Assembly: GCF_900129555.1 (NCBI RefSeq)
Contig: NZ_FQWC01000003.1
Coordinates: 558,001-622,000 of the forward strand
Direction: 5' to 3'
DNA from: Flavobacterium defluvii
GTDB lineage: Bacteria > Bacteroidota > Bacteroidia > Flavobacteriales > Flavobacteriaceae
DNA: 64,000 nt
How positions within the stretch are numbered: position 1 is the stretch's first letter; each line of letters starts with the position of its first letter. A model generated the notes under the pieces. The model was not told the DNA's origin and did not search any database. It saw only the letters and a list, made by a program, of their open reading frames with translations. The position numbers and the translations under genes are program-made. Below are positions 1-64,000 of the stretch, piece after piece.

Positions 1-293
1 ACAGTAATAGTTTGTCCTGCCGTTCCGCCAGTGCCTCCTACGTTAAGTGTTACACCATTTGTGCCTGCGTCTGCTGTAAATTCTTTAGTCCACGGAAGTG
101 CGTTAATGTTTTCATTAAGTGCATTTCCGCCTTTTTCGATATAAGTTGCATCAAGCTGTCCGGCATAATTTCCCGTTACTTCGTATTTGATGTCTCTTGA
201 TGCAGCGCTCGAATCATCGTTGTCGCTGCTGCAAGAAACCGCTGTAAAAGCAAGGGTTAATACAACTGCTAAAGTTTTTAAAATAGACTTCAT
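1..293 (-). CDS. Small lipoprotein, 3' part outside window
   Basis: The ATG at 293-291 opens a reading frame that runs off the left edge of the window. It begins with a lipoprotein signal peptide: MKS, a hydrophobic stretch, then a lipobox ending in Cys21 followed by SSDNDD, so the product is probably an envelope lipoprotein. The remainder, with the string LPWTKEFTADAG and a Gly/Thr-rich strand, looks like a small beta-sandwich and recalls MmpS-like accessory proteins of Bacteroidota; that likeness is tentative. The gene is divergent from the histidine kinase gene at 462. A TTG-N20-TAGTTTTG promoter (329-359) and a perfect palindrome (383-400) lie in the shared upstream region, so control by the neighbouring two-component system is plausible. 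Function not recognised. Confidence 0.75.
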   Translation of the reverse strand, partial: MKSILKTLAVVLTLAFTAVSCSSDNDDSSAASRDIKYEVTGNYAGQLDATYIEKGGNALNENINALPWTKEFTADAGTNGVTLNVGGTGGTAGQTIT

Positions 294-328
294 AAATAAG
301 TTCTTTAATAATTAAATTTCCTTTATAA

Positions 329-359
329 CAAAACTACGGGCTTATTAAAGAGAGGGCAA
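329..359 (-). promoter_or_regulatory. Promoter of the leftward lipoprotein gene
   Basis: On the minus strand, TTG (359-357) lies 20 bases from TAGTTTTG (336-329). This matches the Bacteroidota sigma factor pattern (TTTG/TTG about 19-21 bases from TAnnTTTG). The palindrome at 383-400 and a half-site TACCTGAT at 360-367 lie just upstream, as expected for an activator site. Confidence 0.55.
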
Positions 360-382
360 TACCTGATAAAAGGCATTTTGCA

Positions 383-400
383 TTACCTGATTTCAGGTAA
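383..400. promoter_or_regulatory. Perfect palindrome, candidate regulator operator
   Basis: TTACCTGA-tt-TCAGGTAA is a perfect 8+8 inverted repeat. A further TACCTGAT half-site lies at 360-367. The palindrome sits between the divergent lipoprotein gene and the histidine kinase/LuxR-type regulator pair. NarL/LuxR-type regulators bind short inverted repeats of this kind, so the neighbouring regulator (2467-3102) is the obvious candidate ligand. That link is an inference from position. Confidence 0.45.
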
Positions 401-461
401 AAGCGAAGTGATTTTTTTTTTAAAGTGTTTTAATTTAATAAATTTGGCCAAATACCACTTT

Positions 462-2477
462 ATGAAGAAAATCTGCTTTTTAATCCTGTTTCTATTTTTA
501 TCCGCCGTTTCGCATTCACAGGTTATTCTTTCATTAGACGACGATTCTGTTTACATAGACAGTATTGCCAAGGTTACAAAAAGCACAAAATCAGATAGTT
601 TAAAATCACTTTACAGTTTTCGGTTATCCAAACTGTATTTAATGGTTCAGGACGTTAAAAAATCAAAAGAATATTTAGCACAGGCAAATCGGCTCAAATC
701 CAAATTTCCTTTTTTAAACGATATTGCAGTCTATTACAATTCTTCTTCTTTTTTAGAAAAAGGCGACGTAGAAGGTTTTGAACAAGAACTTCTTAAAGCA
801 AACGAAAGACTCAAAAAGTATTATAATACAGATGCATACAGGCTTCGCGCCGTCATTTTGCAAAATTACGGCATTATGCAGCAGCGTAGGAATAATGAAA
901 AAGCCTATATGAAACTTTTAATTAATGAAGCGATTCCGGTTGCCAAAAGAAGCCGTGATTACGAACTAATAAGCGGTTTGTACAAAGCGGTTGCCATTAT
1001 TTTTATGAATACAGGAGAGCGCGAAAAAGCAGGAGAATATTTAAACGAAGCTCAAAAGTATATCGAAAGAGCAATTAAAAAAACACCAACGCTTGCCGAG
1101 TCCAGAATAGAAACTTATATTATTAATGCAGAAAACCTGGTCGAGTTAAAACATTATTATGATGCGGGAAAAACATTGGATAAAGCATTTTCTGTTTTAA
1201 AAGATTTTCCCGAATCGAACTTAAACGATTCTTATTTTTATTCAGAGGGATTGTATTATGCCAATTTAAATAAAAGTTCAGAAGCATTAGAAAGTTATAA
1301 AAAAGGTATACAATCTGCACAAAAACATCATAATACAATTGCTTTAAACCGATTAAAGTTTGCCGAATATGAAGTGCTTTTTAAGCTGAGAAATTATAAA
1401 AAAGCAAAAGCCAATCTGGATTATCTTTTAGAAAATACTGATATCATTGGCGATAAAAAGAATTATTATAACGAAATGGCAAAGGTTTATAATGCTACAA
1501 AAGAGTATGATAAAGCTTATTACTATTCGCATAAATACAATATTATAAACGACAGTTTAAACAATACCAAGTTTAAAACCGAAATCGTAGAGCTTGAAGC
1601 AAAATATAAAAAGGCCGAAAGCGAGAAAAAAATTACTTTGCTGCAGTCGCAAAATGAAAAAGCCGCTTTGATGGTCAACAACAACTGGCTCAATTCTGTG
1701 CTTTTTGCTGTATTGTCTTTCCTTTTATTTCTTACCGTTTTGTTTTTGTGGATTTTCAATAAAAATCAAAAAAAGCTTAGCATTCAGAAAGAAATAAATC
1801 ATGAACAAGAATTAAAAGCATTTGAAAATAAACACAAATTATCGGTTTCTAAAGCGTTGATCCAGGGTGAAGAAATAGAGAGAAAAAGAATTGCCCGAGA
1901 TCTTCACGACGGATTGGGAAGTATGCTTTCGAGTTTGAAAATTCATTTAAATCTTTCCAAAAAAGAAAATATTGAAACGATAAATAATGTAGATACTCTG
2001 CTGGATAAATCGATTAAGGAACTTCGGAATATTTCGCAGAATTTAATGCCCGAAACTTTATTAGAATTGAGTTTGGAACATGCTTTAAGAGATTTATGCG
2101 CTGCAAATTCTAATTCTGTTACTAAAATTGAATTCCAATATTTAATTAAAAAATCAAAATTGTCGAAAAATGACGAAATAATGATTTACAGAATTATTCA
2201 GGAACTTTTAAATAACGCTTTAAAGTATGCCAAAGCTTCGCAGGTTTTGGTTTCGTGCTCTCAAAATAAAGATGTGTTTTTTATTACGGTAGAAGATAAC
2301 GGCGTTGGTTTTGATGTTGCTGAAGCAGAAAAGAAAAACGGAATGGGTCTGAAAAATATTAAAAACCGTGTAGAATTTTTGAACGGAAAATTAGAAATCG
2401 ACAGTGAGATAAATCAGGGAACTTCTGCTTATATTGAATTAACTGTTATCAAAGAAAATCAGGAAAATGAGGGATAA
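462..2477 (+). CDS. TPR sensor histidine kinase (HisKA_3 type)
   Basis: The frame is open from 378, but the ATG at 462 is the better start because a signal peptide (MKKICFLILFLFLS...) begins there, giving 671 residues. TAAATTTG at 439-446 could be its -7 element. Order: signal peptide; about 350 residues of helical tetratricopeptide-like repeats, probably periplasmic; one membrane helix near residue 415; a coiled linker; the HisKA_3 box ERKRIARDLHDGLG with phospho-acceptor His482; and a HATPase domain with QELLNNALKYA, DNGVGFD and GMGL near residue 627. The H-box form predicts a NarL/LuxR-type partner, and such a gene follows with an 11-base overlap, so the two are translationally coupled. 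The signal sensed is unknown. Confidence 0.93.
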   Translation: MKKICFLILFLFLSAVSHSQVILSLDDDSVYIDSIAKVTKSTKSDSLKSLYSFRLSKLYLMVQDVKKSKEYLAQANRLKSKFPFLNDIAVYYNSSSFLEKGDVEGFEQELLKANERLKKYYNTDAYRLRAVILQNYGIMQQRRNNEKAYMKLLINEAIPVAKRSRDYELISGLYKAVAIIFMNTGEREKAGEYLNEAQKYIERAIKKTPTLAESRIETYIINAENLVELKHYYDAGKTLDKAFSVLKDFPESNLNDSYFYSEGLYYANLNKSSEALESYKKGIQSAQKHHNTIALNRLKFAEYEVLFKLRNYKKAKANLDYLLENTDIIGDKKNYYNEMAKVYNATKEYDKAYYYSHKYNIINDSLNNTKFKTEIVELEAKYKKAESEKKITLLQSQNEKAALMVNNNWLNSVLFAVLSFLLFLTVLFLWIFNKNQKKLSIQKEINHEQELKAFENKHKLSVSKALIQGEEIERKRIARDLHDGLGSMLSSLKIHLNLSKKENIETINNVDTLLDKSIKELRNISQNLMPETLLELSLEHALRDLCAANSNSVTKIEFQYLIKKSKLSKNDEIMIYRIIQELLNNALKYAKASQVLVSCSQNKDVFFITVEDNGVGFDVAEAEKKNGMGLKNIKNRVEFLNGKLEIDSEINQGTSAYIELTVIKENQENEG

Positions 2478-3102
2478 ATATAAAATGATTGTGGTTGATG
2501 ATCATCCAATCGTGATTTCGGGAATTGCCGGATTGCTTTCGGATTTAGAAAATGTTCAGATTGTAGAAAAAATGCAATCGGGAGTTTCGCTTTTGGATTA
2601 CATCGAAAACAACGAAGTAGATTTGATTTTGATGGATATTTTTCTGCCTGTAATTACGGGAATTGATTTGTGTAAAGCAGTGAAACAAAAATATCCGCAG
2701 GTTATTATTATCGGAATGAGCAGCCAGTCTGAACGAAGTCTTGTCATGCAGTTTATTCAAAATGGCGGAAATGGTTATATTTTAAAAAGTGCCTCTTTTG
2801 ATGAATTTAAAAATTGTATCAATAAGGCAATTGATGGCGAAATTGTATTTAGCGATGATGTTAAAGCAATAGTAAGCCAGCCAATGTCAGAAGATTTAGA
2901 TACAATTCCGAGTTTAAGCAGAAGAGAAAAAGATATCGCCATTTTGCTTTCAAAAGGAAAACAAACACAGGAAATTGCTGATGAACTTTTCCTGAGTTTT
3001 TTAACCGTACAAACGCACCGCAGAAATATTCTTCAAAAATATAAAACCAAAAATGTAGCCGAATTAATTACACTACTGCTCAAAAATAATCTGTTAGATT
3101 GA
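2467..3102 (+). CDS. LuxR/NarL-family response regulator
   Basis: 211 residues. The N-terminal receiver domain has the acidic pair D11-D12, the phospho-acceptor Asp57 in LMDIFLP and the conserved Lys107 in YILKSAS. The C-terminal LuxR-type helix-turn-helix (about 145-205) carries SRREKDIAILLSKGKQ...EIADELFLS...TVQTHRRNI. It overlaps the end of the histidine kinase gene by 11 bases and is its cognate regulator. It may bind the palindrome at 383-400 and so control the divergent lipoprotein gene; that target is inferred from position only. Confidence 0.94.
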   Translation: MRDKYKMIVVDDHPIVISGIAGLLSDLENVQIVEKMQSGVSLLDYIENNEVDLILMDIFLPVITGIDLCKAVKQKYPQVIIIGMSSQSERSLVMQFIQNGGNGYILKSASFDEFKNCINKAIDGEIVFSDDVKAIVSQPMSEDLDTIPSLSRREKDIAILLSKGKQTQEIADELFLSFLTVQTHRRNILQKYKTKNVAELITLLLKNNLLD

Positions 3103-3203
3103 AAATTTGTCTCATAAAATGCCAAAATGACATTTTGTTAAAATGGTTCATAATTTGATGTTTGTTTTGTAAATTTAAAATTCAATCAAAAAAAGAGAAA
3201 ATT

Positions 3204-3890
3204 ATGGGACCTGGATATTTAATACTTGCCGGAGCTATAATGTTGTTTAGCTGGATGGTAAGTGCAAAACTTAAAAGTAAATTCGAATTATACTCTAAAT
3301 TACAGTTACGAAACGGAATGAGCGGTAGAGAAATCGCTGAAAAAATGCTGGCTGATAACGGGATTACAGATGTTCGCGTTATTTCGACTCCGGGTCAGTT
3401 AACAGATCACTACAATCCATCGGACAAAACAGTTAATTTGAGTGAAGCAGTTTACAATCATCGAAATGCTGCTGCGGCCGCGGTTGCAGCGCACGAATGC
3501 GGTCACGCGGTTCAACATGCAATTGGTTACCAATGGCTGGCGATGCGATCTGCATTAGTACCGGTTGTAAGTATCGCTTCAAATTTTGTACAATGGATTT
3601 TATTAGCAGGAATCCTAATGATTAAAGTTTTTCCGGGATTATTATTAATAGGAATAGTGGTTTTTGCAGCTACAACATTATTTTCAATCATTACACTACC
3701 TGTAGAATACGATGCAAGTAACAGGGCTTTGGCGTGGCTTGAAAACAAACACATGCTTACGCAGGAAGAACAAGCCGGAGCAAAAGATGCTTTAAAATGG
3801 GCAGCAAGAACTTATCTTGTGGCAGCTTTAGGTTCTATCGCAACGCTGCTGTACTATATCTCGATTTATGCGGGAAACAGAAGGAACTAA
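3204..3890 (+). CDS. Membrane zinc metallopeptidase, YugP-like
   Basis: The frame is open from 3162, but the ATG at 3204 gives the usual N-terminus MGPGYLILAG. The product is 228 residues. It has an N-terminal membrane helix, the zinc-site motif H97-E-C-G-H101 in AAHECGHAVQHA, then two strongly hydrophobic segments (about 120-170) and a final one near residue 215. This is the layout of the YugP/neutral zinc metallopeptidase family (Zn_peptidase_2), membrane proteases of unknown physiological substrate. It is a single-gene unit, with a terminator-like hairpin at 3932-3968 downstream. Confidence 0.9.
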   Translation: MGPGYLILAGAIMLFSWMVSAKLKSKFELYSKLQLRNGMSGREIAEKMLADNGITDVRVISTPGQLTDHYNPSDKTVNLSEAVYNHRNAAAAAVAAHECGHAVQHAIGYQWLAMRSALVPVVSIASNFVQWILLAGILMIKVFPGLLLIGIVVFAATTLFSIITLPVEYDASNRALAWLENKHMLTQEEQAGAKDALKWAARTYLVAALGSIATLLYYISIYAGNRRN

Positions 3891-3931
3891 TTTTTTAATT
3901 GAGATAATTAGTCAATTAGATAATTTATGGC

Positions 3932-3968
3932 AAACCCGACAGGTTTTTAAAACCTGTCGGGTTTTTTT
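3932..3968. terminator. Hairpin repeat with T run (aacccgac family)
   Basis: AAACCCGACAGGTTTT pairs with AAAACCTGTCGGGTTT and is followed by seven T's, so it can end transcription of the zinc peptidase gene. Related hairpins occur at 34031-34068 and 34778-34811, and a degenerate one at 63128-63160. It is therefore both a terminator and a member of a dispersed repeat family. Confidence 0.7.
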
Positions 3969-3985
3969 GCATATCTGTATAAATT

Positions 3986-4087
3986 AAACTGGACTGAAGT
4001 CCAGCTCTACAATATGGATCGAGCCAAGGCTCTTTAATTGTTCCAAAGGAACATATTATCTTGTAGGGCTGGACTTCAGTCCAGTTT
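3986..4087. repeat. Dispersed multi-hairpin repeat, copy 1
   Basis: A 27-base arm (3986-4012, AAACTGGACTGAAGTCCAG...) is inverted with one mismatch at 4061-4087. The arm itself holds an internal palindrome (CTGGACTgAAGTCCAG type). Between the arms are two further hairpins, GAGCCaaGGCTC (4021-4032) and GTTCCaaaGGAAC (4040-4052), so the unit could fold as a branched cloverleaf. A second copy in opposite orientation lies at 34640-34742. No coding potential. Confidence 0.8.
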
Positions 4088-4121
4088 AGGATAATAAATC
4101 AAATTGATACATTCTCTAATT

Positions 4122-4592
4122 TTACAATTGAATCTGTCTGTCAATCTGCTGATCCAGAGAAATAAAAGTTTCTGTTCTTGAAACACCTTCAATTGCCTGA
4201 ATTTTGGTATTTAATAGCTGCATTAAATGTTCGTTATCACGACAGATAATTTTAATCAAAACCGACCAGTTTCCGGTTGTATAATGACATTCCAGAACTT
4301 CCGGAATTTTTCTTAATTCTTTTACGGCTTCAGAATTTCGGGAGGCTTTGTCCAGATAAACTCCAATAAAAGCCATGGTGTTGTAACCCAGAACTTTGGG
4401 ATTTACAGTAAACTTGGATCCTGAAATTACACCGGATTGTTCGAGTTTTTTTAAGCGTTGATGAATCGCAGCTCCTGAAATGCCTATTTTGTTGGCGATT
4501 TGTAAAATAGGTTTTCGGGCATCGTCCATAAGATACCGAAGGATTTCTTTGTCGATTCCGTCAATTTCGATTAAAAGGGAGTTGATTTTCAT
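4122..4592 (-). CDS. Lrp/AsnC family transcriptional regulator
   Basis: 156 residues with the canonical two-domain plan. The N-terminal winged helix-turn-helix has IDGIDKEILRYLMDDARKPI, then IANKIGISGAAIHQRLKKLEQSGVI. The C-terminal RAM (AsnC ligand-binding) beta-alpha sandwich has GVYLDKASRNSEAVKELRKI and ECHYTTGNWSVLIKI. The family responds to amino acids, but the sequence does not tell which one. It is monocistronic, with no biosynthetic neighbour that would reveal the regulon. Confidence 0.93.
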   Translation of the reverse strand: MKINSLLIEIDGIDKEILRYLMDDARKPILQIANKIGISGAAIHQRLKKLEQSGVISGSKFTVNPKVLGYNTMAFIGVYLDKASRNSEAVKELRKIPEVLECHYTTGNWSVLIKIICRDNEHLMQLLNTKIQAIEGVSRTETFISLDQQIDRQIQL

Positions 4593-4758
4593 AACTTATA
4601 ATTTGAAACTATTTCTAGTGATTTGGTTTTGAATAGAAATCAAATGTAATTAAAATGCGCTGAAAAACTTAATATTAAAACTCAAAATTCTAATTCAAAA
4701 TTAAAATAACCCAGTGGTTTCAGTCACTGAAAAAAGATAAAAAACTGAGTAAAAACAA

Positions 4759-4797
4759 AAAATTCCAAATCCCAGTAAATAGCTGGAATTTGGAATT
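4759..4797 (-). terminator. Terminator of hemD operon
   Basis: An imperfect stem AAAATTCCAAAT/CCCAG against CTGG/AATTTGGAATTTT with a 7-base loop. On the minus strand it is followed by a T-rich run. It lies just beyond the hemD stop codon at 4823. Confidence 0.55.
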
Positions 4798-4822
4798 TTA
4801 AAGATTTTAATATTTTGAAAGG

Positions 4823-5572
4823 TTATTTTCCTTTGTTTGCTTCTGCAATATATTTTTCTAGAGCCATTGTCATCGAAGGTGTTTCTGGAGTTGGAGCAAG
4901 AATATCAATTCTTAAACCGTGATCCAGAGCTTCTTTTTGAGTTGTGCTTCCAAATACAGCGATTCTGGTATTGTTTTGTTGAAAATCCGGGAAATTTTTA
5001 AATAAAGATTTAATTCCTGTTGGACTAAAAAATGCTAAAACATCATAATAAACATCTGCAAGATCAGACAAGTCACTCATTACAGTTCTGTAAAAAATAG
5101 CTTGTGCCCAGTCAACTTTTAAGCTGTTTAATGTAATAGGAGCATCGGCATTTAATTGGTCAGATGCAGGAAGTAAGAACTTCTCGTCTTTGTACTTTTT
5201 AATAAGAGGAGATAAATCTGCAAAATCTTTTGCTCCAACGTAAATTTTACGTTTTCTGTACACAACATACTTTTGAAGATAAAAAGCTACTGCTTCAGAT
5301 TGACAAAAATATTTCAATCCTTCAGGAACTTTGTAACGCATTTCATCAGCCACTCTAAAAAAATGATCTACAGCATTTCGACTTGTTAAAATGATCGCAG
5401 TGTAATGATTAAGATCGATTTTTTGTAATCGAATCTCTTTTGCGCTAACCCCTTCCACATGAATAAATGGTCTGAAATCAATTTTTATTTTGTGTTTTTG
5501 TTGGAGCTCAAAGTAAGGAGAATTCTCCACTTTAGGTTCAGGCTGTGACACCAAAATTGTTTTCACTTTCAT
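4823..5572 (-). CDS. hemD: Uroporphyrinogen-III synthase
   Basis: HemD cyclises and inverts ring D of hydroxymethylbilane to uroporphyrinogen III in haem synthesis. The frame is open from 5611, but the ATG at 5572 starts the conserved MKVKTILVSQPEP. The product is 249 residues, the usual length. Typical features are the N-terminal SQPEP segment, AIILTSRNAVDHFF, a central FLLPASDQ, and the C-terminal VLAFFSPTGIKSLF and IAVFGSTTQKEAL that line the cleft in this fold. HemD is poorly conserved in sequence; the call rests on these patterns and on the upstream DUF4271 gene, which ends 14 bases before it. The two appear to form one leftward operon. Confidence 0.88.
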   Translation of the reverse strand: MKVKTILVSQPEPKVENSPYFELQQKHKIKIDFRPFIHVEGVSAKEIRLQKIDLNHYTAIILTSRNAVDHFFRVADEMRYKVPEGLKYFCQSEAVAFYLQKYVVYRKRKIYVGAKDFADLSPLIKKYKDEKFLLPASDQLNADAPITLNSLKVDWAQAIFYRTVMSDLSDLADVYYDVLAFFSPTGIKSLFKNFPDFQQNNTRIAVFGSTTQKEALDHGLRIDILAPTPETPSMTMALEKYIAEANKGK

Positions 5573-5586
5573 ATTATAAACATTTT

Positions 5587-6255
5587 CTAAGCACTCCCTT
5601 TTGTTATCCAATAATAAAGAAAATAATAAGGCGCTATTTCAAGAGCGCAAAGATATAAAATAAAATAAAATAACTTACCGATTATTACGTTTTGATATGT
5701 TTTAATTGAAATAAAATAAGAGTACAGGCTGATACACAGTGAAATGCCTATCGTTACTAGCGGTACAATCGCCGGAATATTGTCATAATAGAATAAAATA
5801 GCGTTAATTGGAAGGATAAAAACGCCAATATAAGTTCTGTAAGTAACTTTTTGCAAATTAAAAAGCTCCATAAAGTCGTCGATGTTGAATGCAGCAGCGA
5901 CAATTTTCTCAATTAAATATTTTGCCAGAATAAAATAAAGCAGGAAAGTTGCGATTTGAATGAACAAAATATAATCGGTTTTTGATGCCTTGTTGTAGAT
6001 GTTCATTGTAAGCAAAATAAAAAATGCAAACGAAATAACCTGCACAAAAAACAAACCAACTGTAAAGCTGCTTTTCATGTGGCTGTTGTCACGATAAATT
6101 TTGGCATACTTATCTGAAAAAATAAGTTTACTAAATTCTGAAAAACGAGTTTCATAAGCCGATTTTGTCATAGCGACAACCGCAAAGGTAAGGACAAATA
6201 AAGCAGTTGCCCAGTCTTTGTTTTCAATAATTCGTGGATGAAGGTGTTCAATCAT
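5587..6255 (-). CDS. DUF4271 multi-pass membrane protein
   Basis: 222 residues with about six to seven hydrophobic segments, for example LFVLTFAVVAM near the N-terminus and VGLFFVQVISFAFFILL in the middle. It is a polytopic inner-membrane protein. The pattern and the position directly upstream of hemD match the DUF4271 family, which is common in Bacteroidota and has no known biochemical role. The 14-base gap suggests co-transcription with hemD, so a link to porphyrin synthesis or membrane assembly is possible but not shown. Confidence 0.8.
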   Translation of the reverse strand: MIEHLHPRIIENKDWATALFVLTFAVVAMTKSAYETRFSEFSKLIFSDKYAKIYRDNSHMKSSFTVGLFFVQVISFAFFILLTMNIYNKASKTDYILFIQIATFLLYFILAKYLIEKIVAAAFNIDDFMELFNLQKVTYRTYIGVFILPINAILFYYDNIPAIVPLVTIGISLCISLYSYFISIKTYQNVIIGKLFYFILYLCALEIAPYYFLYYWITKGSA

Positions 6256-6361
6256 AGCGTCACAAAATTAGTAATTTTTTGCATCAATAGTTTTATTATA
6301 TATTTATTATGAACCAAATGCTATAAAAAGTTTACTTTTGCGGTGAAATTACCGAGAAATA

Positions 6362-7087
6362 ATGAGTGATAGTATTGTCATAATTCCCACATATAACGAA
6401 ATTGAGAACGTAGAAAGTATAGTAAGAGCAGTACTTTCACAGCATAAATCTTTTCATCTGTTAATAATCGATGATAATTCTCCGGATCACACCGCCGATA
6501 AAGTGATTGCTTTACAGGAAGAATATCCGGGAAGATTATTCCTGGAAAAAAGAGCAAAAAAAGCAGGTTTAGGAACCGCTTATGTTCATGGTTTTAAATG
6601 GGCATTAGAACATAAATATGATTTCATTTTTGAAATGGATGCCGACTTTTCGCATAACCCAAATGATCTTGAAAAACTATACGATGCCTGCCATTTTGGT
6701 GGGGCAGATTTAGCCATCGGTTCGCGTTATGTAAAAGGTGTAAATGTAGTAAACTGGCCCTTGAGCCGTGTTTTGATGTCGTACTTTGCATCGGTTTATG
6801 TCAAATTTATCACCGGAATGAAAATTCACGATGCAACCGCAGGTTTTGTTTGTTATAAAAGAGAGGTTTTGGAGAAAATTAATCTCAATAAAATAAAATT
6901 TGTTGGATATGCGTTTCAAATCGAAATGAAGTACAGAACTTATTGTGCTAAATTTGAAATAAAAGAAGTCCCGATTATTTTTACAGACAGAACAAAAGGC
7001 GTTTCAAAAATGAGTAATGCTATTATTAAAGAAGCTATTCTGGGTGTAATTTCCCTTCGATTAAAAAAATTAGTCAATACATTATAA
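6362..7087 (+). CDS. Polyprenol-phosphate glycosyltransferase, GT2
   Basis: 241 residues, cytosolic without a C-terminal membrane extension. The N-terminus VIIPTYNEIENV, the acidic LLIIDDNSPD, KAGLGTAYVHGFKWA and the metal-binding EMDADFSHNP (Asp93-Ala-Asp95) are those of dolichol/polyprenol-phosphate mannosyltransferases. The enzyme probably moves mannose or a similar sugar from a nucleotide donor to a polyprenyl phosphate at the membrane face. A TACTTTTG -7-like element lies at 6333-6340. It heads a three-gene operon: pyrC starts 10 bases after its stop and the DUF4296 gene follows. Confidence 0.9.
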   Translation: MSDSIVIIPTYNEIENVESIVRAVLSQHKSFHLLIIDDNSPDHTADKVIALQEEYPGRLFLEKRAKKAGLGTAYVHGFKWALEHKYDFIFEMDADFSHNPNDLEKLYDACHFGGADLAIGSRYVKGVNVVNWPLSRVLMSYFASVYVKFITGMKIHDATAGFVCYKREVLEKINLNKIKFVGYAFQIEMKYRTYCAKFEIKEVPIIFTDRTKGVSKMSNAIIKEAILGVISLRLKKLVNTL

Positions 7088-7097
7088 AAGTAGAAAC

Positions 7098-8438
7098 ATG
7101 AACAGGATTTTAATAAAAAATGCCAAAATTGTAAACGAAGGATCTATTTTTGACGGAGATGTTTTGATCGAAAATGATTTAATAGTTGAAGTTGCAGACA
7201 GTATCAGCTTAAAAACATCTGACTGTATTGTTATTGATGCCGAAGGAAATTATTTAATACCGGGTGCAATTGACGATCAGGTACATTTTAGAGAACCGGG
7301 ATTAACACACAAAGGCGATATCGAATCTGAATCGAGAGCGGCAGTTGCCGGTGGAATCACTTCTTTTATCGAACAGCCAAACACAGTTCCAAATGCTGTT
7401 ACTCAGGAAATATTAGAAGATAAATATCAAATAGCGTCTCAAAAATCATTTGCGAATTATTCGTTTATGATGGGCGCAACCAATGATAATCTGGAAGAAG
7501 TTTTAAAAACAAATCCAAAGAATGTTGCCGGAATCAAAATTTTCTTAGGTTCTTCAACCGGAAATATGCTGGTTGACAGAGAAGAGACTTTAGAAAAAAT
7601 TTTCTCAAGCACTCCAATGTTAATTGCAGTACACTGCGAGGATGAAACTACAATTCAGAATAACTTAGCAGAATTCAAAGAAAAATATGGCGATGATGTT
7701 CCGGTAACGGCTCATAATTTAATTAGAAGTGCCGAAGCGTGTTATCTTTCGTCTTCAAAAGCGGTGGCTTTGGCAAAGAGAACAGGAGCAAGACTTCATA
7801 TTTTTCATCTTTCTACTGCAAAAGAAATGGAATTGTTTACCAATAAAATTCCGTTAGAAGATAAAAAAATTACAGCTGAAGTTTGTATTCACCACCTTTG
7901 GTTTACGGATGAAGATTATAAAACAAAAGGAAATTTCATCAAATGGAATCCTGCTGTAAAAACTGCCGAAGATCGCGCTGAACTTTGGAAGGCTTTAAAT
8001 GACGGACGAATCGATGTTATTGCAACAGATCACGCACCGCATACAAAAGAAGAAAAATTACAATCGTATTTAAAAGCGCCATCCGGTGGACCGCTTGTAC
8101 AGCATGCAGTTGTAGCAATGTTTGAAGCGCACCACCAAGGAAAAATCAGTGTGGAAAAAATCGTAGAGAAAATGTGCCATAATCCGGCTAAGATTTTCAA
8201 AATCGAAAAAAGAGGATTTATCAAAGAAGGTTATTTTGCCGATTTAGTAATCGTAAATCCAAGTCTGCCTTGGAGTGTAAATCATGATAATATTTTATAC
8301 AAATGCGGCTGGTCTCCTTTTGAAGGAACAACTTTTAAATCGAGAATTACCCATACTTTTGTAAACGGAGAATTGGTTTACAATAATTTCAAAGTAAAAG
8401 ATATCCGCGCCGGGAAACGATTATTGTTTGACAGATAA
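7098..8438 (+). CDS. pyrC: Dihydroorotase, class I type
   Basis: 446 residues. It should interconvert carbamoyl-aspartate and dihydroorotate in pyrimidine synthesis. The amidohydrolase barrel shows DDQVHFREPG (60-68), KIFLGSSTGNM with the Lys that is carboxylated in class I enzymes, AVHCEDE, LHIFHLSTAKE and ATDHAPHTKEEK, covering the metal ligands. The first ligand pair, normally HxH, reads Gln61-Val-His63, so one histidine is replaced; related Bacteroidota enzymes seem to share this. It lies in an operon between the glycosyltransferase and the DUF4296 lipoprotein, with 10- and 9-base gaps. Confidence 0.92.
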   Translation: MNRILIKNAKIVNEGSIFDGDVLIENDLIVEVADSISLKTSDCIVIDAEGNYLIPGAIDDQVHFREPGLTHKGDIESESRAAVAGGITSFIEQPNTVPNAVTQEILEDKYQIASQKSFANYSFMMGATNDNLEEVLKTNPKNVAGIKIFLGSSTGNMLVDREETLEKIFSSTPMLIAVHCEDETTIQNNLAEFKEKYGDDVPVTAHNLIRSAEACYLSSSKAVALAKRTGARLHIFHLSTAKEMELFTNKIPLEDKKITAEVCIHHLWFTDEDYKTKGNFIKWNPAVKTAEDRAELWKALNDGRIDVIATDHAPHTKEEKLQSYLKAPSGGPLVQHAVVAMFEAHHQGKISVEKIVEKMCHNPAKIFKIEKRGFIKEGYFADLVIVNPSLPWSVNHDNILYKCGWSPFEGTTFKSRITHTFVNGELVYNNFKVKDIRAGKRLLFDR

Positions 8439-8447
8439 AAAGCTAAA

Positions 8448-8909
8448 ATGAAGAATTATTTACTAATACTATTGGTTTTGTTTCTTTCTGTAAGTTGTAA
8501 AAAACAGGTTGTAAAACAGCCCGCAAAACTTATTGAGAAAGATAAAATGATTGATATTATGTATGATTTGTCTCTTTTGGAAGCAATGAAATATCAGCAT
8601 ACAGAATTAATAGATTCTACAGAAACAGATCCAACAAAGTTTATTCTAAAAAAATATAAAGTTGACAGCCTGCAGTTTGCACAAAACAATATGTATTATG
8701 CATCTGATTATGAAAGCTACAAAGATATGTTTGATGAAGTTGATAAACGCTTGAAAAAAGTAGAAAGAGCAACAGATTCTATCGTAAAAATTGAAGAGAA
8801 AAAAGCGGCCAAAAACAAACCGAAAACGCCAAAAGATTCTATAAATAGACCTGTAAGTAAAATAAATATCGATTCGATAAGAAGACAAATGAGAACACCT
8901 GGAAAATAG
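8448..8909 (+). CDS. DUF4296 lipoprotein
   Basis: 153 residues. A lipoprotein signal peptide ends at Cys17 (LSVSCKK). The mature part carries KDKMIDIMYDLSLLEAMK and, later, FAQNNMYYASDYESYKDMFDEVDKRLKK, the pattern of the DUF4296 family, followed by a charged low-complexity tail rich in Lys and Asp. No function is known for the family. It is the last gene of the glycosyltransferase-pyrC operon and converges with the epimerase gene only 3 bases away. Confidence 0.82.
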   Translation: MKNYLLILLVLFLSVSCKKQVVKQPAKLIEKDKMIDIMYDLSLLEAMKYQHTELIDSTETDPTKFILKKYKVDSLQFAQNNMYYASDYESYKDMFDEVDKRLKKVERATDSIVKIEEKKAAKNKPKTPKDSINRPVSKINIDSIRRQMRTPGK

Positions 8910-8912
8910 GTT

Positions 8913-9914
8913 TTATAATTTTGAAATGTCTTTTATATATTGATGTACATCTAAAAAAACCGTTCCCAGAGCGGTTTTTATTTTTTCATTAGAATACAAA
9001 TTTTTCGAATAAGAAGCTTTTGCAGTTGCTTTTGTAAGGCGTCTTTTTTGGAAAAACAAAGTCGAAAATATTCCATCGGCAATCCAAAGGAAATTCATTA
9101 AAAGCGGTTTAGCATGAAGATGCGGTCTTTTTACTTTCAAAGCATCGGCAATTGTATCCAGGATATCTTTAAAAACAATATTATCGGCAATTAAAGTAAA
9201 ACGTTCGTTTTTTATATCGCTTTTCATTAATTCAAAAGCCGTTTTTACAACATCATCCACAGTAATAAAACCAGTATTTCCGAGTGTGTAAAACGAAAGT
9301 CCGTTGGCAACTCTGGTATACAGTTCATCACTGCCTTGTTTGTTGCTTTTAGTTTTTGGTATTGGGCCAAGAATTACGCCGGGATTTACAATAATAACAT
9401 CTAAGCCTTCCTGATGTGCGCGCCAGACTTCCATTTCGGCACCATATTTAGAAATGGCATAATCACTGTGCGGTTTTTCCGGATTCCAGTCGGTTTCTTC
9501 GGTAATATAAGTTTCGTGTGCAGCTAAATCTCCGAGAGCGGCTATTGAACTCACAAAACAGAATTTTTTGATTTCTCTTGCAATAGAAAAATTGACCATA
9601 TTGGCCGTTCCTTCGATATTAGTTTTTCGAAGTGCTTCTTCATCTTTTGGATCAAATGAAATAAAAGCGGCGCAGTGATAAACATAATCAATATCTGCAA
9701 AAGCAATTTCGAGAGAAGGGATGTCTAAAATATCGGCTTCAAGCCATTCTATTTTTTCAAACAAATCAGCTTTTTTGTACAATTTAAAAACCGATTTTGT
9801 TTTTTGAATATTGCTTTCGTTTCGGTAAATAGCCCGAACAGTTTCTCCATTTTCTATTAAATGAAGTAATAAATGTGAGCCCACTAAACCTGTTCCGCCA
9901 GTTACTAATACCAT
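8913..9914 (-). CDS. NAD-dependent epimerase/dehydratase (extended SDR)
   Basis: 333 residues. The N-terminus MVLVTGGTGLVGSHL is the GxxGxxG nucleotide-binding turn, followed by DIDYVYHCAAFISF and the catalytic YAISK pair in SDYAISKYGAEMEV, with CFVSSIAALG supplying the serine. The C-terminal third holds a KRPHLHAKPLLMNFLW segment as in dihydroflavonol-reductase-like and 3-beta-HSD-like extended SDRs. The substrate cannot be read from sequence. It is a single gene convergent with the DUF4296 gene. Confidence 0.87.
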   Translation of the reverse strand: MVLVTGGTGLVGSHLLLHLIENGETVRAIYRNESNIQKTKSVFKLYKKADLFEKIEWLEADILDIPSLEIAFADIDYVYHCAAFISFDPKDEEALRKTNIEGTANMVNFSIAREIKKFCFVSSIAALGDLAAHETYITEETDWNPEKPHSDYAISKYGAEMEVWRAHQEGLDVIIVNPGVILGPIPKTKSNKQGSDELYTRVANGLSFYTLGNTGFITVDDVVKTAFELMKSDIKNERFTLIADNIVFKDILDTIADALKVKRPHLHAKPLLMNFLWIADGIFSTLFFQKRRLTKATAKASYSKNLYSNEKIKTALGTVFLDVHQYIKDISKL

Positions 9915-10051
9915 TTTGTAAAGATAAGTTTTTTGGCTTTAAGGTGCAAAGTTTCAAAGGCGCAGAGGTTCAAAGTTTTTATTGATTTTTAAATTGATAT
10001 TGCTATTTGTTTTTTGCAATTGTCCTTTGACATTTACATTAATATTGTTTT

Positions 10052-10083
10052 TTTGACATTGCCATTGTCATTGACTATATTTG
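10052..10083 (+). promoter_or_regulatory. Promoter of tyrS
   Basis: TTTG (10052-10055), 20 bases, TATATTTG (10076-10083): an exact match to the Bacteroidota -33/-7 consensus, about 18 bases before the tyrS ATG. The short leader leaves no room for a T-box. Confidence 0.75.
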
Positions 10084-10100
10084 CGCAAAATATTTTAAAA

Positions 10101-11396
10101 ATGAAGAATCTAGTTGAAGAATTAAAGTGGCGCGGTTTATACCATGATAGCATGCCAGGAACGGAAGAACAATTGCTAAAAGAGGTAACGTCGGCATATA
10201 TTGGTTTCGATCCAACGGCAGATTCGCTGCATATAGGCAGTATGGTTCAGATTATTTTATTGGTTCATTTAAAGAATTTTGGTCATCAGCCAATTGCTCT
10301 TGTAGGAGGCGCGACCGGAATGATTGGTGATCCTTCCGGAAAATCTGATGAAAGAAATTTGCTGAACGAAGAAACTTTAGCTAAAAATGTTGCCGGAATC
10401 AAAAGTGTTCTGTCTCGTTTCTTAGACTTTAATTCAAAAGAACCAAATGCTCCAATTATGGTAAATAACTATGATTGGATGAAAGAATTCTCGTTTATAG
10501 ATTTTGCCCGTGAAGTTGGAAAACGTATTACGGTAAATTATATGATGGCGAAGGATTCTGTTAAAAAGAGAATTAACGGAGAAGGTGAAGGAATGTCTTT
10601 CACAGAATTTACATATCAATTAATTCAGGGATACGATTTTTATCATTTATATAAAAACAATAACTGCCTTTTGCAAATGGGAGGTTCTGATCAATGGGGA
10701 AATATTACCACTGGTACAGAATTAGTGCGTAGAATGGGTGGAGAAAGTGCAAAAGCTTTTGCATTAACTACGCCATTAATTACAAAAGCAGACGGATCTA
10801 AATTCGGAAAATCTGAAGGTGGAAATGTTTGGCTTGATGCTGATAAAACTTCTGTTTACAAATTTTACCAGTTTTGGGTAAACGCTACAGATGCTGATGC
10901 TGAAAAATACATCAAAATCTTTACTTTCTTAGATAAAGAAACTATTGATGGTTTAATTGCTGAACATCAGGCTGCTCCGCATTTGAGAGTTTTACAAAAG
11001 AAACTGGCTGAAGAAATTACAATTTTTGTTCATAGTAAAGAAGAGTTGGAAAAAGCAATTCAGGCTTCGAATATTTTATTTGGAAACTCTACTGCTGAAG
11101 ATTTGAAGAAATTGGATGAAAAGACTTTCTTGGAAGTTTTTGACGGTGTTCCGCAAGCTGAAATCGCAAAAGCTGATTTAGAAAACGGATTGGATATTAT
11201 CTCGGTTTTAAATGAAAAAACCGGTTTCTTTAAATCAAACGGAGAAGCGAGAAGAGCTTTAACAGCAAATTCTATTTCTGTAAACAGAGAAAAAATAAAA
11301 GAAGATTTTGTTTTGACTACAAATGATTTGATTAATAATCAGTTTGTTTTATTACAAAGCGGAAAGAAAAATTACTTTGTGATTAGAGTTGTTTAA
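10101..11396 (+). CDS. tyrS: Tyrosyl-tRNA synthetase
   Basis: Charges tRNA-Tyr with tyrosine. The frame is open from 10014, but the ATG at 10101 gives [13 protein letters not shown], the usual TyrRS start, and lies just after a consensus promoter. The product is 431 residues. It shows class I signatures: the HIGH-like [35 protein letters not shown] and the KMSKS-like [11 protein letters not shown], then a C-terminal S4-type RNA-binding domain ([19 protein letters not shown]). All segments are intact. It is a single-gene transcription unit. Confidence 0.97.
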
Positions 11397-11464
11397 CTGT
11401 TTAATCGGTTAATTGTTTAATCGAGTTTGAAGCCGATTTAACGAATAAAAAATCAACGATTAAA

Positions 11465-12445
11465 CTATAAAACCATCAAATTACACCCACGAATATCAGA
11501 ATTATCAAAACGTCCCAATACTTCAAAAGAGTTGTTGGGATTTTTTTTGCCTAAATCCTGCGTTGCGATAAATGAGCACGAATTTATGTTAGCCAAATCA
11601 ATAACATTTATTCCGCCGGTTTTTCCATCTTTCACGTAAGTGAGAGCATCTTCTGGATCGCGAACTAAAATATGCATCCATGAAGGGCATTCAAAAACAC
11701 CTTCACCAAGAGAATAGGCCTGCGCTAAAAGCTCCGTCATTCCGTATTCTGAATGAATAGAAGAAACGCCAAAACCTTTGCAAAGTATTTCATGCAGTTC
11801 TTCACGAATCATTTCTTTGCGTTTTCCTTTCATTCCTCCTGTTTCCATAATAATGGTATTTTGAAGGTTGAATTGATGCTTTTCGATCAAACCTAATAAA
11901 GCATACGTAACGCCAATTAAAATTACATTTTGACCCGATTCATCAAGTTCGGTTAGTTTTTTAATTAGATCATCATGATTATGCAAATAAAACCCGCTTT
12001 CGGGCTGATTGGACAGTTTTATCAAATCTTCGACCATATAAATAAGTGAAGATCCCTCGCGCTCTAAATAAGACGGCAAAAGCGCTAAAACAACATAATC
12101 TTCGATGTTGCCATAAAATTGAGAAAACCCTTTGCGGTAACTTTCCTCATATAGGGAAACATCGGTCACTAAATGTCGGCTGGTTACCATTCCTGTGGTA
12201 CCGCTGCTGGTAAAAGTTACCTGAGCAGGGTTATCGTTAGAAACCACATTGTGGCTTTTAAAAAACTGAATGGGTAAAAATGGAATTTGCTGTAATGACT
12301 TTACCTGCTGTACATCAGTTTTTAAAAAATCACAGAAATCGCGATATACGGCATTATTCGCATATTGGTAACGAAACACTTTTAATGCTGTTTTTTCAAA
12401 TTGTTTTTGGCTTGAAATCGTAAATATATCGCTGGCTGTAATCAA
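11465..12445 (-). CDS. LuxE/PaaK-like acyl-protein synthetase
   Basis: 326 residues starting with TTG (12445-12443). No Met follows until far inside, and a TATCTTTG -7 element lies only 15 bases upstream (12468-12461), which supports the TTG start. The protein resembles the LuxE acyl-protein synthetase family: IPFLPIQFFKSHNVV, the adenylate-site FTSSGTTGMVTSRH, METGGMKGKRKEM and SEYGMTELLAQAYS. Family members activate acyl groups as AMP esters. In Bacteroidota they are usually annotated as acyl transferases of unknown substrate. No lux genes are nearby, so light production is not implied. Confidence 0.83.
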   Translation of the reverse strand: MITASDIFTISSQKQFEKTALKVFRYQYANNAVYRDFCDFLKTDVQQVKSLQQIPFLPIQFFKSHNVVSNDNPAQVTFTSSGTTGMVTSRHLVTDVSLYEESYRKGFSQFYGNIEDYVVLALLPSYLEREGSSLIYMVEDLIKLSNQPESGFYLHNHDDLIKKLTELDESGQNVILIGVTYALLGLIEKHQFNLQNTIIMETGGMKGKRKEMIREELHEILCKGFGVSSIHSEYGMTELLAQAYSLGEGVFECPSWMHILVRDPEDALTYVKDGKTGGINVIDLANINSCSFIATQDLGKKNPNNSFEVLGRFDNSDIRGCNLMVL

Positions 12446-12460
12446 AACTTATTTTTTGTA

Positions 12461-12468
12461 CAAAGATA
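12461..12468 (-). promoter_or_regulatory. -7 element for the LuxE-like gene
   Basis: TATCTTTG on the minus strand, an exact TAnnTTTG match, 15 bases upstream of the TTG start codon. No clear TTTG was seen about 19-21 bases further up. Confidence 0.5.
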
Positions 12469-12551
12469 TTTAATTTTTAGTTTTCAGTCTCGGTTTTCAG
12501 TGGTCAGTTTTGCCGTATTGTAGAAACTGAAAATCGCAGTAGGACTAAAAA

Positions 12552-12585
12552 CTAAAAAGCTCCTGAAAAGGAGCTTTTTAGTTTT
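12552..12585. terminator. Bidirectional terminator
   Basis: ACTAAAAAGCTCC-tgaaaa-GGAGCTTTTTAGT: a strong stem flanked by A and T runs on both sides. It ends the leftward T9SS-domain gene, whose stop codon begins at 12586. Confidence 0.8.
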
Positions 12586-12922
12586 ATCTGATAATAAGTT
12601 TTCTTGTTGAAGAAGCATTTTGTTCGCTTATTTTGATGATATAAACACCTGGTACTAAATCTGAAACATTCAGTTCTCGTGAAGCTAAATGCGTTTGGAG
12701 AACTCTTTTTCCCAGAATATCAAAAACCACAACTTCTTTTTCTAAATCATTTTTAGAAGAAATATATACTCTTCCGCTGGTAACTGGGTTAGGGTACAAG
12801 CTTAGTCCCTCAATACCTGCAGCGTCCTGAGTTTTTGGTAATTGCTTACTGTCTTGTGCCGAGACACTTACAGTAAAGAAAAAAGCCAATAAGAATGTAA
12901 TATAAAAGTAGTTTTTTGCCAT
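12584..12922 (-). CDS. Minimal T9SS type-A sorting-domain protein
   Basis: The frame is open from 12985, but the ATG at 12922 starts a signal peptide (MAKNYFYITFLLAFFFTVSVSAQ), giving 112 residues. After about 15 linker residues the whole mature protein is a T9SS type-A C-terminal sorting domain: GLSLYPNPVTSGRVYIS, VVVFDILGKRVLQ, ELNVSDLVPGVYIIKIS and the basic end STRKLIIR. There is no separate passenger domain. T9SS would export it across the outer membrane. It lies at the end of the phosphate-type block but is separated from the lipoprotein gene by a terminator at 12978-13006, so it probably has its own promoter. Confidence 0.85.
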   Translation of the reverse strand: MAKNYFYITFLLAFFFTVSVSAQDSKQLPKTQDAAGIEGLSLYPNPVTSGRVYISSKNDLEKEVVVFDILGKRVLQTHLASRELNVSDLVPGVYIIKISEQNASSTRKLIIR

Positions 12923-12977
12923 CGCATTTATTTGTGTAAGTAAATATACAAAAAAAATTACAAAAACTACGCCAAAA

Positions 12978-13006
12978 AAAAACATCCTAATAATTTAGGA
13001 TGTTTT
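12978..13006 (-). terminator. Terminator after the beta-helix lipoprotein gene
   Basis: AAAACATCCTAA-taat-TTAGGATGTTTTT, flanked by A8 and T5 runs, 22 bases beyond the stop codon of the leftward lipoprotein gene. Confidence 0.8.
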
Positions 13007-13027
13007 TAACAATTTTATTGAGGATGC

Positions 13028-14215
13028 TTATTTGATTAAGCTTGCTCCATCAACTGTAGCCCAAGCTCCAGTAGTTAATGAAGCTCCAGTAGCTGTAGTA
13101 CTTGTTGTGAAAGTTCCAGTTGGGAAAGAAACTGTAAATGTATCATTAGCAGCAACAGGAATTACATTTGTAGTGTTGCTAATTTTAACATTTAAAATTT
13201 TGATTTTTCCAGTGTTAACCTGGTGAGTATTTGTTGCAGCATCTAAGATACTAACTACACTACCTTTGTAAGTAGTAGTTCCAGTTGTGAAGTTTCCGTA
13301 GCCATCAACAATGATATTGCTGTATTCTCCGTTACCTTCTCTTTTGAATTGGAAAGCATCAACTTGGTTGTCTCCAACTTCAGGAACGTTTCCAGCTTCT
13401 CTTTTTAAAGTGATGTTAGTTACTTTTGGTCCGAAAGCGTTATCATTTGCAGAAGCTTCGATTTCCATTCCGTAGTTACCTTTTCCAGTTTGGTAAGCGT
13501 ACCAGTTTGTGTTTGCAGTACCTTGCCATCCATCTTGCCAGTCAAATGCATCATCATAGTTACCATAAGAAATAGCGTTTGTCATACTTACAGTTCCTCC
13601 GAAGAATTCGAATCCGTCGTCAGCACCTTTGTAAGCTACTAAGTGATCTAAAGTTGTTCCAGAACCTACAGAGTAGAATGTGAAAGCATTGTTTTCTTTT
13701 TGTCCGTCAGCTAATTTAGCCCCAGCGTATTCAACTCTTACATAGTTTAATGAACCACCATTATGAGTTGCATTAGTTCCTCCGTAAGAAATATTGTTTC
13801 CATCCTCAGAAGTTGAAGAAGTTCCTCCACCAGCAACTTTTGCAGGTGCATCACCGTACATGATGATTCCTCCCCAAGAACCTGGAAGTTTAGATTTTTC
13901 TGTAAATACAACTGGTTTATCAGCAGTTCCGTTGATGATTAATTTTCCTCCGTTTAAAACAACTAAAGCATTATCTCCAGTAGCTTTGTCTATAGTAATT
14001 GTCGATCCTGCATCAAAAGTTACCGTTACACCAGAGTTGATTTTTACAATTCCTTTTAAAGTGTAGTTTCCGTAAGCATAAGTTTTGTTAGCAGTAATTG
14101 GTCCAGTAATTTCTCCAGATGCAGGTGTTGGTGCAGGTGTTGGATCATCACTACTAGAGCAAGAATTTAAAAATAAACTCGCAGCAAGTGCTAAAGCAAA
14201 AAATTTAGTTTTCAT
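13028..14215 (-). CDS. Beta-helix-like surface lipoprotein
   Basis: 395 residues. A lipoprotein signal ends at Cys19 (LFLNSCSSSDD) and is followed by a Pro/Thr-rich spacer. The rest is rich in Gly, Thr, Asn and Val and alternates short strands (GVTVTFDAGSTITID, NALVVLNGGKLIING, GSWGGIIMYGDAP, LDHLVAYKGADDGFEFFGG), typical of a right-handed parallel beta-helix. It lies between a TonB-dependent receptor gene and a T9SS-domain gene and carries a three-repeat promoter (14307-14350) like those of the receptor and the porin. I infer a surface partner of the receptor, induced under the same condition, probably low phosphate. The ligand is unknown. Confidence 0.8.
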   Translation of the reverse strand: MKTKFFALALAASLFLNSCSSSDDPTPAPTPASGEITGPITANKTYAYGNYTLKGIVKINSGVTVTFDAGSTITIDKATGDNALVVLNGGKLIINGTADKPVVFTEKSKLPGSWGGIIMYGDAPAKVAGGGTSSTSEDGNNISYGGTNATHNGGSLNYVRVEYAGAKLADGQKENNAFTFYSVGSGTTLDHLVAYKGADDGFEFFGGTVSMTNAISYGNYDDAFDWQDGWQGTANTNWYAYQTGKGNYGMEIEASANDNAFGPKVTNITLKREAGNVPEVGDNQVDAFQFKREGNGEYSNIIVDGYGNFTTGTTTYKGSVVSILDAATNTHQVNTGKIKILNVKISNTTNVIPVAANDTFTVSFPTGTFTTSTTATGASLTTGAWATVDGASLIK

Positions 14216-14306
14216 AATTTGTGTGTTGTATTATTTCGTTTTTATAGTGCCAAAATTAGGCGGTTAATCTTTTTAAGGTGTTATCTGAATATTACATTAC
14301 AGTTAT

Positions 14307-14350
14307 CAAAATTGAATTAAAATGTGAAGGGAATGTTAAGCTAATTTTAG
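14307..14350 (-). promoter_or_regulatory. Pho-box-like promoter of the lipoprotein gene
   Basis: Read on the minus strand: CTAAAAT-tagc-TTAACAT-tccc-TTCACAT, three 7-mers at 11-base spacing (the first weak), then 7 bases and CAATTTTG (14314-14307) as the -7 element. The same plan occurs at 17254-17298 and 19521-19565. The 7+4 spacing is that of PhoB-type sites, and a PhoB-like gene lies in the same block. Confidence 0.6.
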
Positions 14351-14360
14351 TTTTTTGGTA

Positions 14361-14388
14361 TAAAAAAAGCTCCGGAAATCCGGAGCCT
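14361..14388 (-). terminator. Terminator of the TonB-dependent receptor gene
   Basis: GCTCCGGA-aa-TCCGGAGC, with seven A's on the left that become a T run on the minus strand. It lies 28 bases beyond the receptor's stop codon. Confidence 0.8.
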
Positions 14389-14416
14389 TATTTATCAAGA
14401 TATTTGGTATAAAATA

Positions 14417-17224
14417 TTAAAATGTATATCCTAATTTTACAGAGAAACCTACACCTTTTTTATAGCTGTTAGCTAATAAAGATGGTTCGTCAACTTTTAC
14501 AGTTCCGTTGTTTCCGAATTCTAATTTTCTTACTGGGTTTAATAAGTTATCTGCTGTGAACTTTACATCAAAATGTTCTGAGATTTTACTTCCCCAAACA
14601 AAGTCTAACTGTGATACAGGTAATTCATAAGTATTATCCTGACCGTTTGTACCTACTGCGTAAATTCTTTTTCCAAATACACCATAAACAAGTGACATTG
14701 TATTTGTCCAGTCTTTAGCTAAATTGAATTCATATTTTAAATCAGAATTAACTAACCAGTCTGATGCACCTTGTAATGATCTTGTCTGGTGTGTTTCGAT
14801 CGAATTTTTAACCGTAACCAAACCGTCTTCGTCCTGAGATTCGTATGTTTTTGCAACATTTACTTTTGTAGACATAACAGAAGCGTTTAATCCAAAAGAG
14901 AAATGTTCTAAACTTTCGCTTATTCTGTTTAACCCTAATAAAAATTCAACTTCAGCTCCGTATAAAGTTGCGTTATCTGAATTTAAAAATGTAGTTACAG
15001 TTCCAGATGTTGCATTAGCAATAAAAGTTCTTTCGATAGGATTGTCAATATATTTTCCAAATACCCCAAAAGTCAACATTTCTTTTGCAGTTGGGAAAAT
15101 TTCATATTTTAAATCAACATTGTAGTTATCACTGTTTTTCAATAATGAATTTCCTTGTGTTGAAGTATTATCTGCATTGATGTATGAAATTGGGAAAGAT
15201 TCCATTACAACAGGTTTTGTATATGTCTTACTTGCTGCAAAACGAATATTAGATGTGTCGTTTAAAAGATATTTTACGTTTAACGATGGCAGAACATAAA
15301 GATTGTTGTATTTTTTTAATTTAAAAGGATCATCAAAAGAACCTAAAGTTCTGTAGTATGTTTCTTTAATAGTGCTTTCAACTCTAACACCTCCATTGAT
15401 TTCAAATTTCTCTGCAAATTTCAAGAATAAGTTTGCGTATCCGGCATTTGCACTTTCATTCAATTTTACTTTGTAAGTTGTGTTTGAACTTTCATTAAAG
15501 AAAACAGCATTACTGTTAATGTCATTTGTAATTTTCGTATCAATATTGTTTATATCAGTTGATGAAAAAGTCCCGCCATTACTAGCAACAAATCGGTAAG
15601 AAGATTCCATTTTAGAAGCATTTCCGTTATAACCAACTGTCAACTTGTTTTGTTTTCCATCTTTTCCAAATTTCAAGTTGTATTCTAATAATCCAGAAAC
15701 AAATACATTTCCATCTACATCTAAATACTGACGCAAGAAGTTGTTACCTCCATAAGAAGTGTTAATTTGGTTTTCACTTTCCTGAGTTCCTGAGAAAAAT
15801 TTTCTATCTGGTTGTCCGTATTTTGTATTTGCATAAGATACACCACCTTTTAAAGTTTGGTTTTTATCTTCAGTCAAATTGTATTCTCCTAATAATTGAG
15901 CATTCAAATAATCTGTTTTGTCCAATTGGTTAGTACGAATAAAGTTATTTTGAACTCCGTTATTACTTAAAACTCCGTATTGATCTAAAATTGAGTTCAA
16001 AGTTGTTTTTAAATACAAAGTATTAAAAGCTAATTTAAATCTTTCTGCAGTATAATTTACTCCAACTAATGCAGAGGTACTAGTTTTTAAACGATATTCA
16101 GTATTAACAAAATCATTGTTGTATTTATCACCAAGCGTTTGAAGCGTTCTGCTCACACCTTCTCTCACAGCATAGCTATTGTCGAAATTAAGTGACAATA
16201 AGTATGAAATATTACGAGCATTACTTAAGTCAAATTTTTCTGCATGAAGGAAATTAAAACTAGAATTTAATGGGCTTTTTGTTTTACTAACATTAAAACC
16301 TTTATCACCGCTTACAGAATTCAATGCCTGATCTTGTGTAAAAGTTGTTCTGCCGGCAGTTGAACCTAAAAAGCTTGGTAATTCTCTGTCTTTTCCATTA
16401 AATCCAAAAAATCCCGCAGCAGAATCTGCATCGCCAGAAAGTAAGAAATCTTTAAAACTGTTTCCGGTAGTATATCCTGCACCAATATTTATTTTGGTAA
16501 CGCTCTTAGAAACTTTTGAAGTTTGAATGTTAAAAGTTCCACCGGCAAAATCTCCATAAATGTTTGGATTGAATGTTTTGTAAACATCAATTACACCTAC
16601 AATATTGGTTGGGAACAAATCTAGAGGAACAATTTTTGAGAAAGGGCTGTTTGAAGGAACAGCAAGATCGTTGATTAATAAGTTGTTGTATCTGTCTTCA
16701 AGACCACGTACAAATATACCTCTTGAACCTACTTTTGTGATTCCGGTTACTTTAGTTAAACCTTCTTCAACATCGCTTACACCTTTTCTCGACATTTCCT
16801 GTGCACCAATACTTTGTTTGATAACAACAGCATTTTTTTGGTCTAATAAAAGAGCAGTTTCTTTTTCTCTGTTTGCTGTCGATTTTACGACAACATCTTT
16901 AAGAGTATAACTTCCAGAAGAAAGTACCTGATTTATAACTACAGTTTCGCCTGCTTTTACAGTAACTGGAGCTTCTTTAGTCTCATATCCTACAAAACTA
17001 AAAATAATAGTATAGTTTCCAGGATTTACATTAAACGAATATTTTCCGTCAATGTCCGTGTTTACGCTAATATTCGTACCTTTAATTAAAACATTAGCAA
17101 AAGGTAACGCTGCATTGTTCGATTCTTTGTCAGTCAGAACTCCAGAAATCGTACCTTTGTTTTGCGCGATCGAAATCGTACAGATAAATAATGCAATAAA
17201 TAGAAATCTTAAATTGAATTTCAT
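14417..17224 (-). CDS. TonB-dependent outer membrane receptor
   Basis: 935 residues, an outer membrane transporter powered through TonB. A signal peptide (about 1-20) precedes a carboxypeptidase-regulatory-like beta domain (about 24-105: GTISGVLTDKESN, NTDIDGKYSFNVNPGNYTI, FVGYET). The plug follows, with MSRKGVSDVEEGLTKVTGI, GIFVRGLEDRYNNLLIND and GDFAGGTFNIQT. A beta-barrel ends in the aromatic KLGYTF. No SusD-like gene is adjacent; a beta-helix lipoprotein lies downstream instead. The promoter at 17254-17298 has three 11-base-spaced repeats shared with the porin gene, and the PhoB/PhoR-like genes are divergent, so uptake of a phosphorus compound is the best inference. Confidence 0.9.
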   Translation of the reverse strand: MKFNLRFLFIALFICTISIAQNKGTISGVLTDKESNNAALPFANVLIKGTNISVNTDIDGKYSFNVNPGNYTIIFSFVGYETKEAPVTVKAGETVVINQVLSSGSYTLKDVVVKSTANREKETALLLDQKNAVVIKQSIGAQEMSRKGVSDVEEGLTKVTGITKVGSRGIFVRGLEDRYNNLLINDLAVPSNSPFSKIVPLDLFPTNIVGVIDVYKTFNPNIYGDFAGGTFNIQTSKVSKSVTKINIGAGYTTGNSFKDFLLSGDADSAAGFFGFNGKDRELPSFLGSTAGRTTFTQDQALNSVSGDKGFNVSKTKSPLNSSFNFLHAEKFDLSNARNISYLLSLNFDNSYAVREGVSRTLQTLGDKYNNDFVNTEYRLKTSTSALVGVNYTAERFKLAFNTLYLKTTLNSILDQYGVLSNNGVQNNFIRTNQLDKTDYLNAQLLGEYNLTEDKNQTLKGGVSYANTKYGQPDRKFFSGTQESENQINTSYGGNNFLRQYLDVDGNVFVSGLLEYNLKFGKDGKQNKLTVGYNGNASKMESSYRFVASNGGTFSSTDINNIDTKITNDINSNAVFFNESSNTTYKVKLNESANAGYANLFLKFAEKFEINGGVRVESTIKETYYRTLGSFDDPFKLKKYNNLYVLPSLNVKYLLNDTSNIRFAASKTYTKPVVMESFPISYINADNTSTQGNSLLKNSDNYNVDLKYEIFPTAKEMLTFGVFGKYIDNPIERTFIANATSGTVTTFLNSDNATLYGAEVEFLLGLNRISESLEHFSFGLNASVMSTKVNVAKTYESQDEDGLVTVKNSIETHQTRSLQGASDWLVNSDLKYEFNLAKDWTNTMSLVYGVFGKRIYAVGTNGQDNTYELPVSQLDFVWGSKISEHFDVKFTADNLLNPVRKLEFGNNGTVKVDEPSLLANSYKKGVGFSVKLGYTF

Positions 17225-17253
17225 TAGTGTGTTGTGTTTAATTTATTTTTGTG

Positions 17254-17298
17254 CAAAGAAAGAACCGCCCTGTAAAGTCCATGTTATGCACTTGTTAT
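17254..17298 (-). promoter_or_regulatory. Pho-box-like promoter of the TonB receptor gene
   Basis: Minus strand: ATAACAA-gtgc-ATAACAT-ggac-TTTACAG, three 7-mers spaced 11 bases, then exactly 8 bases, then TTTCTTTG (17261-17254), close to TAnnTTTG. Taken one base earlier, the first two repeats are identical (CATAACA-agtg-CATAACA). The porin promoter at 19521-19565 has the same 8-base gap. Confidence 0.7.
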
Positions 17299-17457
17299 GT
17301 TTTTGTGTTGTTAAGATTATCAAATTGTTACCAGATTAAATTACCGTTAACACTAATTTTTAACCGTTCATTTGTTAGTATATTTACCCTGTGAAATAAA
17401 AAACATCGGATAAATAATTAAGAATATTTGATGTAAAAATCTCAATTTTTGCTATTT

Positions 17458-18141
17458 ATGAAAAAAACACAAACTAAGATTTTATTAGTTGACGACGAGC
17501 CGGATATCTTAGAAATCGTTGGCTATAACCTTGCTCAGGAAGGCTACCAGATTGTTACAGCTTCTAATGGAAAAGATGCTATAGCAAAAGCTCAGAAAGA
17601 ATTGCCGGAATTAATTATCATGGACGTGATGATGGCAGAGATGGACGGAATGGAAGCTTGCGAGCACATCAGAAAAATTCCTGAGTTAAATAATGTTATC
17701 ATAACATTTTTAACAGCAAGAAGCGAAGATTATTCGCAAGTTGCTGGTTTTGACGCAGGTGCTGATGACTATATTACAAAGCCAATTAAACCAAAATTAT
17801 TAGTGTCGAAAGTAAAGGCTTTGTTAAGAAGGTTAAAAGAACAAGAAGTCGTTACAGATACTATAAACGTTGGCGGAATAGAGATTAACCGCGAAGAATA
17901 TAAAATCATAAAAGGCAATGTAGAAATTGCTTTACCAAGAAAAGAATTCGAGCTATTTTATTTATTAGCTTCAAAACCAGGAAAAGTTTTTAAAAGAGAT
18001 GAAATCCTTGATAAAGTTTGGGGTAACGAAGTTGTAGTAGGAGGAAGAACAATTGATGTTCACATTCGAAAGCTGCGTGAGAAAATAGGCGAAGATCTTT
18101 TTAAAACCATAAAAGGGGTAGGCTACAAATTTGAAGTCTAA
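17458..18141 (+). CDS. OmpR/PhoB-family response regulator
   Basis: The ATG at 17458 is preferred over a TTG at 17449; the product is 227 residues. The receiver domain has D12-D13, the phospho-acceptor Asp56 in LIIMDVMMA, FLTARSE and DDYITKPIKPK. The C-terminal winged helix of OmpR/PhoB type has KEFELFYLLASKPGKVFKRDEILDKVWG split by a loop, GGRTIDVHIRKLREKIG and KGVGYKFEV. The partner kinase lies 205 bases downstream, separated by a repeat element. The regulator lies between two targets with three-repeat 11-base-spaced promoters, so PhoB function is the best guess; no pst/phoU genes are in the window to confirm it. Confidence 0.92.
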   Translation: MKKTQTKILLVDDEPDILEIVGYNLAQEGYQIVTASNGKDAIAKAQKELPELIIMDVMMAEMDGMEACEHIRKIPELNNVIITFLTARSEDYSQVAGFDAGADDYITKPIKPKLLVSKVKALLRRLKEQEVVTDTINVGGIEINREEYKIIKGNVEIALPRKEFELFYLLASKPGKVFKRDEILDKVWGNEVVVGGRTIDVHIRKLREKIGEDLFKTIKGVGYKFEV

Positions 18142-18162
18142 AAGTACTGCAAAAAAAAATGA

Positions 18163-18328
18163 ACCATATAAGTGATATAAGTTCATTTAAATTATAGTAT
18201 ACATACTTTTGTATCAAAGTTTATCTTTGTCAAAGTTTGAAACTTTGACAAAGATTTCTTTTTTAAACAATTAGGTTATCGATAGAAATAAGTTTTACTT
18301 TTAAATGAACTTATATCACTTATATGGT
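18163..18328. repeat. 166-bp element with 29-bp perfect inverted ends
   Basis: 18163-18191 (ACCATATAAGTGATATAAGT...) is perfectly inverted at 18300-18328. In between is a second perfect palindrome, 16+1+16 bases at 18223-18255, with ATCTTTGTCAAAGTTT as the left arm. There is no coding potential. The same ends bound a different interior at 63023-63220, and a lone half occurs at 51249-51265. The element lies between the response regulator and its kinase, where it could act as an RNA hairpin that lowers kinase expression. Confidence 0.85.
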
Positions 18329-18346
18329 AAAAAATAATAGTTGCCA

Positions 18347-19432
18347 ATGAAAATCAATTTTAAAAAAACATACAAATTTGCCATAAAATCGGCATTATAT
18401 ATAAGTCTGTTTTCGACAGGTTTTGTGCTGATGCTGATGTCTTTATTTTATAAAAACCAATTAGAACATCAAATTGCGTTTGGAATAATTTTTATTATAT
18501 CAATTTACATATTCTCATTTCTGGTTTTACAATATCGCGTAGAACGATTCATTTATAGGAGAGTAAAGAAAATTTACGATGAGGTTTCGTTATTAGAATC
18601 GACAACATTAATTAATCAGCCTATAACTACCGATATGGAAACGCTTTCGCGTGAAGTAAAAAAGTTCGCAACTGATAAAAAACTCGAAATCGAAATGCTC
18701 GAAATTCGTGAACAATATCGAAGAGAATTTTTAGGAAACGTTTCGCATGAATTAAAAACACCATTATTTACCGTTCAGGGTTATGTTTCGACTTTGCTAG
18801 ACGGGGCAATGGACGACAAACACATCAGGAAAAAATATTTAAAACGTGCCGAAAAAGGAGTAGAACGTCTTATATATATTGTAGAAGATCTTGATATGAT
18901 TACCAAATTAGAATCTGGTGATTTGGATTTGAATATGACTGATTTTGATATTGTTGAACTGATTCAGAATGTTTTTGATTTACTGGAAATGAAAGCCGAT
19001 AAAAAGAAAATCAAACTTGCCTTTGAAAGCAAAAATGTTCAGTCAGTTGTAGTTCGTGGAGATCAGGACAGAATTCAGCAGGTTTTAGAAAATCTTATTG
19101 TGAATTCAATTAAATACGGAAAAGAAGGCGGATTAACCGAAGTTGGTGTTGTAAACTTAACCAAGAAAAAAGTCTTAATTCGTATAAGTGATAATGGGGA
19201 AGGTGTTGAAAAACAAAACATTCCGAGACTTTTTGAACGTTTCTATCGTGTTGACAAAAGCGGAACCCGTTCTGAAGGAGGTTCTGGTTTAGGATTAGCG
19301 ATTGTAAAGCATATTATTGAAGCTCATAAAGAGAAAGTTTATGTAGAAAGTGAGTTCGGAATTGGGTCAGAATTCTCTTTTACGCTCGAAAAAGCATTCA
19401 AAGCACAAAAAAACGATGTTAAAAAATCGTAA
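18347..19432 (+). CDS. PhoR-like sensor histidine kinase
   Basis: Start at ATG 18347 (a TTG lies two codons upstream), 361 residues. Two adjacent membrane helices (about 13-35 and 43-65) have almost no loop between them, so there is no large periplasmic sensor, as in PhoR-type kinases. A coiled linker leads to the H-box NVSHELKTPLFTVQGYVSTL (His134) and a HATPase domain with QVLENLIVNSIKYGKEGG, ISDNGEGV and RFYRVDKSGTRSEGGSGLGLAIVKHIIEAH split along its N, G1, F and G2 boxes. It is the likely partner of the response regulator at 17458 despite the 205-base repeat-bearing gap. Confidence 0.92.
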   Translation: MKINFKKTYKFAIKSALYISLFSTGFVLMLMSLFYKNQLEHQIAFGIIFIISIYIFSFLVLQYRVERFIYRRVKKIYDEVSLLESTTLINQPITTDMETLSREVKKFATDKKLEIEMLEIREQYRREFLGNVSHELKTPLFTVQGYVSTLLDGAMDDKHIRKKYLKRAEKGVERLIYIVEDLDMITKLESGDLDLNMTDFDIVELIQNVFDLLEMKADKKKIKLAFESKNVQSVVVRGDQDRIQQVLENLIVNSIKYGKEGGLTEVGVVNLTKKKVLIRISDNGEGVEKQNIPRLFERFYRVDKSGTRSEGGSGLGLAIVKHIIEAHKEKVYVESEFGIGSEFSFTLEKAFKAQKNDVKKS

Positions 19433-19520
19433 CGTCGTTTTGGCTAAAAGCCCTAAAACAAAGGTGTTTAACAATAAATAAACATTTCGTTTTAGGTCAT
19501 AACATTAAATTTTTATTATA

Positions 19521-19565
19521 GTAACATCTGGTTAATGATTTCTTAACATAGGTGCTCCATCTTTG
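19521..19565 (+). promoter_or_regulatory. Pho-box-like promoter of the porin gene
   Basis: GTAACAT-ctgg-TTAATGA-tttc-TTAACAT, three 7-mers at exact 11-base spacing, then 8 bases and CATCTTTG (19558-19565) as the -7 element. The start codon follows 30 bases later. The layout matches 17254-17298 on the other strand. Confidence 0.7.
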
Positions 19566-19595
19566 CATCCTGAAATTAAGGGAATTACAGAACTA

Positions 19596-20891
19596 ATGAT
19601 AAAAAGAAAAATATTAGCCGTTTTAATGCTGATTACTTGTGCTGTAAATGCACAGGACATTAACAAACAAGAAGTAAAAAATGAAGTACTTCGAATTTTA
19701 GATTCTATCAACAAAGCAAAACTTCCAGACACTAAATCCGGAGGAGGAGTTGAAGAACATTGGTATGACAAAATCTCATTACGAGGTTATGCACAAATTA
19801 GATACAATGGACTTTTCTCTACAAACGACAAAGTTTCCTGCGAACAATGCGACAAATCCTGGGGGACAACTTCAACAGCTCCAGATGCAAAAGCAAACAA
19901 CGGACTTTTTATTCGCCGTGCACGTTTAGTGTTTTCAGGGCAGGTTCATCCAAATGTTTTATTTTATTTTCAGCCGGATTTTGCAAGTTCGCCAAGTACA
20001 GGAATTCAAAACTTCGTGCAGATTCGTGACTTGTATTTTGATCTTTCTTTTGATAAAAAAAGAGAATACCGGGTTCGTATCGGGCAGAGTAAAATTCCGT
20101 ATGGATTCGAGAATATGCAGTCAAGTTCGCAGCGTTTAACTCTTGACCGTTCTGATGCTATAAACAGTTCTATATTAAATGAACGTGATTTAGGAATGTT
20201 TTTCTATTGGGCTCCAGCCGAAATTAGAGAACGTTTCGCCATGTTAGTAAAAGACGGATATAAAGGTTCAGGAGATTTTGGAGTATTTGCTTTTGGAGTT
20301 TATAATGGGCAAATTGCCAATAAGTTAGATGGAAACAGAGATTTAAATGTTGTTGCCAGAGTAACGTATCCATTCGTAATTGGAAATCAGATTATCGAAC
20401 CTGGAATTCAGGCTTATACAGGAAAATGGGCTTTTACCGGAGAAATTTCTAATGGCGTTACCGTAAATGATCCACAATATGTAAAAGATCAAAGAGTAGG
20501 AGCGACTTTTGTTTTATATCCAAAACCATTCGGAATCCAGACAGAATATAATATAGGCAGAGGGCCTCGTTATAATACCCTAACGAATCATGTTGATGAA
20601 ACAGATTTAAACGGAGGTTACGTTTTATTAAACTACAAATGGGATCTTAAAAAACAACGTATTTATCCTTTTGCCAAATTTCAATATTATGACGGAGGAA
20701 AAAAATATGAAAAAGATGCGAGAAGTTACGTCGTAAGAGATTATGAATTAGGCGTTGAATGGCAGCCAATTAAAGCTTTTGAATTAACAGCCGAATATGT
20801 AATCGCCGACAGAACTTTTGAAGACAGCGCGCTTCCAATAAACAGACAGCAAGGAAATGTATTGCGATTGCAAGCGCAGTTTAACTTTTAA
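19596..20891 (+). CDS. Phosphate-selective porin, OprO/OprP-like
   Basis: The ATG at 19596 (not the upstream TTG at 19563) starts a signal peptide MIKRKILAVLMLITCAVNAQ; 431 residues. The mature protein has a short helical N-terminus and then the porin pattern LRGYAQIRYNGLF, NGLFIRRARLVFSGQVHPNVLFYFQPDF split over two strands, RIGQSKIPYGFENMQSSSQR, ERDLGMFFYW and ELGVEWQPIKAFELTAEYV, ending in aromatic F (LRLQAQFNF). This is the OprO/OprP family of outer membrane porins. The position after a PhoB/PhoR-like pair and the three-repeat promoter support a phosphate role. Its stop codon overlaps that of the convergent glycosyltransferase gene. Confidence 0.9.
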   Translation: MIKRKILAVLMLITCAVNAQDINKQEVKNEVLRILDSINKAKLPDTKSGGGVEEHWYDKISLRGYAQIRYNGLFSTNDKVSCEQCDKSWGTTSTAPDAKANNGLFIRRARLVFSGQVHPNVLFYFQPDFASSPSTGIQNFVQIRDLYFDLSFDKKREYRVRIGQSKIPYGFENMQSSSQRLTLDRSDAINSSILNERDLGMFFYWAPAEIRERFAMLVKDGYKGSGDFGVFAFGVYNGQIANKLDGNRDLNVVARVTYPFVIGNQIIEPGIQAYTGKWAFTGEISNGVTVNDPQYVKDQRVGATFVLYPKPFGIQTEYNIGRGPRYNTLTNHVDETDLNGGYVLLNYKWDLKKQRIYPFAKFQYYDGGKKYEKDARSYVVRDYELGVEWQPIKAFELTAEYVIADRTFEDSALPINRQQGNVLRLQAQFNF

Positions 20892-21964
20892 AGATGATCT
20901 TCAAAAACACTAAATAATAAGTCCCAGTCTATATCATTTTCAAACTGAGACAAACCTTTATACGACTTTACTTTTGATAAATCTTCAATTGTAAAGTCGT
21001 CTTGCATTGCATACGGTACAAGATTTTCTTCCTGAAGTTTTACTGCAAGGTATTCCTGTTCATATTGTCCCGGAGTTGGAATAAAAAAAGCTTTTTTGCC
21101 CAGTTTAGCCAAATCCATAACAGTCGTATAACCAGAACGGCAGAGTACAAATTCACTTTCGTTAAAAGTTTGTTCCAATTGTTTTGAGTTCATGAAATTG
21201 TAATAGGTCACGTTTCCGGCCTGCCATTTTTCCTGTGTTTTATCTACAATTCCCTGTACAAATACAACCTTACCATTAAATTTTGCCGCTTCTTTTTGCA
21301 GTTTTTCATCGAGAAAAGTTCGTTGTGGTTCAGGGCCCGATAAAATAATCATCAAATCATAGACTATTGGAGTTTCCTTTTTCTTCATTCTGCTCAAAGG
21401 ACCAATATATCTCAGGTTAAGCTCATTAGTTTTAAGATGACCTAATTCACCCGTAAGATTTATTTTCTCATCAGAATCCGGAACCCAGCATTCTGTATAT
21501 TTTTTAATAATATGCTGATGACATTTACTCGTAAACCAGGTTGTGTTTCCGGTCATAACATTCAATTGATGCGTCATAAAAACCGAAGGTACTTTTTTAC
21601 TGAAAACGCCCAGTCGGTTATCAGAAATAATACCATCAATGCCATGTTTTTTAATCCAGCTGTTTACCATTTTTTTCTCATCCAAAATGGCAGTAATCAT
21701 TTTAGGAAGATTTTTAATCAGCTTCCATTTAAAATTTTTACCATTCTTAGCATATTCAATATGATAAGAAGGCAGTTCCAGAGTTTGAATGTATGGAAAT
21801 TCCTTTCTCAATAAAGCCAGAGCAACACCGTCAGAAGCAATAATTGGAATAAAATTATTTTCTTGAAGCGCCTTAATTATCGGAATGCATCTAGTAGCAT
21901 GTCCAAGCCCCCAGTTTAACGGAGCAACTAATATAGTTTTGTTAGCAGAATAATCAATACTCAT
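20888..21964 (-). CDS. MurG-like glycosyltransferase family protein
   Basis: The frame is open from 22024, but the ATG at 21964 starts MSIDYSANKTILVAPLNWGL; 358 residues. The N-terminal Rossmann half has ILVAPLNWGLGHATRCIPII, as in UDP-sugar transferases of the GT-B/GT28 type, with GIISDNRLGVF and SVFMTHQLNVM. The C-terminal donor half has LMIILSGPEPQR, FVLCRSGYTTVMDLAKLGKK and FFIPTPGQYEQEYLA, which are nucleotide-sugar binding signatures. The acceptor is unknown. It overlaps the convergent porin gene by 4 bases at the stop codons, leaving no room for a separate terminator between them. Confidence 0.82.
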   Translation of the reverse strand: MSIDYSANKTILVAPLNWGLGHATRCIPIIKALQENNFIPIIASDGVALALLRKEFPYIQTLELPSYHIEYAKNGKNFKWKLIKNLPKMITAILDEKKMVNSWIKKHGIDGIISDNRLGVFSKKVPSVFMTHQLNVMTGNTTWFTSKCHQHIIKKYTECWVPDSDEKINLTGELGHLKTNELNLRYIGPLSRMKKKETPIVYDLMIILSGPEPQRTFLDEKLQKEAAKFNGKVVFVQGIVDKTQEKWQAGNVTYYNFMNSKQLEQTFNESEFVLCRSGYTTVMDLAKLGKKAFFIPTPGQYEQEYLAVKLQEENLVPYAMQDDFTIEDLSKVKSYKGLSQFENDIDWDLLFSVFEDHL

Positions 21965-22049
21965 AATTTTTAACGCTTTTAAAAAACGAAGATAGAGAAA
22001 TATGTTTTTTATGTTATTTCGCACATATTACTAAATTATTAACTCTTAT

Positions 22050-22179
22050 TTAAGGTTCTAAGGTGCTGAGGTTCTGAGATGCTAAGGTTTTAAGTTTTTC
22101 TAACCAAATAAAAAGCCGAACGTAAGTTCGGCTTTAGTAAATCTTAGCATCTCAGAACCTTAGTCCCTTAGAACCTTAA
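22050..22179. repeat. Nested inverted repeat with central hairpin
   Basis: The outer arms 22050-22091 and 22138-22179 are imperfect inverted copies (TTAAGGTTCTAAGG... with CTGAGATGCTAAG inside). In the centre, AAAGCCGAAC-gtaa-GTTCGGCTTT (22112-22135) is a perfect hairpin that can terminate the leftward Ala/Lys-rich gene, whose stop codon lies in the right arm. The outer sequence recurs singly at 46761-46798. Confidence 0.75.
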
Positions 22180-22736
22180 TCCTGAATATACGTTTTATTT
22201 CCGTTTTTGTTAATGTAATATTTACCTCCTTTTGGACCAGTATACACTTTTTTACCATTGTATTCTCCAGTAACCTTATCTGGTGTTTTTGGAGCTTTTT
22301 CATTCGTTTCTTTTAAAGTCTTTGTTGCAGATTTCTTTGCTTTAACAGCATCTTTTTTTGCATCGTCAGCTTTAGCAGTTGCTTTTTTAGCATCGGCTTT
22401 TGCGTCATCTGCTTTTGCTGAAGCTTTTTTTGCTTTTGCAGAAGCATCAGTAGCTTTTTCAGCTTCTTTTTTGGCTTTTGCAGCTTCATTATCGGCAGAT
22501 TTTTTAGCAGCAGTTACTGATTCTTTTTTGGCTTTTGCTGATGCATCACTGGCTTTGTCTGCTTCTTTTTTTGCTTTAGCAGATTCTTTTTTTGCATCGG
22601 CTTTTGCTTTGTCAGCATCAGCTTTTGCTTTTTTAGCTTTCGCTTCAGTTTTAGCTTTCGCGTCTTTTGTCGTTTCCTGAGCGTAGAAATTAGCAGATAG
22701 AACTACTATAAAACAAAGTAATAATAATTTTTTCAT
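22176..22736 (-). CDS. Secreted Ala/Lys coiled-coil protein with basic C-terminal domain
   Basis: 186 residues: a signal peptide (MKKLLLLCFIVVLSANFYAQ), then about 130 residues made almost only of Ala, Lys, Asp, Glu and Ser in heptad-like repeats (KAKADADKAKADAKKESAKA and variants), which should form a long periplasmic helix or coiled coil. The last 27 residues are different: GKKVYTGPKGGKYYINKNGN. That pattern resembles the 'PBCV basic adaptor' domain known from chlorella viruses and scattered bacterial proteins; I make this match from memory. Function unknown. Antisense open frames in this gene are mirror artefacts of the low-complexity repeat. Confidence 0.75.
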   Translation of the reverse strand: MKKLLLLCFIVVLSANFYAQETTKDAKAKTEAKAKKAKADADKAKADAKKESAKAKKEADKASDASAKAKKESVTAAKKSADNEAAKAKKEAEKATDASAKAKKASAKADDAKADAKKATAKADDAKKDAVKAKKSATKTLKETNEKAPKTPDKVTGEYNGKKVYTGPKGGKYYINKNGNKTYIQD

Positions 22737-22801
22737 AATGGTTTAGAGTTTAAATTTTCATTTAAAATTAAACAAAAAATTCTTATGTTTTTCGTAAGGT
22801 A

Positions 22802-25800
22802 TTAAAAATAAGCACGAAGCTGAACATTTCCGGTATGCACTGTATTACCAGTCTCACTTTTACGACCCTGATAGTTTAAATTAACATCTAAAAATGAAGT
22901 AATGTTTTTTTGTAAAAGTAATTTCCAAACTAAATTAGAACCAGCCTGAAGACCTTCAAGCATTTGAAAACCAACAGACGAGAATTCGTTTCCGGTGAAT
23001 TTATTTTCATAAAAAGAAAACTCTCCATTTATCGTAACTTTCTTTTCGCCCGCAAAAGAAAATGAAGTTCCGAGTCGGTTTTGAACTAAAGTTTCCAGAT
23101 TTCCAATTTGGTTTTCTTTATTCTGAAATTCATAAAAGAAATCAAGACTCGTATTTTTTGAAAACAAATAACTGATTTTTGGCGCAAGCTGATATCCTTT
23201 TATGTCATAATTTTTCTCAACAAAATCTTCCGAAATTAAATCGGTTTTTATGGTTTTGGTAAAAAAATTAAACAGCCAGCTTTTTTGGTACAAATGCGTA
23301 TACTGCAATTGGTGCGAACTATTCCTGACCGTTTGTGAACCTATAGAAAGCAAGTTTTTGCCATTATTAATAAGATAAGAATACGTAACAGAATGTTTTT
23401 GCTTGCCGCGATTGTAAAACAAACTATTTCTAAAACTTGAATTCAACCCCAAAATATTTTCATCTGAAGAATAAAACGGATTGAGTTCTAAACGATCGCC
23501 GTTATTTCGAACTTTGCGGTCCATAATAAACGAAGTCTGGTTATAGAAATACGAAAGCAGTTTTTTAATTCCTTTTTCATTTTGCCATTGCAAAGGATTT
23601 AGAATAACAGACTGCGAAAATTTATTTTGATTTGTCTTTATATAAATCTGATTGGGAAGAAAAATTCTAATATATTTTGCCTGATCGGGAAAAGCTGCAA
23701 TTTCAAATTCTTCCAGTTCCTGAATCCCGTTTCCATTATAGTCATTCCAGGTATAAACACCTTGTCCCGTTGGCACTTCGACATACGTAAATTCTTGTTG
23801 CGCAATGGTTCCGGAACTGGTTTCGTACGCAGTTCCAATTTGCATAAACTGATTAAAAAAGCGGTCATTATACAAAATTCTTGAATTTAGCGAAGGTTCG
23901 TTTTCTTTATTAGAATCTGTAAAATCAAGATTACGGTAGCTGGCATAAACCGCCAAATCGGTTTTCTTGTTTTGAATCAATTTTGATTTCAAATAATACG
24001 TTTGTGAATTATTTACGTGCTGTAAAAGACCATTTTGCAAACTATCGTTTCTACGCTGTAAATAACCCAATTCAACAAAAACTTTTGTGCTGTCGCCGCG
24101 GCCGATAAAAGCACCATATTCTGAAAACCTTTGGCTTAAAGCCGAAAACTGATTTGTCGTTTTATCTTTTTCCTGATTATCTTCAATTTGTAAACTTGCG
24201 CCAACCCAGTTTTTCCCAAAATGATATTTCGTTCGGGTTTGGTTTCGAATGAATTTTGAAGCTGAAGTTGTTGCATCAGAATTTAAAAAACTGCCCTGAT
24301 TTTGAATTGTCCATTTCTTCAATTTAAATAAAGCCATTGTTGTATGGCGTGCACCGGAATAACTTTCGCTAAAATCTAATTTCTCAAATTGATAGGTAAA
24401 CAATCCAATATTTGAAGTTTCTTTTTTGGCAAATAAATCAAAATTCACGCCCGTAACTAATAAACTTTGATTTCCTAAAAGTGTCGAATTTAAATTCCAG
24501 TCGCGGTTAAACTCAATATTGTACAAACGCTCAACCGATCTAAAATCTTTTTGTACAAACTGATAATTGGCAAAGCCGTCAAGAGTCCAGTTTCGGGTAA
24601 AAAGTCGTTTTTTAATATTGGTTTTAAAAGCAATGCCTTCATTATCAGAATCGTCAATTCCTGAAAATAAATTTTTATCGTTGTTGCTCATGGCAATTTC
24701 AAAATCAACAAGCGTTTTTTCATCAGGATTGTATTTTCCTAAAAAAGTGGCGACCTGAATTTTCATAGGTGCAACCAGTTGTACAATAGGTTCGTAATTT
24801 CCCTGCGGAATTCCGCCAATTGGCGAAACATATTCGTAAATTCTTTCAACCGAATTACTGTTTTGAATAACATAATTTCCGAGATTATTACCAACAAGGC
24901 TAAATTTTACATTATATAAAACATCTGCAGAATTATTAGAATATTCAAAAACTTCAACCGAATTTACAACCGTTTTTTTATACAAAATTTTATTCTCAGA
25001 GTATTTGTCTTCATAGGCAGAAGGTGCAGTCATTTTACTTTGATCGTCGCCAGCTTCGGCCAGAATCTGAACTTGTGCTGTAGAAAGATTTTGCTGCAAA
25101 GGCTGGTTTTTTAAATCATTTTCAGAATATAAATAACCGCCAAAACTCCAGCTTTTACTTTCGGTTGCTGCTCCGGCGTACGTAACCAATCGGTTATAAT
25201 TTCTTTCAGAATATTGATATTCGATATTGATTCGCATTTCTGAAGTAATGGTAAACAGCGAGGTAAAAGTAATTTCACCTGCATTATAATCGATAACATA
25301 ATCGTTGTTTTCGCCACGTTTCAGCAAAATACCATTTACATAAACACGCTCAGAACCGGAAATAACCAAAACGTACAATTCGCCATTTTGACCTTTTAAT
25401 TTATAAGGTCCCTGATTGCCTTCCTGACCCGTAAAAGTACTTTTGGCATATTGTCCTTTTACAAACGAAATCGAAGCAAAAACATTAGTTTTACTTTTTT
25501 CTGTATCAAAATCAAAACTGGCAGAAAGTCCCTGAACTTTTTTATTGAAACTTAAAAACTGCGTTTTCCGGTTTTCCAGAAAAACATCTCCGGCACGAAT
25601 GTTCCAGTCATCTGTAAAAAGTTCCATGAAAATATTATCAAACTGATCTAGTTTTTGAGAGTAACCGCCATCCTGAAGCGGAATGTTACTATCCTGAAGC
25701 GAAGCCCTCAGACTAACTTTGTCGGAGATTTTACCTGTAATCTGCAAATCAAGGTTAGAATTTAAAACCGTATTTTGATTATTTCCAATTGTAACGCCTC

Positions 25801-26239
25801 GTGTAATACTTCCCGAAGTATTTAAACCATCAAATGGCGCTGTTTTTTTAGCATTACCGTTATCAATTTTGTACAATTTATCAGTACCTACATCATTTGT
25901 TACGACCTGACTGTCTTTGTAAAGGCCATATTCTTTGGTTAGAAAATCGGGATAATTAAGATAATTGACAATTAAAGTATCAGAAACCGAAGTGAATTTT
26001 TCATTTAAAAGAAGCGTCCCTTTTTGAAAATCAATTTTATAAAAACTAGAATCAATTGGCTGGTTTTTCGAATTCAAAAGTTCAAAAAAACTAGAGTTAA
26101 TGCTAAAATTTTCAAGATGAATAGTGTCTTTTACCGCAATTACTTTTTTGGTTTTATACAGCGATTCTGTATCCTGCGCATGAAGCCCGGAAAACCAAAA
26201 AAGCACCGCAAAAAACAGTAATTTTTTCACCATAAACAT
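22802..26239 (-). CDS. Large outer membrane beta-barrel protein, unassigned
   Basis: 1145 residues starting at ATG 26239, or at ATG 26233 two codons later. A signal peptide MVKKLLFFAVLFWFSGLHAQ is followed by small beta domains with KIDFQKGTLLLNEKF and NASGSITRG-like text (actual: NTSGSITRGVTIGNNQ), and then a very long run of amphipathic strands rich in aromatic, Asn and Gln residues. It ends in the aromatic LRAYF, typical of an outer membrane barrel. One strand block reads GVYTWNDYNGNGIQELEEFE, an EF-hand-like calcium loop. The size and architecture recall SprA-like giant barrels of T9SS bacteria, but I cannot assign it. It has its own transcription unit. Confidence 0.7.
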   Translation of the reverse strand: MFMVKKLLFFAVLFWFSGLHAQDTESLYKTKKVIAVKDTIHLENFSINSSFFELLNSKNQPIDSSFYKIDFQKGTLLLNEKFTSVSDTLIVNYLNYPDFLTKEYGLYKDSQVVTNDVGTDKLYKIDNGNAKKTAPFDGLNTSGSITRGVTIGNNQNTVLNSNLDLQITGKISDKVSLRASLQDSNIPLQDGGYSQKLDQFDNIFMELFTDDWNIRAGDVFLENRKTQFLSFNKKVQGLSASFDFDTEKSKTNVFASISFVKGQYAKSTFTGQEGNQGPYKLKGQNGELYVLVISGSERVYVNGILLKRGENNDYVIDYNAGEITFTSLFTITSEMRINIEYQYSERNYNRLVTYAGAATESKSWSFGGYLYSENDLKNQPLQQNLSTAQVQILAEAGDDQSKMTAPSAYEDKYSENKILYKKTVVNSVEVFEYSNNSADVLYNVKFSLVGNNLGNYVIQNSNSVERIYEYVSPIGGIPQGNYEPIVQLVAPMKIQVATFLGKYNPDEKTLVDFEIAMSNNDKNLFSGIDDSDNEGIAFKTNIKKRLFTRNWTLDGFANYQFVQKDFRSVERLYNIEFNRDWNLNSTLLGNQSLLVTGVNFDLFAKKETSNIGLFTYQFEKLDFSESYSGARHTTMALFKLKKWTIQNQGSFLNSDATTSASKFIRNQTRTKYHFGKNWVGASLQIEDNQEKDKTTNQFSALSQRFSEYGAFIGRGDSTKVFVELGYLQRRNDSLQNGLLQHVNNSQTYYLKSKLIQNKKTDLAVYASYRNLDFTDSNKENEPSLNSRILYNDRFFNQFMQIGTAYETSSGTIAQQEFTYVEVPTGQGVYTWNDYNGNGIQELEEFEIAAFPDQAKYIRIFLPNQIYIKTNQNKFSQSVILNPLQWQNEKGIKKLLSYFYNQTSFIMDRKVRNNGDRLELNPFYSSDENILGLNSSFRNSLFYNRGKQKHSVTYSYLINNGKNLLSIGSQTVRNSSHQLQYTHLYQKSWLFNFFTKTIKTDLISEDFVEKNYDIKGYQLAPKISYLFSKNTSLDFFYEFQNKENQIGNLETLVQNRLGTSFSFAGEKKVTINGEFSFYENKFTGNEFSSVGFQMLEGLQAGSNLVWKLLLQKNITSFLDVNLNYQGRKSETGNTVHTGNVQLRAYF

Positions 26240-26428
26240 TTTAACTCTAAAAAATCAAAAGTAGTATTTATAATCAAGAAATTCTGGGCGTTTTGTGTAT
26301 TAGTAAAACATTGATTTTGAGTTTAGATTATCATTTTAAAAAGGAGAATTAAAGATATTTTGAAATATAATTCTCATCATAAGTCAATCTTTTTTTTAGC
26401 TTTGTTCAGGATATAACGAACTTAAATT

Positions 26429-27490
26429 ATGGATACTGGCAAAGAACTTCTATTTTTTTTTAGTGCTTTGGGGTCTTTCAACGGAATTATTCTGGGAATT
26501 TATTTTTTCTTTTTTACAAAGAAAAAATACCTGACGAATTATTTTCTTGGGGCACTTTTATTTGCTTTAAGCATCCGAATTGGGAAATCTGTTTTTGTAT
26601 ATTTTCACCCCGAACTCCCAAAAATGTATTTGCAGTTAGGGTTAACTGCCTGTTTTTTTATTGGCCCGTGTTTGTATTATTTTTTAAGATCGGCAGTTGA
26701 AGAAATTCATGTAATGCCCAAATTATGGAAAATGATTCTTTTGTTTTGGGCAGCGCTCATTTCAGGCGTAGGAATGATATATCCGTATGAAACTTATCCT
26801 GAATTGTGGCGTAAGTATTTTATAATTGCGATTTATTTTCAATGGTTTGTTTACATTGTGTTTTCTGGTTTTACAATCCGTGGGGTTCTAAAGAAAATTT
26901 TTAATACAAAAGAAAAAACAAGTCCATCAGAAATGTGGTTTGGAACACTCTTTTTTGGAAATTTTTTATTGTTTCTTTTTTATTTTTTGGCCATTATGGG
27001 CGCTTCGGCAGCAACCTATATAAGCGGTGCAGTTGTTTTTTCCTTTATTTTATATCTTATAATTTCGATTCTTTTGTACCGAAAAAAAACCGACGATTTG
27101 TTTCTGTTGAATTCTCAGAAAAATTCAGGTAGAAAAATCGATTCAGCAGAAGCAATTATTATTTCTGAAAAACTGGAAAGTATAATGAATGAAAGAAGTT
27201 TGTATAAAAACCCAAATTTAAACCTGCAGGATTTATCAAAAGAAATTAATATTTCGAGTCATCAGTTATCGCAGTTTTTAAATAATAATCTGGGAAAGAA
27301 TTTTACCAGTTTTGTAAACGAATTTAGAATAAAGGAAGCCTGCAAAATTATTACTTCAAATGATAAGCTGACTTTAGAATCTGTAGGTTATGATGTGGGT
27401 TTTAATTCAAAATCAACTTTTTTTGCAGCTTTTAAAAAACATACAGGAACAACGCCTTTAAATTATCAGCTTCAGGCTTTACAAACATGA
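26429..27490 (+). CDS. Membrane-anchored AraC-type regulator, copy 1
   Basis: 353 residues. The N-terminal half has about seven hydrophobic segments (ELLFFFSALGSFNGIILGIY, TNYFLGALLFALSIRIG, LGLTACFFIGPCLYYFL, and so on). The C-terminal 100 residues are an AraC-type double helix-turn-helix: NLQDLSKEINISSHQLSQFL and TLESVGYDVGFNSKSTFFAA with the FKKHTGTTPLNY signature. Such 7TM-AraC proteins are common in Bacteroidota and are thought to sense membrane or periplasmic signals. A close paralog follows with a 4-base overlap, and a TonB-receptor-like gene comes next, which may be their target. Confidence 0.9.
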   Translation: MDTGKELLFFFSALGSFNGIILGIYFFFFTKKKYLTNYFLGALLFALSIRIGKSVFVYFHPELPKMYLQLGLTACFFIGPCLYYFLRSAVEEIHVMPKLWKMILLFWAALISGVGMIYPYETYPELWRKYFIIAIYFQWFVYIVFSGFTIRGVLKKIFNTKEKTSPSEMWFGTLFFGNFLLFLFYFLAIMGASAATYISGAVVFSFILYLIISILLYRKKTDDLFLLNSQKNSGRKIDSAEAIIISEKLESIMNERSLYKNPNLNLQDLSKEINISSHQLSQFLNNNLGKNFTSFVNEFRIKEACKIITSNDKLTLESVGYDVGFNSKSTFFAAFKKHTGTTPLNYQLQALQT

Positions 27491-28536
27491 GTTTAGGTAA
27501 AGAAATATTATTCTTTTTTGGTGCTTTGGGCGCTTTCAACGGGTTTATTCTGAGTTTGTACTTTTTGTTTTTTACTCAAAAAAAATACCTTACGAATCTT
27601 TTTCTTGGAGCTTCATTATTAGCTTTAAGCATAAGAATTGCAGTTACTGTTTGGGTGTATTTTGCTCATAATCTGCCAAAAACTTATCTCCAAATCGGTC
27701 TTTCTTCCTGTTTATTAATAGGTCCATTTTTATATTATTCATTAAAATCAGGAATTCAAAATACTAATTCGGTTAGCTGGAAACTGCATTTAGCAATTTG
27801 GAGTTTACTTATTTTGAGTATTGGTTTTGTTTTTCCGTATGAAAATTATCCCGTTTTATGGAATAACTATTTTGTGGCTTTTATTTTCCTTCAATGGTTT
27901 TTATACTTTTTCTTTTCAGGTTTCGAAAATCGAATTTTGTTTCAAAAAGTAATGCAAAATTTCAACAATTCGAGTCCGTCAGAAAAATGGTTTGCAATGG
28001 TGTTTTTAGGAAATACTTCAATATTTCTATTTTACTTTTTAGGACTTATCAGGTTTCCGTTTATATCCTGTATTACCGGAGCGCTGGCTTTTACTTTTAT
28101 TTTGTATTTAATTATTTTGATTCTTTTATACCGAAAAAGAACGGATGATTTATTTGTTTTCAACATTCAAAAAGACAAAAAACTAAATGAGGAAGAAGCT
28201 GTAATTGTTGCTCAAAAACTTGAAAAAATAATGACAGAAAAGGCATTATACAAAAATCCGAATTTGAGTTTACGAGATTTATCCGAAGAAATAAATATAC
28301 CGAGTTACCAATTATCGCAGTTTTTAAATAATAATCTTAAAAAGAATTTTACAACTTTTGTCAACGAATTCAGAATCAATAATGCCTGCGAAATTATTAC
28401 TTCAAATGATAAACTAACATTAGAATCGGTTGGTTACGATGTTGGCTTTAATTCAAAATCTACATTCTTCGCCGCATTTAAAAAACATACCGGAACTACG
28501 CCTTTAAACTACCAAATCCAGGCGTTACAGTCTTAA
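27487..28536 (+). CDS. Membrane-anchored AraC-type regulator, copy 2
   Basis: 349 residues, a tandem paralog of the preceding gene with the same order: a seven-segment hydrophobic half, then the AraC helix-turn-helix. The DNA-binding half is nearly identical (the last 40 residues differ at only a few positions), while the membrane half is more diverged. Synonymous sites differ freely between the copies, so this is an older duplication kept by selection and not recent gene conversion. Sharing a recognition helix suggests that both bind the same sites but respond to different signals; that is an inference. Its ATG overlaps the stop codon of copy 1. Confidence 0.9.
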   Translation: MSLGKEILFFFGALGAFNGFILSLYFLFFTQKKYLTNLFLGASLLALSIRIAVTVWVYFAHNLPKTYLQIGLSSCLLIGPFLYYSLKSGIQNTNSVSWKLHLAIWSLLILSIGFVFPYENYPVLWNNYFVAFIFLQWFLYFFFSGFENRILFQKVMQNFNNSSPSEKWFAMVFLGNTSIFLFYFLGLIRFPFISCITGALAFTFILYLIILILLYRKRTDDLFVFNIQKDKKLNEEEAVIVAQKLEKIMTEKALYKNPNLSLRDLSEEINIPSYQLSQFLNNNLKKNFTTFVNEFRINNACEIITSNDKLTLESVGYDVGFNSKSTFFAAFKKHTGTTPLNYQIQALQS

Positions 28537-28651
28537 AACAGAGTATTGATTTATAAATCCGTACTCCTGATTTCGCTTTCGGTTACCTCATTTCGTGATT
28601 TAGAATTGACTTTTGTCTCTACAAAATGTCAAATCTTAATCCCTAAATTTT

Positions 28652-30898
28652 ATGAAGTTTCTTATTGTTGTTGTTATTTCTATTTATTACCTGATTTTTT
28701 CATCAATTGAAGTAAAAGCACAAGCTGTAAAAAATAATCGAGATAAATCCTATGTTGAAGAGGATAAACTATTAGAAAAAACAACATTATCAGCTTCTGC
28801 TCTGGATTCTATAGTCAAGGATCAAGATAATAATCAATTAAATGAAGTTGTGGTAAAAAGCAATCCATCATTATTAAAATATGGCGCAAACGGAACAATC
28901 GATGTTAATGTAAACGGAACTGTACTAGCCACGAGCAGTTCTGTAAACGAATTATTAGGACGCGTGCCAAATGTGGTTGTTGCCGAAGGACAAATAAGCG
29001 TTCTTGGAAAAGGCGAGGCGATCATTTACCTAAACGGAATTTTGATTAATTACGAACGTTTTGCGGCGATTCCCGTTTCGCAGATTGCTAAAATTGAAGT
29101 CATTTCAAATCCGTCGTCAAAATACGATGCCGAAGGAAAAGCGGTAATCAATATTATGACCAAAAAAAGTAACGAAAGTGGTATAATGGGTTCGGCAAGT
29201 CAGCATGTTACGGTTTCAAAATTTGCCGGAACGAGCACCAATACGCTTTTTGATTTTAATTATTCAAAAGGAAAATTCTCTTTTATAAGCAATTATGGTT
29301 TGCAATTGGGCAAAGGCCGTGAATTATTGTACACTACAAGAACACGACCAAATCCTGATATTTATATGAAATCGGTTTTAACGACTGACTGGTTGAGGGA
29401 ATTTAATAATTATTCTAATTTTGGAATGGGGCTTCAGTATACTTTTTCTGAAAAAAACTATATCTCAATTGCTTACAGTGGTAATATTGAAGATTTGGGA
29501 GGAACTGTAAAAAGTAGAAATTCGATCACGAATAATTCCGGAAATAGTTTTTATGCGACCGATATTGCTAAAAATGATGTTTTGCTTAATCAGTTTATTA
29601 ATTTGAATTACAATGCCATAACTGATTCTAAAGGTTCATCCTTGTTTATTGGAACGCAATATTCTAATTACAACGGAACTATTCATGATTTTATAAAAGA
29701 AAATAGCGTTGTAAATGAGGCCGATGGAAAACGATATCTTAAAAATAACGTTGGAAATACCATCAATATCATTGCAGCTCAGGCTGATTATTCTAAAAAA
29801 ATAAAAGAAAATACAAAACTCGAACTCGGCGCAAAATATAGTTACGCAACCATAAAATCGGGAACAAATTTTTTAATTGCCGATGCTGATGATATGAATT
29901 TTGAACCTAGTGATGATCTTTCGAGTGATTTTAAATACAATGAAAAAATTGCAGCCGTTTATGTTAATTTTGGAAGCATGCTGGGGGACAAAATCAATTA
30001 TTCGGTTGGTTTCAGGGCAGAAACAACGAATTATAACTTATATACGAATGCAAACGGAATTCAGAAATTTGAAAAAAACTACGGAAACTTTTTTCCAAAT
30101 ATACTCTTGAATTTTGATTTTTCTGAAGACTTGAAAGGGCATTTTTCCTATGTTTCGAGAATAACAAGACCAAGGTATCAGGCTTTAAATCCGTTTGTTG
30201 TGTATCAGGATCCGTTTACAACTATCGAAGGAAATCCGAATTTGCTTCCTGAAAAAGTACATGCTTTTGAAATAGGAACGATGTACAAAAAGTTTGATTT
30301 TAAAATTGGTTACACTTTTAAGATTGACCCGATTTCGGGAGCAGCTTTGCAGGGAGATACACCAAATAGTTATATTTTAAGATCTTTAAATATTGATAAA
30401 GGGCATACTTTTTTCACTTCACTTTCGAGATCTTTTAATGTAAAGTGGTGGAATTCTACGAATACCGTCAGCATGAATTTAACCAAATCAATTGATAATT
30501 TTTATTCATTTGAAATGAGTCCGGTTAAACCGCAGTTTTATTTGTATTCGAACAATACTTTTACTATTCCTAAACTTTTTAAACTTCAGCTTTTAGCCTG
30601 GTATTTAGGAGACAGAAGCTACGGATTAGGAAGTGATAACAGCCGTTCGACTGTAACTTTGGGAATCGAAAGGAACTTTTTTAAAGAGGCGCTAAAACTC
30701 AATTTTACGGCAAATGACATCTTCCATAAGTTTATGGTTTCGGGTAATTATGAAGTAGGACAAACTCAAATTTATTATCACAGAACTTACACCACAAATT
30801 ATTTTAAACTCATTGCAACATATAGTTTCGGGAATTCTAAAAAGACTACTTATAAAAAAACTGAAATTGAGCAGTCTGAAAATAATAGAGCCAGGTAA
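28652..30898 (+). CDS. TonB-receptor-like outer membrane barrel protein
   Basis: 748 residues. A signal peptide ends near VKAQ (24). A plug-like region follows directly: VNELLGRVPNVVVAEGQISV, IIYLNGILINYERFAAIPVS, KIEVISNPSSKYDAEGKAVI. Then comes a barrel in the style of the outer membrane beta-barrel family (OMP_b-brl_3), including YVSRITRPRYQALNPFVVYQ. The usual N-terminal carboxypeptidase-like domain is missing. The barrel end (LIATYSFGN) is followed by a short charged tail. It lies 115 bases after two membrane-bound AraC-type regulator genes, so regulation by them is plausible. The ligand is unknown. A terminator lies at 30909-30938. Confidence 0.85.
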   Translation: MKFLIVVVISIYYLIFSSIEVKAQAVKNNRDKSYVEEDKLLEKTTLSASALDSIVKDQDNNQLNEVVVKSNPSLLKYGANGTIDVNVNGTVLATSSSVNELLGRVPNVVVAEGQISVLGKGEAIIYLNGILINYERFAAIPVSQIAKIEVISNPSSKYDAEGKAVINIMTKKSNESGIMGSASQHVTVSKFAGTSTNTLFDFNYSKGKFSFISNYGLQLGKGRELLYTTRTRPNPDIYMKSVLTTDWLREFNNYSNFGMGLQYTFSEKNYISIAYSGNIEDLGGTVKSRNSITNNSGNSFYATDIAKNDVLLNQFINLNYNAITDSKGSSLFIGTQYSNYNGTIHDFIKENSVVNEADGKRYLKNNVGNTINIIAAQADYSKKIKENTKLELGAKYSYATIKSGTNFLIADADDMNFEPSDDLSSDFKYNEKIAAVYVNFGSMLGDKINYSVGFRAETTNYNLYTNANGIQKFEKNYGNFFPNILLNFDFSEDLKGHFSYVSRITRPRYQALNPFVVYQDPFTTIEGNPNLLPEKVHAFEIGTMYKKFDFKIGYTFKIDPISGAALQGDTPNSYILRSLNIDKGHTFFTSLSRSFNVKWWNSTNTVSMNLTKSIDNFYSFEMSPVKPQFYLYSNNTFTIPKLFKLQLLAWYLGDRSYGLGSDNSRSTVTLGIERNFFKEALKLNFTANDIFHKFMVSGNYEVGQTQIYYHRTYTTNYFKLIATYSFGNSKKTTYKKTEIEQSENNRAR

Positions 30899-30908
30899 AA
30901 AGAAAACA

Positions 30909-30938
30909 AAAAGGCTTCACAATTAAGTGAAGCCTTTT
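30909..30938. terminator. Bidirectional terminator
   Basis: AAAAGGCTTCAC-aattaa-GTGAAGCCTTTT: a perfect 12-base stem with A and T tracts on either side. It lies between the barrel gene on the plus strand and lysC on the minus strand. Confidence 0.85.
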
Positions 30939-30978
30939 CAAAAATATTCTGATTTTAATAATTACCTTTTATAAAGTT

Positions 30979-32238
30979 TTAATTTAATTCTTTAGTAACA
31001 ATCTGCATCGTTTCGCGGCTTACTTGTTTCAGCAAAACTTCTTTATTGTCTTCAACCGTTTGTGCAGCTTGTTCAGTAAAGTGGCGAATTGTATAAAGTG
31101 TTACATTTTCACTGTAATCTACTTTAAACTTTTTCGAAAGAATCGCATTTAAATCATTAAAGTTTCCAAATTTATCTTCAACACAAACAGAAAAACTAAT
31201 CGCAGAGTTCTGAATTAAGTTTACTTTGATTTTGAATTCGTGGAATAAACCAAAAATCTCGCTGATGTTTTCTTCCATAATAAAAGAGAAATCAATTGAC
31301 GAAAGCGAAATTAAAAGCTGTTCTCTTTTTACAATAAAACATGGATATTGCGGCTCTAAATCAACACCTTTAGAAACACAAGTTCCTTTTAATAAAGGAT
31401 TCACAAATGATTTTACATACAACGGAATTTCTTTTTTCTGTAACGGCTGTAAAGTTTTTGGGTGAATAACTGTTGCTCCGTAAAACGCTAATTCGATAGC
31501 TTCACGATAAGAAATTTGGTTTAATAAACTCGCATTTTCAAAATAACGCGGATCGGCATTCATAACTCCCGGAACGTCTTTCCAGATTGTTACACTTTCA
31601 GCATTTAAGCAATAAGCAAAAATTCCCGCAGTATAATCAGAACCTTCACGACCTAAAGTTGTTGTAAAGTTATTTTCATCAGCACCTAAAAATCCTTGTG
31701 TAATGTTTAATTGTTTTCTAGGAACATTTTTGCTGATATTTTGCTGCGTAGTTTCCCAGTCAACTTCTGCATCTCTGTAGTTTGCATTGGTTTTGATGAA
31801 ATTACGAACATCCAGCCATTGCGTCTGAATTCCTCTGAAATTCATATAATGACTTAAAATATTAGTCGAAATCAACTCTCCAAAACTCACAACCTGATCG
31901 TAAACAAAGTTATAGTTTGGTGATTTGTTATGAGCTAAAAAATATTCAAGTTCTGCAAACTGAGCATTTACAGCCGCAAAAACTTCATGATTTTCATCTT
32001 CAAATAAGTCTAATAATATTTGATTGTGATATTTTTTTATTTCCTGTACAGATGAATTTAACTCTGCCGATTTATCAAAATAGTTTTTGATAACAACTTC
32101 AAGAGCATTTGTGGTTTTCCCCATTGCCGAAACGACCAAAATCACATCTTCATATCCCACTTTTTGTAAAACGTCGTATACGTTTTTAATTCCTTCGGCA
32201 TCCTTTACCGATGCACCACCAAATTTAAATACTCTCAT
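30979..32238 (-). CDS. lysC: Aspartate kinase
   Basis: 419 residues. It phosphorylates L-aspartate, the first step to lysine, threonine, methionine and diaminopimelate. Signatures: the N-terminal MRVFKFGGASVKDAEGIKN, ILVVSAMGKTTN, FGELISTNILS, GREGSDYTAGIFAYCL with the ATP-site region, WKDVPGVMNADPR and YREAIELAFYGATVIHPKTL. The C-terminal third (QLLISLSSIDFSFI onward) is a divergent ACT-like regulatory region. It is monofunctional, without a homoserine dehydrogenase fusion. The gene downstream of it is convergent. The upstream GNAT gene is 81 bases away, with a palindromic repeat between them. Confidence 0.93.
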   Translation of the reverse strand: MRVFKFGGASVKDAEGIKNVYDVLQKVGYEDVILVVSAMGKTTNALEVVIKNYFDKSAELNSSVQEIKKYHNQILLDLFEDENHEVFAAVNAQFAELEYFLAHNKSPNYNFVYDQVVSFGELISTNILSHYMNFRGIQTQWLDVRNFIKTNANYRDAEVDWETTQQNISKNVPRKQLNITQGFLGADENNFTTTLGREGSDYTAGIFAYCLNAESVTIWKDVPGVMNADPRYFENASLLNQISYREAIELAFYGATVIHPKTLQPLQKKEIPLYVKSFVNPLLKGTCVSKGVDLEPQYPCFIVKREQLLISLSSIDFSFIMEENISEIFGLFHEFKIKVNLIQNSAISFSVCVEDKFGNFNDLNAILSKKFKVDYSENVTLYTIRHFTEQAAQTVEDNKEVLLKQVSRETMQIVTKELN

Positions 32239-32258
32239 TATTAATTTATTAGATTTAG

Positions 32259-32276
32259 TCCCGATAGCTATCGGGA
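32259..32276. repeat. tcccgatagctatcggga palindrome, copy 1
   Basis: A perfect 18-base palindrome in the lysC upstream region. An identical copy is at 41238-41255. This is a dispersed Flavobacterium-type repeat; no function is known to me. Confidence 0.75.
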
Positions 32277-32319
32277 TAGATTTCAGACTGTTGGGGCGAA
32301 ATCTTAATTTTTTTGTTTT

Positions 32320-32814
32320 TTATAATTTTTCTAAGTACGAACTAATTCCTGCTTCATCCATTTGCACAACCTGCCAGTCATCAAGAATTCTTGCTCCGGA
32401 ATTCTTATAGAAATTAACTGCCGGCGTATTCCATGCGAGAACATTCCATTCTACTCTTCGAACGTTATCTTTTTTTCCTTGTTTCATAATTTCAGAATAA
32501 AGTGCCGTGCCTAAACCAGTGCCGCGCATTTTTTCTTTTACAATTAAATCTTCAAGGTGTATGGTTTTTCCTTTCCAGGTTGAATAGCGGTAATAGTACA
32601 ATGCAATTCCTACTATTTCTTTTCCTTTTTCATTTTCGGTTGAATCAATTTCGGCTACAAAAACCTGAAAAAGAGGTTTTTCTCCAAATCCGTCACGTAC
32701 TAAATCTTCTTCTGTAATAACGACAGCATCAGGTTCTTTTTCGAATATTGCCAGCTCCTGTATTAATCCTAAAACTGACCTCATGTCTTCAGGATTTCCT
32801 TTTCTAATATTCAT
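32320..32814 (-). CDS. GNAT-family N-acetyltransferase
   Basis: 164 residues, the length of a single GNAT domain. Motifs: MNIRKGNPEDMRSVLGLIQEL at the N-terminus, ALYYYRYSTWKGKTIHLEDL, then the acetyl-CoA loop VKEKMRGTGLGTALYSEIM, and WNVLAWNTPAVNFYKNSGA at the end. The layout resembles spermidine/diamine acetyltransferase-like GNATs (the WxxxxxYxxxG tail), but the acceptor cannot be told from the sequence. It probably shares a leftward transcript with lysC. Confidence 0.9.
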   Translation of the reverse strand: MNIRKGNPEDMRSVLGLIQELAIFEKEPDAVVITEEDLVRDGFGEKPLFQVFVAEIDSTENEKGKEIVGIALYYYRYSTWKGKTIHLEDLIVKEKMRGTGLGTALYSEIMKQGKKDNVRRVEWNVLAWNTPAVNFYKNSGARILDDWQVVQMDEAGISSYLEKL

Positions 32815-32985
32815 TTATTCTTATTATTAATTAACTATTAGCTAAAAAAGCATTTTATTGTTCAGTACTTTTTGCCATTAATTAGCAAATATACAATTGT
32901 AGCAAACTAACGAAATAATTTTTAAATCATTCTCACAAAATAAACGATATTTGTGACTTAAAATTAAAACTACAACGATATAGTA

Positions 32986-33993
32986 ATGGAAGAACGCAAT
33001 AAAACACTGGGAGAGTTTATTATTGAGAATCAAAAAGCATTTCAATATTCGTCGGGAGAGCTTTCCCGGATTATCAACTCAATTAGGCTGGCAGCAAAGG
33101 TTGTCAACCACAAAGTAAACCAAGCTGGATTGGTGGATATTATTGGCGCAGCAGGCGAACAGAATATTCAGGGAGAAGACCAGCAAAAATTAGATGTCTA
33201 TGCAAACGAAGTATTTATCCAGACGTTAATAAACCGTGAGATTGTCTGTGGTATCGCTTCAGAAGAAAACGACGATTTTATTACAGTTAAGGGGAGCGAC
33301 AACTGTCATAATAATAAGTACGTGATCTTAATGGATCCTCTTGATGGATCTTCAAACATTGATGTAAATGTTTCAGTTGGAAGTATTTTTTCTGTTTTTA
33401 GAAGAGTTACTCCAATCGGAACCCCGGTAACAAGCGAGGATTTTTTACAACCGGGAATCAATCAGGTTGCAGCAGGCTATGTAATTTATGGAACTTCGAC
33501 AATGTTGGTTTATACCACAGGTTATGGTGTAAATGGGTTTACGCTGAATCCGGCAATTGGAACATTTTACCTGTCACATCCGAATATGAAATTTCCAGAA
33601 AATGGAAATATTTATTCGGTAAACGAAGGAAACTATGTTCATTTTCCGCAGGGAGTAAAAAATTACATTAAGTATTGCCAGCGCGAAGAAGAAGACAGAC
33701 CTTACACGTCAAGATATATAGGAAGTTTAGTGGCCGATTTTCATCGTAATATGATTAAGGGTGGAATTTATATTTACCCAACAAGTTCAAAAGCACCAAA
33801 AGGAAAATTACGTTTATTATACGAATGTAATCCAATGGCGTTTCTTGCCGAACAAGCCGGAGGAAAAGCAACAGACGGTTTCGGAAGAATTATGGAAATC
33901 CAGCCGACTGAACTGCACCAAAGGGTTCCTTTTTTCTGTGGAAGTAAAAGTATGGTAGAAAAAGCAGAGGAATTTATGGCTGAAGCGAATTAA
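32986..33993 (+). CDS. fbp: Fructose-1,6-bisphosphatase, class I
   Basis: 335 residues, the full family length. It hydrolyses fructose-1,6-bisphosphate to fructose-6-phosphate in gluconeogenesis. Metal and substrate motifs are intact: [44 protein letters not shown] with the LDGSS metal site, [20 protein letters not shown], and [20 protein letters not shown] near the C-terminus. It is a single gene, ended by the hairpin terminator at 34031-34068. A GATATTTG -7-like element lies at 32946-32953. Confidence 0.96.
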
Positions 33994-34030
33994 AGTTTTT
34001 TCGTTTCAAGTTGCGTTTGACTATAAACAA

Positions 34031-34068
34031 AAAACCCGACAGATTTTAAAAATCTGTCGGGTTTTTTT
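34031..34068. terminator. Hairpin repeat with T run after fbp
   Basis: AAACCCGACAGATTTT pairs with AAAATCTGTCGGGTTT and is followed by T's, making a terminator for fbp. It is a close relative of 3932-3968 with a compensating base change (GG/CC to GA/TC), so the stem is kept while the sequence changes. Confidence 0.75.
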
Positions 34069-34198
34069 GAGCCATTTACAAAATTGTAAACTGAGACTGT
34101 AAATTGAAAACTTCCAAAAAAGACGCAACCATTTTTGTATTTAGTCATCTTAAATAAGAATAACCACAAATATTTATTATTCCAAAAATCAGATTATT

Positions 34199-34615
34199 AT
34201 GAAAACAAGATTTTTATCTACCCTGTTTACTATGCTTTCCTTTTTAATAATTTCCTGTAGTAGTGATCAAAATGACGGAGGCGGCGCTATAGGAGGCGGC
34301 GGAGATCCGATTAAACTTTCTAATAAAAAAGTAACTTTTAGTTCAGAAGCAAATTCAGTTACAATTACTTCACAATCAAAATGGTGGAAGATAAGCGATA
34401 TAAGAATAAATGATGAAAGGTTTGGTTTTAACAGTGAAATAGCTGCTCAACAGAGTTTTGTTTTACAATATAATGAATTCAAGATCGAAAGAAAAGAAGG
34501 AACTACTATAATAATTAATATCAATAAGAATACTACAAATCAAGACAGAAATCTTATTGTTACCCTGCAGGAAGGTAATTACTATGATAATATAAATATT
34601 ATACAGTCAAAATAA
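34199..34615 (+). CDS. Small lipoprotein with BACON-like domain
   Basis: 138 residues. A lipoprotein signal ends at Cys20 (LIISCSSDQ) and is followed by a Gly-rich spacer. The mature domain reads SNKKVTFSSEANSVTITSQS, a Trp pair (KWWKI), TIIININKNTTNQDRNLIVTL and NINIIQSK. This strand order, with a tryptophan after the second strand, resembles BACON-type immunoglobulin-like modules of Bacteroidota; the match is from memory. It stands alone between repeats, without an obvious operon partner. Confidence 0.65.
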   Translation: MKTRFLSTLFTMLSFLIISCSSDQNDGGGAIGGGGDPIKLSNKKVTFSSEANSVTITSQSKWWKISDIRINDERFGFNSEIAAQQSFVLQYNEFKIERKEGTTIIININKNTTNQDRNLIVTLQEGNYYDNINIIQSK

Positions 34616-34639
34616 CTTCAATCCATAAATTATTTATCA

Positions 34640-34742
34640 AAACTGGACTAAAGTCCAGCTCTACAATATAATTTGTTCCTTCGGAACTATAAAAATAGCC
34701 TTAGCTCGATCTATATTGTAGGGCCGGACTTCAGTCCGGTTT
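34640..34742. repeat. Dispersed multi-hairpin repeat, copy 2 (inverted)
   Basis: The arms 34640-34670 and 34712-34742 are inverted copies (AAACTGGACTAAAGTCCAG... / ...GACTTCAGTCCGGTTT). Inside are GTTCCttcGGAAC (34675-34687) and a weaker AGCC/GGCT-type hairpin. It is homologous to 3986-4087 in the opposite orientation. As there, a cccgacag hairpin (34778-34811) stands next to it. Confidence 0.8.
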
Positions 34743-34777
34743 ATAGGTTTATAGGTTTATAGTTGATGTATAAAAGC

Positions 34778-34811
34778 AAACCCGACAGATTTTAAAAAAT
34801 CTGTCGGGTTT
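34778..34811. terminator. Hairpin repeat next to repeat copy 2
   Basis: AAACCCGACAGATTTT pairs with AAAATCTGTCGGGTTT. There is only a short T run on either strand. It lies between the convergent lipoprotein gene and the TerB-like gene and may end either one. Confidence 0.55.
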
Positions 34812-34875
34812 ATAATTTGATATAAATTTTAAGACTTCAGCACAACTGTAAACTGTGGCTGAAAACTGAAAATTA

Positions 34876-35307
34876 TTACTTGTTCATATTTTCCATTTCG
34901 AAAAGGAAAGTATCCAAATCAACTTTTTTGTCAATTAGAGATAATGCTTTTGAAACAATATAATTTACGTTTCCGGGAGTAAATCCTAAAGCTAATCCCA
35001 TACGGGTAAGCATAACTTCCTGCTGATCTCCTAAATGGTGGTCAACGTGTACCATTCTTGCCAAATCATACAAACGCTCTAAACGCTGAGTATATAAGTA
35101 AGGCGGGTTTATTGGATGTTTCCAAGGATCTTTAAGGATTTCTGTATATTCTTCTTCTGAAATTTCTAATCTTGAAGCTAATTTGTCCAAAAATTCTTTT
35201 TCTTCTGGACTTACTTTACCGTCAGCAAACGCTACACGCACAATTGCAGAGAAATGACCTCTGTTTCTTTGTTTGAATTCGTTATCAAATAATTCTGAAA
35301 ATGGCAT
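34876..35307 (-). CDS. TerB-like tellurite-resistance-family protein
   Basis: 143 residues, all-helical. The segments FSAIVRVAFADGKVSPEEKE and EFLDKLASRLEISEEEYTEI show the TerB signature (an acidic ADGxVSxxE metal-type loop). The second half, RLYDLARMVHVDHHLGDQQE and FTPGNVNYIVSKALSLID, repeats the pattern. No other ter genes are nearby, so tellurite resistance itself is not implied. TerB domains are widespread, probably metal-binding or scaffolding cytosolic modules. Confidence 0.85.
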   Translation of the reverse strand: MPFSELFDNEFKQRNRGHFSAIVRVAFADGKVSPEEKEFLDKLASRLEISEEEYTEILKDPWKHPINPPYLYTQRLERLYDLARMVHVDHHLGDQQEVMLTRMGLALGFTPGNVNYIVSKALSLIDKKVDLDTFLFEMENMNK

Positions 35308-35477
35308 AATTAAAATGGGTTTTTATTGAACAAAGATAAATCTTATTTTAATTTAACAATTTTAAATTTCTCATAAATTTAACTTATTTTTACTTGTTGT
35401 TTTAAGAAATCGCATCGTAAAATCTTCAAAATAAATCGTAAGTTTACAACCCCTAATCATTTAATAGTATTACCTGT

Positions 35478-36071
35478 ATGTCGCAATTTTGGATTTATTT
35501 TCAAATAGGATTAAAGCATGTTTTAGATATCAACGCTTACGATCACGTTCTTTTTTTAATCGCATTAACTGTTCCGTATTCTTTTAAAGACTGGAAACGT
35601 ATTTTGCTTCTGGTTTCGGTTTTTACAATCGGCCATACATTAGCTTTAATACTTTCAGTTTTCGGAATAATTGCAATAAAAGTAAATATCGTCGAATTTT
35701 TAATTCCGATTACGATTTTGATAACGGCGCTGTATCATCTTTTTACTGCAGGAAAAGCGACCAAAAATGACGGAGTAAACGTAGTGTTTTTTGTCACTTT
35801 GTTCTTTGGAATTATCCATGGACTTGGATTCTCAAATTATTTTAAAACAATTTTAGGAGGATCGGCAAGTTCAAAATTATTGCCTTTGGGAGAATTTGCT
35901 TTAGGAATCGAAGCGGCACAACTGGTAGTGGTTTTTGTAGTTTTGGTAATCTCATATATTGTACAAACAGTATTTCGTTTCTCAAAACGCGATTGGGCAC
36001 TGGTTATGTCAGCATTTATCATTGGAGTTGTAATTCCGATGATTATAGAAAGTCCAATTTGGAACAGATAA
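35478..36071 (+). CDS. HupE/UreJ-like membrane protein
   Basis: 197 residues with about six membrane helices. It carries GLKHVLDINAYDHVLFLIAL near the N-terminus, TIGHTLALILSVFG, and FFGIIHGLGFSNYFKTIL, three His-bearing helices typical of HupE/UreJ_2 proteins, which are linked to nickel or cobalt movement in other bacteria. No urease or hydrogenase gene is seen here, so the metal link is only a family hint. It is the first gene of a tight rightward operon with the dCMP deaminase gene (5-base gap) and the S41 protease gene. Confidence 0.88.
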   Translation: MSQFWIYFQIGLKHVLDINAYDHVLFLIALTVPYSFKDWKRILLLVSVFTIGHTLALILSVFGIIAIKVNIVEFLIPITILITALYHLFTAGKATKNDGVNVVFFVTLFFGIIHGLGFSNYFKTILGGSASSKLLPLGEFALGIEAAQLVVVFVVLVISYIVQTVFRFSKRDWALVMSAFIIGVVIPMIIESPIWNR

Positions 36072-36076
36072 AATAA

Positions 36077-36508
36077 ATGGAAGTAAAGAAATTAAATAAA
36101 TACGATAAAGCTTATTTGCGAATCGCCAAAGAATGGAGTCTTTTATCGTACTGCAAACGTAAACAGGTCGGCGCCATTATCGTAAAAGACAGAATGATCA
36201 TTTCTGACGGTTATAATGGAACACCATCCGGATTTGAAAATTGCTGTGAAGATGAAAACGGGTTAACGCGCTGGGACGTTTTGCATGCCGAAGCAAATGC
36301 AATCCTGAAAGTAGCCAGATCAACGCAGTCTTGCGAAGGCGCAACTCTTTACATCACACTTTCGCCTTGTAAAGAATGCAGCAAATTGATACATCAGTCG
36401 GGAATAAGAAGAGTGGTGTATCAGGACGGATACCGAGATGATTCCGGAATTCAGTTTTTAATAAAAGCGGGTGTCGAAGTACAACATATCCCTGTTTTAG
36501 AAGAGTAA
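36077..36508 (+). CDS. dCMP (deoxycytidylate) deaminase
   Basis: 143 residues. It should deaminate dCMP to dUMP for thymidylate synthesis. Zinc-site motifs: HAEANAILKVA with the catalytic Glu, and LSPCKECSKLIHQSGIRRVV with the two Cys ligands. The N-terminal WSLLSYCKRKQVGAIIVKD and SDGYNGTPSGFENCCEDENG are typical of the ComEB/deoxycytidylate deaminase group. It lies between the HupE-like and S41 protease genes, and its TAA stop shares one base with the ATG of the protease gene. Confidence 0.94.
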   Translation: MEVKKLNKYDKAYLRIAKEWSLLSYCKRKQVGAIIVKDRMIISDGYNGTPSGFENCCEDENGLTRWDVLHAEANAILKVARSTQSCEGATLYITLSPCKECSKLIHQSGIRRVVYQDGYRDDSGIQFLIKAGVEVQHIPVLEE

Positions 36509-38085
36509 TGAAATTTAATCCAAAATATCTGCCAATTGTTATCGGGGCAACTCTAGCTCTCGGAATTGTGATGGGAAGTTTGTCAAGCGCTTCCGCAGAT
36601 GATCAGCTTTTGGCTAAAAACTACTCCAAAACCAAGCTGAATAAACTGATTGATTTTATCAATACCGAATATGTTGACAGTGTCAATACCGATTCGATCG
36701 TAAATCTTACTGTCGATAATATCCTCTCAAAATTAGATCCGCATTCTGTATATATTCCGCCGAGCGAACAAGCCGAAGTTGCCGAAAGCATGAAAGGTGA
36801 TTTCGTTGGAATCGGGATTAATTTTTATATGTATAAAGATTCTGTTGCGATTATAAAACCAGTCGAAAACGGACCCTCTGCGAAAGCAGGATTAAAATCC
36901 GGCGATAGAATTTTATACGCAGGAAAAACGAAATTATATGGAAGAAGATTACCTTCGGATAGTTTGTTTTCTAAATTAAAAGGAATCAAAGGTTCTGAAA
37001 TTGAATTGACGGTTTTTAGAAGGTCAGAAGGAAAGAAGCTGAAATTTAAAATCAAACGTGATGTTATTCCTATAAAAAGTGTTGATGCTTCATTATTAAT
37101 TGGAAACAATACGGGTTACATCAAAATAAACCGTTTTGCCGAAACGACTTTTAACGAATTCAAAACCGGATTAATGCGTTTAAAGCAAAAAGGAATTCAG
37201 TCCCTTGTAATTGATCTTCGAGATAATGGCGGAGGCTATATGGAAGAAGCTATTGCTATTGCTGATGAATTCCTGAAAGATAAACAGCTGATTGTTTTTA
37301 CCAAAAATAAAAACGGAACAACCGAAAAAACATACGCTACGAAAGCAGGAAGTTTTGAAACTGGAAAAGTATACGTTTTAATTAATGAAAATAGCGCTTC
37401 TGCAAGTGAAATCCTGGCCGGAGCAATTCAGGACAGTGACCGTGGAACTATTGTTGGCCGTCGTTCTTTCGGGAAAGGTTTAGTGCAGCGCGAGATGGAT
37501 TTTAACGACGGATCTGCAGTTCGTTTGACTGTTGCGAGATATTACACACCAACCGGAAGATCGATTCAAAAACCTTATAAAAAAGGAAACGAAGAATATT
37601 TTAAAGAATCAGAATCAAGAATCAATTCGGGTGAATTGTATGCAAAAGACAGCATAAAAGTAGCTGATTCCCTAAAATTTAAAACCCCAAAAGGTAAAAT
37701 TGTTTACGGCGGCGGAGGAATTGTTCCGGATATTTTTGTTCCGATGGAAGCTGAGCATGGAAATGAGAATGTAGCCTATTTACTTCAAACCGGAATCGTT
37801 GGTCATTTTGTTTTTGAAGAATTAGACAAAGACCGAAATGCTTTTACAGGACTTAAATTCAATGAGTTTTTAGAAAAAATGAAAAACTCCGATGTTTATT
37901 TTAAAAAGTTTAAAAACTATATTTTAATGACAGGTTTAGATCTAAAATTAGATAAGACCAAAGCATTGGTAAATAGATATATTACTGCAGAATTTGCACG
38001 TCAGTTATATGGCGAAATGTATTATTATGATGTTATTTTAAAAGATGACGCCATGATAAAAACAGTTTTAAACCAGAAGAAATAA
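36508..38085 (+). CDS. S41-family C-terminal processing peptidase
   Basis: 525 residues. An N-terminal signal/anchor (YLPIVIGATLALGIVMGSL) sends it to the periplasm. A PDZ domain spans about 85-180 (SMKGDFVGIGINFYMYKDSV, ENGPSAKAGLKSGDRILYAG). The protease core has VIDLRDNGGGYMEEAIAIAD, the serine block NENSASASEILAGA near residue 297 and the lysine of SFGKGLVQ near residue 322, which form the Ser-Lys dyad. Tail-specific proteases trim C-termini of envelope proteins. It is the third gene of the operon; its ATG overlaps the deaminase stop. Confidence 0.95.
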   Translation: MKFNPKYLPIVIGATLALGIVMGSLSSASADDQLLAKNYSKTKLNKLIDFINTEYVDSVNTDSIVNLTVDNILSKLDPHSVYIPPSEQAEVAESMKGDFVGIGINFYMYKDSVAIIKPVENGPSAKAGLKSGDRILYAGKTKLYGRRLPSDSLFSKLKGIKGSEIELTVFRRSEGKKLKFKIKRDVIPIKSVDASLLIGNNTGYIKINRFAETTFNEFKTGLMRLKQKGIQSLVIDLRDNGGGYMEEAIAIADEFLKDKQLIVFTKNKNGTTEKTYATKAGSFETGKVYVLINENSASASEILAGAIQDSDRGTIVGRRSFGKGLVQREMDFNDGSAVRLTVARYYTPTGRSIQKPYKKGNEEYFKESESRINSGELYAKDSIKVADSLKFKTPKGKIVYGGGGIVPDIFVPMEAEHGNENVAYLLQTGIVGHFVFEELDKDRNAFTGLKFNEFLEKMKNSDVYFKKFKNYILMTGLDLKLDKTKALVNRYITAEFARQLYGEMYYYDVILKDDAMIKTVLNQKK

Positions 38086-38104
38086 TCTTTAAAACTCTAA
38101 TTTG

Positions 38105-38470
38105 ATGGAAAAAGATTTAGTTGTAAATGCCGAAATCGAACTTTTAACTGCGGTTAAAAATGCTGATGTTGACCTTTTGGAACAAATGCTTCATGATGAT
38201 TTGCTTTTTAACATGCCAGACGGACAAACCATTACAAAGGAGTTTGATCTAAACGTTTATCGTTCCGGGATAATGAAAATTTATTCTCTTGAAGCTTCTG
38301 ATCAAAATATTAATATAATTGATGATTCGGCTGTGGTTGCTGTTACCGTTTCATTAAAAGGGACTTACGACAATAATCCTGTCAGTGGCGTTTTTAAATA
38401 CATCAGAGTCTGGAAGAAGTTTAATGATAATTTAAAAGTTATTGCCGGAAGCTGCATTCAGCTGGCATAA
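38105..38470 (+). CDS. NTF2/SnoaL-like fold protein (DUF4440-like)
   Basis: 121 residues from the ATG at 38105 (a TTG lies one codon upstream). The pattern VNAEIELLTAVKNADVDLLE, QMLHDDLLFNMPDGQTITKE and VSLKGTYDNNPVSGVFKYIR is that of small NTF2-like cone-fold proteins in the DUF4440 family, many of unknown function. It follows the S41 protease gene by about 20 bases and may be co-transcribed with it. Confidence 0.8.
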   Translation: MEKDLVVNAEIELLTAVKNADVDLLEQMLHDDLLFNMPDGQTITKEFDLNVYRSGIMKIYSLEASDQNINIIDDSAVVAVTVSLKGTYDNNPVSGVFKYIRVWKKFNDNLKVIAGSCIQLA

Positions 38471-38505
38471 ATTTTGTTTCAAAATTTAATAGTAACATAA
38501 AACAA

Positions 38506-38552
38506 AACTTAGCGAACTCTGCGTAATTCTTAGCGTACTTTGCGGTTAAATA
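38506..38552. repeat. gcgaactttgcggttaaata repeat, copy 1
   Basis: AACTTAGCGAACTCTGCGTAATTCTTAGCG... ending in TTTGCGGTTAAATA. It resembles 49197-49242 closely and 41216-41277 partly. Each copy stands just upstream of a start codon (here ATG 38561). It is an intergenic repeat with internal direct repeats of about 20 bases and no coding potential. Confidence 0.65.
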
Positions 38553-38560
38553 TTCAAAAT

Positions 38561-38878
38561 ATGAAAAATCTAAAAAAAATAAGTTTAGTTGTAGTTTTAA
38601 TGACTTTTGTAATCTCTTGTACAACCATGAAAGATAATAATATTAAAACAATTTCCGGAAAAGTAGATTCTATTGAATCGGGAAAAGATGGTTACACAGC
38701 AAAAGTTAACACAGATACAAAAGAAGTATATTTTGCAACAATCAGCATTGTAAACGTTGGCGGACCTCAAAATTACAAACAATTAAAAATAGGGGATGTG
38801 GTGTCGTTAAAAGGAGAAATCTGGAAATCTGATGATGAGAACCATATTAAAGTAACGCAGATTGTTTCGGTGAAATAA
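38561..38878 (+). CDS. Small lipoprotein, unassigned
   Basis: The frame is open from 38540, but the ATG at 38561 starts the signal peptide; 105 residues. The lipobox ends at Cys20 (TFVISCTTMK). The mature part (ISGKVDSIESGKDGYTAKVN, FATISIVNVGGP, LKIGDVVSLKGEIWKSDDEN, IKVTQIVSV) is a small all-beta domain, perhaps an OB-fold. Function not recognised. Confidence 0.7.
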   Translation: MKNLKKISLVVVLMTFVISCTTMKDNNIKTISGKVDSIESGKDGYTAKVNTDTKEVYFATISIVNVGGPQNYKQLKIGDVVSLKGEIWKSDDENHIKVTQIVSVK

Positions 38879-38895
38879 AAATTTAATAATATTAG

Positions 38896-39510
38896 ATGAA
38901 AAAACTTCTGATAGTTTTAGTCTTTTTTAGTTTTGGATGCTCTTCAAATAAAGAAGATATTAGGAGTGTTGAGTTAATTTGTTATAATTGGGATTTAAAA
39001 TATCCTACAGAATCTTTTAAGGGAGAATTTTATATCCAACCAAAAATTTATTCTATTCTTAGTTTAAATGGAGAGAACCAAAGTTACATATGTGGATTTT
39101 CTCCAAATAAGAATGAGATTTATTTTAATTCGAAAATAGATGCTAGGCTAGTGACAGATTTAGTAAATTCTTTGTCGTCAATTGAAGAAAATAATACTCT
39201 TGTAGGTTTCTATAAACAGGATGGATGTATGGAAAGTTCTCCAATGTTTAGGTTGAAAGTTGTTTATGCTGATAAAAAAGAAAAGTTTTATCAATATAGT
39301 TTTCAAGAAAAGAATAAAATAGATTTGGCTATAAAGAAATTATATGTCGCTTTAAAAGTAAACCAGATTGAAGAAAATTATCAAAAGATGAAAGATACTC
39401 TCTCTTTTGCGAAAAAAAAGAAAGAATTGATACATTTTTCAATGCATGCAGATACTACGGCTTTGCCTCTGCCGGTATTACCTAGTTATAATAAAGTGCA
39501 ATTTAAATAA
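38896..39510 (+). CDS. Lipoprotein, unassigned
   Basis: 204 residues, 17 bases after the previous lipoprotein gene. The signal peptide ends at Cys15 (FFSFGCSSNKE). The mature part holds no motif I recognise; it is charged, with FYIQPKIYSILSLNGENQSY and a Lys-rich C-terminus. Base composition is more AT-rich than its neighbours, and codon choice looks less constrained. It may be a strain-variable gene. Confidence 0.65.
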   Translation: MKKLLIVLVFFSFGCSSNKEDIRSVELICYNWDLKYPTESFKGEFYIQPKIYSILSLNGENQSYICGFSPNKNEIYFNSKIDARLVTDLVNSLSSIEENNTLVGFYKQDGCMESSPMFRLKVVYADKKEKFYQYSFQEKNKIDLAIKKLYVALKVNQIEENYQKMKDTLSFAKKKKELIHFSMHADTTALPLPVLPSYNKVQFK

Positions 39511-39516
39511 TAGATT

Positions 39517-40122
39517 TTATCTAATACTATCGTGTGCGTGAGTTTGTACGCCGTTATTCCATAAAGTGAGAATATCTGTGGCAACAGCGGCACCGCTTCC
39601 TGCAGCAATAGCAAGCTGACTTCTCCAACCGGCTAAAGTTCCAATCACATAAATACCTTCAGCAACTTTATGATCTTCATTTTTAAGCTGAATACGCTGT
39701 TTTTCCGGAAGTGCTTTTTTGTGTGGTTCAATATACTGCGTTAAGCCTTCAATATTAAAAGTATTGGCAGAACCAATTCCGACAACAATAATTTTTGTTT
39801 GGTAGGAGTTTTTATTTGTAGTAACAGTAAATTCAGGATAAGCTCCCTCTACTTTAATTACTTTTTCATTTTCAATTTGTTCAATATGCGGATAAGTTGC
39901 TGCTAAATCCTGAGTACTTTCTGTAAGCAATTCAGAACCCAGTTTTCCTGGTGTAATGCCATAAGCATTGTAGAAAATCGCTTCTTGTAAAGAAGAGTTT
40001 TTCTGATGTGTAAAAATTCCGATTTTTTTGTCGGTAACAAAAGCTTTGTTTTTAGCAGAACCCAGAACTAAGGCACAAGACATGCCCGATACGCCGCCGC
40101 CGATAATTAAAACGTCAAACAT
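39517..40122 (-). CDS. Short FAD-binding oxidoreductase, TrxB-like
   Basis: 201 residues, against about 300 for thioredoxin reductase. The N-terminus MFDVLIIGGGVSGMSCALVL is the FAD-binding turn, and the C-terminus GIYVIGTLAGWRSQLAIAAGSGAAVATDIL matches the second FAD-binding motif of TrxB-type proteins when read in two parts. The NADPH-binding insertion and the redox CxxC are both absent, so it cannot be a normal thioredoxin reductase. It probably holds a flavin and takes electrons from another protein. A 66-residue membrane protein gene lies 3 bases upstream, apparently in the same operon. Confidence 0.8.
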   Translation of the reverse strand: MFDVLIIGGGVSGMSCALVLGSAKNKAFVTDKKIGIFTHQKNSSLQEAIFYNAYGITPGKLGSELLTESTQDLAATYPHIEQIENEKVIKVEGAYPEFTVTTNKNSYQTKIIVVGIGSANTFNIEGLTQYIEPHKKALPEKQRIQLKNEDHKVAEGIYVIGTLAGWRSQLAIAAGSGAAVATDILTLWNNGVQTHAHDSIR

Positions 40123-40125
40123 ATA

Positions 40126-40326
40126 TTATCTGCCGTTTGTTTTTTCTTCAATTCTTTTTGAAATTCTAAAAATCAAAAGAATCAATACCGCGCAAAACGA
40201 AGCTGCGATTCCAATAAAAGCTACCATACTATCTCCCTGAAAAGGATTTTTAAAGTCTAACAGCGTAATATTAAAAACAATTAAAGCTAATGCTAAAAGC
40301 ACTAAGATTGAAGTGAAGATTTTCAT
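40126..40326 (-). CDS. Small two-helix membrane protein
   Basis: 66 residues: an N-terminal membrane helix (MKIFTSILVLLALALIVFNI), a short loop with DFKNPFQGDS, a second helix (MVAFIGIAASFCAVLILLIF) and a basic tail. No family recognised. It lies 3 bases upstream of the short FAD protein gene, so the two are likely co-translated and may form a membrane-bound flavin unit; this is inferred from position. Confidence 0.75.
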   Translation of the reverse strand: MKIFTSILVLLALALIVFNITLLDFKNPFQGDSMVAFIGIAASFCAVLILLIFRISKRIEEKTNGR

Positions 40327-40426
40327 ATTGGTTGTTGTTTATAAAAATATCAAAGTAAAACTTTAATAAAATGTCTTAAAGTTGTATTTTATAATTTTAA
40401 TGGGGGTAAAAGTATAAAAATAAATC

Positions 40427-41005
40427 TTAGACAAACAAACCTTTAACATTAGCGGCGAATAATTTAACAGCTATTGCTAGAAGTATTACTCCAAATGTCT
40501 TGCGGACCACGCCAAGTCCGTTTTCTCCTAGTAAATTTTCGATCTTTTTGGATGATTTCAAAACAACATATACCAATATAATATTAAGTAAAATTGCGAT
40601 TATAATATTTATAGTATGAAATTGTGATCTAAGTGAAAGTAAAGTTGTCATAGTTCCCGCTCCTGCAATCAACGGAAATGCCAAAGGTACAATAGAAGCT
40701 GATCCTGGTTCTTCATCACGGTAAATACGAATTCCTAAAATCATTTCTAAAGCCAGGAAAAATAATACAAACGATCCTGCCACGGCAAATGAATGAACAT
40801 CAATCCCGATTAAGTTTAGTAAACCTTCTCCAACAAAAAGAAATACAATCATAATTGCGCCGGCAACGATCGAAGCTTTTTCAGAATCGATATGTCCCAC
40901 TTTTGCTCTTAAGTTTACGATAATCGGAATTGAACCTACAATGTCAATTACGGCAAAAAGTACCATACTTACTGTAATGATTTCTTTGAAGTCGATTTCT
41001 AACAT
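40427..41005 (-). CDS. MarC-family integral membrane protein
   Basis: 192 residues with six membrane helices. MarC features: SMVLFAVIDIVGSIPIIVNL at the N-terminus, FLFVGEGLLNLIGIDVHSFA, VAGSFVLFFLALEMILG, and the Pro/Gly-rich SIVPLAFPLIAGAGTMTTLL. The MarC family is widespread and is not a proven multidrug transporter; its substrate is unknown. Single gene. Confidence 0.9.
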   Translation of the reverse strand: MLEIDFKEIITVSMVLFAVIDIVGSIPIIVNLRAKVGHIDSEKASIVAGAIMIVFLFVGEGLLNLIGIDVHSFAVAGSFVLFFLALEMILGIRIYRDEEPGSASIVPLAFPLIAGAGTMTTLLSLRSQFHTINIIIAILLNIILVYVVLKSSKKIENLLGENGLGVVRKTFGVILLAIAVKLFAANVKGLFV

Positions 41006-41215
41006 ATCTTTTTGATTTTAAGGGTTTAAAAACTGCTGCAAAAGTAGATAATAAAGTTAGGTGTTTTTTTGGTACAATGTATTTTTGTTATAAAAACATG
41101 GTTTAATGATTAAAAAAGTGATATTTGTAACAATTAATGTTTTTATTACAAGGTATCGCAAAGTTTCTACATAAAGATTCACAAAGTAAAAATTGTGAAA
41201 AGATTAAAAATGAAA

Positions 41216-41277
41216 TATTCTTTGCGAATCTTTGCGGTCCCGATAGCTATCGGGATTGTGAATCTTTGTGGTAAATT
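41216..41277. repeat. gcgaatctttgcgg repeat with palindrome
   Basis: CTTTGCGAATCTTTGCGG, then the palindrome TCCCGATAGCTATCGGGA (41238-41255, identical to 32259-32276), then TGTGAATCTTTGTGG. An inverted relative lies at about 41157-41186 (CGCAAAGTTTC...GATTCACAAAG). This looks like one repeat inserted into, or fused with, another, upstream of the DUF3109 gene. Confidence 0.65.
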
Positions 41278-41297
41278 TTTTATCTGCTTTGTTTGAC

Positions 41298-41305
41298 TAT
41301 CTTTG
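41298..41305 (+). promoter_or_regulatory. -7 element of the DUF3109 gene
   Basis: TATCTTTG, an exact TAnnTTTG match 29 bases before the ATG. No TTTG at the right distance upstream was seen. Confidence 0.45.
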
Positions 41306-41334
41306 CACTTTATAAATAAGAGTATTTTAATATC

Positions 41335-41904
41335 ATGTTTCAGTTAGGGAAAACTATTGTTTCAGAAGACATTCTGGAAAAAGAATTTGTGTGCAACTTG
41401 TCTGCCTGTAAAGGGGCTTGTTGTGTTGATGGAGATGCGGGTGCGCCTTTGAATGAGGCTGAAACTAAAATCTTAGAAGAAATTTATCCAAAAGTAAAAC
41501 CTTTTTTAAGAAAAGAAGGAATTGAGGCAATCGAAGCACAAGGTGCCTGGGTAAAAGGAACGGATGGTGATCTTGAAACGCCGCTTATCGATAATAAAGA
41601 TTGCGCCTATGTTATTTTTGATGGAAAAACAGCACTTTGCGGAATCGAGCAGGCTTATAATCAAGGAATCGTAGATTGGAAGAAACCAGTATCTTGTCAT
41701 TTATATCCAATTCGTGTAAAAGACTTCACAGAATTTGCAGCCGTAAATTATGATCGATGGGATATTTGCGACGACGCCTGTTCTCTAGGAAAAGAATTAG
41801 AAGTTCCCGTTTACAAATTCGTAAAAGAAGCCTTGATTCGACGCTTTGGAGAAGACTGGTATCTGGAGCTTGAAAAAGTAGCCCAGGAACTTAAAAATTC
41901 GTAA
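41335..41904 (+). CDS. DUF3109 cysteine-rich protein
   Basis: 189 residues. Cysteines cluster at the N-terminus (C20, C25, C29, C30 in [18 protein letters not shown]) and recur in [39 protein letters not shown]. This is the DUF3109 pattern, related to the YkgJ-type CxxxCxxCC metal or Fe-S binding proteins. A redox or metal-binding role is likely; the substrate is unknown. Single gene with a good -7 element. Confidence 0.88.
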
Positions 41905-42242
41905 GAACTTAAAGTGTAAAAAATACCTTTTTCGAAAGCTCTATTTTGCTTCAAAAAAATAAAGTTTTGACTCAAAAAAAACTTTTTAAAACTATTTAAA
42001 ATTTCTTGCTTTTTATATTTAAAAGTCTATATTTTACGGGGCTTTAGAGTATAATTGAAATGTTTAATGTGTTTATTTTCAGTGAATTAATTATTGTCTG
42101 AAAAATTTTTCAATTTTTGGCCTTTGTTAAAAACTACAGCAAATTGTGAATAAGTTTGACTTTCATTTTTAGCTATAATTGACAATCTTTGTAGTCTACT
42201 GAATTAGTAAAGTTTCGGTATAAAAATTTAACAAAATTTGTC
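41905..42242. other. 338-bp nrd upstream region
   Basis: AT-rich and without an open frame. It holds a candidate promoter for nrdB, TTTC-N19-AATCTTTG (42161-42191), and on the minus strand one exact DnaA-box 9-mer, TTATTCACA (42153-42145). I saw no convincing pair of NrdR boxes. There is no clear terminator after the DUF3109 gene, though the region is very T-rich. Confidence 0.5.
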
Positions 42243-43220
42243 ATGTCACAAGTAGAGCCAATCTTACAAGAAAATAAAAATCGTTTCGTTATTTTTCCTA
42301 TCAAACACCATGATATTTGGGAATGGTATAAAAAAATGGAAGCTAGTTTCTGGACTGCTGAAGAAATCGATTTGCATCAGGACTTAACAGATTGGAATAA
42401 TAAACTTAATGACGACGAAAAATATTTCATTAAACACATTTTAGCATTCTTTGCAGCTTCTGACGGAATCGTAAATGAAAACCTTGCTGAGAATTTTGTA
42501 AACGAAGTTCAGTACCCAGAAGCAAAGTTTTTCTATGGTTTCCAAATTATGATGGAGAATATTCACAGTGAGACTTATTCTTTATTAATTGATACTTATG
42601 TAAAAGATGATGCAGAAAAAGCAGAGTTGTTTAATGCTTTAGAAGTATTTCCTGCAATTGGTAAAAAAGCAGAATGGGCTTTAAAATGGATCGAGTCTGA
42701 TTCATTTGCCGAAAGACTTATTGCTTTTGCTGCTGTTGAAGGAATCTTTTTTTCAGGTGCTTTCTGTTCAATTTATTGGTTAAAAAAACGTGGTTTAATG
42801 CCAGGTTTAACTTTCTCGAATGAGTTGATTTCTCGTGACGAAGGCGTACATTGTGATTTTGCGGTTCACCTGCATAATCACCATTTGGTAAACAAAGTAC
42901 CAAAAGACAGAATCAAAGAAATTATTGTTGATGCATTAGATATCGAAAGACAGTTTGTGACTGAGTCTCTTCCGGTAAGTTTAATTGGTATGAACGCAGC
43001 TTTAATGACACAGTATTTAGAGTTCGTTGCCGACAGACTTTTGGTTGAATTAGGATGCGAGCGTGTATACGGATCAGCAAATCCATTCGATTTCATGGAC
43101 ATGATTTCTCTTCAGGGAAAAACTAATTTCTTTGAAAAACGTGTTGCCGAGTATCAAAAATCAGGTGTTATGAACACAGACAGCGATGCTCAAAAAATTT
43201 CATTTGACGCAGATTTTTAG
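42243..43220 (+). CDS. nrdB: Ribonucleotide reductase class Ia, small subunit
   Basis: 325 residues. It carries the di-metal site and tyrosyl radical that start reduction of ribonucleotides by NrdA. Ligand segments are present: [18 protein letters not shown], the EXXH pair of [17 protein letters not shown] (Glu105, His108) with the radical Tyr112, [12 protein letters not shown], and [14 protein letters not shown]. The wording resembles the eukaryote-like subgroup common in Bacteroidota. The C-terminus ([15 protein letters not shown]) carries the acidic/aromatic tail that docks into NrdA. nrdA follows after 266 bases containing a weak hairpin. Confidence 0.96.
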
Positions 43221-43235
43221 AACAACAGCATTTTT

Positions 43236-43276
43236 TTAATTCGGGATAATTTTATCTAAAGCCCGAATTAATTTTT
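43236..43276 (+). terminator. Weak hairpin between nrdB and nrdA
   Basis: TTAATTCGGG pairs with CCCGAATTAA (43262-43271) across a 16-base loop, followed by five T's. It may reduce read-through from nrdB into nrdA. Confidence 0.45.
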
Positions 43277-43486
43277 ACAGAACATTTTAGGTTAAATCTC
43301 TATTACCCAAATCGGAGATTTAATAGCAATTTTAACGGCTTTTCGGTTTGATATTCAAATTGGGAAAGGACAACTATTGAGAATTCTGTAATTCTCGAAA
43401 AATAATTTAAAAACACGCAATGTTTAAGTGCTGGAATTCGTTTTCTAGTTACTTTCATTTATTCAATAACTTTAAAAAATAAGCTT

Positions 43487-45880
43487 ATGTATGTAGTAAA
43501 AAGAGATGGACACAGAGAGCCTGTAATGTTTGACAAGATTACAGAAAGAATCAAAAAATTGTGTTACGGCCTGAATGAGCTTGTAGATCCGGTTAAGGTA
43601 GCGATGAGAGTTATCGAAGGATTGTATGATGGGGTTTCGACTTCAGAATTGGATAATCTTGCGGCAGAAACTGCTGCATCTATGACTATTGCACATCCTG
43701 ATTATGCACAATTAGCGGCTCGTGTGGCGATTTCTAATTTACATTCTAATACAAAAAAATCTTTTTCAGAAACGATGAAAGATATGTATCACTACGTAAA
43801 TCCAAGAAATGGTCAGGAAGCACCATTAATTGCAGATGATGTTTACAAAGTGATTCAGGAAAATGCTGCTTTTTTAGATTCTCATATTATTTATACAAGA
43901 GATTTTAATTACGATTACTTTGGGTTTAAAACTTTAGAACGTTCTTATCTTCTTAAAATAAACGGAAAAATCGTAGAGCGTCCGCAGCATATGTTAATGC
44001 GTGTTTCTGTTGGTATTCACTTAGACGATTTAAAATCGGTAATAGAAACTTACGATTTAATGTCTAAAAAGTTTTTTACGCACGCAACGCCAACATTGTT
44101 TAATGCAGGAACTCCAAAACCTCAAATGTCATCTTGTTTCCTTTTGGCAATGCAGGAAGATAGTATTGATGGTATTTATGATACATTAAAACAAACAGCT
44201 AAGATTTCTCAGTCAGCTGGAGGAATCGGACTTTCTATTCATAACGTACGTGCAACGGGATCTTATATTCGTGGTACAAACGGGACTTCAAACGGAATTG
44301 TTCCTATGTTACGTGTTTTCAATGACACCGCTCGTTACGTAGATCAGGGTGGAGGAAAACGTAAAGGAAGTTTTGCGATTTACATCGAAACCTGGCATGC
44401 TGATATTTTCGAATTCCTGGATTTAAAGAAAAATACAGGAAAAGAAGAAATGCGTGCTAGAGATTTATTCTTCGCGATGTGGACTTCAGATTTATTCATG
44501 AAACGTGTTCAGGAAGATTCAACTTGGACTTTAATGTGTCCTAACGAATGTCCTGGATTATATGATGTTTATGGAGAAGAATTCGAAGCATTGTATACGG
44601 ATTATGAATTTAGAGGAAAAGGAAGAAAAACAATCCGCGCTCGTGAGTTATGGGAAAAAATCCTTGAATCTCAAATCGAAACCGGAACGCCATATATGTT
44701 GTATAAAGATGCAGCAAACCGTAAATCGAACCACAAGAATTTAGGAACAATCCGTTCTTCTAACTTGTGTACAGAGATTATGGAGTTTACATCTAAAGAT
44801 GAAATTGCAGTTTGTAACTTAGCTTCTATCTCATTGCCAATGTTTATCGAAAACGGAAAATTTGATCACGAAGCACTTTACAATGTTACAAAACGTGTAA
44901 CACGTAACCTTAATAAGGTAATCGACAGAAATTATTACCCAGTTCAAGAAGCCGAAAACTCAAACATGCGTCACCGTCCGGTTGGTTTAGGTGTGCAAGG
45001 TTTGGCAGATGCTTTTATTATGCTGCGTATGCCTTTTACAAGTGATGAAGCAAAACAATTAAATCAGGAGATTTTCGAAACATTATACTTCGCTGCTGTA
45101 ACTGCTTCTATGGAAATGGCAAAAGAAGAAGGACCGTATTCAACTTTTGCTGGTTCGCCAATGTCACAAGGAGAATTTCAATACAATATGTGGGGATTAA
45201 AAGACGAAGAATTATCAGGACGCTGGGACTGGGCTTCTTTAAGAAAAGAAGTTATGGAACACGGAGTTCGTAACTCATTGTTAGTAGCGCCAATGCCAAC
45301 GGCTTCTACTTCTCAAATCCTTGGAAACAACGAAGCTTTCGAACCGTATACATCAAACATTTACACACGTCGTGTATTGTCTGGAGAGTTCATCGTAGTA
45401 AACAAACATTTGTTAGAAGACTTAGTGAAATTAGGTTTATGGAATGAATCATTGAAACAGGAAATTATGCGTCATAACGGATCTGTTCAAAATATTGATA
45501 TTATTCCGCAAGATTTAAAAGATCTTTACAAAACCGTTTGGGAAATGTCGATGAAAGATATTATCGATATGTCTCGTCAAAGAGGATATTTCATTGACCA
45601 ATCTCAATCGTTGAACTTGTTCATGCAAGATGCTAACTATTCTAAACTAACGTCAATGCATTTCTACGCTTGGCAGTCTGGTTTAAAAACTGGTATGTAC
45701 TACCTAAGAACAAAAGCGGCTGTAGATGCGATTAAATTCACATTAAACAACGATAAAAAACAAGAGGCGGTACCATCATTAGTTCAGGAAACTGAATCTA
45801 TAAGTGTTGAGGATTACAAAGCAATGCTTTTAAAAGCACAAGCGGCAGATCCTGAAGATTGTGAAATGTGTGGAAGTTAA
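43487..45880 (+). CDS. nrdA: Ribonucleotide reductase class Ia, large subunit
   Basis: 797 residues. An N-terminal ATP-cone ([40 protein letters not shown]) provides activity control by ATP/dATP. The catalytic barrel has [58 protein letters not shown] with a redox cysteine, and the finger-loop/Tyr region ([20 protein letters not shown]). The C-terminus ends in DCEMCGS, the CxxC that takes electrons from thioredoxin. All key cysteines seem present. A terminator lies at 45930-45963. Confidence 0.96.
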
Positions 45881-45929
45881 TTTTAGAATTTAGATTTAAG
45901 ATTTAAGATTTTAGAATTTTAATTATATG

Positions 45930-45963
45930 AAAAGCAGTTATTGTAATGATAGCTGCTTTTTTA
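45930..45963 (+). terminator. Terminator after nrdA
   Basis: AAAAGCAGTTA-ttgtaatga-TAGCTGCTTTTTT: a stem with a T run, 50 bases after the nrdA stop codon. Confidence 0.7.
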
Positions 45964-45975
45964 ATATAAATATTT

Positions 45976-46200
45976 ATGGCAAAAGTAATAATGGAGAGTT
46001 GGAGAGAAGGTATTAAAATGGTATCTCTAACTAAATTACAACATGAAAAGCTTGGTTTGTCTTTGCTTGAATCTAAAACAAATGCTGATATGCTTTTAGA
46101 AGATCAGATAATAATTTTAGAAATTGAAGATGAAAGTGTGGCTCTAGAATTTCTTGAAGAAGCGGATAGATTTGGTGTAAATTGTAGACTTTTAAGTTAA
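45976..46200 (+). CDS. Small L7/L12-C-domain-like protein
   Basis: 74 residues; an internal Met at position 7 is an alternative start. I do not know a named family. The spacing GIKMVSLTKLQHEKLGLSLL, ESK, then EDESVALEFLEEADRFGVNC ending RLLS follows the ribosomal L7/L12 C-terminal domain (KxxVIKxVRExTGLGLKEAK ... AxxxxxxLExAGAxVEL), a fold reused in small regulators. That likeness is my inference from the pattern. The gene lies 50 bases before a toxin-antitoxin pair, with which it may share a transcript. Confidence 0.6.
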   Translation: MAKVIMESWREGIKMVSLTKLQHEKLGLSLLESKTNADMLLEDQIIILEIEDESVALEFLEEADRFGVNCRLLS

Positions 46201-46249
46201 TTAATTTGATTAAATTTGTAACATTGATAATACTAGTAATACTGATAAT

Positions 46250-46456
46250 ATGCAAATCAAAAACCTATCTAAGTATAGTAATGCTGAAAAAATTGTTTTA
46301 GCAGAGCAGTTGTGGGACAGTGTTTCTAAAGATGATTTAGAAATTTCTGATGACGTAAAAAGGGAATTAGATATTCGTATACAAAATTTAGAAGAAGGAA
46401 AAACAGAATTATATTCTTGGGATGAGGTTAAAGCTCATTTAAAATCTTTGCGATAA
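46250..46456 (+). CDS. Antitoxin, addiction-module component family
   Basis: 68 residues. KYSNAEKIVLAEQLWDSVSK near the N-terminus, ELDIRIQNLEEGK and the C-terminal YSWDEVKAHLKSL are hallmarks of the short PF09720/TIGR02574 antitoxins, which pair with RelE/ParE-like toxins. The toxin gene starts on the base after its TAA stop. The antitoxin should cap its toxin through the C-terminal helix and probably represses the operon. Confidence 0.88.
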   Translation: MQIKNLSKYSNAEKIVLAEQLWDSVSKDDLEISDDVKRELDIRIQNLEEGKTELYSWDEVKAHLKSLR

Positions 46457-46756
46457 GTGTATAAACTTCATTTTGTAAAAGAAGCTTTATTTGATATTGA
46501 GGATATTGTTCTTTGGTATGAAGAACAAAGAATTGGGCTTTCTTACGATTTTGAACTTTGTTTGGAAGCGGGAATTGATTCTATTTCAAGAAATCCTGAT
46601 TTATTTCAAAAAAAGTATAAAAACATAAGAATGCATTTCATTTCAAGATTTCCTTATGGAATCCACTATCGAGTAGAAAAAGATCAAATAATCGTAATTG
46701 GTATTTTTCATACTTCTCGATCTCCTAAAAATTGGTCGAAAAGATTAAAGTTGTAA
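46457..46756 (+). CDS. RelE/ParE-family toxin
   Basis: 99 residues. The GTG at 46457 follows the antitoxin TAA with no gap, so a non-ATG start is the most economical reading. The fold pattern (YKLHFVKEALFDIEDIVLWY, ISRNPDLFQKKYKNIRMHFI, RFPYGIHYRVEKDQIIVIGI, FHTSRSPKNW) is that of ParE/RelE toxins, with the C-terminal FHTSRxP run conserved. I cannot say whether it cleaves mRNA or poisons gyrase. A repeat at 46761-46798 stands just beyond the stop. Confidence 0.88.
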   Translation: MYKLHFVKEALFDIEDIVLWYEEQRIGLSYDFELCLEAGIDSISRNPDLFQKKYKNIRMHFISRFPYGIHYRVEKDQIIVIGIFHTSRSPKNWSKRLKL

Positions 46757-46760
46757 AAAA

Positions 46761-46798
46761 AACTTAGGACCTTAGTATCTCAGAATCTCAGAACCTTT
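46761..46798. repeat. cttaggaccttag repeat
   Basis: AACTTAGGACCTTAGTATCTCAGAATCTCAGAACC..., a single copy of the sequence that forms the arms of the nested repeat at 22050-22179. It is placed straight after the toxin gene. Confidence 0.6.
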
Positions 46799-46911
46799 CA
46801 AAAAAAACAATTATAAATATCTCATTTTAAGCCGATTTTTTTATATTATCATACAAAACCTGCTAAATTTGTTAAGAAATCCTTTTTTGTTTCATAAAAT
46901 GCAATCTTTTT

Positions 46912-46942
46912 TTTGGTGCACTAAAAATAATTTATACATTCG
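46912..46942 (+). promoter_or_regulatory. Promoter of the Phe leader/pheA operon
   Basis: TTTG (46912-46915), 19 bases, TACATTCG (46935-46942): the Bacteroidota layout with one change in the -7 element. Transcription would start about 5-8 bases later, some 25 bases before the leader-peptide ATG. Confidence 0.65.
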
Positions 46943-46971
46943 CAGAGAATTTAAAACAAAACACAAACAAA

Positions 46972-47052
46972 ATGGCAAGTAACCGTTTTTATTTTAGCAA
47001 CAATTTTTATTTCTTCTTTAGTAGAAGTCAGGATTGTGCTATGGTTATTTGA
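46972..47052 (+). CDS. Phe/Tyr-rich leader peptide of the pheA operon
   Basis: A 26-codon open frame, too short for routine gene finders: it begins MASNRFYFSNNFYFFFSRSQ and ends DCAMVI before a TGA at 47050. Six codons are Phe and two are Tyr, with FYF and FYFFF clusters (46987-47019). It starts about 25 bases after a consensus-like promoter and ends 67 bases before pheA. The 5' arm of the antiterminator lies inside its last third. This is the classic layout of an attenuation leader: a ribosome that stalls at the Phe codons for lack of charged tRNA-Phe leaves the arm free. Confidence 0.9.
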   Translation: MASNRFYFSNNFYFFFSRSQDCAMVI

Positions 47053-47092
47053 GAAAAATTTTAAGACAAATAAAACTAATATACAATCCTGA
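47028..47092 (+). promoter_or_regulatory. Antiterminator pairing of the Phe attenuator
   Basis: TCAGGATTGT (47028-47037, inside the leader peptide) is perfectly complementary to ACAATCCTGA (47083-47092). The second arm is also the left arm of the terminator (47085-47113), so the two structures exclude each other. A ribosome that reads to the leader stop codon at 47050 covers the first arm and lets the terminator form. Confidence 0.88.
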
Positions 47093-47113
47093 TGCAAATC
47101 AGGATTTTTTTTT
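47085..47113 (+). terminator. Attenuator terminator upstream of pheA
   Basis: AATCCTGAT-gcaa-ATCAGGATT followed by T's (nine in a row, 47105-47113): a perfect 9-base stem with a strong T run, just 6 bases before the pheA ATG at 47120. A terminator directly in front of the first gene of an operon only makes sense as a switch. Confidence 0.9.
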
Positions 47114-47119
47114 GACTAT

Positions 47120-47947
47120 ATGACAACGAAAATTGCAATACAAGGTATAAAAGGTTCATTTCATCATCAGGTTGTGAAGGAGTATTTCTCTGAAAATGTG
47201 GATATTGATGAATGTTTGTCTTTTGAAGAATTGATCGATAGCCTTATTGCCGGAAAATCTGATCAGGCCGTTATGGCGATCGAAAATTCAATTGCAGGGC
47301 CAATTATTCCGAATTATGCTTTGATTGACAAGAATAATTTACACATTATTGGAGAGCATTATTTAAACATTCAGCAGAATTTAATGGCCCTAAGGGGTCA
47401 GAAAATTGAGGATATAAAAGAAGTTCATTCGCACCCAATGGCACTTTTGCAGTGTATGGATTTCCTGAAACAATATCCAAATATTAAATTGATTGAGGAT
47501 AAAGATACAGCCGAAACAGCAAGAAGAATTCAGGAAAAACAATTAACCGGAATTGCTGCAATTGCAAGTGTAACAGCTTCTGAAATGTACGATCTTGATA
47601 TTATCGCGTCATCGATTCAAACGATCAAAAACAATATGACGCGTTTCGTAATCATTAAAAAGCAAAATTCATTTTTGCCGGAAAGCGAAATCAACAGAGC
47701 GTCAATCAAATTTGAATTGGATCATAAAAGAGGAAGCTTAGCGGCGGTTTTGAATGTAATGAGCGATTGCAAACTGAATTTGACCAAAATCCAGTCGCTT
47801 CCAAAAATTGAAACACCTTGGAAATATTCATTCTTCGTAGATGTAACATTCGAGAAATACGAGGATTTTGCAAAAGCCAAAACGTTATTAAACATTATGG
47901 CAGAATATTTCAAAGTGTTGGGAGAATATAAAAATACTAGACCTTAA
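47120..47947 (+). CDS. pheA: Prephenate dehydratase
   Basis: 275 residues. It turns prephenate into phenylpyruvate, the committed step to phenylalanine. The periplasmic-binding-like catalytic domain has IAIQGIKGSFHHQVVKEYFS, AVMAIENSIAG and the catalytic Thr in NNMTRFVII. The C-terminal ACT domain reads KRGSLAAVLNVMSDCKLNLT and TKIQSLPKIETPW. The Phe-binding motif of the family, ESRP, is here QSLP, so feedback by Phe may be altered. There is no fused chorismate mutase; that activity is in the fourth gene of the operon. Expression is governed by the upstream attenuator (46972-47113). Confidence 0.95.
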   Translation: MTTKIAIQGIKGSFHHQVVKEYFSENVDIDECLSFEELIDSLIAGKSDQAVMAIENSIAGPIIPNYALIDKNNLHIIGEHYLNIQQNLMALRGQKIEDIKEVHSHPMALLQCMDFLKQYPNIKLIEDKDTAETARRIQEKQLTGIAAIASVTASEMYDLDIIASSIQTIKNNMTRFVIIKKQNSFLPESEINRASIKFELDHKRGSLAAVLNVMSDCKLNLTKIQSLPKIETPWKYSFFVDVTFEKYEDFAKAKTLLNIMAEYFKVLGEYKNTRP

Positions 47948-48043
47948 GTCTTAAAGTTGAAAAGTCAAAAGTCTTAAAGTCAAAAATAGAAAGTTAAAAA
48001 AGAGCCTAAGCCTAAAGCTTACGGCCTAAAGTAAATAAAAACA

Positions 48044-49189
48044 ATGATTACAACAGCAAAACGATTAGACACAGTTGAAGAATACTACTTCTCATCAAAA
48101 TTAAGAGAAGTTCGTCAGTTGATGTCTGAAGGAAAACCGATCATCAACATGGGAATTGGAAGTCCAGATTTGAGTCCGTCAAAAGCAGTAATTGAAGCAG
48201 TCGCTGCAGCAATTCAAGACGAAAACGGACATGGCTATCAAAGCTATCAGGGATTACCGGAAATGAGACAGGCGATGGCGGATTTTTATCGTGATCAGTT
48301 TGGTGTTGAAGTGAATCCGAATAATGAAATTTTACCTCTTATGGGTTCAAAAGAAGGAATTATGCACATTTCGTTAGCATTTTTAAATGAAGGCGATCAC
48401 GTTTTGATTCCGAATCCGGGTTATCCAACTTATACTTCGGTAACCAATTTGGTTCAGGCAGTTCCGGTTTATTATGATCTAAAAGAAGAAAATGGATGGG
48501 AACCGGATTTTGAAGCTTTAGAAAAATTAGATCTTTCGAAAGTAAAAATTATGTGGTTGGGTTATCCGCATATGCCAACAGGAGCGAGAGGAAGTTTAGC
48601 GTTATTTGAAAAATTGGTTGCTTTTGCTAAAAAACACAATATATTATTGATCAACGACAATCCGTATAGTTTTGTTTTGAATGATAATCCGATGAGTTTA
48701 TTGCAAGTTGAAGGTGCGAAAGATGTGGCTTTAGAATTGAATTCACTTAGCAAAACCTTCAACATGGCGGGCTGGAGAGTCGGAATGGTTTTAGGAAATC
48801 CTGAAATTATCGATGCAGTTCTAAAAGTAAAAAGCAACATGGACAGCGGAATGTATTACGGAATTCAAAAAGGTGCCATTGCAGCTTTGAAATGTGATAA
48901 ATCCTGGTTCGAAGACCAAAACAAAATTTACAGACGCCGAAGAGAATTAACAGAGAAACTAGCAGAAAAGCTAAACTGTAAAGTATATAAAGAAGGAGTT
49001 GGGCTTTTTGTTTGGGCAAAACTTCCAGAAGGAATTGAATCAGCAGAAAAGTTCATTGACGAAATATTATATGAGAAACATATTTTCATTACACCGGGAA
49101 CAATCTTCGGAAGTAATGGTGAAGGATATATCAGATTCTCATTATGTGTGAAAGAAGAAAAAGTACAAGAAGCGATAGATCGATTTTAG
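48044..49189 (+). CDS. PLP aminotransferase of the Phe/Tyr operon
   Basis: 381 residues, aminotransferase class I/II. Signatures: INMGIGSPDLSPSKAVIEAV, GYQSYQGLPEMRQAMADFYR, LIPNPGYPTYTS, and the PLP-lysine segment NSLSKTFNMAGWRVGMVLGN. In this operon it most likely transaminates phenylpyruvate and hydroxyphenylpyruvate to Phe and Tyr, although the sequence is also close to LL-DAP-type and aspartate/alanine enzymes. It lies between pheA and tyrA, 96 bases after pheA. Confidence 0.9.
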   Translation: MITTAKRLDTVEEYYFSSKLREVRQLMSEGKPIINMGIGSPDLSPSKAVIEAVAAAIQDENGHGYQSYQGLPEMRQAMADFYRDQFGVEVNPNNEILPLMGSKEGIMHISLAFLNEGDHVLIPNPGYPTYTSVTNLVQAVPVYYDLKEENGWEPDFEALEKLDLSKVKIMWLGYPHMPTGARGSLALFEKLVAFAKKHNILLINDNPYSFVLNDNPMSLLQVEGAKDVALELNSLSKTFNMAGWRVGMVLGNPEIIDAVLKVKSNMDSGMYYGIQKGAIAALKCDKSWFEDQNKIYRRRRELTEKLAEKLNCKVYKEGVGLFVWAKLPEGIESAEKFIDEILYEKHIFITPGTIFGSNGEGYIRFSLCVKEEKVQEAIDRF

Positions 49190-49196
49190 ATTTCAG

Positions 49197-49242
49197 ACTT
49201 GCGAACCTTGCGTAAATCCTTTGCGAACTTTGCGGTTAAATA
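49197..49242. repeat. gcgaactttgcggttaaata repeat, copy 2
   Basis: ACTTGCGAACCTTGCGTAAATCCTTTGCGAAC... ending in TTTGCGGTTAAATA. It matches 38506-38552 and stands in the gap between the aminotransferase gene and tyrA, 42 bases before the tyrA start codon. It does not form a strong hairpin. Confidence 0.65.
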
Positions 49243-49283
49243 AGGTTGGAATTTGGAATTTTAAAGTTAGAAATAAAAAGAGT

Positions 49284-50141
49284 ATGAAAGTATACGTAAT
49301 AGGAATAGGGTTAATAGGCGGTTCGATGGTGTTAGACATCAAAGGACGTTATCCTGATGCGACTATTTTAGGAATCGATAGTAAAGAACAGCATTTGCAG
49401 CAGGCAATTGATTTGGGAGTTATCGACGAAGCAGGAAGTTTTGAAGATTTACAAAAAGCCGATTTTGTAATTGTTTCGGTTCCGGTAGATGTAGCATTGA
49501 CGCTTCTGCCAAAAGTTCTGGATTTAGTTGGAGATAAAACAATTGTTTTTGAAGTAGGATCTACTAAAAAACCAATTTGCGAAGCAGTAGCCAATCACCC
49601 GAAAAGAAGAAATTTTATTGCCACGCATCCAATTGCAGGAACAGAATTTTCGGGGCCATCGGCAGCAATAAGAGGTTTGTTCCAAGGAAAGACAAACATT
49701 ATATGTGAAGTCGAAAAGACTGCTTTTAAATTACAGGAAAAAGCATTAAATCTTTTTACTTCAATCGGAATGAGGATTCGATATATGGACCCGACTTCTC
49801 ACGATAAACACATTGCTTACGTTTCGCATTTATCGCACATTAGTTCGTTTATGCTCGGAAAAACAGTGATGAATAAAGAAAAAGACGAACAGGATATTTT
49901 TGATATGGCGGGAAGTGGATTTGAAAGTACTGTTCGTTTGGCAAAAAGTTCACCAGCGATGTGGACACCAATTTTTAAGCAGAATAAAGAACATGTTTTG
50001 GAAACTTTAGAAGCTTATATCTCAAACCTGAGTCGGTTTAGAGATTTGTTGAAAGAAGAAGATTATAATGCCATTTTTGAAGAAATGGAAAGCACAAATA
50101 AAATTAAAGAGATATTAAACGGATTAACAATTAAAAAGTAA
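49284..50141 (+). CDS. tyrA: Prephenate dehydrogenase
   Basis: The frame is open from 49221, but the ATG at 49284 starts the Rossmann fold directly (MKVYVIGIGLIGGSMVLDIK); 285 residues. It oxidises and decarboxylates prephenate to 4-hydroxyphenylpyruvate for tyrosine. Typical segments: VIVSVPVDVALTLLPKVLDL, FEVGSTKKPICEAVANHPKR, THPIAGTEFSGPSAAIRGLF and the catalytic His region SHDKHIAYVSHLSHISSFML. No ACT domain is present. Third gene of the operon. Confidence 0.94.
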   Translation: MKVYVIGIGLIGGSMVLDIKGRYPDATILGIDSKEQHLQQAIDLGVIDEAGSFEDLQKADFVIVSVPVDVALTLLPKVLDLVGDKTIVFEVGSTKKPICEAVANHPKRRNFIATHPIAGTEFSGPSAAIRGLFQGKTNIICEVEKTAFKLQEKALNLFTSIGMRIRYMDPTSHDKHIAYVSHLSHISSFMLGKTVMNKEKDEQDIFDMAGSGFESTVRLAKSSPAMWTPIFKQNKEHVLETLEAYISNLSRFRDLLKEEDYNAIFEEMESTNKIKEILNGLTIKK

Positions 50142-50152
50142 ACTATAAAACA

Positions 50153-51235
50153 ATGGAAAATAAAAAAGAAATGAGAAAGTGGTTAGAAGATTTCAATTTA
50201 AATCACCCACTTGTGATAGCTGGACCATGTAGTGCAGAAACTGAAGATCAGGTATTGAAAATTGCTCATGAATTAAAAGATTCAAAAGTTAGTGTTTTCA
50301 GAGCAGGAATCTGGAAACCAAGAACGCGTCCGGGAGGATTTGAAGGTGTTGGTGAAATCGGATTAAAATGGTTACAAAAAGCAAAAGCTGAAACTGGTTT
50401 GTTAATGGGAACTGAAGTTGCTACTGCAGCTCACTGTAAACTGGCTTTAGAACACGATATCGACGTATTATGGGTTGGTGCACGTACAACAGCAAACCCT
50501 TTCGCAGTTCAGGAAATTGCTGATACATTAAAAGGAACTGATAAAATTGTTTTGGTAAAAAACCCAGTAAACCCGGATTTAGCTTTATGGTTAGGTGGTG
50601 TTGAGCGTTTACACATGGCTGGAATTGAGAAATTAGGTGTTATTCACAGAGGTTTTTCTACTTACGAAAAAACAAAATACAGAAACATTCCAGAATGGCA
50701 GATTGCTATCGAATTACAAAACAAATTCCCTGATTTACCATTAATCATCGATCCATCTCACATTACAGGAAACCGTAATATGATTTTTGAAGTAACTCAA
50801 GAGGCTTTAGATTTGAACTACGATGGTATGATTATCGAAACGCACTACGATCCAGACAACGCTTGGTCAGATGCTGCGCAGCAAGTAACTCCAGATTCTT
50901 TGAAACAAATCATCAAAGATTTGACAATCAGAAAAACGGATGATACTACAGATGAATACAGTCAGAAAATGAAAAAACTAAGAGCTAACATCGACGTTCT
51001 TGATGCTAACTTATTAGAACTTTTAGGAAAACGTATGAAAGTAGCTGATGAAATTGGTCAGGTGAAAAAAGATGCAAACGTTGCGATTCTTCAAAACAAC
51101 CGTTGGAACGAAATCTTAGGAAAAATGATTCTTGAAGGTGAGAAAAAAGGTCTTACTGAAGAGTTCGTTTTAAGAATGTTCAAAGCTATTCACCAGGAAA
51201 GTATTGGTCACCAAGAGAAAATTTTCAACGCATAA
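50153..51235 (+). CDS. Bifunctional DAHP synthase/chorismate mutase
   Basis: 360 residues in two domains. Residues about 1-260 are a 3-deoxy-7-phosphoheptulonate synthase of the KDO8P-synthase-like type (LVIAGPCSAETEDQVLKIAH, FRAGIWKPRTRPGGFEGVGE, GARTTANPFAVQEIAD, VKNPVNPDLALWLGGVERLH, LIIDPSHITGNRN). Residues about 270-355 form an AroQ-type chorismate mutase helix bundle (KKLRANIDVLDANLLELLGK, RMKVADEIGQVKKDANVAI, WNEIL). In such fusions the mutase acts as the sensor for feedback by prephenate or aromatic acids. The gene follows tyrA by 11 bases and closes the Phe/Tyr operon; its terminator is at 51336-51375. Confidence 0.94.
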   Translation: MENKKEMRKWLEDFNLNHPLVIAGPCSAETEDQVLKIAHELKDSKVSVFRAGIWKPRTRPGGFEGVGEIGLKWLQKAKAETGLLMGTEVATAAHCKLALEHDIDVLWVGARTTANPFAVQEIADTLKGTDKIVLVKNPVNPDLALWLGGVERLHMAGIEKLGVIHRGFSTYEKTKYRNIPEWQIAIELQNKFPDLPLIIDPSHITGNRNMIFEVTQEALDLNYDGMIIETHYDPDNAWSDAAQQVTPDSLKQIIKDLTIRKTDDTTDEYSQKMKKLRANIDVLDANLLELLGKRMKVADEIGQVKKDANVAILQNNRWNEILGKMILEGEKKGLTEEFVLRMFKAIHQESIGHQEKIFNA

Positions 51236-51248
51236 TTTTCTTTTCAAA

Positions 51249-51265
51249 CATATAAGTGATATAAG
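51249..51265. repeat. Lone half of the catataagtgatataag repeat
   Basis: CATATAAGTGATATAAG, the core of the inverted ends found at 18163-18328 and 63023-63220, but without a matching inverted partner nearby. Possibly a decayed copy. Confidence 0.6.
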
Positions 51266-51335
51266 ATAATTTAAGTTTTATGAAATAGTATTTCAAAATT
51301 TTCTTATAGCATTATTTGAAAATAGATTGTTTTTT

Positions 51336-51375
51336 AAAAATCCCTATTACTTTGAAAGAAGCGATGGGGATTTTT
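51336..51375 (+). terminator. Terminator of the Phe/Tyr operon
   Basis: AAAAATCCC pairs with GGGGATTTTT (51366-51375) across a 21-base spacer with minor internal pairing and is followed by gtttttaaaa. It lies 100 bases after the last gene of the operon. Confidence 0.6.
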
Positions 51376-51382
51376 GTTTTTA

Positions 51383-51466
51383 AAACATAGCCCAAGGTTT
51401 CAACCTTGGGAACGCAATCTCTATCCCAATCTTTATCTCTCAAGGTTGAAACCTTGGGCTATGTTT
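51383..51466. repeat. Cruciform repeat with self-palindromic arms
   Basis: 51383-51408 (AAACATAGCCCAAGGTTTCA...) is perfectly inverted at 51441-51466. Each arm also contains a near-palindrome, CCCAAGGTTtcAACCTTGGG, so it can form one long stem or two short hairpins. A partial relative (AAACATAGCC plus hairpin) is at 63077-63111. It fills most of the gap between the aro operon and rsgA. Confidence 0.75.
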
Positions 51467-51487
51467 AAAATTATTCATTTATCTTTG
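51454..51487 (+). promoter_or_regulatory. Candidate promoter of rsgA
   Basis: TTG (51454-51456), 23 bases, TATCTTTG (51480-51487), an exact -7 match. The -33 element overlaps the right arm of the cruciform repeat. The ATG follows 56 bases later. Confidence 0.5.
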
Positions 51488-51543
51488 CAGGGATTTAGGC
51501 TAAAAACTAAAATCAGAAATCTAAAATCAACAATTTGAATTGA

Positions 51544-52521
51544 ATGACAGGAACCGTTTATAAATCTACAGGAAGCTGGTATACCGTAAAATCTGAAAAA
51601 GGCGATTTTGTGGAATGCCGTATGAAAGGGAAATTTAGAATAAAAGGGATAAAAAGTACCAACCCAATTGCTGTAGGCGATATAGTCGATTATGAATTAG
51701 ACGAAACTTCAGATGCCGTTACGGGAACAATTCATAATATTCATGAACGAAAAAACTATATCGTTCGTAAATCGGTTAACTTGTCTAAACAGATTCATAT
51801 TATTGCTTCCAATATTGACCAGGTTTTCTTGTTGATCACAATTGATAATCCGCCAACAACAACCAGTTTTATAGATCGTTTTCTGGTTACTGCCGAAGCA
51901 TACGGAATTGAAGCGGTTTTGATTTTTAATAAAATCGACACTTTAAACGATCAAACATTAGACGATCAACTTTATCTCCAGCATATTTATACCGAAATTG
52001 GATATAAATGTCTCCGAATTTCCTCAACAGAAAACAAAGGAATTGACAAGCTGAAAGAAATGATGATTGGCAAAGTAAGCATGTTTTCCGGACATTCCGG
52101 AGTTGGAAAATCAACTTTGGTTAATGCATTAGAACCAAGCCTTCATTTGAAAACTTCCGTAATTTCAGAACAAAGCAAGCAAGGTCAGCATACAACCACT
52201 TTTGCTGAAATGTATGATTTGTCTTTTAATGCCCGAATTATAGATACACCAGGAATTAAAGGTTTTGGAATTGTAGATATGGAACCTTCAGAAATCAGTG
52301 GCTATTTTCCAGAATTTTTTAGATTAAAAGATCAATGTAAGTTTAACAATTGCTTACACAAAGAAGAACCACATTGTGCCATAAAAGCAGCTTTAGAAAA
52401 AGACGAAATTGCCTGGTCCCGTTACAATAGTTATCTTAAAATACTCGAAGGCGATGAAGAACATTACCGTACGGATATATATGGCGAAGATCGTGCAGCG
52501 AGTGATGAAACGCGCAAATAA
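51544..52521 (+). CDS. rsgA: Ribosome small-subunit biogenesis GTPase
   Basis: 325 residues. RsgA helps mature the 30S subunit. Order: an N-terminal OB-fold (GTVYKSTGSWYTVKSEKGDF, VECRMKGKFRIKG); the circularly permuted GTPase with the G4 motif NKIDTLND before the P-loop GHSGVGKSTLVN and the G3 motif DTPGIKGFG; and a C-terminal zinc site (CKFNNCLHKEEPHC). The permuted motif order is diagnostic. The reading frame ends 30 bases before the inserted four-helix-bundle gene. Confidence 0.95.
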   Translation: MTGTVYKSTGSWYTVKSEKGDFVECRMKGKFRIKGIKSTNPIAVGDIVDYELDETSDAVTGTIHNIHERKNYIVRKSVNLSKQIHIIASNIDQVFLLITIDNPPTTTSFIDRFLVTAEAYGIEAVLIFNKIDTLNDQTLDDQLYLQHIYTEIGYKCLRISSTENKGIDKLKEMMIGKVSMFSGHSGVGKSTLVNALEPSLHLKTSVISEQSKQGQHTTTFAEMYDLSFNARIIDTPGIKGFGIVDMEPSEISGYFPEFFRLKDQCKFNNCLHKEEPHCAIKAALEKDEIAWSRYNSYLKILEGDEEHYRTDIYGEDRAASDETRK

Positions 52522-52944
52522 TTGTGAATTTTGAATGGTAAATTGTGAATTATGGCAGATAATATAATTAAAACAAAGTCGTTTAATTTTGCATTGCGTA
52601 TAATTAAGCTTTTTCAATTTTTAAAAGAAGAAAAGAAAGAATTTGTTCTGAGCAAACAATTACTTCGAAGCGGAACAGCTATTGGTGCATTAGTAAGAGA
52701 ATCAGAACAGGCAGAAAGCAAAAAAGACTTTATACATAAACTTGCAATTGCACAAAAAGAAGCAAATGAAACAGATTATTGGTTGGAACTGCTTTTTCAA
52801 TCAAATTATTTAAATGAGAGTCAATATCAATCTATAAAGACTGACATTGTAGAAATAAATAAAATCTTAGCTTCAATAATTATTACTTCTAAACAAAAGC
52901 TAAGTACAATATAATTCACAATTTACCATTCACAATTCACAATT
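52520..52944. mobile_element. 425-bp cassette: helix-bundle gene within inverted repeats
   Basis: The left arm 52520-52553 (AATTGTGAATTTTGAATGGT...) and the right arm 52911-52944 (...ACCATTCACAATTCACAATT) are inverted copies, about 30 of 34 bases matching. They frame exactly one gene: the left arm contains the ATG at 52552 and the right arm the TAA at 52912-52914. Similar arms without a gene lie at 61648-61779. No transposase is encoded, so any movement would need outside help. The unit may be a mobile or formerly mobile cassette; that reading is an inference. Confidence 0.5.
52552..52914 (+). CDS. Four-helix bundle protein (23S rRNA IVS family)
   Basis: 120 residues: NFALRIIKLFQFLKEEKKEF, LSKQLLRSGTAIGALVRESE, ESKKDFIHKLAIAQKEANET and DYWLELLFQSNYLNESQYQS mark it as a member of the S23/four-helix-bundle family (TIGR02436), first seen in intervening sequences inside 23S rRNA genes and common as free-standing copies in Bacteroidota. 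Function unknown; perhaps nucleic acid binding. It sits between rsgA and dtd, which are core genes, and is framed by inverted repeats that touch its start and stop codons. Confidence 0.92.
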   Translation: MADNIIKTKSFNFALRIIKLFQFLKEEKKEFVLSKQLLRSGTAIGALVRESEQAESKKDFIHKLAIAQKEANETDYWLELLFQSNYLNESQYQSIKTDIVEINKILASIIITSKQKLSTI

Positions 52945-52947
52945 TCT

Positions 52948-53400
52948 ATGAAAGTTGTACTTCAAAGAGTTTCTGAGGCATCTGTAACAGTTGACAATAA
53001 AAAAACAGCAGATATTCAAAAAGGTTTATTGGTTTTAGTCGGAATTGAAGATGCCGATACTCAGGAAGACATTGATTGGCTTGCTGGAAAAATTATAAAA
53101 ATGAGAATTTTTGGAGACGAAAATGATGTTATGAACTGCTCGGTTCAGGATATTGATGGCGAAATTATTGTAGTTAGCCAATTTACGCTTCATGCTTCTA
53201 CAAAAAAAGGAAATCGTCCTTCTTATATAAAAGCTGCCAAACCAGAATTTGCGATTCCAATGTACGAAAACTTTGTAAAAACTTTAGAAAAAGAGTTTGG
53301 TAAAAAAGTACAAACTGGAATTTTTGGCGCCGATATGAAAGTAAATCTCTTAAATGACGGTCCAGTTACGATAGTTATGGATAGTAAAAATAAAGAGTAA
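52948..53400 (+). CDS. dtd: D-aminoacyl-tRNA deacylase
   Basis: 150 residues, full length. It removes D-amino acids (and achiral glycine from tRNA-Ala) mischarged on tRNA. Both active-site motifs are present: SQFTLHA and, near the end, NDGPVTIVMDS (the cross-subunit NxGPVT). The N-terminus MKVVLQRVSEASVTVDNK is also typical. It starts only 3 bases after the right arm of the helix-bundle cassette. Confidence 0.96.
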   Translation: MKVVLQRVSEASVTVDNKKTADIQKGLLVLVGIEDADTQEDIDWLAGKIIKMRIFGDENDVMNCSVQDIDGEIIVVSQFTLHASTKKGNRPSYIKAAKPEFAIPMYENFVKTLEKEFGKKVQTGIFGADMKVNLLNDGPVTIVMDSKNKE

Positions 53401-53442
53401 AAAATTAAACTCAACAAATGTTAAGAATTTCTAAAAATGATA

Positions 53443-53450
53443 TATATTTG
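53443..53450 (+). promoter_or_regulatory. -7 element upstream of the transglutaminase array
   Basis: TATATTTG, an exact TAnnTTTG match 16 bases before the first DUF3857 gene. A clear TTTG -33 element was not seen. Confidence 0.45.
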
Positions 53451-53466
53451 GCGAAATTACTAACCA

Positions 53467-55374
53467 ATGAAATGCACCTTTTACGGGATATTTTTTTTCT
53501 TATTTTCCCTTATTTCTTCTGCTCAGAAAATAGATTATTCTGCACTTACTATTCCTGATAGTCTTAAAGAAAATGCCAATGCTGTAGTTCGATTATATCA
53601 AACAGACATCGTTATCTCGTCTCAACGAAACATGACAATTAAAACCAATAGAGTTGTAACCGTTCTAAACGAAAAAGGAGCAAGAGCGGTTAATGCTGTG
53701 GAAAATTATAGTAAAAAAACTTCTGTAAACAATATCGAAGCAACCATTTATGATGCATTTGGAAAAGAAATTAAGAAAATTAAAAGAAAAGATTTTAAAG
53801 ATGTAAGTGCAGCAGATGGAGCTACTCTAGCTTCAGAAGGCAGATACATTTATTTAGAATATACGCCAATATCTTATCCATATACAATAGTCTACAATAG
53901 TGAAATTGAAACTTCAAATACTGCATTTATTCCAAGATGGATGCCTTTAAATGGGTATTATGTCAGCGTAGAAAAATCTATTTTAAATGTCACTTACCCA
54001 GAAAATTTAGGATTTAAAAAGAAAGAACTTCAGTTTTCAAATTTTAAAATAAAAAAAACAATCGATACGAATACACAGCTTTCGTATATAGCAACAAATA
54101 TATTAGCTCAGAAATACGAAGATTTAAGTCCGTCTTATGTAGATCTTTTTCCAAAGGTTTTAATGGGAATGGAACTTTTTCATTTAGAAGGAGTTGATGG
54201 TACTGCTAAAGATTGGGTTGATTTTGGGAAATGGTATTCTGAAAAAATATTATCCGGAACAACTGATTTACCAGAAGAAACGAAAACCAAAATAAAATCT
54301 ATTGTCGGGAATGAAAAAGATCCAATAAAGAAAGCTAAAATAGTTTATGATTTTGTACAAAAAAAATCGAGATATGTTAGTATTCAGATCGGTATTGGAG
54401 GATGGAAACCAATGCTTGCAACTGATGTAGATCGTTTAGGTTATGGGGATTGTAAGGCGTTGACTAATTATACAAAGGCACTTTTAAGCGCAGTTGATGT
54501 ACCATCTTATAATACTATTTTATATGGTGATGAATATAAAATGGATATAGCATCTGATTTTGTTTCGATGCAGGGAAATCATATGATCTTATCTATTCCT
54601 AATGGTGATAACTATACATGGTTAGAATGTACAAGTCAAGATGATCCTTTTGGCTATCAGGGAACTTTTACGGATGATCGTGATGTTCTGGTTATTAAAC
54701 CAGAAGGGGGAGAAATTGTTCGAACTAAAATTTACGATGATAAAGAAAATACTCAGGATAGTAAAGGAACTTATACCGTTGATGAGATTGGAAATTTTAC
54801 AGGAGTATTAAAAATAGCATCACAAGGCAGTCAATATGCTTCTAAAACTCTGGTAGAAACTATGCAGCCAAATGAAAAAGAAAAACATTACAAAGAGTAT
54901 TGGGATAATATAAATAATTTAAAATTAGGTAAAATAACTTTTACTAATGATAAAGAAAACATTCGTTTTGTTGAAGATGTTCAGGTTAGCGCGTCAAATT
55001 ACGGTACGCTTTCAGGAAACAAAATGATTTTTGCTGTCGATGCATTTAATCAAAATTCTGAAAATGTCAAACGAATTAGAAACCGTAAAAATCCATTTCA
55101 AATTCAACGAGGATATTTAGATACAGATGAAATTGAGATAAATCTTCCTGCAGGTTTTTCAATCGAATTTCTGCCATCAAATTTTGAGGTAAAAGGAAAA
55201 TTTGGAGAATATAAAACCGAAATCATTAAAAAAGACAATAACAAATTAATTTATAAGCGTTCGATGTTTTTAAACAAAGGAAAATACTCAAATAAAGAAT
55301 ACGATGAATACCGTTTGTTTATGGAACAAGTGTCAAGAAATGACAATGCCAAAATCATATTAAACAAAAACTAA
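53467..55374 (+). CDS. DUF3857/transglutaminase-like protein 1
   Basis: 635 residues with a signal peptide (MKCTFYGIFFFLFSLISSAQ). An N-terminal DUF3857 beta domain (about 30-230) is followed by a transglutaminase-like core with YGDCKALTNYTKALLSAVDV (nucleophile Cys329) and NHMILSIPNGDNYTWLEC supplying the His. The C-terminal beta part (DTDEIEINLPAGFSIEFLPS) is the DUF3858-like region. Such proteins are exported in Bacteroidota; the substrate is unknown. This first copy is the most divergent of the four tandem paralogs and the only one with an obvious catalytic His; the next copy starts 20 bases after it. Confidence 0.9.
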   Translation: MKCTFYGIFFFLFSLISSAQKIDYSALTIPDSLKENANAVVRLYQTDIVISSQRNMTIKTNRVVTVLNEKGARAVNAVENYSKKTSVNNIEATIYDAFGKEIKKIKRKDFKDVSAADGATLASEGRYIYLEYTPISYPYTIVYNSEIETSNTAFIPRWMPLNGYYVSVEKSILNVTYPENLGFKKKELQFSNFKIKKTIDTNTQLSYIATNILAQKYEDLSPSYVDLFPKVLMGMELFHLEGVDGTAKDWVDFGKWYSEKILSGTTDLPEETKTKIKSIVGNEKDPIKKAKIVYDFVQKKSRYVSIQIGIGGWKPMLATDVDRLGYGDCKALTNYTKALLSAVDVPSYNTILYGDEYKMDIASDFVSMQGNHMILSIPNGDNYTWLECTSQDDPFGYQGTFTDDRDVLVIKPEGGEIVRTKIYDDKENTQDSKGTYTVDEIGNFTGVLKIASQGSQYASKTLVETMQPNEKEKHYKEYWDNINNLKLGKITFTNDKENIRFVEDVQVSASNYGTLSGNKMIFAVDAFNQNSENVKRIRNRKNPFQIQRGYLDTDEIEINLPAGFSIEFLPSNFEVKGKFGEYKTEIIKKDNNKLIYKRSMFLNKGKYSNKEYDEYRLFMEQVSRNDNAKIILNKN

Positions 55375-55394
55375 CCAAAATCAAAAATAAACTA

Positions 55395-57410
55395 ATGAAA
55401 ATTAAAATTTTTAGTCTGGCAGTTCTATTATTGTTTATCTCAAAAACAGCTGCACAGGAATTTAAACTAGGAAAAGTTACTATTGAGGAACTAAAAGAAA
55501 AAAGACATTCTATAGATACAGCAGCAGTTGCTGCAATTCTATATAAAAAAGGAAGTGCTAGATTAGACTATAATCAAAACGATGGCTTTGTTTTAACAAC
55601 TGAAGTCGAAACTCGTATTAAAATATACAAAAAAGAGGGCTATACTTATGCTAATCAAACAATTGGTTATTCTGTTTTAGGAAACTCAAAAGAAAGCATT
55701 CAAATAACAGATGCCAATACTTTTAATTTAGTAAATGGAAAAATTGAAAAAACGAAGCTTAAAAGCGATGGAATATTTGACGAGTCAGTAAATAAATTTT
55801 TAGGCAGAAAAAAAATTACAATGCCTGGCATTGTTGAAGGGTCTGTGATTGAATTTAGATATGTAGTTAAATCTCCTTACGTATCATGGATGCGTGACTG
55901 GAATTTTCAATATGCGATTCCTGTAAACCATTCAGAATTTACAACTTACATACCTGAATATTACGTTTATAATGTAATGCAGAAAGGATATGTTTTTCCA
56001 AAAGTTACAAAAGACAGAAAGAGTGCTTCAATCATTTTAACGAGTAAAGAAAGACCTGATGCCCGTGGAAATGGTGGGGCAACTTCTTTTTCTCAGGATA
56101 AAATAGATTATTTTGAAGACAAAACTAATTATGTAATTGATAATGTGCCAGCAATAAAAGAGGAATCTTTTGTAAACAACATTGATAATTACAGAGCGGC
56201 GTTGTCTTACGAATTGTCAGTTGTTAAGTGGCCAAACACACCAATTAAGTCATATTCATCGGATTGGAACTCTGTTGTTAAAACAATTTATGATTATGAT
56301 GATTTTGGTCAAGAGTTAAATAAAACTGGTTATTTTGAGGAAGATATAAAAGCTGTTTTAGCAGGAACAAATACATCTGATGAGAAAATATTGGCACTTT
56401 TGAACTATGTTAAATCAAGAGTAAAGTGGGACGAATATGAAAGATATACTTGTGATAAAGGTGTAAAAAAAGCATATCAGGAAAAAGTTGGTAATTGTGC
56501 AGAGATAAACCTTATGCTTACTGCCATGTTAAGATATGCAGGTTTTACAGCAAACCCGGTTTTAGTGAGTACACGTTCAAACGGAATTCCTTTATTTCCT
56601 AACAGAACGGCATTTAATTATGTAATTGCGGCGGTAGAAACTCCAAACGGAAATATTTTACTTGATGCAACAGATAAATTCTCGACACCAAATACTTTAC
56701 CATTAAGAGTATTAAACTGGAATGGTCGTTTAATTAGAAAAGACGGGACTTCTGAAGAAGTAAATTTAATGCCTACAAAAATTTCTGGTGATAATGTATT
56801 TATGAATTATGCTATAGATGCAGAAGGTAAAGTTACAGGAAAAACCAGAAGACAGTATACTGATTACAATGCTATGATTACAAGAGACAATATCAGTAAT
56901 TTAAAAGAAGAAGAATACCTTGAAAAATTAGAAAACAAACATAACAAAATTGAAATTAGCGATTACTCTAAAACCAACGAGAAAGATATTCTGCAGCCTA
57001 TTATAGAAACATACTCTTTTGCCGGAACAAATTTATGTGAACTTATTGGCGGGAAAATTTATGTAAATCCGATGTTGTTTTTTACAGAAGACAAAAACCC
57101 GTTTACACAAGAAGTTAGAGAATATCCAGTAGATTTTAGTTATCCTTTTGCTGATAAATACAATATTACAATTCAAATTCCCGAAGGTTTTACAGTTGAA
57201 ACTTTACCGGCTCCAACGGTTGTTACTATGGAAGATAATCTGGGAACTTTTAAATTTAATATCGCAGCAAATGGGAATTCTTTGCAATTGTCAGTTTTAC
57301 ATCAAATCAACGAAGCAATTGTATCAGCAGAAAAATACGAAATGCTAAAAGATTATTATAAGGCAATGGTGGCTAAAGAAACCGAGAAAATAGTTTTAAA
57401 AAGAATATAA
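55395..57410 (+). CDS. DUF3857/transglutaminase-like protein 2
   Basis: 671 residues with a signal peptide ending near TAAQ. N-terminal DUF3857 region: FKLGKVTIEELKEKRHSIDT, ETRIKIYKKEGYTYANQTIG, PGIVEGSVIEFRYVVKSPY. Transglutaminase core: KVGNCAEINLMLTAMLRYAG with Cys368, then FNYVIAAVETPNGNILLDAT. Asn stands where copy 1 has the catalytic His, so activity is uncertain. C-terminal domain: YPVDFSYPFADKYNITIQIP, ending KETEKIVLKRI. Copies 3 and 4 repeat this plan; copy 3 starts 2 bases after this stop. Confidence 0.92.
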   Translation: MKIKIFSLAVLLLFISKTAAQEFKLGKVTIEELKEKRHSIDTAAVAAILYKKGSARLDYNQNDGFVLTTEVETRIKIYKKEGYTYANQTIGYSVLGNSKESIQITDANTFNLVNGKIEKTKLKSDGIFDESVNKFLGRKKITMPGIVEGSVIEFRYVVKSPYVSWMRDWNFQYAIPVNHSEFTTYIPEYYVYNVMQKGYVFPKVTKDRKSASIILTSKERPDARGNGGATSFSQDKIDYFEDKTNYVIDNVPAIKEESFVNNIDNYRAALSYELSVVKWPNTPIKSYSSDWNSVVKTIYDYDDFGQELNKTGYFEEDIKAVLAGTNTSDEKILALLNYVKSRVKWDEYERYTCDKGVKKAYQEKVGNCAEINLMLTAMLRYAGFTANPVLVSTRSNGIPLFPNRTAFNYVIAAVETPNGNILLDATDKFSTPNTLPLRVLNWNGRLIRKDGTSEEVNLMPTKISGDNVFMNYAIDAEGKVTGKTRRQYTDYNAMITRDNISNLKEEEYLEKLENKHNKIEISDYSKTNEKDILQPIIETYSFAGTNLCELIGGKIYVNPMLFFTEDKNPFTQEVREYPVDFSYPFADKYNITIQIPEGFTVETLPAPTVVTMEDNLGTFKFNIAANGNSLQLSVLHQINEAIVSAEKYEMLKDYYKAMVAKETEKIVLKRI

Positions 57411-57412
57411 GT

Positions 57413-59327
57413 ATGAAAATTTCAAGTTCAGTAATTGTTTTGTTTTTCCTTTTTATTATCAAGGTACAATCTCAAACTTACGAATTAGGGAAAGTAACTA
57501 TTGCTGAACTTGAAGAAAAAATGCATCCTCTTGATTCTGGTGCTGTCGCAGCAATTTTATTTTGCAAAGGAGTTTCTAAAATAGATGACAGCGATTCAGA
57601 AAATACGGTCCAGATGCGAATAAAAATCTACAGAAAAGAAGGTTATGACTGGGCAAATGCCCAGTTTGCGTTTCTAGCAGGAAAATTAAACACAATCAGC
57701 TTAACAGATGTCTTCACATACAATTTAATAGACGGAAAGATTGTAAAATCTAAACTCAAACCTGAAAGCGAGTTTATAGAAAAAAACAATATAATATTAT
57801 TGGATAAAGAAAATTACTTTCCCAGATGTAAAAGAAGGTTCAATTATCGAATATAAGGTTAAAAGTTATGGCGGTGGTATTCGGGATTGGAGTTTCCAAA
57901 AAAGCATTCCGGTTAATTATTCAGAATTTAAAACTATAATTCCTGATGCTTTTACTTTTAAGAAAAATGTTACTGGTTTTTTTGTTCCAAAAGTAAGTAC
58001 AAAGATAGCATCGAATACATATCATTATTTAGCACATGAAACAACCTATTCTCTTGAGAACCTTCCTGCAATGAGAGACGAGAGTTATGTTAATAATATA
58101 AAAAATTATTGTGCTTCTATTTCTCACGAACTTGAAACCATATCTATTCCGGGAACATTTTTTAAATCCTTTTCTACAAATTGGCCGGCTGTAGCCAAAA
58201 CAATTTATGAGTATGAAGATTTTGGTCCTGAATTAAATAAAACAGGATATTTTGAAGAAGATATAAAACTTCTTTTAGAAGGAAAAATAAAGCCTGAAGA
58301 TAAAATGACAGCAATTCTTAGTCATGTAAAAAACAATGTAAAATGGAATAATTACGTAGGATATGGATGTGACAAAGGTGTAAGAAAAGCTTATAAAGAA
58401 AAAATAGGAAATTGTGCTGACATTAATTTAATGCTTACTGCCATGCTCCGTTACTCAGGTTTAGAAGCAAATCCAGTTTTAATAAGCACTAGATCTAACG
58501 GTATTAATTTTTTTCCGAGTACCGAAGGTTTTAATTATGTAATAGCAGGTGTTCAAACTCCAACAGGAATAGCTTTATTAGATGCTACCGATGAATTTTC
58601 AACAATAAATGTGTTGCCATTAAGAGATTTAAACTGGATAGGAAGATTAATTCGAAATGACGGAACTTCTGAAACCGTAGATTTAATGCCTAAAAAAAAC
58701 TCAAACGATCTAATTTCTATGGGTTTTGATGTTAAAGCAGATGGGAGCATAGAAGGAAAAGCTAGAAGGCAATATTAAGATTATAATGCATTTAACTTTA
58801 GACAAAAAATATCTAAAGAAAATGAAGAAACTTATATTGAAAAATTTGAGAATGAAAGTGGAAAAATCGAAATAAGTAATTATAAAAGAACTAATCAGAA
58901 TGAAGTTTCAGAGCCTGTATCAGAATCATTTTCTTTTAAAGGAACAAATCTTTCTGAAATAATAGGAGATAAAATATATATAAATCCAATGCTATTTTTC
59001 TTAAACGAAAAAAATCCTTTTAAACAAGAAAAAAGAGAATATCCGGTTGATTTTGGATTTCCTTTTGCAAAGCGCTATGCTATTACTATCACACTACCAG
59101 ATAATTTCGAAGTAGAAAACCTGCCTAAGTCCTTAGGTCTGATTATGGAAGATAATTTGGGAGTTTTTAAATTTGATGTTGCCGTTGTGGATAAAAAAAT
59201 ACAATTATCAATGATACATCAAATCAACGAAGCAATATTTCCGGTAGATAAATACGAAATGCTTAAGGAATACTATAAAACGATGATTGCAAAGCAGACT
59301 GAAAAAATAGTTTTAAAACGAATATGA
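57413..59327 (+). pseudogene. DUF3857/transglutaminase-like protein 3, broken
   Basis: A third tandem copy, damaged twice. (1) Frameshift: one extra base in ataatattat (57791-57800). Reading across it gives NNIYYWIKKITFPDV, the same length as copy 2 at that place. (2) A TAA at 58776-58778, where copy 2 has Thr (RRQYTDYNA; here RRQY*DYNA), in an otherwise intact frame that runs on to 59327. The open pieces are 57413-57856, about 57800-58775 and 58779-59327. The nucleophile Cys survives (GNCADINLML, codon 58413-58415), and the rest of the protein is well kept, so decay is recent. A sequencing error could explain one lesion but hardly both. Confidence 0.85.
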
Positions 59328-61321
59328 AAATAAAATCTTCAAGTTTATTAATACTTCTGTTATTACTTTTATTTGTTTCCAAAACCAATTCTCAAAATTA
59401 TCAATTAGGAAAAGTTACAGTTGCTGAACTTAACGAAAAAGTACATCCAACAGACAGCAGTGCTGCTGCGGCTATTTTGTTTAAAAAAGGACGAACGTAT
59501 TTTAGTTATAATAAAGATGTTGGGTTCTCCGCCAATCATGTCTGCGAAGTCAAAATCAAAATTTATAAAAAAGAAGGTTTGAAATGGGCCGATCAAAAAG
59601 TTCGTTTTTACATTGGATATGACAACTTAAATGAAGATCGATTAGAGTTTTCGGATGCGGTAACTTACAATCTTGAAAATGGTGTTATTGTAAAAACAAA
59701 ACTTGAAAACCAAGGCTCATTTAAGAAAAAGATAAATAAATACTGGAAGGAAAAAGCCATTACACTGCCAAATGTAAAAGTTGGTTCTGTAATTGAATAT
59801 AAATATATTTTAAAGTCGGAGAATATTGTAAAGTTTCCTGACTTTGATATTCAATATGAAATCCCGGTAAATTATTTTTATTATAAAACAGAAATTCCGG
59901 AGTTTTATATTTATAAACCCATTTTAGTTGGAGGAATCCCGCTTGAAACGGAAAGTAAATTTGTTACGGGAAGTCAAACTTATGATAACCAATATAATCA
60001 GACAAATTCATTTTCATACCGACAAATCGATGCCTTTTATTCAGGAAAAAATGTTTCTGCCTTGACAGAAGAACCTTTTGTAAATAATATTGAAAATTAC
60101 AGAGGACAAATTAAACATGAATTAGAAAGAGTCCGCATGCCGGAACAGCCGGTTAAAGATTACGCTCTGACTTGGGAAGGAGTTGCTAAGACCATTTTTA
60201 ATGATAATAGTTTTGGAAAAGAACTTACTCAAAATAATTTTTTGATTGATGATGTAAAGCGTTTGCTTGGAAATGTCGAATCACAAAACGAACGATTAAA
60301 TCTAGTTTTTACTTACGTTCAAAACAGAATGAACTGGAATGAAATCAATGATTATTATACAGACAAAGGTGTTCAAAAAGCATATGCAGATCAAACAGGT
60401 AATGTCGCTGAAATAAACTTTATTCTAATAAATATGCTAAAACTGGCTGGAATAGATGCAAATCCGGTTTTAGTAAGTACAATAGAAAATGGACTTCCGG
60501 TTTATCCAACCAGAACAGGATTTAATTATGTTATTGCTGCTGCCGAAATTGATGGAAAGCAAATTTTACTTGATGCAACACACAAATATACATCGCCAAA
60601 TATTCTGCCCCTAAATGTTTTAAACTGGAAAGGGAGATTAATTAAAAAAGACGGAACTTCAATAGAAATAGATTTAGAGCCTTCATCTCCATCCAGAGAA
60701 AATTTTAATATGCTTGTAAAAATAGATAATGAAGGAAAAATGAATGGTCAGGTTAGAATTTTGCGTACAGATTATGACGCGTATAGATTTAGAGTTGAAA
60801 ACAGTGGTAAAACTCAGGGTAGTTATTTAGAGAAATTTGAAGAACAATTGGGTAATTTAAATATTTCAAACTATAAAATAGAAAATCAAAAGTCGAACAT
60901 CAAAGATCCAATTATTGAAACTTTTGCATTTATATCAAATAGCCAGTCGGAAATTATTGGCGGAAAAATATTTTTAAATCCGTTATTGTTTTTTACTAGA
61001 ACAAAAAATCCTTTTAATCAGGAAGTAAGAACAATGCCTGTTTATTTTGGTTATAAATCTCAGGAAAAATATAATATTAATTTAGAAATTCCTGAAGGTT
61101 ATACGATCGAATCAATGCCTTCGAAAATTAAAGTTGCATCAGAAAATAATGATTTGGTATATACGCTGAATTTCCTTTCAGAAGGAAACAAAATTCAAAT
61201 AAACTGCACAAATGAAATTAACAATAGTATTTTTGCTGCTGAGCAATATAAAGGTTTGAAAGATGTTTTTCAAAAAATTATTGCCAGTCAAAATGAAAAA
61301 ATTGTCCTTAAAAAAATATAA
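59324..61321 (+). CDS. DUF3857/transglutaminase-like protein 4, Cys-less
   Basis: 665 residues, intact, overlapping the end of copy 3 by 4 bases. A signal peptide is followed by the same N-terminal DUF3857 plan (NYQLGKVTVAELNEKVHPTD, CEVKIKIYKKEGLKWADQKV). In the transglutaminase core the nucleophile position is Val361 (TGNVAEINFILINMLKLAGI), where copies 2 and 3 have Cys, and the His position is Asn (FNYVIAAAEIDG). It should lack transglutaminase or protease activity and may be a binding partner of the other copies. It ends QNEKIVLKKI like its siblings. Confidence 0.92.
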   Translation: MKIKSSSLLILLLLLLFVSKTNSQNYQLGKVTVAELNEKVHPTDSSAAAAILFKKGRTYFSYNKDVGFSANHVCEVKIKIYKKEGLKWADQKVRFYIGYDNLNEDRLEFSDAVTYNLENGVIVKTKLENQGSFKKKINKYWKEKAITLPNVKVGSVIEYKYILKSENIVKFPDFDIQYEIPVNYFYYKTEIPEFYIYKPILVGGIPLETESKFVTGSQTYDNQYNQTNSFSYRQIDAFYSGKNVSALTEEPFVNNIENYRGQIKHELERVRMPEQPVKDYALTWEGVAKTIFNDNSFGKELTQNNFLIDDVKRLLGNVESQNERLNLVFTYVQNRMNWNEINDYYTDKGVQKAYADQTGNVAEINFILINMLKLAGIDANPVLVSTIENGLPVYPTRTGFNYVIAAAEIDGKQILLDATHKYTSPNILPLNVLNWKGRLIKKDGTSIEIDLEPSSPSRENFNMLVKIDNEGKMNGQVRILRTDYDAYRFRVENSGKTQGSYLEKFEEQLGNLNISNYKIENQKSNIKDPIIETFAFISNSQSEIIGGKIFLNPLLFFTRTKNPFNQEVRTMPVYFGYKSQEKYNINLEIPEGYTIESMPSKIKVASENNDLVYTLNFLSEGNKIQINCTNEINNSIFAAEQYKGLKDVFQKIIASQNEKIVLKKI

Positions 61322-61323
61322 TC

Positions 61324-61650
61324 ATGGATTTGAAAAATGCACAACTAGATGTTGATACCTGGATAAAAGAACATGGAGTTCGTTACTTTAACGAATTAAC
61401 CAATATGGCACAGCTTACAGAAGAAGTTGGGGAAGTAGCCAGAATTATTGCGCGTCGTTACGGAGAACAATCTGAAAAAGAAAGTGATAAGAACAAAGAT
61501 TTAGGAGAAGAATTGGCAGACGTTGTTTTCGTAGTTCTATGTTTAGCCAATCAAACAGGAATCGATTTACAAGCCGCTTTCGACAAAAAAATGGACTTAA
61601 AATCGGTTAGAGATAAAGATCGTCACAAAAACAATGATAAATTGAAATAA
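61324..61650 (+). CDS. MazG-like nucleotide pyrophosphohydrolase
   Basis: 108 residues, a single MazG-type all-helical domain. The metal-binding pattern is LTEEVGEVARIIARRYGEQS followed by DLGEELADVVFVVLCLANQT (the EExxE and ExxD motifs), as in small MazG/dUTPase-like pyrophosphatases that clear non-canonical NTPs. The ATG at 61324 lies right after the stop codon of transglutaminase copy 4, so it is probably transcribed with the array. Confidence 0.9.
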   Translation: MDLKNAQLDVDTWIKEHGVRYFNELTNMAQLTEEVGEVARIIARRYGEQSEKESDKNKDLGEELADVVFVVLCLANQTGIDLQAAFDKKMDLKSVRDKDRHKNNDKLK

Positions 61651-61779
61651 TTGTGAAATATTACTTATAAGTTTTGAATTATGAGTTTTGAATTTTGAAT
61701 TATGAATGGGGAGTGGTAAATTGCGGGGCTGAATTATGTTTCTAATCATTCATAATTCAATTCACAACTTACAATTAAA
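61648..61779. repeat. aattgtgaat inverted repeat without cargo
   Basis: A left cluster of TTGTGAA/TTTTGAATTATGA units (61670-61716) and a right cluster TCATTCATAATTCAATTCACAACTTACAATT (61747-61777, shown here only as an approximate run) are imperfect inverted relatives of the arms around the helix-bundle gene at 52520-52944. Here they enclose only about 30 bases and no gene. It may be an empty or decayed site of the same repeat. Confidence 0.5.
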
Positions 61780-61782
61780 AAA

Positions 61783-63012
61783 ATGAATTTAAAATTAAGA
61801 ACGAATCCGCAATTCACAATTGATGATTCGCAACTCAATATCACAGGTTCTAAAAGCGAAACAAACCGTTTATTATTACTAAAAGCATTATTTCCAAATA
61901 TTACTTTAGCCAATACTTCAAATTCAGACGACAGCGAAGTAATGCAGAAAGCATTAATTGGTAATGACGAAATTGTTGATATTCACCACGCCGGAACTGC
62001 AATGCGTTTCCTGACTGCATATTTTGCTGTAAACGAAGGCAGAGAAGTTGTTATGACAGGTTCAAGCAGAATGCAGGAACGTCCTATAAAAATTTTAGTT
62101 GATGCTTTAAGACAATTGGGAGTTGAGATCTCTTATGAAAAAGAAGAAGGTTATCCACCAATTAGAATTAAAGGAAAAAAAGTTACAGCTTCAAAAGTAA
62201 CTCTGGCGGCAAATGTGAGCAGTCAGTACATTTCGGCACTTTTATTAATAGCTTCAAAATTAGAAAATGGTTTAGAACTTACTTTAGAAGGAGAAATTAC
62301 TTCTATTCCATATATCAAAATGACTTTGGCTTTGCTAAAAGATTTAGACATACAAACAAGTTTTCAAGGAAACGTAATTAAAGTTTATCCAAAACAATTT
62401 GTAGAGTCAAAAGAAATGGTGGTAGAATCAGATTGGAGTTCGGCTTCTTATTTCTTTAGTTTAGTTGCATTATCTGATACTGCAAAAATTACATTAAGCA
62501 GTTATAAAGAAAATAGTTTACAAGGAGATTCAGAATTAGTTTCACTGTATGAAAAAATGGGTGTAAAAACGACTTTCCAAAACAATAAAATGACTTTGGA
62601 AAAAGTAGCTGGATTTAATTATCAGGATGTAAATTTTGAATTGAATAATACACCAGATATCGCTCAGACTATTGTTGTTACTTGTTTAGGTTTAGGAATT
62701 GGATGTCACTTAACCGGACTTCATACTTTAAAAATTAAAGAAACAGATAGACTTGAAGCTTTAAGAATTGAATTGACAAAATTAGGAGCGAATATTTCTG
62801 TAACTAATGATAGTTTAACTTTAGAACGTTCAGAAACTATTAATCATGATGTTCATATCGCAACATACAACGATCATCGTATGGCAATGGCATTTGCACC
62901 TTTAGCAATAAAAGTTCCAATTATTATCGATGATGCCGAAGTAGTTTCAAAATCATACCCAGATTTCTGGAACGATTTAAAAGCGTTGAATTTTCAAATT
63001 TCAGAATTGTGA
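61783..63012 (+). CDS. aroA: 3-phosphoshikimate 1-carboxyvinyltransferase
   Basis: 409 residues. EPSP synthase joins phosphoenolpyruvate and shikimate-3-phosphate on the way to chorismate. Signatures: LNITGSKSETNRLLLLKALF, DIHHAGTAMRFLTAYFAVNE, RPIKILVDALRQLGVEISYE, ANVSSQYISALLLIASKLEN, NDHRMAMAFAPLAIKVP. The HAGTAMRF form differs from the common NAGTAxRP of many bacteria, so it belongs to a divergent class of the enzyme. It feeds the Phe/Tyr operon (47120-51235) through chorismate but is a separate unit. Confidence 0.94.
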   Translation: MNLKLRTNPQFTIDDSQLNITGSKSETNRLLLLKALFPNITLANTSNSDDSEVMQKALIGNDEIVDIHHAGTAMRFLTAYFAVNEGREVVMTGSSRMQERPIKILVDALRQLGVEISYEKEEGYPPIRIKGKKVTASKVTLAANVSSQYISALLLIASKLENGLELTLEGEITSIPYIKMTLALLKDLDIQTSFQGNVIKVYPKQFVESKEMVVESDWSSASYFFSLVALSDTAKITLSSYKENSLQGDSELVSLYEKMGVKTTFQNNKMTLEKVAGFNYQDVNFELNNTPDIAQTIVVTCLGLGIGCHLTGLHTLKIKETDRLEALRIELTKLGANISVTNDSLTLERSETINHDVHIATYNDHRMAMAFAPLAIKVPIIIDDAEVVSKSYPDFWNDLKALNFQISEL

Positions 63013-63022
63013 AATTTTTGAA

Positions 63023-63220
63023 ACCATATAAGTGATATAAGTTCATTTAAATAAAAGCTTAACGTATAGTTTATAAAACATAGCCTCTGGTTTTAACCAG
63101 AGGTTTTTTTTATGTGTATCTAAAAGCAAACCCTACATATTTTCAAAACCTGTCGGGTTTAATATATAGAATCTGCATTTAAAAATTGCTGTTAATATGA
63201 ACTTATATCACTTATATGGT
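63023..63220. repeat. 198-bp element with 24-bp inverted ends
   Basis: 63023-63046 (ACCATATAAGTGATATAAGT...) is inverted at 63197-63220. The ends are the same as in the 166-bp element at 18163-18328, but the interior is unrelated. It holds the hairpin CCTCTGGTT/AACCAGAGG with eight T's (63084-63111) and a degenerate cccgacag-type hairpin (63128-63160). There is no coding potential. It lies in the 377-base gap between aroA and queA. Confidence 0.8.
63084..63111 (+). terminator. Terminator after aroA
   Basis: CCTCTGGTT-tt-AACCAGAGG followed by eight T's, a perfect 9-base stem, 72 bases after the aroA stop codon. It lies inside the 198-bp repeat element. Confidence 0.8.
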
Positions 63221-63294
63221 TCAAAAAAAAACATTTTTAATGGTTCTCAAAACCTCACAAAATCAAGGACTTTTGAAAATAAAAGCCAAAACAC

Positions 63295-63326
63295 TTGACA
63301 ACGCCTATCTCACAATCGTATATTTG
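63295..63326 (+). promoter_or_regulatory. Promoter of queA
   Basis: TTG (63295-63297), 21 bases, TATATTTG (63319-63326), an exact -7 match, 64 bases before the queA ATG. No preQ1-riboswitch-like structure was recognised in the leader. Confidence 0.6.
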
Positions 63327-63389
63327 CAGGCGATTTAAAATTTTAGATAAAAAAGTCTAAGATTTATTTTTTAAAATCTAACTTCAAAT

Positions 63390-64000
63390 ATGAAATTATC
63401 ACACTTCAATTTCAACTTACCGAAAGAACTTTTGGCTGAATTTCCAGCAGAAAACAGAGACGAATCTCGTTTAATGGTAATTGACCGTAAAAAAAACACA
63501 ATTGAACATAAAATGTTTAAAGACGTGATCAACTATTTTGATGACGGAGACGTTTTAATTTTAAATAATACAAAAGTTTTCCCTGCACGTTTGTACGGAA
63601 ACAAAGAAAAAACCGGAGCTAGAATTGAAGTTTTCTTGTTAAGAGAATTAAATTCAGAGCAGCGTTTATGGGATGTTTTAGTAGATCCTGCTAGAAAAAT
63701 CCGTATTGGTAACAAACTTTATTTTGGCGATGACGATTCGTTAGTTGCTGAGGTAATTGACAATACAACATCTCGTGGAAGAACTTTACGTTTTTTATAT
63801 GATGGTTCTTACGAAGAATTCAGAAACAAATTGACAGAACTTGGAGAAACTCCAATTCCTAAATACATCAACAGAGATGTAACTCCGGAAGATGCTGAAA
63901 GATACCAAACAATCTACGCAAAAGAAGAAGGAGCTGTAGCAGCGCCAACTGCTGGTTTACACTTTTCAAAACACCTTTTGAAAAAATTAGAAATCAAAGG
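63390..64000 (+). CDS. queA: S-adenosylmethionine:tRNA ribosyltransferase-isomerase, 5' part
   Basis: The ATG at 63390 opens a frame that runs off the right edge of the window (203 residues seen of about 350). QueA transfers and rearranges the ribose of S-adenosylmethionine onto preQ1-tRNA to give epoxyqueuosine. Diagnostic segments: [80 protein letters not shown] and [20 protein letters not shown]. All match the family. Confidence 0.95.

Follow-up and report, generated by a model that had tools for sequence, protein, structure and literature searches.

Upstream of pheA in Flavobacterium defluvii lies what we take, with a probability of roughly 0.93, to be a ribosome-mediated transcription attenuator of a Phe/Tyr operon. 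It would sense Phe, and probably Tyr as well. Both the mechanism and, in outline, its occurrence are already known, and the leader described here is a widely conserved example, not a new kind of mechanism. All coordinates below, unless given with another locus, refer to the window, that is, the whole stretch of 64,000 nucleotides (nts) that was analyzed, and all elements of the leader region are on its + strand.

The region starts with a Bacteroidota sigma-type promoter (46912-46942), in which TTTG (46912-46915), which we take to be the -33 element of Bacteroidota promoters, is separated by 19 nts from TACATTCG (46935-46942). The end of the promoter is followed, after a gap of 29 nts, by the ATG (46972) of a 26-codon leader ORF, MASNRFYFSNNFYFFFSRSQDCAMVI, which is closed by TGA at 47050-47052. 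Six Phe and two Tyr codons, eight Phe/Tyr in total, are found in this ORF. The candidate control codons form the clusters Phe-Tyr-Phe (codons 6-8, 46987-46995), assigned from the sequence and the stall model described below, and Phe-Tyr-Phe-Phe-Phe (codons 12-16, 47005-47019), for which spacing was considered as well. Three helices, in part mutually exclusive, can be drawn. Helix 1:2, the protector (46976-47051), is made up of two stems, the outer at 46976-46986/47041-47051 and the inner at 46996-47014/47023-47040, the latter pairing leader codons that include the Phe run with a segment that includes arm 2. Arm 2, the 5′ arm of the antiterminator (TCAGGATTGT, 47028-47037), forms ten Watson-Crick pairs with 47083-47092 (ACAATCCTGA) in arm 3 (47083-47093), whose partner is either arm 2 (antiterminator, 2:3) or arm 4 (terminator, 3:4). 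The intrinsic terminator (47085-47113) consists of a nine-pair stem (47085-47093/47098-47106) and nine Ts (47105-47113), which end six bases upstream of the pheA ATG at 47120. The fold of 46945-47119 had a z-score of -3.3, and 2 of 200 shuffled sequences folded equally well. The promoter, the 26-codon leader with its FYF and FYFFF clusters, the perfect ten-base complementarity and the terminator had all been named in a preliminary description of this DNA, and direct reading returned each of them at the same positions, although the full ten antiterminator pairs proved atypical among relatives.

The operon behind the leader contains, in this order and all on the + strand, a pheA-type prephenate dehydratase (PDT, 47120-47947), a class I/II aminotransferase (48044-49189), a tyrA-type prephenate dehydrogenase (49284-50141) and a DAHP synthase-chorismate mutase fusion (50153-51235). 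These assignments are based on Pfam domains; the ACT domain of the PDT scored under the Pfam cut-off, and the start of the dehydrogenase was taken as ATG 49284, with an alternative TTG upstream at 49221. The same domains bear out the earlier statement that the operon makes Phe and Tyr. F. anhuiense, with 99% identity of the pheA protein, is among the nearest named relatives, as are several others at the same level. Two neighbouring small ORFs of 68 and 99 amino acids (46250-46756), which share the strand of the pheA promoter and directly precede it, look like a toxin-antitoxin pair.

According to the proposed mechanism, a short leader RNA would be transcribed from the promoter, and translation of its ORF would start independently of a Shine-Dalgarno sequence. 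When Phe-tRNA and Tyr-tRNA are ample, the ribosome would pass codon 16 and either cover arm 2 or leave behind helix 1:2, which locks arm 2. With arm 2 unavailable, arm 3 would pair with arm 4 and RNA polymerase would halt at the T tract, and the terminated RNA would end about 165 nts from the presumed start. When Phe or Tyr is scarce, a stall within codons 7-15 would disrupt helix 1:2 and free arm 2, which would then capture arm 3 ahead of the synthesis of arm 4, and transcription would enter pheA; polymerase pausing is presumed in this scheme. The absence of a Shine-Dalgarno sequence is the rule, as none of five Shine-Dalgarno-like 5-mers was found in the 20 nts upstream of the leader ATG in any of 197 regions (197/197). 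The preliminary description had put forward the same attenuation logic, of which the release of arm 2 by a stalled ribosome agrees with the comparative data and the folding model, but helix 1:2 was missing from it. Its statement that a ribosome reading to the TGA hides the arm holds only approximately in this species. Under the footprint assumed in the model below, 3 of the 10 arm bases are covered when the ribosome is at the TGA (47050), and full cover is reached at codons 19-24. That statement suits better the species whose leader stops just upstream of arm 2.

Switching was modelled by constrained folding, in which 15 nts 5′ and 11 nts 3′ of the first A-site base were kept unpaired as the ribosome footprint. 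In these thermodynamic estimates, which include no pseudoknots, proteins or kinetics, the probability of 2:3 in the full-length RNA was 0.94, 0.98 and 0.93 for stalls at Tyr7, Phe8 and Phe12, and 0.78, 0.83 and 0.59 at Tyr13, Phe14 and Phe15, and it was low at Phe6 (0.16), Phe16 (0.02) and codons 17-27 (0.00). The terminator had a probability of 0.95 at codons 17-27, and the same value without a ribosome. Stalls within codons 7-15 are predicted to give antitermination, and from codon 16 onward the prediction is termination. This switch zone holds six of the eight aromatic codons, in addition to the Ser-Asn-Asn codons between the clusters, and because Tyr7 and Tyr13 are inside it, Tyr should be sensed too. 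Codon 6 switched solely under a longer footprint, and at codon 12 the minimum-energy structure keeps the terminator while the ensemble favours 2:3. Before arm 4 is made, the modelled probability of 2:3 is high, 0.69 without a ribosome and 0.67 with a ribosome at the TGA, which means that termination would require either that helix 1:2 forms first or that the RNA rearranges later. When the stall model was applied to 197 of 217 regions, it separated the ribosome states imperfectly. Stall and stop differed by more than 0.2 in only 139 of the 197, and stall and no ribosome in 66; the genus medians for arm 3 being held by upstream RNA were 0.86 for a stall on the codon that opens the last run, 0.24 for a ribosome at the stop codon and 0.79 without a ribosome.

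The pheA protein was found in 216 of 299 Flavobacterium genomes, and 110 upstream regions out of these 216 (30 returned loci and 80 picked down the ranked list) formed the genus set. A Phe/Tyr leader together with a terminator was detected in 109 of the 110, the sole miss (L097) being cut by a contig end. In the family sample, 277 of 299 genomes (three of them Flavobacterium) had the protein. The set from other genera comprised 67 regions, of which 27 were returned loci and 40 came from the matches listed, and 66 of the 67 gave the same result. Like the genus set, it leans to closer relatives. The result was also the same in all five of the additional regions whose proteins were less similar, of which two come from Flavobacterium. 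A conserved short ORF rich in Phe and Tyr codons, which the preliminary description had suggested looking for by upstream alignment, is thus present in nearly all genus and family regions. At the class level, the protein was matched in 73 of 246 genomes, 64 of them outside the family, and 35 of these 64 were examined. The strict leader and terminator test was passed by 17 of the 35. A looser listing, in which distant ORFs in L290 and L315 were set aside as unrelated, gave a Phe/Tyr leader in 22, some without a nearby terminator, and even by this listing no Phe/Tyr leader was found in 13 of the 35.

Because the leaders were chosen by their Phe/Tyr content, their richness in these residues is partly circular, and shuffled sequences and other residue pairs served as the control. 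None of 1670 dinucleotide shuffles, which for the genus were drawn from 60 of the 110 regions, passed the leader and terminator test, and ten other residue pairs gave 0-2 matches each when the same test was applied to the 35 class-level regions. Both Phe and Tyr were present in all 160 distinct leaders, with both synonymous codons in use (TTT 548, TTC 302, TAT 427 and TAC 96). A TAnnTTTG promoter box is given in the cited part of PMC9723704. The box TAnnTT[TCA]G was located 12-75 nts upstream of the leader ATG in 104 of 108 genus, 68 of 70 family and 11 of 19 class regions, compared with 140 of 985 shuffles that kept only base content.

The covariance model R1 matched all 67 family regions (E up to 0.0063). 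At an E cut-off of 0.001, 225 of the 299 genus genomes gave an R1 match, that is, 208 of 216 genomes with PDT versus 17 of 83 without. Eight genomes with PDT gave no R1 match, and in seven of these the enzyme is a distant one (E 9.0e-64 to 1.8e-71), the value for the eighth being 2.2e-121. Among the 17 genomes that had a match and no PDT, three (G145, G161 and G251) had strong matches (E up to 4.6e-9). The lack of a match to the window-type prephenate dehydratase in 83 of 299 Flavobacterium genomes (61 of the 253 of good quality) may reflect Phe auxotrophy or a replaced enzyme.

The leader codons could be irrelevant if the hairpin were a constitutive, partial terminator accompanied by a chance or non-regulatory short ORF, a reading that we consider very unlikely. 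It draws on the alignment A1 of 37 non-redundant genus sequences, in which the terminator alone is well conserved (333 of 333 cells paired) and is also the only structure that RNAalifold predicted for the whole alignment, helix 1:2 and the antiterminator being absent. Perhaps a single consensus cannot hold exclusive helices, and given this output the helices were counted separately. Against the constitutive terminator, one base of arm 2 changes together with arm 3. Terminator column pair 139:153 was U-A in 19, C-G in 17 and U-G in 1 of the 37 sequences, and the arm-2 base opposite column 139 formed A-U in 17, G-C in 17 and G-U in 3. The partners of column 139 in arms 2 and 4 both switch, and therefore the three arms change together there. 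Covarying stems had been suggested as a check in the preliminary description, and this joint change bears them out in part. Pairs changed on both sides numbered one in the antiterminator (reached by 253 of 500 shuffles) and two in the terminator (reached by 37 of 500).

Six of the nine terminator pairs and four of the ten antiterminator pairs are invariant in the genus alignment and thus neutral as covariation evidence. In the antiterminator, one of the ten pairs of the window (columns 65:140) is shared by just 2 of 36 relatives, the conserved core being eight pairs (columns 67-74), and 86.8% of the cells were paired versus 84.7% after shuffling. Helix 1:2 was paired in 79% of cells compared with 42-53% when slid. 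Two-side changes were seen there in 5 pairs (reached by 228 of 500 shuffles) and 17 cells (reached by 3 of 500), and sliding by one column gave 9 pairs and 16 cells. When the 37 leaders were folded one by one, nearly all formed a long hairpin of the 1:2 type, with a different one in L079 and L098.

The spacing of the elements also argues against a constitutive terminator. In all 173 regions analyzed, the best partner of arm 3 begins 6-15 nts past the last run of Phe/Tyr codons, and at most 10 of 200 shuffles, with only base content kept, were as good. The distance from this partner to the end of the stop codon ranged from -32 to +4. Constant spacing between the run and arm 2, combined with a variable distance to the stop codon, is what the stalled-ribosome model requires. 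In part the constancy comes from shared descent, yet the arm sequences differ among clades, with terminator stems such as AATCCTGAT, GTCTCGAT, GTCCCG and others, while the Phe/Tyr runs are kept within this narrow distance; the rarity of other residue pairs at the leader site points the same way. These 173 were taken from the 177 genus and family regions after dropping L061 and L238 (no leader by script), L097 (truncated contig) and L227 (no terminator by script), of which L227 and L238 match R1, and L061 and L238 pass the leader and terminator test.

Less likely still is a T-box or riboswitch, in which the leader RNA would bind uncharged tRNA or a metabolite directly and the ORF would be incidental. 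An extended RNA structure does lie upstream of the operon, as this reading requires, but Rfam matched none of these in window positions 46000-48000 at E up to 5, or in the pheA regions of five relatives at E up to 1, although the latter search did recover a SAM riboswitch from another locus of the genome, and membership in these classes was rejected for this reason. Phe and Tyr are each encoded by both of their synonymous codons, which also favours the identity of the amino acid over that of the base. Across the genus and family, leaders are 17 to 30 residues long. In the short-leader species (18-19 residues), the ORF stops just upstream of arm 2 and its C-terminal part is gone, while the RNA is retained; the downstream GGATTGTGCTATGGTTATTTGA stretch is nearly constant despite being out of frame, and this constancy points to selection on RNA pairing. 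We assign a probability close to nil to a functional small protein as the product of the short ORF, with the terminator ending a small transcript of its own, since the NRFYFSN motif, although strongly kept across much of the genus, is found in a peptide of such variable length and dispensable C-terminal part, and the conserved N-terminal codons AATAACCG form pairs with the hairpin's 3′ end.

The attenuator can be compared with several known systems. The enterobacterial pheA leader (pheL) has a Phe-rich leader ORF and competing antiterminator and terminator structures. The Flavobacterium leader shares with it these features and the control of pheA, and differs in its many Tyr codons, in an operon that makes Tyr too, and in having no Shine-Dalgarno-like motif. 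The enterobacterial trp leaders are likewise of similar build. Membership in the Rfam family Phe_leader (RF01859) was rejected, the window scoring 19 bits where the gathering score is 55; two relatives (L211 and L308) gave 30.9 and 32.5 bits, both also under 55. This sub-threshold score is compatible with independence from the enterobacterial leader, and since none of the pheA leaders scanned reached an Rfam gathering score, a family model for them is missing or too narrow. A comparative paper by Vitreschak and others from 2004 reportedly contains candidate attenuators in Bacteroidetes/Chlorobi. Bacteroid-trp (RF01692), a trp peptide leader of Bacteroidetes, is a switch of this type from the same phylum; unlike this family, which is named for Trp, the pheA leader gave no match to it in window positions 46000-48000 at E up to 5, while the anthranilate synthase leader of the same genome matched at 74.7 bits. 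Bacteroid-trp is listed for Bacteroidetes in the cited part of PMC2864571.

In Table 7 of PMC1173090, taken from Merino's website, a putative attenuator is given for B. thetaiotaomicron pheA > hisHb > aroAIbeta-aroQ > tyrA. It resembles the present case in phylum and in the kinds of genes behind the attenuator, but it is predicted only, with no leader peptide or codons described in that part of the paper, and the gene order is slightly different. Short ORFs in long 5′ UTRs of B. thetaiotaomicron, reminiscent of leader peptides, are described in a passage of PMC7366714. For F. psychrophilum, the cited passages of PMC9723704 report strong clues for leader-peptide attenuation upstream of amino-acid operons, and a structured 5′ element of pheA that is conserved in other Flavobacteriaceae genera and had no Rfam hit. 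Given this report and the B. thetaiotaomicron entry, the novelty of the element is smaller than the preliminary description suggested. Section 19 of that paper gives no leader, codons or arms, which Table S7 or SI D9 may hold. Among the top matches listed by our literature search, whose scope left supplements and subscription papers outside, no paper was devoted to the Flavobacterium pheA leader. What PMC1173090 and PMC9723704 hint at is extended by the present analysis to almost every Flavobacteriaceae region sampled and to part of the class. The analysis also offers a precise, testable model of aromatic amino acid control in Flavobacterium, in which codons and arms are named and a switch zone and a short RNA are predicted.

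The leader could also be used to probe, in a simple way, how transcription and translation are coupled in bacteria that initiate without Shine-Dalgarno sequences. A broader idea, to which we would give slightly less than even odds, is that the switch is an old, Bacteroidota-wide attenuator that arose separately from the proteobacterial pheA leader and works as a Phe/Tyr OR gate on a single joint operon, with Shine-Dalgarno-free initiation. If this is true, it would, together with the leaders of the same genome for his, ilv, trp and thr genes, and perhaps that rich in Met/Cys, imply transcription-translation coupling at these promoters; such coupling is, to our knowledge, little studied in Bacteroidota.

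Other leader candidates with terminator-like hairpins were seen in the same genome and add to the case for the attenuator. These are MISNQLHHHHLHYCSQAMC upstream of hisG, MNNTWWWKNLRQTS upstream of the anthranilate synthase gene, MQISIIITSVVVVNVFSTSASGMV upstream of a 557-residue ORF taken for a putative ilvD, and a Thr-rich leader upstream of the homoserine dehydrogenase gene. The his, ilv, trp and thr candidates are on L122 (2414-2531), L123 (8725-8847), L124 and L125, the last two on the minus strands. Their arm pairing, estimated roughly and without controls, was weak for trp and thr.

In addition, a Met/Cys-rich leader, MKTIAGKNMMCCSVMQMCIQPCCCQK, with a terminator was observed upstream of a PLP enzyme of Cys/Met metabolism (minus strand of L126, ORF 36-116 and terminator 147-177 of the reverse complement; also L316). 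Met/Cys-rich ORFs of diverging sequence were present in all 30 loci (L316-L345) that were the best matches in a 61-genome genus sample, and a terminator in 28 of the 30, counts made without a chance control. A transcription attenuator sensing Met and Cys is, as far as we know, unusual, and none in Bacteroidota was named in the titles or abstract starts of the papers listed by our search. This leader may be more novel than that of pheA. The same stretch carries a SAM riboswitch (RF00162, 78 bits, L126:3877-3985, minus strand), and thus two kinds of control, riboswitch and Met/Cys leader, may act on the sulfur amino acid genes there.
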